This document shows, in pieces, positions 1-32,200 of a stretch of DNA of 32,200 bases. The first letter of the stretch is position 1. Every line of letters starts with the position of its first letter. The DNA comes from Myxococcales bacterium. GTDB lineage: Bacteria > Myxococcota_A > Polyangia > Polyangiales > Polyangiaceae. The stretch lies in NCBI GenBank assembly GCA_005800325.1, contig SYFR01000272.1, positions 1-32,200 on the forward strand. Direction: 5' to 3'. A model generated the notes under the pieces. The model worked only from the letters and a program-made list of their open reading frames with translations. It did not search any database and was not told the DNA's origin. The translations under genes were made by a program, and so were the position numbers.

Positions 1-142
1 CCGCGACGGCGCCGTCGCCACCGAGCTCGGTGCTCAAGCGGCCACCCATCGTGCCGCTAGCACACGCTGCCGCCGTGAGACCCAGCGGAACGAGCGCGAC
101 GAGCAGGCGCGCGCGCCGCGAGCGGGCGGCTTGGGAATGCAC
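1..142 (-). CDS. Putative lipoprotein, N-terminal part only
   Basis: Reading leftward from GTG at 142, the frame is open to the window edge. It gives a basic N-terminus (HSQAARSRRAR), a hydrophobic core (LLVALVPLGLTAAA) and a lipobox-like LTAAAC with Cys about 27 residues in, so it is probably a lipid-anchored envelope protein. The mature part visible here is only about 20 small and polar residues (ASGTMGGRLSTEL...), so no family can be named. An in-frame GTG at 190 would add 16 residues, which would make the signal peptide unusually long; I prefer 142. The gene is divergent from the bactofilin gene. Confidence 0.6.
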   Translation of the reverse strand, partial: MHSQAARSRRARLLVALVPLGLTAAACASGTMGGRLSTELGGDGAVA

Positions 143-249
143 GTATGCGCCGAGGGCGTAGGCCTTGCGAAGAGAGTCGCCGAAGATCACGCGCGCATTA
201 CACCATGGCGAAGAACCCGCGGGCCACTTTGAGTGCCGAGCGAAGGCAC

Positions 250-285
250 ACTTCGGGGCGCACTTCGGGGCAAACTTCGGGGCGG
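250..285. repeat. Three 12-bp tandem units upstream of bactofilin
   Basis: The unit is ACTTCGGGGCNN, present at 250-261, 262-273 and 274-285, differing only in the last two bases. It lies between the divergent lipoprotein and bactofilin genes. It is in frame with bactofilin (Thr-Ser-Gly-Arg/Gln), but codons here are not G/C-biased in the third position, so it is probably untranslated. Confidence 0.7.
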
Positions 286-351
286 CGCCTCGAGTACGCC
301 TCGAGTCGCGGGCTTGCCAGGCCGATGCTTCGGCGATATTCGGGGCGAACG

Positions 352-762
352 ATGGATCCCGAGGCACAGCGCGCGGCAAAGACCGCCGCACGCGACGTTC
401 TGGCGCTCGAGCTCCACGCCCTCTTGGGCCGCGGGACGCGCTACGAGGGCAAGCTGTGGTTTCAAGGGCAGGTGCGACTCGAGGGCGTCTTCTCCGGTGA
501 AATCCGGGGCGACGATGTGCTCGTCATCAGCACCGGCGCGGAGGTCGAGGGCGACGTCGAGGTCGGCACCTGCATCGTCACCGGCGGGACCGTGCGCGCC
601 AACATTCGCGCGCGCGAGTCGATCGAGCTTCACGCGTCGGCCATCGTGAAGGGCGATCTTCACGCGCCCAACGTCTTCATCGATCGCGGCGCGCAGTTCC
701 AGGGCAGCTGCCGCATGGCGCCGCTCGACCTCCCGCCGCGCGACGCGGACGAGGTCCCATGA
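352..762 (+). CDS. Bactofilin family cytoskeletal protein
   Basis: This is a 136-residue bactofilin (DUF583 fold). Bactofilins polymerise without nucleotide into filaments that scaffold cell-shape, chromosome-positioning or envelope functions. The core from about residue 25 to 125 shows the right-handed beta-helix pattern of evenly spaced hydrophobic and Gly residues: GKLWFQGQVRLEGVFSGEI, then VLVISTGAEVEGDVEVG, then IELHASAIVKGDLHAPNVFI. Length and the short polar ends fit the family. I chose ATG 352 because codons become strongly G/C-ending only from there. In-frame ATGs at 325 and 205 would add a low-complexity Thr-Ser-Gly stretch that looks intergenic. The stop overlaps the next gene by 4 bp (ATGA), so the two are probably co-translated. 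Confidence 0.85.
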   Translation: MDPEAQRAAKTAARDVLALELHALLGRGTRYEGKLWFQGQVRLEGVFSGEIRGDDVLVISTGAEVEGDVEVGTCIVTGGTVRANIRARESIELHASAIVKGDLHAPNVFIDRGAQFQGSCRMAPLDLPPRDADEVP

Positions 763-1541
763 CCGCTCCCTTCGCTCGACGACGCGTGTTGTCGCTCGCT
801 GCCGCGCTCGCCGGCGCGAGCCTCACCGGGCTCGCCACCCTCCCCGCGCACGCCGCGGGCGACGGCGACGCCGAGGCCGACGACGACGGCGATGCCGCGC
901 GAGACGACGACGAAGGGCAGAGCCCGGGCGAGCCAGGCGGCGGCACGAAAGAGAGCTCGCCCCCCGCCGCTACGGGCGGCGACGACGACGCTCCGGCAGG
1001 TTCCATCGCGACGCGCGATCGCTCCGTCGCCGAGACCTACTCGCGCCCGACGCCCGGCAGCGATTTCGTGACGGGCGGAGCGATCATCGGCATCAACACC
1101 GCCCTCGAAGACGTGCGCGCCGTCCTCTTCGCGTTCGGGGGCTACCGCACGATCCTGCCGCGCCTCGATCAGAGCCGGATCGTGGCGCGCAGCAAGGGCA
1201 CGACCGACGTGTACCTTCGCGCGCCGATCCTTCGCGGACTCGCGCACGTCTCGGGCACCGTGCGCTTTCCGCCGCCCAAGCCCTACCACGAGCTCGGCAT
1301 CCAGATCGACGGCAAGCTCGTGAAGGGCAACGTCGAGGCGTGGCGCGGCAGCTGGAAGGCGTTTCCCTGCGGGCGGCGGCGCACGGTGCTGAGGCTCGAG
1401 CTCTTCATCGACGTGACCGTGCCGGTGCCGACCTCGATCGTGAACCGCGAGGTGATCTGGGCCTGCGCTCAAGGCGTGACCGCCGTGCGCAACGTCGCCG
1501 AGTGCAACGCGAGCCGCAGGGCCGCGGGCTCGCACGTCTAG
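759..1541 (+). CDS. Secreted SRPBCC/START-like protein
   Basis: The protein has 260 residues. An N-terminal export signal (basic ARRRVLSL, hydrophobic core, likely cleavage after AHA near residue 32) is followed by an acidic Asp/Glu/Gly-rich linker to about residue 85. The RRR-V-L start could also be read as a Tat signal. The C-terminal 160 residues resemble the START/SRPBCC (coenzyme-Q-binding or polyketide-cyclase-like) fold: a DVRAVLFAFGGYRTILPRL helix, then alternating strands such as SGTVRFPPPKPYHELGIQI. The fold binds hydrophobic ligands, but the ligand cannot be inferred. It overlaps the bactofilin stop by 4 bp, so an envelope role linked to bactofilin is plausible. The family call rests on pattern only. 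Confidence 0.65.
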   Translation: MTAPFARRRVLSLAAALAGASLTGLATLPAHAAGDGDAEADDDGDAARDDDEGQSPGEPGGGTKESSPPAATGGDDDAPAGSIATRDRSVAETYSRPTPGSDFVTGGAIIGINTALEDVRAVLFAFGGYRTILPRLDQSRIVARSKGTTDVYLRAPILRGLAHVSGTVRFPPPKPYHELGIQIDGKLVKGNVEAWRGSWKAFPCGRRRTVLRLELFIDVTVPVPTSIVNREVIWACAQGVTAVRNVAECNASRRAAGSHV

Positions 1542-1586
1542 TTCCGCGCGCGCTAGCCTTCCCGCGCGACGCCGAAGCTGCTCTCC

Positions 1587-2345
1587 ATGGCCCTCGCCTC
1601 CCTCGTCACTGGCTCGCTCATCACGGGTTCGCTCCTCTCGCTGCTCGCGATTCCGAAGGCGCCTGCGAGCTCGCCCTGCCCGAGCGACATGGCGCACGTC
1701 GCGGGCGACCACGTCGAAGACCTCCAGCGCGTCTGCACGGAGAAGCGCTTTGGCAACAAGTGCTTCGCGTTCGCGCCGGGGCTCCTCTTCGGCGAGGGGG
1801 CGCGCACGGCGCTCGACGTGTGCGTCGACCGCTTCGAGTGGCCGAACCGCGCGGGCGCGCTCGCCGAGGTGATGGTGAGCTATCTCGAGGCCGAGGCCGC
1901 GTGCGCCTCGGTCGACAAACGCCTCTGCACCGAATACGAATGGGAGCTCGCGTGCGAAGGAGCGGTGCCGTCGCCGTGGCCTTACGGCTGGTCGCGAGAG
2001 CGCGGCGCGTGCAACAACGATAAAACGTTTCGCGCCTACGACGAACAGAAGCTCGCGTCGCCCGACGCCGAGGTCAAGACGCGCGAGGTCCTGCGGCTCA
2101 TGCAGGCCGAGCCGAGCGGCAGCTTCGCGCGCTGCGAGAGCGCGTTCGGCGTCAAGGACCAGATCGGCAACGTCGAAGAGTGGGTGCGGACCTCGCGCGC
2201 GGCGTGGCCCTACCGCTCGTCGCTCAAGGGCGGTTACTGGTCAAAACCGTGGAGCGGATGCCGCGGCACGAACGAGAGCCACTCGCCCGGTTTTCGCTAC
2301 TACCAGACCGGTTTTCGGTGCTGCCGCGACGCGGACCGGACGTAG
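1587..2345 (+). CDS. Secreted FGE-sulfatase/SUMF1-domain protein
   Basis: The protein has 252 residues and a Sec-type signal (LVTGSLITGSLLSLLAI, cleavage near residue 28). The rest is a Cys-rich formylglycine-generating-enzyme-like (C-type-lectin-like) domain. Typical landmarks in order are CVDRFEWPN, KRLCTEYEWELACEG, QIGNVEEWV, SLKGGYWSKPW and a C-terminal GFRCC. These are also found at equivalent places in the lipoprotein at 10690-11673, so the two are paralogues. Secreted single-domain members in myxobacteria are usually annotated only by domain. I see nothing that proves catalysis, and a structural or binding role is equally possible. It converges on the vanW-like gene with only 57 bp between stops. 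Confidence 0.75.
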   Translation: MALASLVTGSLITGSLLSLLAIPKAPASSPCPSDMAHVAGDHVEDLQRVCTEKRFGNKCFAFAPGLLFGEGARTALDVCVDRFEWPNRAGALAEVMVSYLEAEAACASVDKRLCTEYEWELACEGAVPSPWPYGWSRERGACNNDKTFRAYDEQKLASPDAEVKTREVLRLMQAEPSGSFARCESAFGVKDQIGNVEEWVRTSRAAWPYRSSLKGGYWSKPWSGCRGTNESHSPGFRYYQTGFRCCRDADRT

Positions 2346-2402
2346 CGTCGACGACCGAGCCCCACGCGGTGGGCCCCACGGCAGCCCCGCCTCCGCGCCG
2401 CA

Positions 2403-3854
2403 TCAACCCGGCTCGCCGCTGGGCTCGCCCGCGCTCAGCTCGCCCTCGACGCCGCGGCTGTGCTCGGGCAAGGGCGGCAACTCCGCGCGGTCGCTGCCCG
2501 GCGCGATCCAAAAGATCTCGGGCGTCGCTCGGTAGCCGCTATAGAACTGCCGCGTGTCGGAGTGCCCGTCAGCGTAATTGACGAGCACCGTCGAGTGGAC
2601 GTCCATGCCGCGCGTCCCCTTCTGCTTACGGAACGAGCGCCCCGCGGTCAGGAACGGCTTCTCGACGATGCGGCGTAGGAACGGCTCGATGTTCGAGATC
2701 CCGAAGCCGTACTTCACGCTCTTCACGCGCTCGCCGCCGAGCAGCTCGATCTTGAGCGTGCCCTTCGCCGGAGTGAACGCGTGCACGACGATGGTGAACG
2801 GGTGCGGGTTCGCGAGCTTCAGATCGACGGCGCCGTAGGACACCGTCGCGTCGAGGCCGAGCAGCGTGTAGTCCGACGGGCGCGTGTGGCTCTTGCGCTC
2901 GATGACGGCGAGCCCACCGTAGACGGCCGCGCCGAACAGCGTGCTCGACACCTGGCACGTGCCTCCGCCGATCCCGACCGTGAGCTCGTCGCCCTGAATC
3001 TCCGGGGCTTCGTGAAACCCTGCGGCGCGCGTACGCGGCCCGATCCGCTCGTTGAAGCTCACCACCTGGCCGGACCGCAACACCGTGCCATCGAGCTTCT
3101 GCGCCGCGAGCTCGACGTTGGCGGAGCGACCGACCTTGAACGGCTGGTACTTCGTCTCGAAGGTCGAGAGGATCTTGTCGACCTCGATGTCCTCGAGATC
3201 GTGGAGCGTCACCTTGGCGCGGAGGACGCTGGTGGCGAGCTCGACGTCGAGGCGCGGAACGCCCGCGTCCGCTCCGTCGTGAGCCGCGCTCGGACCGCGC
3301 GCGACCACATCGAGCATGACGCGCAAGAGCGCGACCGAAGCCGGCACCTCGAGCGAAATTCCCGAGACGTCGGCGACGCGAGCGTGCCGCGCGAGATCGA
3401 GCACGGCGTCGGTCGGCGCGGTGTCGACGACCTGCGCGAACCGCTCGAGAACGCGCGCTGCCGCTGCCTCGTCGAGCGCGAGGACGAGCGGCACGTCGAG
3501 CTGTCCCGTGCGCGCGCGGCGAGCCTCGCGCATGCGCCGCGGGAGCGACCCGACATGGCCGATCGCGAGCGCCGCCTCGCGCGTCTTATCGACATCGAGC
3601 GCTGCGCCGAGCTCGCCGAGCGTGGTCTCGAGGCGCTTGCCGCCGCCGAGCAGCGCGACGGGTCGCGCCCGAAGCTCGCGGTCACGCGCGGCGAGCCACG
3701 GATCGAGCGGCGAGCGCGGCACCTCGCGTCCTCCGACGCGCAGCCCGTGCGCGTGCGGCCGCGTTGGCACAAAGGGGGCGAGCGGAACGAGCGCGGCCGC
3801 GCCGACGACGACGCCGAGGCCGATCGGCAGCGCGAGAGACAGCCAGCGCTTCAT
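2403..3854 (-). CDS. VanW family membrane-anchored protein
   Basis: About 483 residues. The N-terminus MKRWLSLALPIGLGVVVGAA is an uncleaved signal/anchor, followed by a YoaR-type peptidoglycan-binding-like region (about residues 65-220). The VanW domain follows (about 240-375): GQVVSFNERIGPRTRAAGF, GIGGGTCQVSSTLFGAAV, ERKSHTRPSDY, GAVDLKLANPHPF. VanW proteins accompany glycopeptide-resistance operons but are widespread in unrelated bacteria, where the role in the cell wall is unknown. No other van gene is nearby, so resistance should not be inferred. ATG 3854 is preferred because it gives a compact signal and lies in an ATGA overlap with the upstream frame ending at 3851. GTG 3896 would add 14 residues. 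Confidence 0.85.
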   Translation of the reverse strand: MKRWLSLALPIGLGVVVGAAALVPLAPFVPTRPHAHGLRVGGREVPRSPLDPWLAARDRELRARPVALLGGGKRLETTLGELGAALDVDKTREAALAIGHVGSLPRRMREARRARTGQLDVPLVLALDEAAAARVLERFAQVVDTAPTDAVLDLARHARVADVSGISLEVPASVALLRVMLDVVARGPSAAHDGADAGVPRLDVELATSVLRAKVTLHDLEDIEVDKILSTFETKYQPFKVGRSANVELAAQKLDGTVLRSGQVVSFNERIGPRTRAAGFHEAPEIQGDELTVGIGGGTCQVSSTLFGAAVYGGLAVIERKSHTRPSDYTLLGLDATVSYGAVDLKLANPHPFTIVVHAFTPAKGTLKIELLGGERVKSVKYGFGISNIEPFLRRIVEKPFLTAGRSFRKQKGTRGMDVHSTVLVNYADGHSDTRQFYSGYRATPEIFWIAPGSDRAELPPLPEHSRGVEGELSAGEPSGEPG

Positions 3855-4147
3855 GAGGGACTCGAGGCGACGAGCGAGCGACGACGGCAGGGGCACGACA
3901 GGGTAACGCCGGAAGCCTCACGCGCGCGACTAATTGGGCACGAAGCGAGCGCGCGTGGGGCGGCTGAGTCCGCTGCCTGAGCTCGAGCACGACGGCGCGC
4001 CCATCGACCTCTATGTGGACGTGCGTGCGCCGTGGCGGTCGACCCGCCCGCGGAGTCGACGCTCGGGAGCGGCTCGTTGACGAGCGCGCAGCCCGGCCAC
4101 GAGAGGAGGCCGATGGCGAGGGCGAGTACGAGTGCACTTCGAAGCAA
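3851..4147 (-). CDS. Doubtful small lipoprotein ORF, possibly frameshifted
   Basis: From TTG 4147 the frame gives a good lipoprotein signal (LRSALVLALAIGLLSWPGC, Cys at residue 20), then ALVNEPLPSVDSAGGSTA with G/C-rich third positions. After about 4020 codon quality collapses into Arg/Ala-rich sequence. Another reading frame of the same strand then becomes protein-like (HIEVDGRAVVLELRQ, about 4020-3975). This suggests one frameshift in a formerly longer gene, or a sequencing error. The 98-residue frame ends in TGA overlapping the vanW-like ATG, which could be real coupling or chance. No family is recognised. Treat the first 40 codons as more credible than the rest. Confidence 0.35.
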   Translation of the reverse strand: MLRSALVLALAIGLLSWPGCALVNEPLPSVDSAGGSTATAHARPHRGRWARRRARAQAADSAAPRALASCPISRAREASGVTLSCPCRRRSLVASSPS

Positions 4148-4354
4148 CGTGGGCAGGATCCCGGGAGGCTACTGCGCCCCTCCTCGAAACGCGTAGCGTC
4201 CTCAAATGACTGCGCTGCGATGGCGACGCTGTGGCGCAAGGCGACGAGTTCGCGCGCCCTCGTCCCGATCGGGACCGAGCGAATTCGTCAGCGCATTTCG
4301 GACTCAGCGCACGTTTCCCTCGAGCCAGGTCCGCCGCGCAATAAGGTGCCGCCC

Positions 4355-5827
4355 ATGGGGCTCGAGCGCGCGCTGTTGTTCTCGTTCGCGATGCATGGCC
4401 TCGGCATGCTCGCGATGGTGCTGCTGCTACTGCCCGGGATGCCCGGTGGTGGCACGGCGGACGATCTCGCCCGCGTTCACTACATCGCGGAGCATCCCTG
4501 GCTCTGGCGACTCGGCTGGCTGCCATGGCAGTTGACGGCGCTCTCGGACTTGCTGATCGGCATTGCCCTGGTCCGCTCCCCGTGCGTCCCGCGCCTCCCC
4601 GCGGTCCTCACGCTGCTCATCACCATCGCCGCGATCCTTCCCGATCAGCTCGGGCAGGCGCTGTGGATCACCCGCGGCATCACGCTCGCCCAGACCGACC
4701 CGATTGCGTATTTGCCCTACGAGAAGATGATCTTCTCCTGGACCGCGGCCTACGGGGCGATGTTGTACATCGTCGGCGCGCTCGGCTGGACCTGGTGCTT
4801 CGCGGCCGGCAAGCTCTGGTCACGCTCGCTGACGGTGCTGTCGATCGCGCTCTGGCCGATGTTCGCGCTGGTAGGCCTGGGTCCGCTCATCGGGATGAAT
4901 CCGCAGCTCGTCGCGGCAGGCAACGCGCTCGCGTTCGTCATGCTGCAAGCGTGGTTCTTGCTCGTGACCGAAGAGGTGGGCCGCCGCCTGCGACCGGAGA
5001 CTGCCCATGGACGCTGGGCGAAGTGGCGACATCCGCGGCAGGCGCTCTTCGACTTGATTGGCAATAGCCGCTTCCTGCGCGCGTGCGGCGAGCTCGTGCC
5101 GCTCGTCGCGTTTCGCGGCGATGTCACGGACGTCATCTACGTCAACTACCTATTACCCGCGGAGCGACTCGGGCCGCTCGTGCCCGCGGGCCTCGAGCTC
5201 GATCGCGTGGGTGCGAATGGCTCGCATGCGCTGTTCACGTTCCTCAGCTATCGCAACGCGAGCTTCGGCCCTCGCCTGCTCGGCCCGCTGCGGCGCTTGT
5301 TGCCAGGGGTGGTGCAGAGCAATTGGCGCATCCACGTCCGCTGTCCGCGGACGGGAGCCGCGGGGATCTACTTCGTGACGAACGCGATCGACTCCACGCC
5401 CCATGCCCTCGCAGCGCGCGTGCTCGCGGAGGGGATGCCGATGCACGTGCGCCACGAAGCCGACGTGAGCCCGACGCGCGTGCGTCTCGACCCCGGGAGC
5501 GGCACGGCCCCCGACTGCGAGGCCACCCTAGAGCCCACCGCGACGCCGACCGAAGGACCGTGGCGCGAGGCCTTCGCGAGTTGGCAAGAGTTCCTTGCCT
5601 ATTGCGTGCCGCAGGACCGCGCGATGTCGACCCAACCTTGGCAGCGCACGCTCACGCGCCAGGAGATCGACCTCGGGGTCCCGCTCGACGCCTGCGAGCC
5701 GCTCGCGGGGGAGGTGCGCTCACGCGCCGCCACGGCCATCGCCGGCGATGCTGTGCCCTTCTGTTTCCGCGTGCCCCGCGTGCGTTTCCTGTTCGCCCGC
5801 CAGCTCTCTGCGCCGCTCGCGGCATGA
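4355..5827 (+). CDS. Membrane protein with C-terminal DUF2071-like domain
   Basis: The protein has 490 residues and two parts. The first 215 or so carry about six hydrophobic helices, such as LLFSFAMHGLGMLAMVLLLL, LPAVLTLLITIAAIL, MLYIVGALGWTWCFAAG and ALAFVMLQAWFLLV. The second part (about 230-490) resembles DUF2071/YqjF, related in fold to acetoacetate decarboxylase: DVIYVNYLLPAERLGPLVP, ALFTFLSYRN, then GIYFVTNAIDSTPHALAAR. DUF2071 proteins are normally soluble and single-domain, and their reaction is unknown, so the membrane fusion is unusual. ATG 4355 follows an AAGGTG at a reasonable distance and starts directly at the first membrane helix. The frame is open upstream, but that stretch lacks coding character. 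Confidence 0.7.
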   Translation: MGLERALLFSFAMHGLGMLAMVLLLLPGMPGGGTADDLARVHYIAEHPWLWRLGWLPWQLTALSDLLIGIALVRSPCVPRLPAVLTLLITIAAILPDQLGQALWITRGITLAQTDPIAYLPYEKMIFSWTAAYGAMLYIVGALGWTWCFAAGKLWSRSLTVLSIALWPMFALVGLGPLIGMNPQLVAAGNALAFVMLQAWFLLVTEEVGRRLRPETAHGRWAKWRHPRQALFDLIGNSRFLRACGELVPLVAFRGDVTDVIYVNYLLPAERLGPLVPAGLELDRVGANGSHALFTFLSYRNASFGPRLLGPLRRLLPGVVQSNWRIHVRCPRTGAAGIYFVTNAIDSTPHALAARVLAEGMPMHVRHEADVSPTRVRLDPGSGTAPDCEATLEPTATPTEGPWREAFASWQEFLAYCVPQDRAMSTQPWQRTLTRQEIDLGVPLDACEPLAGEVRSRAATAIAGDAVPFCFRVPRVRFLFARQLSAPLAA

Positions 5828-5836
5828 GCGCGTGGG

Positions 5837-5950
5837 CGCCGCGGGCCGCGGCTGCAGGTGGAGCTCCCCGTCGACGATCTCCGCCACATGGTGCGGCGCT
5901 GCGGCGAGCACGTCCTCGTAAGTCGCGCGTCGACGAGCGGGGTCGGACAT
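5837..5950 (-). pseudogene. Truncated Uma2-family (DUF820) gene remnant
   Basis: ATG 5950 starts a frame reading SDPARRRATYEDVLAAAPHH then VAEIVDGELHLQPRPAA, which matches the typical Uma2 start (ATYEDVLAAP..., VAEI..GEL.L.PRPA). Similarity stops after about 38 residues. In the next frame HAL follows, as expected for Uma2, so a one-base deletion near 5833 is likely. Nothing of the remaining PD-(D/E)XK-like domain (about 150 residues) is present, because the DUF2071 gene ends at 5827. Uma2 genes are numerous in myxobacteria. This one is probably a dead fragment cut short by a deletion that joined it to the neighbouring gene end. Confidence 0.65.
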
Positions 5951-6088
5951 GGCACGAGGAGACTAGCACCCAGGTGAGGCTCCACGCTGCTCCTGCCAGC
6001 TACCGGCATTGATGGGTACGAGCGCGTCGGGACGCGACGGGCGAGTCCGCCATATCGTGCCGCCCTCCGAGGCCGTATCGTTCTTGCC

Positions 6089-7483
6089 ATGACGGGTAGA
6101 ATGCCGCTCGCGCGCGCGTGCTCGCTGGTCGCGCTGGCTCAGGGCCTATTGTTCGGCTCGAGCGCCGGGGCGACGGGCATGCAGGGGCACATCTACATGG
6201 CCGAGTGCGGCGCCGAACAGCTCGCGGCGGGGCCGCTGCGTACGGCGGTGTTCGACGAAGAGCTCCCGTGGCTCACGAACGGAGCCTTCTTCCCAGACTC
6301 TGGCTACACCGCCGACGACCACGACCAAGGCGAGATCCCGCACTGGGAGGGCTACGTCGACGCCTACGTCGCGTGGCTGCGCGCCCATTTCGACGAGCCG
6401 CTCTCGGCGCCCGAGGCGCGCGAGCACGTGGCGTTTCTGTTCGGTATCGCGGCGCATGGGATCACGGACTCGACCTTCGACTCGTTGCTCTGGCCCGCGT
6501 CCGCAGAGCGAGATCCGGGCAACGTCGAGTCGCTCGACACCGCGATGGACGTCTTTCTCGTCCACGACCTCGCTCGCCATCTCGTGCCGGACATCGTCCT
6601 CCACGAGGACGTGCTCTCGCAGCTCTTCTCGGACGTCGGCCACCCGATCTCGGAGGATGCCATCGTGGACGCCATGGCCGTCGCGCGGGTCGGGATCGCG
6701 GCGGTCACGAATTTTCTCGCAGCCCACCCCGAGGAGCGGCTCGCAGAGCATCCGTGGGCGCACACGGCGTACCTCGATCCGCGCACGCCTGGCGGCTATG
6801 CGTTCGGTGCGCGCGTGGTGAGGCGCTATTACGAGGAGCTCGAGAAGCGCCTGGCCGGCAGCGCCGACGTCGCTGGCCTCGTCATTGGCACGTATCCCGA
6901 CGCCACGACGCCGCTCGCCGCCCTCGATCGGAACGACGCGCACGCGCGCCTCGTCATCTTCTTCGGGCATGGCGTCGATCGCGCGAGCTTCAGCGCCGCG
7001 AGCGTCGTCGTTCGCGATGAGCTGGGCAATTCGGTTCCGGGTGCGGTGAACGGCTTTCGCGGCGACGAGTGGCTCAACGTCGTGACCTTCGATCCGGAGG
7101 GGGATTGGGCAGCCGATGCGAGCTACGAGCTCGTCGTCAAGAAGACGCTCGTCACGCAGGGCGGGCACTCGCCGTCGGCCGACATCGTGGTCCCGTTCAC
7201 CGCGCCGTGCGCCGGGTGCGAGCCGAGGCTTGGGAAGGCAGGTGTGCCGCCGTCGTCGTGCCCGCTCACCGACACCCGCCATCCGTTCCCCGCGGACGAG
7301 CCCACAGGCGTTGGCGGGGGCGACGCCGAGCCGGGAGCCGCGCAGGACGAGCCGTCGGGCTGCACGCTCGGAACAGCCGCGCGACACGAGGGCGCGCTCG
7401 CGGCGATGCTGGTCGGCGCCATCGCTCTCAGCATGCGGCGCGACCGAGACGCTCGCCGCGCGCGGGGGCGCTCGGCCTCGTAG
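6089..7483 (+). CDS. Secreted zinc-phospholipase-C-like protein with MYXO-CTERM-like tail
   Basis: The protein has 464 residues. A signal peptide (to about residue 28) leads into a mature start with GHIYMAECGAEQL. Further landmarks of the zinc-dependent phospholipase C/S1-P1 nuclease fold follow: FFPDSGYTADDHDQGE, HWEGYVDAYVAWLR, FLFGIAAHGITDSTFDS and DVFLVHD. Their His, Asp and Glu residues could hold a metal cluster. Residues about 285-375 look like an Ig-like (Big_5-type) domain (LVIFFGHGVDRASFSAASVV). A Cys- and Pro-rich linker comes next, then CTLGTAARHEGALAAMLVGA with Arg residues after it. This Cys + hydrophobic + Arg order resembles the MYXO-CTERM sorting tail, so surface anchoring is likely. 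The substrate is unknown. Confidence 0.7.
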   Translation: MTGRMPLARACSLVALAQGLLFGSSAGATGMQGHIYMAECGAEQLAAGPLRTAVFDEELPWLTNGAFFPDSGYTADDHDQGEIPHWEGYVDAYVAWLRAHFDEPLSAPEAREHVAFLFGIAAHGITDSTFDSLLWPASAERDPGNVESLDTAMDVFLVHDLARHLVPDIVLHEDVLSQLFSDVGHPISEDAIVDAMAVARVGIAAVTNFLAAHPEERLAEHPWAHTAYLDPRTPGGYAFGARVVRRYYEELEKRLAGSADVAGLVIGTYPDATTPLAALDRNDAHARLVIFFGHGVDRASFSAASVVVRDELGNSVPGAVNGFRGDEWLNVVTFDPEGDWAADASYELVVKKTLVTQGGHSPSADIVVPFTAPCAGCEPRLGKAGVPPSSCPLTDTRHPFPADEPTGVGGGDAEPGAAQDEPSGCTLGTAARHEGALAAMLVGAIALSMRRDRDARRARGRSAS

Positions 7484-7562
7484 CCGACGTCGTGCGACCG
7501 TGCGTGCGACCGTGCCTGCGATTGCGATTCCGCGGACGCGAGGCTAGGGTCGCGCCACGGTC

Positions 7563-8111
7563 ATGGCTCTCAAGGGGGACCCGCGGTATTTGTCGGACTA
7601 CGTCGAGGTGCTCGACGAGCTCGGTCCGGCCGCGTTCAAGGTCAAATATCGCGGCAATTTCCTGGTCGGCATGGGCCTCGTGGGGCGCGTGCTCGAGCGC
7701 AGCAGCACGCGGCGAACGCTCGGGACGAGCTCGTCGGAAGAGCTCGCCGCCGCCCAGGCGCTCATGGGCCGCGTGTATCCGATCCGAAAGGCTCCCGGGG
7801 CGCGCCCCGGCCCGATGATCACGCTCGGCCAGTCGGCGGAGAACGATCTGCAGATCGCCGAGTACACGCTCTCGACCCACCACGCGGCGTTCACCTACGA
7901 GGGCACGCGCCTCATGGTGATCGATCTCGGCAGCATGAACGGCACCAAAGTAAACGACCAAGCGGTGCTGAGCGTGAAGCCGGTGCACCTCACGGACAAG
8001 GCGAAGGTCGCGATGGGGCGGCTGCGGTTCGAGTTCATGAGCGGCGACACGTTCTTCGCGCGGGTCTTCATGCTGCTCAACGGCGCGAACGTCCCCGTGC
8101 CGAAGGTCTAG
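7563..8111 (+). CDS. FHA-domain protein
   Basis: The protein has 182 residues and no export signal. The first 85 residues are of unknown type (YLSDYVEVLDELGPAAFKVK, an Arg/Ser-rich middle, then GRVYPIRKAPG). Residues about 88-165 form a forkhead-associated domain, which binds phosphothreonine peptides: ITLGQSAENDLQI, then STHHAAF, then VIDLGSMNGTKVN. The Ser and His of the S-x-x-H loop and the NGT-x-VN motif are present, so binding should be intact. The usual Arg of the first loop (GR) is Gln here. FHA proteins in myxobacteria often work with Ser/Thr kinases, but none is adjacent. A convergent hairpin follows at 8137-8166. Confidence 0.88.
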   Translation: MALKGDPRYLSDYVEVLDELGPAAFKVKYRGNFLVGMGLVGRVLERSSTRRTLGTSSSEELAAAQALMGRVYPIRKAPGARPGPMITLGQSAENDLQIAEYTLSTHHAAFTYEGTRLMVIDLGSMNGTKVNDQAVLSVKPVHLTDKAKVAMGRLRFEFMSGDTFFARVFMLLNGANVPVPKV

Positions 8112-8136
8112 CCAGGACTCGGCCGAAACTTCCGTG

Positions 8137-8166
8137 CTCGGCCCGGGGGCCCTTTTTCGGGCCGAG
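8137..8166. terminator. Convergent hairpin with T-rich loop
   Basis: CTCGGCCCG at 8137-8145 is an exact inverted repeat of CGGGCCGAG at 8158-8166, with a 12-nt loop containing TTTTT. It sits between the stops of the FHA gene (+) and thiS (-), so it could end transcription from both sides. There is no T-tract after the stem, so intrinsic termination may be weak. Confidence 0.5.
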
Positions 8167-8174
8167 AGTCGAGG

Positions 8175-8372
8175 TCAGCCGCCGCCGACGAAGTGGACGA
8201 TCTCGACGACGTCCCCGGCTTCGAGGACCGTCGCGTCGTGCGCCGCGCGCGGGACGACCTCGCCGTTGCGCTCGACCGCCACGGGGCCGGTGATGCCGAG
8301 GCCGAGGAGGAGCCCCGCTACCGTGACGTCTGGCTCGACCGTCGCCTCTTGCCCGTTGACGGTGAGCGTCAT
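8175..8372 (-). CDS. thiS: ThiS-like sulfur carrier protein
   Basis: The protein has 65 residues of the ubiquitin-fold ThiS/MoaD superfamily. Features are the N-terminal strand [20 protein letters not shown], the central [15 protein letters not shown] and a [11 protein letters not shown] end. The C-terminal Gly-Gly is what is adenylated and thiocarboxylated in thiamine thiazole synthesis. The length is normal for ThiS. ATG 8372 overlaps the upstream stop (ATGA), so it is translationally coupled to the gamma carbonic anhydrase gene. No thiG, thiF or thiO is adjacent, so the partner is either elsewhere or this carrier serves another thiolation. The symbol reflects sequence type only. Confidence 0.85.
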
Positions 8373-8893
8373 CGCGCCTCCATCGCCAGGTACTCCCGCG
8401 CGAGCTCGACGTAGTGCGCTGCGCCGTCTCGCCCCATGCGGCCCTCGTGGTCGCGCACCGGGCGCACGACCTTGGCCGGGCTGCCGAGCACGAGCGAGCG
8501 CGGCGGAATACGCATCCCGGGCGTCACGAGCGCGCCGGCACCGACGAGCGATCCCTCGCCGATGAGCGCGTCGTCGAGCACGATCGCTCCCATGCCGATG
8601 AGGCAGCCGTCCTCGATGGTGCAGCCATGCAGGATGGCGCGGTGCCCGACCGTGACCTCGGCGCCGATGGTCGTGTTCGCGCTGCCGCCGGTCACGTGAA
8701 TCACCGAAAGATCCTGGATGTTGGTCGCGCGCCCGATCCGCACGAAGCCGACGTCACCGCGGACGACGCTTCCGAACCACAGGCTCGAGTCGTCACCGAG
8801 GGTCACGTCGCCGGCGACGACCGCGGTGCTCGCCACGTAGACGCCGCTGCCGAGCTGTGGGGTCGCGCCGCGAAAACTTAGAACGTGTTTCAC
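8369..8893 (-). CDS. Gamma-class carbonic anhydrase / left-handed beta-helix protein
   Basis: The protein has 174 residues with hexapeptide-repeat sequence of the gamma-carbonic-anhydrase/YrdA-PaaY family: [86 protein letters not shown] His near VIHV and the His of [10 protein letters not shown] sit where the family binds zinc, so CO2 hydration is possible, although many YrdA-type members show no measured activity. The start is taken at GTG 8893, preceded by AGGGGAC 8 bases upstream. The GTG overlaps the stop of a 23-codon frame that resembles a copy of this gene's own 5' end. Its stop overlaps thiS by 4 bp. Confidence 0.85.
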
Positions 8894-8968
8894 GTCTTCG
8901 TCCCCTGCGCGTCGCTGCCGAGTGTCGGGGTCGCGTCGCGCATACCTAGAACGCGTTCCACGTGTTGG
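8847..8968. repeat. 54-bp direct duplication at the gamma carbonic anhydrase start
   Basis: Bases 8847-8900 and 8915-8968 align without gaps at 42 of 54 positions, with period 68. The first copy is the true 5' end of the gene, including its GTG. The second lies in the gap after miaB. Most differences inside the frame are silent or single amino-acid changes, suggesting an old duplication with some coding constraint. Confidence 0.75.
8890..8961 (-). CDS. Possible 23-codon leader ORF copied from the downstream gene start
   Basis: GTG 8961 opens a 23-residue frame (MERVLGMRDATPTLGSDAQG...) whose TGA overlaps the GTG of the gamma carbonic anhydrase gene (GTGA). Its first 16 codons align without gaps to that gene's start: V-E-R-V-L-G-M-R-D-A-T-P-T-L-G-S against [16 protein letters not shown]. 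It may be untranslated duplication debris or a coupling leader. There is no independent evidence of translation. Confidence 0.3.
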   Translation of the reverse strand: MERVLGMRDATPTLGSDAQGTKT

Positions 8969-8996
8969 CCCACCGTTTGGTCCGCTCCACCCGCCA

Positions 8997-10601
8997 CTAC
9001 GTCGTCGCGTTGAAGAGCGGCAAGGACCGGCCGCGTGGCTCGGCACCGCGACGGGTCGACGCGCGCGAGCGGGCCGCGTCGGTGAGCGTGGCGCGCAGCG
9101 AGTGCTTGTAGGCCTCGACGACGACGACCTCGGCCACCTCGCCCACGAGCGCGAGCCCGGCGGCGCCTTCGACGTGGACGATCTCGTTCCGCTCGCTGCG
9201 GCCGGTCAGGTTCTCGGGCCGCGTCTTGCTCGGGCCCTCGACGAGCACCTTGAGCTCGTGACCGACGAGGCTCTCGAGGTGGCTCTTCTGTTGGCTCTCG
9301 CTCACGGCGAAGAGGCGCTCGAGTCGCGACGCCTTCTCGGCCTCGGGCACGTCGTCGGCGAGGCGCAGGGCCGGCGTGTTCGGTCGCCGCGAGTATTTGA
9401 AGCCGAAGATCCCGACGAAGCCGACGCTCTTCACGAGCGCGAGCGTGGCCTCGAAGTCCTCGGCGGTCTCGCCCGGAAAGCCGACGATGACGTCGGTCGA
9501 GAGGGTTATGCCCGGCACCGTGGCGCGGAGGCGGGCGACGCGGTCTTCGTACTCGGCGCGCGTGTGCCTGCGGATCATACGCTTGAGGACGCGGTCGCTG
9601 CCCGACTGCACCGGCAGGTGGACGTGCCGCGGCAAGAGCGCGAGCTCGCGGTGCGCGGCGATGAGCGAGGGCGTGAGGTGGCGCGGGTGCGGGCTCGTGT
9701 AGCGCAAGCGCACCAGTTCGGGGACCTCGGCGGCGATGAGGCGGAGCAGCGCGGCGAACGCGCTCTCGTCGGGATCGTTCAGGTCGGCCTCGGGCGCGAG
9801 CGACAAGCTCCCTGAGGGATCGCGGTAGCTGTTCACGGTCTGACCGAGCAGCGTGACCTCGCGCACGCCGCGCGACACGAGGCTCGCGATCTCGGCGACG
9901 ACCTCCGCGCTCGGGCGATAGCGCTCGGGTCCGCGCGTATATGGGACGACGCAGAACGAGCAGCGCTCGTTGCAACCCTTCATCGTGGTGACGAACGCCG
10001 TCGGACTCGGGCTCGCGCCGCGCTGCCCGGCGAGACCCTGCCCGGCGAGACCCTGGCCAGCGAGACCCTGCCCAGCGAGACCCTGGCCACCGAAACCCTG
10101 GCCACCGAAACCCTGGCCACCGAAACCCTGGCCAGCGAGACCCTGGCCAGCGAGACCCTGGCCACCGAAACCCTGGCCACCGAAACCCTGCGCGGACAAG
10201 AAGCGTGGCGCATCGACGTCGAACACGGTGCGCACGATCGGCGGCGCTCCGAGGCGGAGCTCGGCGAGCAGCTCGGGCAGCTCGGCGGCGTTGTCGGGAC
10301 CGAGCACGAGATCGAGCTGTGGAAACCGCTCGAGGAGCTTCCGGCCTTCTTGCTGCGCCATGCACCCCGCGACGACGATGAGGAGCTCCGGCCGCTCGCG
10401 CTTGAGCTTGCCGAGCCGGCCGACCTCGCTGCGCAGCTTCTGCTCGGCCTTCTCGCGGACGCTGCAGGTGTTCACGACGACCACGTCCGCATCGCTCTCC
10501 GCGGACGCGCTCGCGCCCGCGCCGACGAGCAGCTCCTCGATGCGCTCGGAGTCGTGGCTGTTCATCTGACAGCCGAAGGTCGTCACCGAGTAGCGGAGCA
10601 T
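8997..10601 (-). CDS. miaB: tRNA-2-methylthio-N6-dimethylallyladenosine synthase MiaB with repeat insert
   Basis: The 534-residue radical-SAM methylthiotransferase adds a methylthio group to i6A37 of tRNAs reading UNN codons. The N-terminal UPF0004 domain has TTFGCQMNSHDSERI and Cys 11, 46 and 80 for the auxiliary 4Fe-4S cluster. The radical-SAM motif GCNERCSFC supplies Cys 210, 214 and 217. A TRAM domain closes the protein (about residues 440-510). Normal MiaB is about 440-475 residues. The excess is mainly a Gly-rich insert at 138-192, eleven pentapeptides QG(FG/LA)G, placed exactly in the linker between the first two domains. All catalytic cysteines are intact. ATG 10601 begins directly at the domain (LRYSVTTFGCQ). 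Confidence 0.93.
   Translation of the reverse strand: MLRYSVTTFGCQMNSHDSERIEELLVGAGASASAESDADVVVVNTCSVREKAEQKLRSEVGRLGKLKRERPELLIVVAGCMAQQEGRKLLERFPQLDLVLGPDNAAELPELLAELRLGAPPIVRTVFDVDAPRFLSAQGFGGQGFGGQGLAGQGLAGQGFGGQGFGGQGFGGQGLAGQGLAGQGLAGQGLAGQRGASPSPTAFVTTMKGCNERCSFCVVPYTRGPERYRPSAEVVAEIASLVSRGVREVTLLGQTVNSYRDPSGSLSLAPEADLNDPDESAFAALLRLIAAEVPELVRLRYTSPHPRHLTPSLIAAHRELALLPRHVHLPVQSGSDRVLKRMIRRHTRAEYEDRVARLRATVPGITLSTDVIVGFPGETAEDFEATLALVKSVGFVGIFGFKYSRRPNTPALRLADDVPEAEKASRLERLFAVSESQQKSHLESLVGHELKVLVEGPSKTRPENLTGRSERNEIVHVEGAAGLALVGEVAEVVVVEAYKHSLRATLTDAARSRASTRRGAEPRGRSLPLFNATT
10026..10190 (-). repeat. 11 x 15-bp minisatellite inside miaB
   Basis: Two unit types alternate in blocks, GGTTTCGGTGGCCAG-like (FGG) and GGTCTCGCTGGCCAG-like (LAG). 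In protein order they run F F L L F F F L L L L. Units differ mostly at three positions. GGT and GCT codons, rare in neighbouring genes, dominate, which points to recent slippage or unequal-crossover amplification. Every unit is 15 bp, so copy-number changes keep the frame. Confidence 0.95.
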
Positions 10602-10689
10602 GGCGCGCGGCTCATAGCATAGGCGGAGCCCCCGCGGGTTCGAGGCGATTTCGGCCGGACCGCGGGGCTTCCATTGGCAGGCTGTTAGG

Positions 10690-11673
10690 ATGCGCGACGT
10701 GCGCGCGTTCGCGGTGCTGTTGTTGTCATGGGGCCTCGGTCCCAGCGCGTGCGACGAGCATCGCGACGACAAAGGTCCGGCTGCGTCGTCGGCGTCGCCT
10801 CCCGCCGCGAGTGGAGCCCCGGCCGGGAGCGCCAGCGAAAGCGAGAGCGAGAGCGCAGCAGCCCGAGCGGCGAGCCCAAGCGAGAGCGCCGCAGCCCGAG
10901 CGGCCAACGCAAGCGAGAGCGCAGCAGCCCCTTCCGCCAGCGGCAGCCCAAGCGAGAGCGCTCACGCGGGCGAGCCTCCCCTCGCCTGCCCTCCCGACAT
11001 GGCGCTCGTTCTTGGCGCGTTCTGCCCGGTGAGCTCGCAGCCGTGTCTCGAGAAGCCGAAGGTGCTCGGCGGCCCCGGGCACCTCCCCTGCCAGCGCTAC
11101 GCCGAGGCGCGCTGCCTCTCCAAGACGCGGACGGCGATGCGCTACTGCATGGATCGCTACGAGTGGCCGAATCAGAAGGGCGAGCTCCCTCGGACGCTGA
11201 CCTCGTGGCCCGAGGCCGCGCGCTTCTGTGTATCGGCCGGCAAGCGCCTCTGCACCGCAGACGAGTTCACCTTCGCGTGCGAGGGCGAGAGCATGAGAGC
11301 CCACGTCTATGGCAATGAGCGCAGCGCGGAGATCTGCAATGCCGATCGGCCGTACATCGCGCGCACTTACGACTACGAACCATGGGACGCGTGCCACAAG
11401 AAGCCCGCGTGCAAGGCCGAGCTCGCGCGACTCGATCAGCGCCTACCCGCCGGCGCCAAGCCCGAGTGCGTCTCGGAACACGGCGTCTTCGATCTCAACG
11501 GCAACGTGAACGAGTGGGTCGTTCGCACCGATCAGAAGAGCCCGCACCGCTCGGGGCTAAAGGGCGGCTGGTGGGGGCCGGTCCGCAATCGCTGCCGCCC
11601 GATGACCACCTTCCACCTCGAGGGCGATTACGGCTACGAGCAGGGCTTTCGCTGCTGCAAGGCGGCGGGCTGA
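10690..11673 (+). CDS. FGE-sulfatase/SUMF1-domain lipoprotein
   Basis: The protein has 327 residues. The signal peptide ends in a lipobox (LGPSAC, Cys 21), so it is lipid-anchored. Residues about 25-95 form a low-complexity Ser/Glu/Ala linker with repeated SESAAARAA blocks. The C-terminal FGE-like domain carries CPPDMALV, CMDRYEWPN, KRLCTADEFTFACEG, GVFDLNGNVNEWV, SGLKGGWWGP and GFRCCKAA. It is Cys-rich and parallel to the secreted protein at 1587-2345. The linker probably extends the domain away from the membrane. Catalytic formylglycine generation is not shown by anything visible. It is divergent from miaB across an 88-bp gap, and GTTAGG sits just before the ATG. Confidence 0.8.
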   Translation: MRDVRAFAVLLLSWGLGPSACDEHRDDKGPAASSASPPAASGAPAGSASESESESAAARAASPSESAAARAANASESAAAPSASGSPSESAHAGEPPLACPPDMALVLGAFCPVSSQPCLEKPKVLGGPGHLPCQRYAEARCLSKTRTAMRYCMDRYEWPNQKGELPRTLTSWPEAARFCVSAGKRLCTADEFTFACEGESMRAHVYGNERSAEICNADRPYIARTYDYEPWDACHKKPACKAELARLDQRLPAGAKPECVSEHGVFDLNGNVNEWVVRTDQKSPHRSGLKGGWWGPVRNRCRPMTTFHLEGDYGYEQGFRCCKAAG

Positions 11674-11689
11674 GGAGCTTCAGGCCGCC

Positions 11690-13015
11690 TCAACCGGCGG
11701 TGCCGATGCAGCCGAAGAGCACCGAGATCTTCGCGGCGGAGTCGGCCTGCACCGTCTTGCATGCGTCGGGGCACAGCTTGATGAGCTCGCCGTCGAGATA
11801 GAACTTCTCCGGGCCGCACTCGGCGAGGCTCGCTACTAGCGCAAAGTTCACCGGCGCCCCCATGCCGGGCATGTACTTCACGACGATGGTCTCGAGGTTG
11901 AGCTCTTCGCCAGGGGGCGGCGCAGGCAACGGGAACTCGCAGCTCACCGAGGCACCTTGGACCACGCCATTGGCGATCTCGTTGAACATGCTGTCGTAGT
12001 GAGCGAGCTGGCAAAGCGGAAAGCGCAGCGCCTCGGTCTTGACGCTGAGCGCCTGATAGCCAGTTCCGCCGTTGACCGCCGATGAACACTTTGCGGTCGT
12101 GATCATGTCCGCCGGCTGCCAGGGGACCTCGGGCATCTGGAGATCCTTCTCCTGGATCCCGTCGATGCTGTACCAGCGGTAGCGGCGTTCCATCGCCGTG
12201 CCGAACTGCTCGGGCGAGAGCGCCAAGAGCGCGGCATCGAACTTGTCCGCAGTCGCCTGCCCCCCGACGACGGTGTTCTTGTCGTCGTAAAGGACGCCGC
12301 CGAAGCTGCAGTTGGCGCGGTCGTCGGTGACGACGACGAAGAACTTGATCGCCTCGGGCCGGAGCCACTCTTGATAGCCCATCGGCGCGAGGTTGTGCTC
12401 GTCCGCCTTCGCGTAGCTCTCGAGCGTCTTGCACAGGGGGTTGGTGCTGCCGATCTCGGTCGAATAGTGGAAGAACTTGGGAGGGTTGTTGACAGGCTCA
12501 CTTGGCGGGGGCGTGCAATCGCCTTGGGGAATGCCGCTGAGCGGCGCCTCGAGGCACACCGACTGGTTCCCGCTCGCCGAGCCGTGGCGTGCGATCAGGA
12601 TGACCCGGTAGTCGATGCCGCTCGCCTCGATGATCTTGGCGAAGCTCTCGTTGATGTTCTTTTCAACGCCCTGGATCTCGTTCGTCATGCTGCCGGAGTT
12701 GTCGATGACGAAGAGGATGTCGACTGGCGCTTTCACGAGCGTCGCCTCGGCCTCCTGCTGCGCGCACGTGTCCATCCCGCCGGCGCCGACGCTGCCCGGG
12801 CCCGAGCTGCCCGCGCCCGAGCCGCCCGCGCCGACGAAGGTGCCAGTGCTTCCCCCGACGCCGGCCTGCGCGCCGCTGCCGGCCTGCTGTCCGCTCGTAG
12901 CCGGCCCGTCGGCGGTCGACGAACCGCACGCGACCATAGCCGCAAGCGAAGCGAGCTGCAGCGCGGTGGAGAAGGCCGTCTCGCCGACGCGGCGCCCCGG
13001 TGACTTGATACGCAT
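11690..13015 (-). CDS. VWA-domain lipoprotein
   Basis: The protein has 441 residues. The signal peptide ends in a lipobox (LAAMVAC, Cys about residue 30). A Gly/Ser/Ala linker follows to about residue 80, then a von Willebrand A domain with an intact MIDAS start DILFVIDNSGSM and a later FFVVVTDDRANCSFGG. Many Cys residues lie in the second half (CKTL, CSSA, CEFPLPAP, CPDACKTV), suggesting disulfide-stabilised extracellular structure. VWA domains bind protein ligands through a metal ion. This architecture is common and uncharacterised in myxobacteria. ATG 13015 gives a normal signal; an upstream in-frame start at 13048 would add 11 residues. Only 16 bp separate its stop from the convergent FGE lipoprotein. 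Confidence 0.85.
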   Translation of the reverse strand: MRIKSPGRRVGETAFSTALQLASLAAMVACGSSTADGPATSGQQAGSGAQAGVGGSTGTFVGAGGSGAGSSGPGSVGAGGMDTCAQQEAEATLVKAPVDILFVIDNSGSMTNEIQGVEKNINESFAKIIEASGIDYRVILIARHGSASGNQSVCLEAPLSGIPQGDCTPPPSEPVNNPPKFFHYSTEIGSTNPLCKTLESYAKADEHNLAPMGYQEWLRPEAIKFFVVVTDDRANCSFGGVLYDDKNTVVGGQATADKFDAALLALSPEQFGTAMERRYRWYSIDGIQEKDLQMPEVPWQPADMITTAKCSSAVNGGTGYQALSVKTEALRFPLCQLAHYDSMFNEIANGVVQGASVSCEFPLPAPPPGEELNLETIVVKYMPGMGAPVNFALVASLAECGPEKFYLDGELIKLCPDACKTVQADSAAKISVLFGCIGTAG

Positions 13016-13073
13016 GGCCGGATGGGAGCATGCGACAAGGCGCACCACAAGTGGGCCATGTGCTCAGCCGCCG

Positions 13074-13213
13074 GGGCTTCGGGCTTCGGGCTTCGGGCTT
13101 CGGGCTCCGGGCTTCGGGCTCCGGGCTTCGGGCTCCGGGCTCCGGGCTTCGGGCTCCGGCCTTCGGGCTCCGGGCTTCGGGCTCCGGGCTCCGGGCTTCG
13201 GGCTCCGGGCTTC
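13074..13213. repeat. 20 x 7-bp tandem array (GGGCTTC/GGGCTCC)
   Basis: Twenty consecutive heptamers fill the gap between the VWA lipoprotein (start 13015, leftward) and the pepP stop (13216-13218). Units are GGGCTTC or GGGCTCC, with one GGCCTTC at the thirteenth position. The array stops 2 bp before the pepP stop codon. Because 7 is not a multiple of 3 it shifts frame every unit, and all frames stay open, so long reading frames through it are artefacts. Confidence 0.95.
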
Positions 13214-13215
13214 GG

Positions 13216-14616
13216 CTAGCCGCCGCCGACGAGCTGCTCGATGGCGCGGGCGTCCTTGGGCACGAGGGCGGAGAGCACTTCGTTGCCCGCTTCGGTGATG
13301 AGCACGTCATCCTCGATGCGAATGCCGCGCACGTCGGCGAAGCGCGCGAGGACATCGCGGCGCAGATCGTCGCCGAGCGGCTCGGTGCGCCGCGGATCGC
13401 CGAGGATCCCGGGGACCTGATAAAACCCTGGCTCGATCGTCACGCACATGCCCGGCGCGAGCTCGCGGTCGAGCCGCAGGTAGCCGTCGCCGAAGCGCGG
13501 GCTGCGCGTGCGGCCGGGGGCGTAGCCGGCGCGATCGCCGAGATCCTCGAGGTCGTGCACGTCGAGGCCGAGCAGGTGGCCAATGCCGTGCGGAAAGAAC
13601 AAGGCGGCGGCGCCCCGCTCGAGGAGGCCGTCGACCTCGCCGCGAAAGATCCCTAGACGTGCGAGCCCCTCGACGATGGCGCGCTTGGCCGCTTCGTGAA
13701 CGTCGCGGTAGCGCCGCCCGGGCTTCGCGACCGCGAGCGACGCGTGCTGCGCGGCGAGCACGACGTCGTAGATCGCGCGCTGCGTCGAAGTGAACGTGCC
13801 GCTCACCGGCCAGGTGCGGGTGATGTCCGCAGCCCACCCCTCGGGCGTCTCGCCGCCGACGTCCGCGAGCAGGAGATCGCCCGCGAGGGCCGCGTGGTCG
13901 TAGCGATCGGAGTGGAGCACCTCACCGTGCGTCGTGACGATCGGTCCGTAGGCGTCGTCGAGCCCGGACGCGCGGAGCACGGCGATCATCGCCGCGAGCG
14001 TCGCGAGCTCACTGCCACCGACGCGAGTCGCGCGCATCCCCGCGACGTGGGCCTCCGCGCTCACGCTCGCGGCGAACCGAAGCTGCGCGATCGCGGCCTC
14101 GTCGTGCACGAGACGCAGCGCGATCATGGCCTCGGCGAGCGCCGCGTCCACGGCCTCGGTGAGCCGGGCGCCGCTGCCGCGCTCGACCTCGCGCCCGAGC
14201 CGCAGGGAGAGCCAGGCCGCGCTCGCCGCGTCTTGCGGCGGCAGCGTAGCGACGCTGCCACGGTGCGGGGACAGCGCCAGGTCGAGCTCGTCGAGCGGCC
14301 GCACCGCGTCGAACTCGAGCTCATCGCGAAGCTGCGCGAGCGCGGGCCGCGGCCCATGCCAGAGCGCATCGTCGGGATCCGGCGGGTGCGTGAAGAGCTC
14401 GGCGCGACCGTCCACGAAGAGCAGCGCGGAGCCGGCGAGGTGGCGACCCGCGAAATACGCAAAGTGGCTCGTCGCACGGAACCGATAGCGATTCGCCGGG
14501 TAATTACGGCTCGGCGCCTCGCCCGCCGCGATGAGGGCCGGGCCCGACAGGCGCGCCGAGAGCGCGCGCCGCCGCGCGAGGAGCGCCGACGCCGGGGTCG
14601 AGGGAGCGATGGGCAT
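13216..14616 (-). CDS. pepP: Xaa-Pro aminopeptidase (M24B)
   Basis: The 466-residue metallopeptidase is predicted to release N-terminal residues preceding proline, in the cytoplasm. The N-terminal creatinase-like domain (about 1-180) includes PANRYRFRATSHFAYFAG. The pita-bread catalytic domain carries the five metal ligands in order: Asp in LLADVGGE, Asp in AADITRTWPVSG, His in FPHGIGHLLGLDVHD, Glu in VTIEPGFY and Glu in GIRIEDDVLIT. Length and order match PepP. ATG 14616 starts just before the domain. The next leftward gene, the VWA lipoprotein, begins 200 bp downstream, mostly filled by the heptamer array, so the two are probably not tightly coupled. Confidence 0.92.
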   Translation of the reverse strand: MPIAPSTPASALLARRRALSARLSGPALIAAGEAPSRNYPANRYRFRATSHFAYFAGRHLAGSALLFVDGRAELFTHPPDPDDALWHGPRPALAQLRDELEFDAVRPLDELDLALSPHRGSVATLPPQDAASAAWLSLRLGREVERGSGARLTEAVDAALAEAMIALRLVHDEAAIAQLRFAASVSAEAHVAGMRATRVGGSELATLAAMIAVLRASGLDDAYGPIVTTHGEVLHSDRYDHAALAGDLLLADVGGETPEGWAADITRTWPVSGTFTSTQRAIYDVVLAAQHASLAVAKPGRRYRDVHEAAKRAIVEGLARLGIFRGEVDGLLERGAAALFFPHGIGHLLGLDVHDLEDLGDRAGYAPGRTRSPRFGDGYLRLDRELAPGMCVTIEPGFYQVPGILGDPRRTEPLGDDLRRDVLARFADVRGIRIEDDVLITEAGNEVLSALVPKDARAIEQLVGGG

Positions 14617-14686
14617 GGCGCAAGGCTAGTCCCGTGAGTCCGATCTACGCTGACAAATTCACGGTCCAGCCCCTGTTCCCGCAACC

Positions 14687-14791
14687 CTCACCGCTCACGC
14701 CTCGCCGCTCACCGCTCACGCCTCCGCCCGCTCACCGCTCACGCCTCGCCGCTCACCGCTCACCGCTCACCGCTCACGCCTCACCCCTCAC
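14687..14791. repeat. Degenerate CTCACCGCTCACGCC repeats
   Basis: The 311-bp gap between divergent pepP and the cupredoxin gene contains CTCACCG and CTCACGC units. They group into about three copies of a 21-23 bp higher-order unit (first at 14687-14707), ending in a run of simple CTCACCG units. No promoter is obvious in the remainder of the gap (14617-14686, 14792-14927). Confidence 0.8.
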
Positions 14792-14927
14792 CCGCTGCCA
14801 CTGCCTCGCCCCGCAACCGCGTTCGCCATGCCGGCGCGGAAGCTCGCGCCCGAATTCGAGAGCGAACGCTGGAAGTCAGCGTGCATCTTGGGCTAATTTC
14901 TCGAGGGATCGTCACGAAAGAGCTTCC

Positions 14928-15668
14928 ATGAACCTTCTCCGCTCCGGCACTTCGCTCGTAATTCTGCTCTCGGCCTTCGGCGGCGCGCTCGCGCTCGCGA
15001 CGTCGTGCAGCCCACCCATCGAGTGCGCGAGCGAGCGGGTCGGGCAGGTGCGCTGCGTCGGCAACCAGGTGGAGCGCTGCGGCGCGGACAATCAGCTCAC
15101 GTACGAGCCGTGCTCGCCGAAGGGCCTCGAGTGCAGCGTGCAGCACCAAGGCTGCGTGACCGCCGAGATCGCGATGTCGACGAGCAGCACCGCGTCCGGG
15201 GGCGGCGGCGGCGCGGGCGGCGACAGCACGACGATGACCGCCTCCTCCTCCAGCATGAGCTCGTCGTCGAGCGCCGGGGGCACGGGCGGCACCGGGGGCA
15301 CGGGCGGCACGCCCGTCGTGACGTCATTGAATGGCTGCGACCTCGCGACCGCACAAGACGAGACGAAGAAGCCCATCGCACAGATCGGCTTCACCGCCGG
15401 CGTGACGCAATACTCGCCGCCGTGCGTCATCGTGAGCCCGGGCACCAACGTGGTCTGGTACAGCGCCGACGGCACCTTCGCCCAGCACCCGCTCCGCGGC
15501 GGCACCGTCGATGATGGGGGCAACAAGATGCCCGATCCGTCGAGCCCGATCACGCCGCTCGATGCGGGCACGACGGCGCTCGTGCCGATGACGACGCCCG
15601 GCAGCTACGGCTTCTACTGCGACTTTCACCCGACCGCGATGCGCGGCGCGGTCTTCGTCGTGCCCTGA
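14928..15668 (+). CDS. Cupredoxin (plastocyanin-like) lipoprotein
   Basis: The protein has 246 residues. A signal peptide with lipobox (LALATSC, Cys about 27) is followed by a small Cys-rich segment (CASERVGQVRCVGNQVERC..., six Cys to residue 78) typical of Polyangia lipoproteins. Next is a Ser/Gly/Thr linker (about 85-130), then a cupredoxin domain. Type-1 copper ligands are visible: His in FAQHPLRGG, then Cys, His and Met in GFYCDFHPTAM. It is probably a periplasmic or outer-membrane electron-transfer protein; the partner is unknown. ATG 14928 follows GAAAGAGC and begins the signal peptide. The frame is open further upstream but consists of intergenic repeat. Confidence 0.87.
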   Translation: MNLLRSGTSLVILLSAFGGALALATSCSPPIECASERVGQVRCVGNQVERCGADNQLTYEPCSPKGLECSVQHQGCVTAEIAMSTSSTASGGGGGAGGDSTTMTASSSSMSSSSSAGGTGGTGGTGGTPVVTSLNGCDLATAQDETKKPIAQIGFTAGVTQYSPPCVIVSPGTNVVWYSADGTFAQHPLRGGTVDDGGNKMPDPSSPITPLDAGTTALVPMTTPGSYGFYCDFHPTAMRGAVFVVP

Positions 15669-15678
15669 ACCCGAATCG

Positions 15679-15797
15679 CGCTTGCCGGCGATGCACGCTC
15701 ACCGGCGCATCACGCTCACGGGCGAGTCCCGCTCGCTGGCGCGTCACGCTTGCCGGCGATGCACGCTCGCTGGCGATTCACGTTCACGGGCGAATGT
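15679..15797. repeat. 7 x 17-bp tandem array overlapping a stop codon
   Basis: Seven units of 17 bp fit CGCTYRCYGGCGNNTCA loosely (for example CGCTTGCCGGCGATGCA at 15679 and 15747). The first follows the cupredoxin stop by 10 bp. The seventh (15781-15797) contains the TGA and the last four codons of the convergent L,D-transpeptidase gene. Variation is concentrated at fixed positions (5-8 and 13-17). Confidence 0.9.
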
Positions 15798-17436
15798 AGA
15801 TGAGCGAGCTCTTCGCGTGCGGCGCGTAGGGCGAGACCGCGAACCACCCCTCGGGGACGATGGGGTCCATCCAGCGGAACAGGAAGCGCGCGTCCGCCGG
15901 CGCGAGGTTCACGCAGCCGTGGCTCTTGGGGCGGCCGAACTCGTCGTGCCACCACGCGCCGTGAGCCGCGAAATTGTCCTTGTAATACTGGACCCACGGC
16001 ACCTCTTGCACATACCAGTCGGCGCCCTTGTCGCGGCCCATCATGTCGCTCGCGTACATCTTCCAGTCGACGTAGTGCTTGCCGCGCGCCGTGGCGTACT
16101 TCGCGTTGGCGATGCCGTCTTGCCCCGGGGACATCGCGGTCGCGTACACGGGCGTGTCGCCCTCGTAGGCGATGAGGTAGCCCCAGGTGACGCGGATCTC
16201 GACCCACTTGTCGCTCGGGCCGGCGCCCGGTGCGCGGTACGGCGCCTTCTTCAGGATCGACACGGTGTTGTACGGGACGTAGGCGTCGTCGCCGACCTGC
16301 CAGTAGATCCCGCCCGGGCCCCGCGCCTGCTTGAGCGTCGTCTTCACAAAGGCGTGGCGCTCGAACTTCTCGTCAGATTTCGTGAGCTTGCCGTCGGCGC
16401 CCATCCGAAACTTCGGCTGGTCGTCGAGCCAGAAGAACGCGAGCGGCAGGGAGAGCTCCGGCTGCGCGCGAAGGTCGACCCCGTGCAGCGTGGGCAAGGG
16501 CTTCTGCCGCACCTTGTCCTTCGGTACGAGGGTCATGTCGGGCGTGAGCAGCCAGGTGCGACCGTTGGCGTCGAACTCCTGCGTCCACGCGACCTTCATG
16601 CCCGGGTACGCGGGGAGCTCGTCGGCGAGTGGAAGCTCGCTCGCGCGCTGGTATTCGAGGAACGCTTCGCTCGGCGGTCGGCCGGCCGGGGTGGCGTCGA
16701 CGGCCCCGCCCTTCTCGGGAATTGGCGCGGGCGGGCTCGCGAGATGCGCGTCGAGGCCGCTCTCGAGCGAGCGCTGCTCTTCGGGCGTCGGTAGCCGCTT
16801 GTACTGCGGCGCGCCGATCGACACGCCGAACTTGAACGGATAGTCGGAGTCGAGGTCGGGGAGCGCGGCGACCGAAGCGACGACGCGCGGATCGTGAGCA
16901 TCGCGTGTCGCGTGATCGCCACCGCCGACGCAGACGAAGCCGCGCGGCTCGACCGGGTACCAGCCCTCATCGCACTGGTAGAGGCGCTTCAGCTTGCGCT
17001 CGGGAGTCAGCGTGGTGTCGCGCATGGCGACGCTCTGCCCCGCGCGCATCGCGCCGATGACGGGCGCGTCGCGATCGGGCTTCTCGTGGATCTTCACGAG
17101 TCCGGCCGGCGCGTAGAGCCGCGGCCGCGTGTCCGCCGAGGCAACGCTCGCGTCGACCTCGTCCGGCGTGCGCTTCGCCTCGAGCGGAACGTCGCCCTGA
17201 TTTTTCGCCTTCTGCGCGTCGCCGTCGGTGTGCCGCGCCTCGAGCGGAGCGACCGAGCGGACGAAGTCTAGCCCGCGAGCGGTCGCTGCGCCCCTGCGCC
17301 CGGCATCGGCGTCGCGGTGCACGTGGGTCGCAGCACCGCAGCCGCTCGCGAGGAGCGCCAAGAGCCAGAGTCTCGACCAAGGAACAGGGCGCTCGGGTGC
17401 GCCGCCCGTTTCAAAGAAACACTTGAGCGCAAACAT
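15784..17436 (-). CDS. L,D-transpeptidase (YkuD) lipoprotein
   Basis: The protein has 550 residues. The signal peptide ends in LLASGC (Cys about 33), followed by a charged linker and an SH3-like segment (about 105-170, LYAPAGLVKIHEKPDRDAPV). After a long middle comes the YkuD catalytic domain (about 390-545). Its active site is HGAWWHDEFGRPKSHGCVNL, with His 506 and nucleophile Cys 508. Such enzymes form 3-3 peptidoglycan cross-links or attach proteins to the wall. Lipid anchoring would place it on the outer or inner membrane facing the wall. GGAGG lies 8 bases before ATG 17436, which fixes the start. Its last four codons lie in the 17-bp array, so the C-terminus may vary. Confidence 0.9.
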   Translation of the reverse strand: MFALKCFFETGGAPERPVPWSRLWLLALLASGCGAATHVHRDADAGRRGAATARGLDFVRSVAPLEARHTDGDAQKAKNQGDVPLEAKRTPDEVDASVASADTRPRLYAPAGLVKIHEKPDRDAPVIGAMRAGQSVAMRDTTLTPERKLKRLYQCDEGWYPVEPRGFVCVGGGDHATRDAHDPRVVASVAALPDLDSDYPFKFGVSIGAPQYKRLPTPEEQRSLESGLDAHLASPPAPIPEKGGAVDATPAGRPPSEAFLEYQRASELPLADELPAYPGMKVAWTQEFDANGRTWLLTPDMTLVPKDKVRQKPLPTLHGVDLRAQPELSLPLAFFWLDDQPKFRMGADGKLTKSDEKFERHAFVKTTLKQARGPGGIYWQVGDDAYVPYNTVSILKKAPYRAPGAGPSDKWVEIRVTWGYLIAYEGDTPVYATAMSPGQDGIANAKYATARGKHYVDWKMYASDMMGRDKGADWYVQEVPWVQYYKDNFAAHGAWWHDEFGRPKSHGCVNLAPADARFLFRWMDPIVPEGWFAVSPYAPHAKSSLIYIRP

Positions 17437-17490
17437 CGAAGTGGCCTCCGAATGATGAAAAACCGGCCTTCGTCAACCATACGGGCCTCC

Positions 17491-17610
17491 GCGACAATGC
17501 GCCACTATTCGCCATTTGTGGTCGACGGCTGAGGGTCACGCCGTCGCTCCGCGACGATGCGCCACTATTCGCCAATTGTGGTCGACGGCTGAGGGTCACG
17601 TCGTCTCTCC
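17491..17610. repeat. 60-bp tandem duplication with two operator-like dyads
   Basis: Copies 17491-17550 and 17551-17610 match at 56 of 60 positions. A degraded third start (CGATGCG) follows at 17614. Each copy contains an imperfect palindrome (17502-17521 and 17562-17581, CCACTATTCGCCAATTGTGG in the second). They lie 60 bp apart between divergent transpeptidase and mcp genes. The rest of the gap (17611-17834) shows nothing recognisable. Confidence 0.85.
17562..17581. promoter_or_regulatory. Candidate operator dyad
   Basis: CCACTATTCGCCAATTGTGG is symmetric at 16 of 20 positions. A related copy at 17502-17521 is symmetric at 14. The spacing of 60 bp is close to six helical turns, which would put both sites on one DNA face. 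No regulator is identified. Confidence 0.35.
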
Positions 17611-17834
17611 ACGCCGATGCGACACGGCCTCGCTCGAACCGGAATCCCCCGAGAGGGTCTGGGCCGGGTCTGGGCCCCAGCCCCGCTCGCCACCGGCACG
17701 GGCAACGGGCGCGAGGGCCGGAATCGAGCTCTTCCCGCGACCCCTTGACGACCCGGAGGGGGCGCCTACCTCGGGTGTCCGCGCCGCGAGCCGCTGAGCC
17801 GCGTCGCAGTCGTTCTTCATGGGGGCTGGTTGAA

Positions 17835-20243
17835 ATGCTCGGGTATTTTCGCCGCAGCGTGGCGCTCAAGCTGGGCGCGCCAATCGCGCTCATCGGGCTC
17901 GTTCTCGTGGCCGTGGCCGCCGTGCTCATCGTGCGGACGCAGCGAGCGGCCGTCGTCCAGATGCGCGTAGAGGAGGCCCGGCGCATCGTCGCGCAATACA
18001 AGGCGCTGCGCGGCTACTACACCGAGCGCGTCGTCGCCAAGGCCAAGGTGAATGGCCTCAAGGCGAGCTTCAACCACGCCGACGCGGACAATCCCGAGCG
18101 AGACAAGACGATCCCGTTGCCGGCGACGATGGTGCACGAGCTCGCGGCGCAGACCTCGACCAAGGACGGGTCGACCGTCGAGCTCTACAGCGAGTTTCCG
18201 TTCCCGAACCGCAAGGACGAGCACGACGCGCGGTGGAACGAGCGGAAGAAATCCGTGTGGGCGCGGCTCACCGCGAGTCCGCAGGGCGCGATCGTCGAGC
18301 AGGCGGACTCGGAAGTGGGGGCGGTCGTGCGCGTCGCCATCGCCGACACGATGTCGAAGGACGCCTGCGTCGACTGCCACAACTCGCACCCGCAGTCGCC
18401 CAAGACCGACTGGAAGAAAGACGACGTCCGCGGGGTGCTCGAGGTAACCCTGCCGATCTCCGCCGATCTCGCCGCTGGCGACGCGCTCGCGCGCAACGTC
18501 GTCATCGGCATCGTCGTCGCGCTCATGGCGATGCTCGGCGCTTGGCTCGCCCTCTATCGGCGCAGCGTCGCGCCGGCGCTCGCCACGGTCGACCTCGTGA
18601 GCCGAAACCTCGCCGCGGGCAAGCTCGATACACGCATCGTCGCGACCACCGACGACGAGATCGGCCGCGCCCTCGGCGCGCTCGCCGAGGCGCAGGCGTC
18701 GCTCAAGCTCGCGGTCGACGAGTCCGCCGACGCGGTCCAGGCGCTCGCTCGCGGCGACTTCAAGAAGCTCGTCTCCTCGGAGCTGAAGGGCGATCTCGCG
18801 CGCCTCAAGGAAGGCGTGAACGACACCGTCGCCTCGATGAAAGAGACGATGGGGACCCTCGCGGCGATGCTGAGCGCGCTGCAGCTCGGCAACTTCGAGT
18901 TTCGGATCGACACGAGCGGAATGAAGGGCGAGTTTCGCACCGCCGCGCTCAACGTGGTCCAGGCCATCGACACGATGAGGAGCGCCGTCGGAGTGGTCGC
19001 GCGCGTGATGGATGGCCTCGCACACGGGGATCTCACCCACCGCGTCGACATCGAGGCGCACGGCGACTTCGCGCGCCTGAAGAGCGACGTCGATCGCTCG
19101 GTCGAAGCGCTGACGACCCTCGTCGCCAACATCGCGGGCAACACGCGCCAGGTTGCGCGCGCCTCGACCGAGGCGGGGAGCGCGGTCGGCCACGTATCGG
19201 ACGGCGCCAAGACCCTGCGCCACGCGACCTCGCAGATCGCCGCCGCAGCGACCCAGGCGAGCCGAGCCATCACCGACGTCAGCGCCAACACCGCCGAGGC
19301 GCAGCGGCGGATGAAGGAGATGAGCACCGTGGTCGGCTCCGGGCGCGACAAGATGACGACCATGGTGGGCGTGGTCGACAAGATCGCGAGCTCTTCCGAG
19401 AAGGTCACGCGGATCACCGACCTCATCGCCTCGATCGCCAACAAGACCAACATCCTGTCGTTGAACGCCGCGATCGAAGCCGCGCGCGTGGGCGAAGCGG
19501 GGCGCGGGTTCGCGGTCGTCGCCGAAGAGGTGCGCAAGCTCGCCGAGAGCTCGGCCCAGTCGGCCGAGGAGATCGCGCGGCTCGTCACTGACGCTGGCCA
19601 GCTCGCCGTGCTCGCCCAGAGGTCGGCCGGCGAGGTCAGCCTGGGGATGGACCGGATCGATCAGCTCGCGACCGACAACGAGAACATGGTGCGGCACATC
19701 GCCGCCGCGATGGAAGAGCAGAGCGCGACGATGACGGAGGTGTCGGCCAACGTGCGTCAGCTCGACCGCATCGCCGAGAGCACCGCGGCCGCCGCCGAAG
19801 AAATCAACGCGACGATGATGGACCTCTCCCTGCTCACCGAGTCGAGCCGTGCGGAGGTGGAGCGCTTCCGGACCGACACGACCGCCAAACACAGGCAGTC
19901 GCCGCTCGCCGCCGCGCGTGGCGTCCACCGGGCCATCCCCGAGAAGGTGCTCGAGGTGCTGCGGGGCAAGAGGAACGGCCTGACGTCCTCGTCGGCGGAG
20001 GGCCACGAGGACTGCGAGCTCGGCCGCTACCTCGTCAACTCGGCAAGAGGCGCGCTCGGGGCGTCCCCCACGGCCCGTGACCTCAAGAGCCGGCACGCGG
20101 AGCTTCACCGGCTCCTCAAGGGCACGCTGACGCACCACGAGTCCGGCAACGCGCAGAAAGCCGCCGAGTCGTACCGCGACCTCACGCAGGCCACCCACGA
20201 GACCGTGGCGCTGCTCGATCAGCTCGAAGCGGAGGGCCGATGA
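17835..20243 (+). CDS. Chemoreceptor: haem-type DUF3365 sensor, poly-HAMP, signalling and CZB domains
   Basis: The 802-residue methyl-accepting protein has a membrane helix at about 12-34. A periplasmic DUF3365/Tll0287-like domain follows (to about 210) with a covalent-haem motif ACVDCHNSHPQSPKTDWKKD (Cys 178, Cys 181, His 182). A second helix lies at about 218-240. Four HAMP-like units follow (NLAAGKLDTRI, ALARGDFKKLV, ALQLGNFEFRI, GLAHGDLTHRV; about 250-430). The signalling hairpin has KTNILSLNAAIEAA and GEAGRGFAVVAEEVRKLAE. A C-terminal CZB zinc-binding domain (about 690-800) has HEDCELGRYL and RHAELHRLL. Redox or gas sensing through haem plus cytoplasmic zinc sensing is predicted. No NWETF-type CheR tether is present. 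ATG 17835 immediately precedes the first helix. The stop overlaps cheR1. Confidence 0.92.
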   Translation: MLGYFRRSVALKLGAPIALIGLVLVAVAAVLIVRTQRAAVVQMRVEEARRIVAQYKALRGYYTERVVAKAKVNGLKASFNHADADNPERDKTIPLPATMVHELAAQTSTKDGSTVELYSEFPFPNRKDEHDARWNERKKSVWARLTASPQGAIVEQADSEVGAVVRVAIADTMSKDACVDCHNSHPQSPKTDWKKDDVRGVLEVTLPISADLAAGDALARNVVIGIVVALMAMLGAWLALYRRSVAPALATVDLVSRNLAAGKLDTRIVATTDDEIGRALGALAEAQASLKLAVDESADAVQALARGDFKKLVSSELKGDLARLKEGVNDTVASMKETMGTLAAMLSALQLGNFEFRIDTSGMKGEFRTAALNVVQAIDTMRSAVGVVARVMDGLAHGDLTHRVDIEAHGDFARLKSDVDRSVEALTTLVANIAGNTRQVARASTEAGSAVGHVSDGAKTLRHATSQIAAAATQASRAITDVSANTAEAQRRMKEMSTVVGSGRDKMTTMVGVVDKIASSSEKVTRITDLIASIANKTNILSLNAAIEAARVGEAGRGFAVVAEEVRKLAESSAQSAEEIARLVTDAGQLAVLAQRSAGEVSLGMDRIDQLATDNENMVRHIAAAMEEQSATMTEVSANVRQLDRIAESTAAAAEEINATMMDLSLLTESSRAEVERFRTDTTAKHRQSPLAAARGVHRAIPEKVLEVLRGKRNGLTSSSAEGHEDCELGRYLVNSARGALGASPTARDLKSRHAELHRLLKGTLTHHESGNAQKAAESYRDLTQATHETVALLDQLEAEGR

Positions 20244-21331
20244 ATCCGGGCACTCTCCGGGGCCGCACGGGACAAGGCAGGACGCTGCGAGCCAGTGGCG
20301 CGCGAAATGGGACGGATCCATCCATGCCTCCGAAGCTCGTACATGGCCCGCTGGTTCGTTCCTCGCAGGTTCGTGGCCCGGCAGTTCGTAACTCACTAGT
20401 TGGTGAATCACTAGTTGACCCACTGGCCAACAGGAACCGGTCGGAGGCTCTCGCGAAGCTTGCGATCACGGTCCAAGAGCGCTTCGGCCTTCGGAGCGGC
20501 GGCGACCTCCACGACAAGCTCGAGCGGGCCTTCGAAGCCAGCGGCGCGACGAACGTCGAGGCGTGGGCCAGCGAGCTGCGCCTTCGCCGCCCAGGCGATC
20601 CGGCGTGGCTCGAGGTCGTCGAGCGCCTCACGGTGCACGAGACGTATTTCTTTCGCGACGAGGCCCAGCTCGAGTTTCTCGAGCGGGAGGTCATCGTGCC
20701 GCTGTTGCGCGAGCGCCGCGACCAAGGCCGCCTCTCGCTGCGGCTCTGGTCGGCGGGGTGCTCCACCGGCGAAGAGGCCTATTCGCTCGCGATGCTCGTG
20801 CTCGACGCGCTCCGCTACATCGGGCACGCCTGGTCGAGACCCGACGGAAGCATCGACGCCGACCCCCGCTGGCGGCTCGAGATCCTCGGCACGGACGTCT
20901 CGCGGGAGGCCCTCCGCAAAGCTCGCTCCGCTTGCTACGCGGCGAGCGGCCATGGATCGATCCGACAGCCGATCGGCTCGCGCTGGGATGCGTTGTTCGA
21001 GCCGGCGCCCTCGCCCTTCGGCGCGGAGGATGAGGGTGTGCTGTGGCATCGGCCGCGCGAGTGCGTGCGCCGCCTCGTCAGCTTTCGACAGCACAACTTG
21101 CTCGACGCCGATCCGCCGTTGGAGGGCGTCGACGTCGTCGCTTGCCGCAACGTCTTCATCTATTTCGAGGCCGCGCAACAGCGTCAGGCGCAGGCGATGC
21201 TCGCGCGCGCGCTCGGCCGCGGGGGTAGTTTGTTCCTCGGCACCACGGACCGGCTCGGATGCGACGAGCTCTTCGACACGCGCTACCAGGACGAGTTCGT
21301 CCTCTATTCGCGCCGCGAGGTGTCCCCCTAG
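20240..21331 (+). CDS. cheR: Chemotaxis methyltransferase CheR (copy 1)
   Basis: The 363-residue S-adenosylmethionine-dependent methyltransferase modifies receptor glutamates. The N-terminal helical domain (about 70-140) contains VHETYFFRDEAQLEFLE. The catalytic domain has the SAM loop LRLWSAGCSTGEEAYSLAML, LEILGTDVSREAL, FRQHNLL and VVACRNVFIYF. The first 60 residues are unrelated to CheR and include a diverged pentapeptide array (residues 33-62). ATG 20240 overlaps the mcp stop (ATGA). An in-frame ATG at 20324, just before the array, is an alternative. No TPR is present. It is paralogous to the copy at 27335-28348. Confidence 0.92.
   Translation: MNPGTLRGRTGQGRTLRASGARNGTDPSMPPKLVHGPLVRSSQVRGPAVRNSLVGESLVDPLANRNRSEALAKLAITVQERFGLRSGGDLHDKLERAFEASGATNVEAWASELRLRRPGDPAWLEVVERLTVHETYFFRDEAQLEFLEREVIVPLLRERRDQGRLSLRLWSAGCSTGEEAYSLAMLVLDALRYIGHAWSRPDGSIDADPRWRLEILGTDVSREALRKARSACYAASGHGSIRQPIGSRWDALFEPAPSPFGAEDEGVLWHRPRECVRRLVSFRQHNLLDADPPLEGVDVVACRNVFIYFEAAQQRQAQAMLARALGRGGSLFLGTTDRLGCDELFDTRYQDEFVLYSRREVSP
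20336..20425 (+). repeat. Diverged 6 x 15-bp array in the cheR1 5' end
   Basis: Six in-frame 15-bp units encode LVHGP, LVRSS, QVRGP, AVRNS, LVGES and LVDPL. GTT or GTA at the second codon is constant, and CTAGTT recurs in the last two. Base composition is lower in G+C than around it. It interrupts or extends the non-conserved N-terminus of CheR. Confidence 0.65.
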
Positions 21332-22788
21332 TGGCAAGCTACACGCTCTTCGAGGTGAGCGAGCACGTCGTGGCCGTGGAGGCGTCGGCGCTCGGCGACG
21401 TGCTCGAGCCCGCCGCGGTCACGCCGCTTCCCTTCGCGACGGACGGGGTCGAGGGGCTCGTGAACGCCGCGGGGCGCGTCCTCGTTCAGCTCGACTTGGG
21501 CGCGCGCGCGCTGGGACTCGCTCCGCTCGGGCCAAACGACGGCAAGCTCGTCATCGCCGAGCTCGACGGCGTACGCCACGCGCTCCACGTCTCCGGCGTC
21601 CTCGCGACGATCGAACACGAAGCGGGCGACGGCGCGGAGGACGGTGCGCCCGACGCGAGCCCGAGCTCCGGCCCACGCCCGAGCGCACGCGCCCGGATCT
21701 CCGAGCAGTTCGAGTGGTGTGGTCTCACGGTGCACGTCGCGCGCCGCGACCGGCTCGCGTTCCGACGTGAAGACGCCGCGTTTCCGCCGCCGGCGCCGGG
21801 GCTCGTCGTCGCCAAGAGCGCCCACGCTAGGGAGCGCACGCGCGAAGCCGCAACGAGCGTCGAGGAGGCCGCGGACGAGTGGCTTCACGTCACGACGGGC
21901 GATCGGGACGTCGGCATCGCCGTCTCCGAGGTGCGCGAAGTCGCCGAGGCCGGGAGCATCGCACGCGTCTTCGGCGCCCCTCGTGAGGTCGCCGGCATCG
22001 TCGCGCTGAGAGGCGCTCCGCTCCTGGTGCTCTCGCTCGGCGCGTTGCTCGGCGACGCGCGTCCGCAGCGCGACGACGCGGGCACGCTCCTCGTGCTCGA
22101 GCGTGGCGAGGGGACCGTCAGCGTGCTCGTGGACCGGATCTACGGGTTCCGGCGCGTCCCGAGGCGCGACCTCTTCCCGGTGAGCGAAGCGAGCGGCTGG
22201 CCCATCGGCTACCTCATGCTCGAAGGCAAGCCCGTCCCCACCGTCTCGCTGCACGAGCGGCTCACAGCGGAGGCAGAAGAGGCGGTTCGCCGGTTCGTCC
22301 CGGCGACAGCGAGCGCAGGAGCGCGGTCGGTGCCTGCCGTCGTGTCGAAGCGCCTACTCGACGTGCGTGTCGGGGAGAGCCGGTACCTCCTTCCGATCGA
22401 GAGCGTCGAGCGACTCGTCGAGTATCGGGCCGCGAGCCCGCTTCCGCCGTGCGCAGCCGGCAGGATCGACGCGGTGCTCGACGTCGAGGGAGTGACCCTG
22501 CCGGTCGTCGATCTGCGCCGTCGGCTGGGACACGCCGCGGTGACGACGCCGTCGACCGCCGTCCTCGTGCTGCGTGCGCTGGGTGAGCGGTGGGCTGTCG
22601 TGATCGATCAGGTTCACCGCATCGTCTCCTTGCCCGAAGACCAGATCGAGCGTCTCGAGGCGGTGGCGACGCGCGGCATCGTGGGTGCCGTGGCGCGGCT
22701 CGGGGGCGAGCCCGTCGCGGTCTTGTCACCGGAGCTCATCGTTCGGGCGCGGCCCGGCCGAGCCAGCGACGAGGTGACCGCCGCATGA
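21331..22788 (+). CDS. cheW: Triple-domain CheW scaffold protein
   Basis: The 485-residue protein has three CheW-like domains in series. Domain 1 (about 1-115) has VEGLVNAAGRVLVQLDLG. Domain 2 (about 180-310) has VAGIVALRGAPLLVLSLGAL. Domain 3 (about 340-480) has LDVRVGESRYLLPIESVERL and VLDVEGVTLPVVDLRRRLG. CheW couples receptors to CheA P5, and three domains could bridge several receptors or kinases in one array. Domains 1 and 2 are joined by an Arg/Ala/Pro-rich linker (about 110-180). The start is GTG 21331, overlapping the final base of the cheR1 TAG, and begins straight at the domain (ASYTLFEV). It overlaps cheB1 by 4 bp. Confidence 0.88.
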   Translation: MASYTLFEVSEHVVAVEASALGDVLEPAAVTPLPFATDGVEGLVNAAGRVLVQLDLGARALGLAPLGPNDGKLVIAELDGVRHALHVSGVLATIEHEAGDGAEDGAPDASPSSGPRPSARARISEQFEWCGLTVHVARRDRLAFRREDAAFPPPAPGLVVAKSAHARERTREAATSVEEAADEWLHVTTGDRDVGIAVSEVREVAEAGSIARVFGAPREVAGIVALRGAPLLVLSLGALLGDARPQRDDAGTLLVLERGEGTVSVLVDRIYGFRRVPRRDLFPVSEASGWPIGYLMLEGKPVPTVSLHERLTAEAEEAVRRFVPATASAGARSVPAVVSKRLLDVRVGESRYLLPIESVERLVEYRAASPLPPCAAGRIDAVLDVEGVTLPVVDLRRRLGHAAVTTPSTAVLVLRALGERWAVVIDQVHRIVSLPEDQIERLEAVATRGIVGAVARLGGEPVAVLSPELIVRARPGRASDEVTAA

Positions 22789-23834
22789 TCCGCGTGCTCG
22801 TCGCCGATGATTCCGCCTTCGTTCGCATGGCGCTGCGCCAGATCCTCGAGCGCACCGAGCAGATCGTGGTCGTCGCGGAGCTCGCCGATGCGACCGCGCT
22901 GGTTGCGGCCACGCTCGAGCTTGCACCCGACGTCGTGCTCCTCGACGCCGTGATGCCGGGCGCGGAGCTCGCGACGCACGAGCTCGGCCGGGCTGCCCTC
23001 TGCCCCGTGATCGGTATCGGGGCGGGAACGCCGGAGGACGCCAAGGCAGCCATACGCCTGCTGCAGCGCGGCGCCGCCGATCTCGTGACGCGCGACTCGG
23101 TGCTGGTGGCGCTCGACGTCGCGACCCTCGATCGCGAGCTCGTCGCCAAGGTCGAGTACTGGGCACAGCACGGCGCGATTCGTGCCGTCGGCTCGCGGCC
23201 GAGCTCGCTGCCGCCCCCGATGAGCGCCAACCGCGCCGAGCCGCCGAGGGCCGACCTCGTCGTCGTCGGGGCCTCGACCGGCGGTCCGCGCGTGCTGCTC
23301 GAGCTCTTGCGGAGCGCAGGGCCCATCGGCTGCCCCATGGTGATCGCCCAGCACATGCCGGCGTACTTCACCGCCGGGCTCGCCGAGCACCTCGCGCGGG
23401 AGACGGGACTCTCGGTGGTCGAGGGCTCGCCCGGACTCGAGCTCACGCCGGGGCTCGTCGTCGTGGCGCCGGGCGGACGCGACTCGGCGATCGGCGAGGC
23501 TCGCGGTGCGCTCGTGTTGCGCGTGACGCAGCCGACCGAGGTGCTCGTGCACCCGAGCGTCGATGTGCTCTTTCTCTCTGCCGCGCGCCATTCGCGGCGG
23601 CCGCTCGCCGCCGTGCTCACGGGCATGGGCGACGACGGCATGGCAGGAGCCCACCGCTTCGCCGAGCGCAAGCTCCCGGTGCTCGTGCAAGAGCCCGAGA
23701 GCTGCGCCGTGGACGGAATGCCGTGCTCGGTAATTGACGCGGGCCTCGCGACTGAGGTGCTCGGGATATCAAGGCTCGGCAAGCGCGTCGCCGAGTGGGC
23801 TGGGGGCATCGAGGCGAAGCCTCCCGGCCCCTAG
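22785..23834 (+). CDS. cheB: Protein-glutamate methylesterase CheB (copy 1)
   Basis: The 349-residue protein has an N-terminal receiver (1-110) and a C-terminal methylesterase (about 155-345). The triad is intact: Ser 164 (VVGASTGGP), His 190 (IAQHMP) and Asp 284 (GMGDDG). In the receiver, acidic Asp 8/Asp 9 and phospho-acceptor Asp 54 are kept. The usual Thr/Ser of strand 4 is replaced (VIGIGAG), and the conserved Lys of the Lys-Pro motif is Arg 103 (LVTRDS), so phospho-signalling may be weakened. Demethylation or deamidation of receptor glutamates is expected. ATG 22785 overlaps the cheW stop. Confidence 0.92.
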   Translation: MIRVLVADDSAFVRMALRQILERTEQIVVVAELADATALVAATLELAPDVVLLDAVMPGAELATHELGRAALCPVIGIGAGTPEDAKAAIRLLQRGAADLVTRDSVLVALDVATLDRELVAKVEYWAQHGAIRAVGSRPSSLPPPMSANRAEPPRADLVVVGASTGGPRVLLELLRSAGPIGCPMVIAQHMPAYFTAGLAEHLARETGLSVVEGSPGLELTPGLVVVAPGGRDSAIGEARGALVLRVTQPTEVLVHPSVDVLFLSAARHSRRPLAAVLTGMGDDGMAGAHRFAERKLPVLVQEPESCAVDGMPCSVIDAGLATEVLGISRLGKRVAEWAGGIEAKPPGP

Positions 23835-23925
23835 TGTCGAGAGTCGCGCACCAAGCGCCAGAAGCTGCCCAAGCGCCAGGCGGCTCGCGTGGGACTTGGC
23901 ATCTAGGAACTGGACAGGAGTCTCT

Positions 23926-24336
23926 GTGGTGGATCGCAAAAAAGTGCTGGTCGTGGACGACTCGTTCGTCATGAGAACGGTAATCAAGAACCTGGTCGCG
24001 GCCGATCCGGAGCTCGAGGTCGTGGGCGAAGCGGCGAACGGGGAAGAGGCGCTGGCGCGCGCCAAGGTGCTGAAACCGGACGTCGTGCTGCTCGACATCG
24101 AGATGCCGGTCATGTCGGGCCTCGACTGCATGAAGCGCCTGCGCCTCGTGAGCCGAGCCAAGGTGGTCATCATCTCCTCGGTGGCGCAGATGGGCTCGCC
24201 CGAGTCCCTCCAGGCGCGAAGCCTCGGGGCCGCCGACATCATCGCCAAACCGTCGGGCGCCATGAGCCTCGACCTCGGCGAGAAGAAGGGACACGAGATC
24301 GTGAAGGCCGCACGGAAGGCGGCGGGGCTCTCCTGA
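23926..24336 (+). CDS. Stand-alone CheB-type receiver (CheY-like)
   Basis: The 136-residue single-domain response regulator keeps all key residues: Asp 11/Asp 12 (VLVVDDSFVMR), phospho-acceptor Asp 57 (VVLLDIEMPVMSGLDCM), Ser 84/85 (VVIISSVAQ) and Lys 108 (IIAKPSG). The AKPSGAMSLDL ending and the QARSLGAADII helix look more like the receiver of CheB than classical CheY. It may therefore be a detached CheB receiver, supplying or sinking phosphate for CheB proteins with damaged receivers. AGGAG at 23916-23920 sets the start at GTG 23926, with GTG 23929 as alternative. A 91-bp gap follows cheB1. Confidence 0.9.
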   Translation: MVDRKKVLVVDDSFVMRTVIKNLVAADPELEVVGEAANGEEALARAKVLKPDVVLLDIEMPVMSGLDCMKRLRLVSRAKVVIISSVAQMGSPESLQARSLGAADIIAKPSGAMSLDLGEKKGHEIVKAARKAAGLS

Positions 24337-24381
24337 CCGAGCTCCGCGACACCCACTGAAGCACCACTCGGGAGCGGCGCG

Positions 24382-27315
24382 ATGCAGGACGACCTGATCG
24401 AGACTGTCTGGGAGCAATTCGGGCTCGAGACCGAAGACCACCTCGAGCAGGTCGAGCCGTTGCTCATCAAGGCCGAGACCGAGGCGCTGTCGGAGCTCGA
24501 GATCGCCGAGCTTTTCCGCTCGTTTCACTCGATCAAGGGTGTCGCACGGCTGCTCGATCTCGGCGCGATGGAGGCCGTGACTCACGCCGCGGAGGACCTC
24601 CTCGGGCTCGTGCGCGACGGCACCCTGCCACTCGACGGGCGCACGATTGGCCCGCTCGTAGAGGCGTTCGACTGCATTCGCTCGCTGCGCACGTTGGCAG
24701 TCGCCGAGCGACGCGACGGTGAGCGCCCCGACGCCTTGGTCGAGCGACTCAGAGTCGTGGCGGCGAGCCCCGGAGGCCCGCCGACGACCAAGGCCGCAAG
24801 GTCGGGCTACGTCGCGGCGCTGCACGAGGATGCGGGCCTCCTCGCCTTCTACGTCGACCTCTTGCGTGCAGAGCTCCCAAGCCTCGCCGGCCTCTTCGAC
24901 AAGTCCGGGGTGACCCCGACCGAGACGCTCGAGGCGCTCGAGCTGCTGGGGAACGCGGCACTCGAGCTCGAGCTCGTCCGCGTGGCGGACCTGCTCGCCG
25001 ACGTCGCAGAGCTCGCGACTCCGAGCACGCCCAAGCCCGGGTCGCGCGCCTCCGCCGCGATGCTCGGCTTGCTCACCGACGTGACCGAGGCGGTGCGACT
25101 CATCGAGGACGAGGCCTCGTCCTCGGCCGGCTCGGAGGCGCTCGAGGCGCTGCTCTCGGAATCGATCGCCGCGCGCGTCCGCCGCTCGCTCGAACAGCTG
25201 CTCGCTGCGGTCGCGCTGCTCGAGCCCGCAAATGAGGGCGCCTGGGACGCGCCGCACGTCGCGTCGCTCGCAGCCGCGTGCCACCGCGACCTCGAGGTCC
25301 TGCGAGAGGAGCGAGGGCGGACCCTCGGGCTCTTGCTCGAAGAGTGCTTCGCACGCCTCGCCGCAGGGGAGCGCCAGGCCGGCCTCGGGCAGCTCGGGCA
25401 GCTCGTGAACCTCGCGCGCCGCGCGGCGGGCGTGATGTGGCGCCTGATCGACGATCCCGCGAACGAGGTTCCACGCCGCGATGCGCACGGCCTCATCGAG
25501 CAACTTCAGCGCTTGCTCAGGAGCGAGGGCGCCGGGCTCGACGACGGGATGCTCGAGAGCCTTCCAGAGACCTACGGCATCAGCGCGGGACTCGCCGAGC
25601 TCTTGCCCACCGACAAGGCGCGCGAGGTCGACGATGCGCTTCGCGGGGGACAGCTCGCCTACGAGGTCCTCGCCCACCTCGAGAGCTCACCCGAGCTCGG
25701 AATGCGCTTCATGCGGTGGCTCGGCGGCGGAGAGCTGAAGCCGATGACGAACCGCACCGTCATTCGCGACGAGCGAGCCTGGTTCGAGTTCCTCGTCATC
25801 TCGCCGCTCTCGCCCGAGGCGTTCCGCGAGAAGCTCGGTCATGTCGGCGGCACCGAGGAGCGATACCTGCACATGCGCGTGTGCGGCAGCGACGCCGCCC
25901 CCGATTCGGCCGGATCCCGGCGCCCGCCGTCATCGATCGCCCCCCCGTCGACGGCGAATGAGCGCCCGACGGAGGTGCACGCGCAGACGCTCCGCGTCCC
26001 GAGCGAGGTGCTCGACCGCTTCATGGTCCACATCGGTGAGATGGTGAGCGTGCGGGCGAGGCTGAACCACACCCTCTTCGACGGGCGTGCGAGCGCCGAA
26101 CGCACGGCGCGCCTCCGCGAGCTCGAGGCCGGGATCGCCCCCGCGCTTCGCGGCGCCCTGTCGCAGCTGGCGAAGGAGCTCGACGCCAAGGACGAGGTCC
26201 ATGGCAGGCTCGATTCCATCGACGAGCAGCTGCACGACGCGCTCGGGAGGCTTCAGCAAGGAGCGCTCGAGCTTCGGGTCGTGCCGATCGACACGGTCTT
26301 CAAGCGGCTGCCGCGCTCGGTGCGCGATCTCGCGCAGAGCCTCGGCAAGCGCGTGCGCTTCGAGATGAGCGGCCAGGACGTGCGCATCGACAAGGCGATG
26401 GTCGAGGTGCTGCTCGATCCGCTCGTTCACATGGTCCGCAACAGCCTCGACCACGGCATCGAGCTGCCCGAAGAGCGCGAGGCTGCCGGCAAGCCGCCGA
26501 CCGCGAGCCTGCACCTGCGCGCGCACCAGCGCGGCGGGCACGTCGTGGTCGAGGTGTCCGACGATGGGCGCGGGATCCCGACCGAGCTCGTCCGCAAGCG
26601 CGCCGTGGAGCGCGGGCTCGTGAGCGCGGCGGGCGCCGAGCGACTTGGCGACGAGGCCGTGCTCGACTTCATCTTCGCGGCCGGCTTCTCGACGGCGGCG
26701 CGCGTCACCGAGACCTCGGGACGGGGCGTCGGAATGGACGTCGTGAAGACCAACGTCTCGCGCGCGGGCGGCAGCGTGAAGGTGACCTCGCGCCCCGGGC
26801 GCGGCACGGTGTTCACGCTCACGGTGCCGCTCTCGGCGGCGATTCAGGAGACGCTGCTCGTCACCGCCTCGGGGCAGAGCTTCGCGCTGCCGAGTCGCTA
26901 CGTGGCCGAGGTCGTCGATGTGGCGGCGAGCGAGCTGAAGGAGATCGCCGGACAAGATGCCGTCCTCTTGCGAGACGAGTTTCTGCCGGTGGCGCCCCTC
27001 GCGCGCCTGCTCGGCATGGGCGAGCCGCGAGCGGCCGAGCGCCGCACCCTGCTCGTGCTCGCGAGCGATCGGCACAAGGTCGGCCTCATCATCGACGCGA
27101 TCGGTCGCACGCAGGAGCTGTTCGTGAAGGACGTGCACCCCGAGCTCGCTCGCCTGCCGGGGATCGGCGGCGCCTCGACCCTCGGCGACGGCAGCGTCGT
27201 CTTGATCCTCGACGCCGAGGAGCTCATCGGCCTCGTGCAGCGCCACGGGGCGAGGCCGACCCAAGCGGTGCCGCCGCCCCCGAGCCGAAGACTCGCGTCG
27301 CTGATGTCGCACTGA
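24382..27315 (+). CDS. cheA: Chemotaxis histidine kinase CheA with long central region
   Basis: The 977-residue kinase has P1 (HPt, 1-125) with phospho-site His 49 in FRSFHSIKGVARLLDLGAME. Residues about 130-535 are helix-rich and unassigned, far longer than a P2 plus linker. P3 begins at about 537 (RVPSEVLDRFMVHIGEM). The P4 ATPase has N-box HMVRNSLDHGIELPEERE (about 683), G1 VSDDGRGIP, FAAGFSTA and G2 GRGVGMDVVK. P5 (CheW-like) starts about 823 (ETLLVTASGQSFALPSRYV). Autophosphorylation then transfer to receiver partners is expected. The central region could hold degenerate HPt-like bundles, but no second phospho-His motif is evident. The gene starts 45 bp after the receiver gene. Confidence 0.93.
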   Translation: MQDDLIETVWEQFGLETEDHLEQVEPLLIKAETEALSELEIAELFRSFHSIKGVARLLDLGAMEAVTHAAEDLLGLVRDGTLPLDGRTIGPLVEAFDCIRSLRTLAVAERRDGERPDALVERLRVVAASPGGPPTTKAARSGYVAALHEDAGLLAFYVDLLRAELPSLAGLFDKSGVTPTETLEALELLGNAALELELVRVADLLADVAELATPSTPKPGSRASAAMLGLLTDVTEAVRLIEDEASSSAGSEALEALLSESIAARVRRSLEQLLAAVALLEPANEGAWDAPHVASLAAACHRDLEVLREERGRTLGLLLEECFARLAAGERQAGLGQLGQLVNLARRAAGVMWRLIDDPANEVPRRDAHGLIEQLQRLLRSEGAGLDDGMLESLPETYGISAGLAELLPTDKAREVDDALRGGQLAYEVLAHLESSPELGMRFMRWLGGGELKPMTNRTVIRDERAWFEFLVISPLSPEAFREKLGHVGGTEERYLHMRVCGSDAAPDSAGSRRPPSSIAPPSTANERPTEVHAQTLRVPSEVLDRFMVHIGEMVSVRARLNHTLFDGRASAERTARLRELEAGIAPALRGALSQLAKELDAKDEVHGRLDSIDEQLHDALGRLQQGALELRVVPIDTVFKRLPRSVRDLAQSLGKRVRFEMSGQDVRIDKAMVEVLLDPLVHMVRNSLDHGIELPEEREAAGKPPTASLHLRAHQRGGHVVVEVSDDGRGIPTELVRKRAVERGLVSAAGAERLGDEAVLDFIFAAGFSTAARVTETSGRGVGMDVVKTNVSRAGGSVKVTSRPGRGTVFTLTVPLSAAIQETLLVTASGQSFALPSRYVAEVVDVAASELKEIAGQDAVLLRDEFLPVAPLARLLGMGEPRAAERRTLLVLASDRHKVGLIIDAIGRTQELFVKDVHPELARLPGIGGASTLGDGSVVLILDAEELIGLVQRHGARPTQAVPPPPSRRLASLMSH

Positions 27316-27334
27316 CGAGCCCCAAGATCGCGCC

Positions 27335-28348
27335 GTGAAAGCGCCCATTTCCCCGCACCAATCGCTGGGCACCGAGGCTTCGGCGGAGGAGACGCGCGCG
27401 CCCGAGTCAGGCCCTGCCCCGCGCGATCGTAGTGCACGAGACGTCCAGGAGCACCTCGAGGAGGTGGTCTCGCGGCTCATGTCCCTCTGCGAGGAGCGCT
27501 TCGGCCTACGCCCCGCGCGTGAGGTGCACGACAAGCTGGTCGCCGTCTTCGGCCAGACGCCGCGGCACACTCTCGATGCCTGGGTCGAGCGATTGGCGAG
27601 CCGCGACGCGGACGACGTCGAGTGGCTCGGCGTGGTCGAGGACCTCACGGTCCACGAGACGTACTTCTTCCGCGACGAAGAGCAGCTCGACTTTCTGCGC
27701 AACCGCATCCTCGTCCCGCTCATTCGCGAGCGCCGCGCGCGGGCGGACTTCACGCTGCGGATCTGGTCGGCGGCCTGCGCGACCGGCGAGGAGACCTACA
27801 CGATCGCCATGCTGCTCCTCGACGCGATGCGCGAGCTCGGCGAGGCGACCGAGGAGCTCGACGGCTCGATCGTGCTGCCGCTGCCCTGGTCCGTCGAGGT
27901 CGTCGGCACCGACGTAGCGCGCCCGGTGCTTCGCACGGCCGCGACAGGCACGTACGTCGTCACCGAGTACGGCTCGTTCCGGCAGCTCGACGCGTCACGA
28001 TGGGGCAGGCTGTTCGAGGACGCTGCACCTCCAGAGCACGCCGCATTCAAGAGCCTCACCTGGCGCCGACCGAAGGACTGCGTTCGACGGCTCGTGCGTT
28101 TTCGCCCGCACAATCTCTGCGACGCCACACCTCCAGGCGCGGCCTTCGACGTGGTGACGTGCCGCAACGTGTTCATCTACTTCGACGCGCCGAGCCAAGC
28201 GCGTGCAGAACGAACGATCGCGCGCGCGCTCGCTCCGGGCGGCGCCCTCGTCATGGGACCCACCGACCGGCTCATGCGGCGAGAACACTTTGCGGCCGCG
28301 TGGCACGAGAACTTTCTCTACTTCGTCCGGACGGAGATCCCCGCGTGA
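27335..28348 (+). CDS. cheR: Chemotaxis methyltransferase CheR (copy 2)
   Basis: The 337-residue methyltransferase is parallel to copy 1 throughout. Landmarks are CEERFGLRPAREVHDKL, VHETYFFRDEEQLDFL, the SAM loop LRIWSAACATGEETYTIAML, VEVVGTDVARPVL, RFRPHNLCD and VVTCRNVFIYFDAP. The N-terminal 40 residues are a Pro/Ser/Ala-rich tail without the pentapeptide array seen in copy 1. The start is GTG 27335, 19 bp after the cheA stop. Both copies keep the motifs needed for activity. With cheB2 right behind it, the cheR-cheB pair looks duplicated within the operon. Confidence 0.92.
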   Translation: MKAPISPHQSLGTEASAEETRAPESGPAPRDRSARDVQEHLEEVVSRLMSLCEERFGLRPAREVHDKLVAVFGQTPRHTLDAWVERLASRDADDVEWLGVVEDLTVHETYFFRDEEQLDFLRNRILVPLIRERRARADFTLRIWSAACATGEETYTIAMLLLDAMRELGEATEELDGSIVLPLPWSVEVVGTDVARPVLRTAATGTYVVTEYGSFRQLDASRWGRLFEDAAPPEHAAFKSLTWRRPKDCVRRLVRFRPHNLCDATPPGAAFDVVTCRNVFIYFDAPSQARAERTIARALAPGGALVMGPTDRLMRREHFAAAWHENFLYFVRTEIPA

Positions 28349-28353
28349 CCGGC

Positions 28354-29394
28354 ATGACCCGCGTCGTGGTCGCCTGCTCGTCGACGTTCGCGCGCGCGAT
28401 GCTCCGCCAGATCCTCGAGGATTCCGGGGCGATCCGCGTGGTCGGCGAGGTGACCGAGGCCGCCGATCTCGCGGGCATGACGGGGCGGCTGCAGCCTGAG
28501 CTCGTCCTTGTCGAGGCGTCGATGGTCGGCGCGGAGGCGTCGGTGACGGCGCTCGCCCACGCGGCGCAGGCTCCCGTCATCGTCGTGAGCGCGTACCAAG
28601 AGCTCAACGCCGCGGCCGCGGTCCGCCTGCTCCAATGCGGCGCGGCCGACGTCGTGACGGGCGATGCGCGCCGCACGGCCCTCGGCATCACGAGCCTCGG
28701 CAGCGAGCTCGTCGCCAAGATCGCCTTCTGGGCGCGACGTGGTCCGCTTCGCCCAGCACGCACGAGCGACGAGCCGCCCCCCTCGTCCGTCGCGCCGAGT
28801 CGGCGCACCGAGAGCGTCGACTTGATCGTCATCGGCGTGTCCACCGGAGGCCCGCGGGCCCTCGTCGAGCTCCTGCGTTCGCTAGGGAGGCTCGTCTGTC
28901 CCGTCGTGATCGCGCAGCATATGCCAGCGGCCTTCACCGGAAGCCTCGCCAAGCACCTCGCGCGTGAGACGGGCCACTCCGTCGTCGAGGGCAGCGCCGA
29001 CCTCGCGCTCGAGCCCGGACTCATCGTCGTCGCTCCCGGCGAGCGCGACAGCGCGGTCGTGCGGCGCGGCGGGGGCTTGTCGCTGCGGGTCACCGAGCCG
29101 TCCGCGGCGCTCGTTCATCCCTCGGTCGACGCGCTCTTCGTCTCGGCGGTCACGCACGCGCGGCGCCCCGCGGCGGTGGTGCTGACGGGCATGGGCACCG
29201 ACGGCAGCCTCGGCGCCGGCCAGTTCGCACAGCGAAAGCTCTCGGTCGTCGTTCAGGCGCCGCAGTCCTGCGCGGTCGACGGGATGCCGAACGCCGTCAT
29301 CGCCGCGGGTCACGCGACCGACGTGCTCGAGCTCGCGCAGATCGCGCGCCGGCTCATGCGCTGGGCCGGGCGCTTCGATGCCGCGATGGCCTGA
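28354..29394 (+). CDS. cheB: CheB methylesterase with degenerate receiver (copy 2)
   Basis: The 346-residue protein keeps the methylesterase triad: Ser 163 (VIGVSTGGP), His 189 (IAQHMP) and Asp 283 (GMGTDG). The receiver is degenerate. The acidic pair is Cys 8/Ser 9 (VVVACSSTFAR), the phospho-acceptor is Glu 54 (LVLVEASMVG) and the Lys-Pro motif is gone (VVTGDAR). Alignment with CheB1 is gap-free here, so these are true substitutions. A fixed Glu can mimic phosphorylation in some receivers, so this enzyme may be always on or controlled otherwise. ATG 28354 aligns with the CheB1 start. GTG 28345, overlapping the cheR2 stop (GTGA), would add three residues. Confidence 0.92.
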   Translation: MTRVVVACSSTFARAMLRQILEDSGAIRVVGEVTEAADLAGMTGRLQPELVLVEASMVGAEASVTALAHAAQAPVIVVSAYQELNAAAAVRLLQCGAADVVTGDARRTALGITSLGSELVAKIAFWARRGPLRPARTSDEPPPSSVAPSRRTESVDLIVIGVSTGGPRALVELLRSLGRLVCPVVIAQHMPAAFTGSLAKHLARETGHSVVEGSADLALEPGLIVVAPGERDSAVVRRGGGLSLRVTEPSAALVHPSVDALFVSAVTHARRPAAVVLTGMGTDGSLGAGQFAQRKLSVVVQAPQSCAVDGMPNAVIAAGHATDVLELAQIARRLMRWAGRFDAAMA

Positions 29395-29450
29395 CTCCTC
29401 GGGCCGCCATTTTTTCGCCCGCGCGCGGACAAAAAAAGCCCCGCGCCGGG
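29386..29450. terminator. Paired terminators between converging chemosensory genes
   Basis: Rightward, ATGGC (29386-29390) can pair with GCCAT (29406-29410), followed by T5. This stem includes the end of cheB2. Leftward, CCCG-CGC-CGGG (29440-29450) is followed by T7 on the minus strand (29431-29437). Both stems are short, but the T-runs stand out in this GC-rich sequence. Confidence 0.5.
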
Positions 29451-29466
29451 ACCGCAAAGAAAAGCG

Positions 29467-29979
29467 TCAGACGACGTAAATGGCGATTTTTCCGGCACCG
29501 TAGCCGGTGATGGCCAGGTCGAGGTCGACGCGCCCGGGACACTTCTTCAGCATGGCGACGAGCGGTGGCGGCACCGCCGGTGGCACGGTGAGGAACTTGG
29601 TCAGCGACACCGTGAGGCCGGCCGCGCCGAGCTGCGCGTCGGTCTGATGGCCCACCCCGGTGAAGTTGAAGAGCCCCGAGGCGACGTTGAAGACCTCGCG
29701 CACGTTCTCGGCGAGCGTCGCGTCGAGCGCGCCTGCCCTCACCACCTCTTGCGCGCGCGAAGGCGGGATCATCGACAGCGCGGCGCCGAGGTTGGCAGCC
29801 GCCGCAAGATCGCAAGCCACGGCGGCTCCGAGGCTGCCGCTCTTGTCGCCGAAGAGCGCGAACACCGCGGCGCGCGACTCGGCGAGCGGCGCCGACGCCT
29901 TGGCGGTGACGGCGCGCCCGAGCAGGTCGGCGAGCACCTTGGCGATGTCGTCGGGGAGGGGTGGTTTTCGCTTCTGCAT
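29467..29979 (-). CDS. CheC/CheX-like protein with degenerate phosphatase motif
   Basis: The 170-residue protein resembles the CheC/CheX fold: AVFALFGDKSGSLGAAVACD, LGAALSMIPP, then ENVREVFNVASGLFN. The E-x-x-N pair of the phosphatase helix is present (Glu 94, Asn 97), but the Asp/Ser four residues before is Glu 90 and the later Pro is absent. It might bind phospho-CheY or act as a structural partner rather than a fast phosphatase. ATG 29979 is preferred to an in-frame start at 30006, because it leaves a compact N-terminus. It lies 48 bp after cheX and probably shares its transcript. The family call rests on motif pattern. Confidence 0.55.
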   Translation of the reverse strand: MQKRKPPLPDDIAKVLADLLGRAVTAKASAPLAESRAAVFALFGDKSGSLGAAVACDLAAAANLGAALSMIPPSRAQEVVRAGALDATLAENVREVFNVASGLFNFTGVGHQTDAQLGAAGLTVSLTKFLTVPPAVPPPLVAMLKKCPGRVDLDLAITGYGAGKIAIYVV

Positions 29980-30027
29980 GGTGTCCCGTCGGGCGTTCGT
30001 AGCCAAGCTCGCGAGCGTGAGCTCCGG

Positions 30028-30513
30028 TCAGCCCTTGCCGCCCGGCAGCTCGACGGCACCGCGCAGCAGGATGAGCTTGGCCGGTACGTCGCCGATCATG
30101 ACGCCGCCGTCGAGGCGCTTGAGCCGCTCCGTCGGCGCGACCAGCCCCCAGATGAACACCGGCAGACCGAGATCCACGCGCTTGAGCTCGCCGTGCAACG
30201 CGCGCTGCATGACGCCGCCGAAGATGTTCACGATCTCGCCGACCGCGTCCGCGATGTCGCTATCGCTCAGCTCGTCTTCCGGGCCCATGCCGAGCAGCGA
30301 GCGGGTGAGGGCCGCCGCCCCGGCGCGCGTGGAAAACAGGCCGACGTGAATCGATTCGTGGTCCGAGAAGAGCGGCAGGAACGCGCCCGCCTCTTCGGGC
30401 ATGGAGCCTTCCGAGCGCTCGATGGGAGCGGTGCCGAGCGAGCTCGTGGCGACCTCGTTGAGCGCTCCAATGGCGGCCTCGAGCCAGGCTTCGAGCGTGA
30501 GGACAGACGTCAT
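30028..30513 (-). CDS. cheX: CheX-like CheY-phosphate phosphatase
   Basis: The 161-residue protein has a CheX-like motif: DIADAVGEIVNIFGGVMQRA gives Asp 89-x3-Glu 93-x2-Asn 96, with Pro 118 at nearly the canonical spacing. Glu and Asn are the residues that position water for hydrolysis of CheY-phosphate. Other features are HVGLFSTRAGAAALTRSLLG before and LPVFIWG after. It has no CheD nearby. ATG 30513 overlaps the cheY stop (ATGA), so phosphatase and its likely substrate are co-translated. It probably provides the phosphate sink for the convergent CheA operon, which encodes no CheZ. Confidence 0.8.
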   Translation of the reverse strand: MTSVLTLEAWLEAAIGALNEVATSSLGTAPIERSEGSMPEEAGAFLPLFSDHESIHVGLFSTRAGAAALTRSLLGMGPEDELSDSDIADAVGEIVNIFGGVMQRALHGELKRVDLGLPVFIWGLVAPTERLKRLDGGVMIGDVPAKLILLRGAVELPGGKG

Positions 30514-30872
30514 TTCAGCACCGAGTCGAGGGTCGCCTTGAAGGTGTCGGCCGTGAAGGGCTTGGTCAGCACGAAGAGCGCCCCCGCGTTCTTTGCCTCT
30601 TCCTGCATCTCGGCCGTGCCTTGCGAGGTGACGAAGCCGAGCTTCACCGCGACGTTGCGCTCGCGCAGCGCCTTCGCCAGCTCGAGACCGTTCATCTCGG
30701 GCATCGCCCAGTCGGTGAGCACGAGATCGGGCGGGCTCGCGAGGATCGCCTCGAGCGCCTCTTTGCCATTGTTGGCTTCCACGATCTCGCAGTTGCCGAA
30801 CCCCGCCTGACGCAGGGTGCGATTGACGATCATTCGCATCGCCTTGCTGTCGTCGACGACCATTATTTTCAT
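30510..30872 (-). CDS. cheY: CheY response regulator
   Basis: The 120-residue single receiver has complete chemistry: Asp 7/Asp 8 (IMVVDDSKAMRMI), phospho-acceptor Asp 54 (VLTDWAMPEMNGLELAKALR), Thr 82 (GFVTSQG) and Lys 104 (VLTKPF). It is very close to classical CheY in pattern and length. It is the natural output regulator for the CheA encoded on the other strand, while the receiver at 23926-24336 looks CheB-derived. It is followed directly by cheX in an ATGA overlap. The start ATG 30872 lies about 40 bp from palindromes at 30904-30919. Its output target (flagellar, gliding, transcriptional) is not encoded here. Confidence 0.95.
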   Translation of the reverse strand: MKIMVVDDSKAMRMIVNRTLRQAGFGNCEIVEANNGKEALEAILASPPDLVLTDWAMPEMNGLELAKALRERNVAVKLGFVTSQGTAEMQEEAKNAGALFVLTKPFTADTFKATLDSVLK

Positions 30873-30903
30873 GGCGCGTAACCTACTCTCCCGCTAGCGC
30901 GGG

Positions 30904-30919
30904 TCAATTGACAATTGTC
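30904..30919. promoter_or_regulatory. Two overlapping perfect palindromes upstream of cheY
   Basis: TCAATTGA (30904-30911) and GACAATTGTC (30910-30919) are both exact palindromes sharing two bases, in an A/T-rich island within very GC-rich sequence. They lie 32-47 bp upstream of the cheY start, on the promoter side, so an operator or promoter element is plausible. No regulator is identified. Confidence 0.4.
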
Positions 30920-30962
30920 GCAAAACGCCCGCTCGCAGCGGCCCCGGAGGATAGGCCGCCGC

Positions 30963-31068
30963 GCGCTCGATTTCCACGCCAGCGCGCGCGCCTCGGAGGG
31001 CCGCCACGGGCCCCCGAAGTGGCGATGGCCAGCGGCGCGGTCGATTTCCACGCCAGCGCACGCGCCTC
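30963..31068. repeat. Pair of 32-bp direct repeats
   Basis: Copies at 30963-30994 and 31037-31068 match at 30 of 32 positions (core TCGATTTCCACGCCAGCGC), spaced 74 bp. They lie in the 291-bp gap between divergent cheY and the aroA-like gene. The rest of that gap holds only the palindromes near 30904 and GC-rich sequence with no further recognised element. Confidence 0.8.
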
Positions 31069-31163
31069 CGCGCCCTTGTGTTTGAGAGGGCGGTGCTGCA
31101 AGGTCGCCCGCAACCCCGGGCGCGCCCCAAGCGCGCGTGCTCGCCGCCGCCCCACCTCGGATC

Positions 31164-32200
31164 GTGACACGGCTCGTCCTCCAAGCAGCTCGCGCGCCGC
31201 TCGTTGGCGTGGTGCCCGGCACGCCCGACGAAGAGACCGCGACGCTCGCGGCCGTGGTCGCGGCGCTCGGTCCGCGCGGAGCTGTGAGCACGCTCCGCGG
31301 ACGCGGCCTCGGCGCGATCCCGGTCATCGCTGCCCTTCGCGACCTCGGCGTATCGGTCGAGCGTCGCGCCGGCGCGGCCGGCGGAGGCCTTTCGATCGTC
31401 GGGACCGGCGGTGCGCTCGCCGCACCTCGTCGCCCCATCGACTGCGGGGACTCGCCAGCGGCGCTCGCCGCGTTGACCGGTTGGCTCTCCGCGCTGCCCA
31501 TCGAGAGCACGGTCGACGCGGACGAGGCCGTCGCGCGACGCCACCTCTTCTCGATCGCGCGTGCGCTGCGACAACGTGGCGCGCTCATCGAAGGGCGCCT
31601 CGAGCCGAAGCGTCCGCGCGAGCTCGGAGCGCCGTGCGTCGTCGGCCCAGCCACGCAGGCGCCCTCGCCGCTCGAGCTCGCCCTCGCCGCCCACGAGCCG
31701 CTCGCCAAGACGGCGGCGCTCGTCTCGGGGCTCTTCGCGAACGGAGAGACGCGCATCGTCGAGCCGCTCGTCACGAGCGATTTCTGCGAGCGGATCCTCG
31801 TCGCGGCTGGCGCGAAGCTGCGCGCCGCGGGACCGCACCTCTTGCTCGAGCCGATCCCCGACGTGCCGATCCCGCGCTCGCTCGACGAGGAGCTTCCCGC
31901 CAGCCCGAGCTCGGCAGCGGGGCTCGTGCTCGCGGCGCTCGCGGTGCCGATGAGCCGAGTGGGCGTGCGCCGAGTCGTGGCGACGCCGCCTGCGCTCGGC
32001 TGGCTCGAGAGCCTGCGCGACGCCGGCGCCGCGCTGCACCTCGAGGCGAAGCCGGATGCCTGCGGCGTGCCTACGCTCGATGTAATCGCGGTCGGTCCGC
32101 CAGCCCGCGCGCTCGTGGTCGGCGGGGAGCGCGCCGCTCGCGCCGCTGTCGCGCTGCCGCTGCTCGCGGCGATGGCGGCCACTGCGCCGCGTGGGACCGC
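31164..32200 (+). CDS. EPSP-synthase-fold (AroA-like) protein lacking catalytic residues, partial
   Basis: The frame from GTG 31164 is open to the window end (345 codons visible). The pattern follows AroA: VVPGTPDEETATLAAVV (normally PG-S/D-K-S...R), GGGLSIVGTGGALAA, PIDCGDSPAALAAL (normally GN-S/A-GT-x-x-R), KTAALVSGLFANGETRIVEP, TSDFCERIL and ASPSSAAGLVLAAL. In E. coli numbering, Lys 22 is Pro, Ser 23 is Asp, Arg 27 is Ala, Asn 94 is Asp and Arg 100 is Ala, so the shikimate-3-phosphate and PEP sites are largely gone. A standard chorismate-pathway function is unlikely. Codon bias is normal, so the gene appears maintained. An in-frame GTG at 31137 is an alternative start. Confidence 0.75.
   Translation, partial: MTRLVLQAARAPLVGVVPGTPDEETATLAAVVAALGPRGAVSTLRGRGLGAIPVIAALRDLGVSVERRAGAAGGGLSIVGTGGALAAPRRPIDCGDSPAALAALTGWLSALPIESTVDADEAVARRHLFSIARALRQRGALIEGRLEPKRPRELGAPCVVGPATQAPSPLELALAAHEPLAKTAALVSGLFANGETRIVEPLVTSDFCERILVAAGAKLRAAGPHLLLEPIPDVPIPRSLDEELPASPSSAAGLVLAALAVPMSRVGVRRVVATPPALGWLESLRDAGAALHLEAKPDACGVPTLDVIAVGPPARALVVGGERAARAAVALPLLAAMAATAPRGT

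Follow-up and report, generated by a model that had tools for sequence, protein, structure and literature searches.

A pentapeptide-encoding minisatellite in the linker between the two cluster domains of a Polyangiales MiaB

The miaB gene of a Polyangiales draft genome carries eleven contiguous 15-bp units between the regions encoding its first two domains, adding a 55-residue insert of repeat origin to a highly conserved Fe-S tRNA-modifying enzyme. The insert is very probably an ordinary intragenic minisatellite of a repeat-rich lineage, retained where the protein tolerates a loop and serving no function specific to MiaB. The gene lies within a stretch of 32,200 nucleotides (the window), which is part of contig C218. 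The draft from which it comes comprises 551 contigs and 4.36 Mb and is 67.6% complete. The features of the gene, with the evidence for each, are as follows.

8997..10601, minus strand, ATG at 10601: miaB (tRNA-2-methylthio-N6-dimethylallyladenosine synthase), 534 aa, by Pfam, alignment and fold match
10302..10598, minus strand: UPF0004 (MTTase) domain, residues 2-100, the auxiliary cluster side, by Pfam
10026..10190, minus strand: tandem array of QGFGG and QGLAG, residues 138-192, by sequence, disordered in the predicted model
10011..10025, minus strand: post-array residues QRGAS, CAGCGCGGCGCGAGC, by sequence compared with congeners
9438..9992, minus strand: radical SAM domain, residues 204-388, by Pfam

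Judged from its sequence, the open reading frame is a complete MiaB with no sign of a broken gene. Together with a TRAM domain at residues 443-505 (Pfam), the domains stand in the order UPF0004, radical SAM, TRAM, as MiaB requires. The six cluster cysteines, namely C11, C46 and C80 and those of the CxxxCxxC motif (C210, C214 and C217), are invariant in a 45-sequence alignment of this MiaB and 44 relatives. In phmmer searches, a solved MiaB is matched with an E-value of 9e-83, versus 3.4e-43 for RimO, and the predicted fold likewise matches MiaB 7mjw (Z 46.5 at 1.7 A) better than RimO 4jc0 (Z 39.3 at 2.4 A). Most likely, the enzyme retains its activity, and ms2i6A37 is made as usual.

Read in the direction of the gene (10190 to 10026), the array consists of eleven units that follow one another without indels and encode (QG[FG/LA]G)11. 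There are two main unit types, CAGGGTTTCGGTGGC encoding QGFGG (F) and CAGGGTCTCGCTGGC encoding QGLAG (L), which are separated by two linked base differences and are arranged in the order F F L L F F F L L L L. Silent variants (GGC to GGG and GCT to GCC) are found in three L units on the 3' side of the array. The array has a Tandem Repeats Finder (TRF) score of 231, while the best score among 30 trinucleotide shuffles of the window was 72, placing the tandem units well above chance. Thus, the original prediction of eleven exact 15-bp units encoding a Gly-rich linker at the UPF0004/radical-SAM junction is borne out by the sequence and the Pfam domains. Directly after the array, CAGCGCGGCGCGAGC opens with CAG as the units do and agrees with a unit at 8 of 15 bases, and this segment may mark the edge where the first duplication arose.

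The codons of the array are also atypical, as had been predicted. Among 151 likely genes sampled from the same genome, GGT accounts for 6.9% of Gly codons and GCT for 4.9% of Ala codons, so that both are rare, whereas the array uses GGT for 16 of 27 Gly and GCT for 4 of 6 Ala. In the remainder of miaB the corresponding counts are 5 of 30 and 0 of 51. This excess over genome usage fits the copying of one chance unit. A search of the genome allowing up to three mismatches found the MiaB unit at the array locus only, and a mobile repeat with array copies genome-wide was therefore rejected. A phase-variable contingency locus was likewise ruled out, as a 15-bp unit within an open reading frame keeps the frame at every copy number.

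Comparison with relatives indicates when the array arose. Four congeners (G001-G004) encode MiaB proteins that are 72-76% identical to this one, and the nearest by MiaB and MrfA identity is G003. From the first cysteine motif to the radical-SAM motif there are 199 residues here versus 144 in all four congeners, and the difference of 55 is exactly 11 x 5. At the DNA level, the 15-bp units number zero in these congeners, which have a short variable stretch at this site, for example FLTAPSIASGRPTAF. The array, on this sequence comparison, is recent in origin and missing from close relatives. The predicted recent, block-wise expansion agrees with the lack of units in the congeners, the atypical codons, and the runs of identical units with diverged units at the edge. 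More widely, the distance between the motifs is 141-152 residues in most Polyangiales and 145, 155, 162 and 171 residues in four Polyangium species (L070, L042, L046 and L045, respectively), the longest of which holds an internal duplication, DDGGSAPTSGAT...DDGGSAPKSGAT. Since linker length varies across genera, the site appears to tolerate inserts in general.

As the source is a fragmented and incomplete draft, an error of metagenome assembly, affecting either the array itself or its copy number, has to be considered. Arrays do trouble the assembly, given that 26 of 158 contig ends fall inside arrays with a score of at least 80, versus 2.4% expected from the array share of bases. However, the MiaB array is in frame and does not lie at an end of its contig, which is at least 32 kb long, and the longest sequence repeated exactly within the array spans 44 bp. 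Short-read assemblers normally use word sizes that exceed this length, so the path through the array should be unique. An assembly error is accordingly very unlikely, and the copy number of the MiaB array is probably correct. For other loci the caution is greater, because contigs break at uniform arrays and the unit numbers of those arrays are lower bounds; the draft is broken at arrays, and its gene set is probably depleted as a result. If this holds more widely, drafts of array-rich genomes should be read with this warning in mind.

It had been predicted that the spacing of the auxiliary and radical-SAM clusters could be tuned by copy number, and the position of the array at the domain junction and its flexible, Gly-rich composition speak for this. 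On such an account, unit number would act as a slow analogue dial, setting the mobility or distance of the cluster domains and hence the level of ms2i6A37, and the 15-bp repeats of Escherichia coli tolA offer a case in which unit number matters (PMC3477136). An AlphaFold2 model was built from the 45-sequence alignment, using a program that leans to the known family fold. The model has a mean pLDDT of 86, with most of both domains at about 90 or more, residues 141-195 below 50 and the array at 20-40. It matches MiaB 7mjw over 435 of 441 residues (model residues 1-509, both domains together; Z 46.5, rmsd 1.7 A). The repeats are thus modelled as a disordered loop on the outside, with the two domains packed as in the solved MiaB. 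With the packing kept and the array forming a disordered loop, the length of the array need not set the distance between the domains. The tuning claim is therefore unsupported by the predicted model, which keeps the solved packing, though a prediction cannot show a dynamic open state. In addition, relatives manage with zero units, and the occurrence of comparable arrays across many unrelated genes and in intergenic DNA of the same genome speaks against a role specific to MiaB. Taken together, tuning by unit number is improbable.

These other arrays place miaB within a genome-wide pattern. A TRF survey of the window's genome (G000) covered 81 contigs (L119-L158, L219-L258 and the window; 0.63 Mb) and found 102 arrays with a score of at least 100, whose units are of unrelated sequence and often 12-18 bp in length. 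A period of 15 bp is the commonest, followed by 18 bp, and 93 of 117 arrays with a score of at least 80 have periods divisible by three. At a score of at least 100, there are 156 arrays per Mb in G000 and 225 in G003, compared with 61 in G001, 41 in G004 and 38 in G002. Three further arrays were found by TRF in the window.

13074-13215: intergenic array of about 20 copies of a 7-bp unit, GGGCTTC
17487-17625: array of a 60-bp unit, between genes
10846-10930: array of a 33-bp unit, in a Ser/Ala/Glu-rich stretch of an FGE-sulfatase-like protein

The 7-bp array takes up almost all of the space separating two minus-strand genes, at 11690-13048 and 13216-14616, the latter aminopeptidase P-like. The FGE-sulfatase-like gene is divergent from the adjoining miaB.

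With gene frames around the arrays picked by codon-position G+C, and hence approximate, arrays fall in unrelated proteins that include the tail of RNase R, LarC, an MrfA-like helicase and a methyltransferase protein. A ferredoxin-linked oxidoreductase ends in seven copies of NDGP at its C-terminus, and TolB (L155 5289-6923) has eight copies of SILQKA ahead of its signal peptide, an array absent from the three congeners with a TolB match. From its location upstream of the signal peptide, the TolB repeat could affect export. In the MrfA-like helicase, the linker site that holds a His/Glu/Asn/Ala repeat in G000 (L227 8020-10569) is occupied in G003 (L262) by an Ala-Asn-Gly repeat unrelated to it, a pattern that points, from the sequences, to repeats having expanded independently at a single tolerant position. 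The unrelated sequences in many arrays suggest separate expansions at many places, with the need to keep the frame selecting the survivors within genes. A literature search on minisatellites of myxobacteria or the Polyangiales turned up nothing relevant.

One explanation for the abundance of arrays is a mutator lineage, in which loss of mismatch repair lets arrays grow. A search for the C-terminal MutS1 domain was positive in the three array-poor congeners and negative in both array-rich genomes, G000 and G003, and MutL was not found in the incomplete G000 genome. However, both array-rich genomes are incomplete, G000 has the N-terminal part of MutS running off a contig end, and MutL is present in G003. 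Furthermore, deleting mutS in E. coli has no significant effect on the 15-bp units of tolA (PMC3477136), and a mutator origin is judged to have little chance of being correct. As a separate observation, the mutS gene of G000 holds an in-frame tandem duplication of 57 bp (2.3 copies, L267 2665-2793) near its cut-off at the contig end. Growth driven by hairpins, with units folding back and the polymerase slipping, is scarcely credible. The MiaB unit does contain an inverted match (CCAG...CTGG), but the units of 37 arrays fold no better than shuffled sequences (mean z +0.33, 4% below -1), and those of MiaB have z values of -0.2 and -0.6.

A broader proposal is that a process in the G000/G003 lineage seeds and expands arrays of 12-18 bp at hundreds of loci, housekeeping enzymes included, making many linkers continuously variable, of which MiaB would be one visible case. 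This proposal is rather unlikely as it stands. If true, it would provide a natural system with fast evolution of linker length in many proteins simultaneously. Arrays are unusually dense in the host genome of the MiaB insert, and the array density of the lineage merits a further look.

In the favored reading, that of an ordinary minisatellite, a short piece of the naturally variable linker between UPF0004 and radical SAM would have been duplicated by slipped replication or by recombination between short matches. Later duplications of one or several units would then have led to eleven copies. The 15-bp unit keeps the frame, and the enzyme can tolerate a Gln/Gly-rich loop of 55 residues because the linker lies on the outside of its fold. 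A genome-wide tendency of the lineage would build arrays of 12-18 bp wherever selection allows. The MiaB array would be neutral, as far as the single genome of this species indicates; alternatively, the QG..G pattern kept in all eleven units could reflect selection for a soluble, flexible linker.

Among known systems, the repeats of E. coli tolA are proposed to change by a process of the same kind. Contraction of these in-frame 15-bp repeats occurs at 6.9x10^-5, depends mostly on RecA and is faster without uvrD (PMC3477136). In both genes, in-frame 15-bp units encode pentapeptide repeats whose number can change without a frameshift (PMC3477136). However, TolA is a cell-envelope protein whose repeats are known to vary between strains, while the present array is a disordered Gly-rich loop in a radical-SAM tRNA-modifying enzyme, seen in one genome. 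The Bacteroides MiaB (PDB 7mjv-7mjz) shares the domain order, the six cluster cysteines and the fold, but lacks the 55 residues inserted here between UPF0004 and radical SAM. Bacterial VNTRs and minisatellites resemble the MiaB array in their tandem units, in recent block duplication and in having close relatives without the array. Unlike those, the array described here comes from a single genome in which array density is high, with about 160 strong arrays per Mb versus 38-61 in three congeners.
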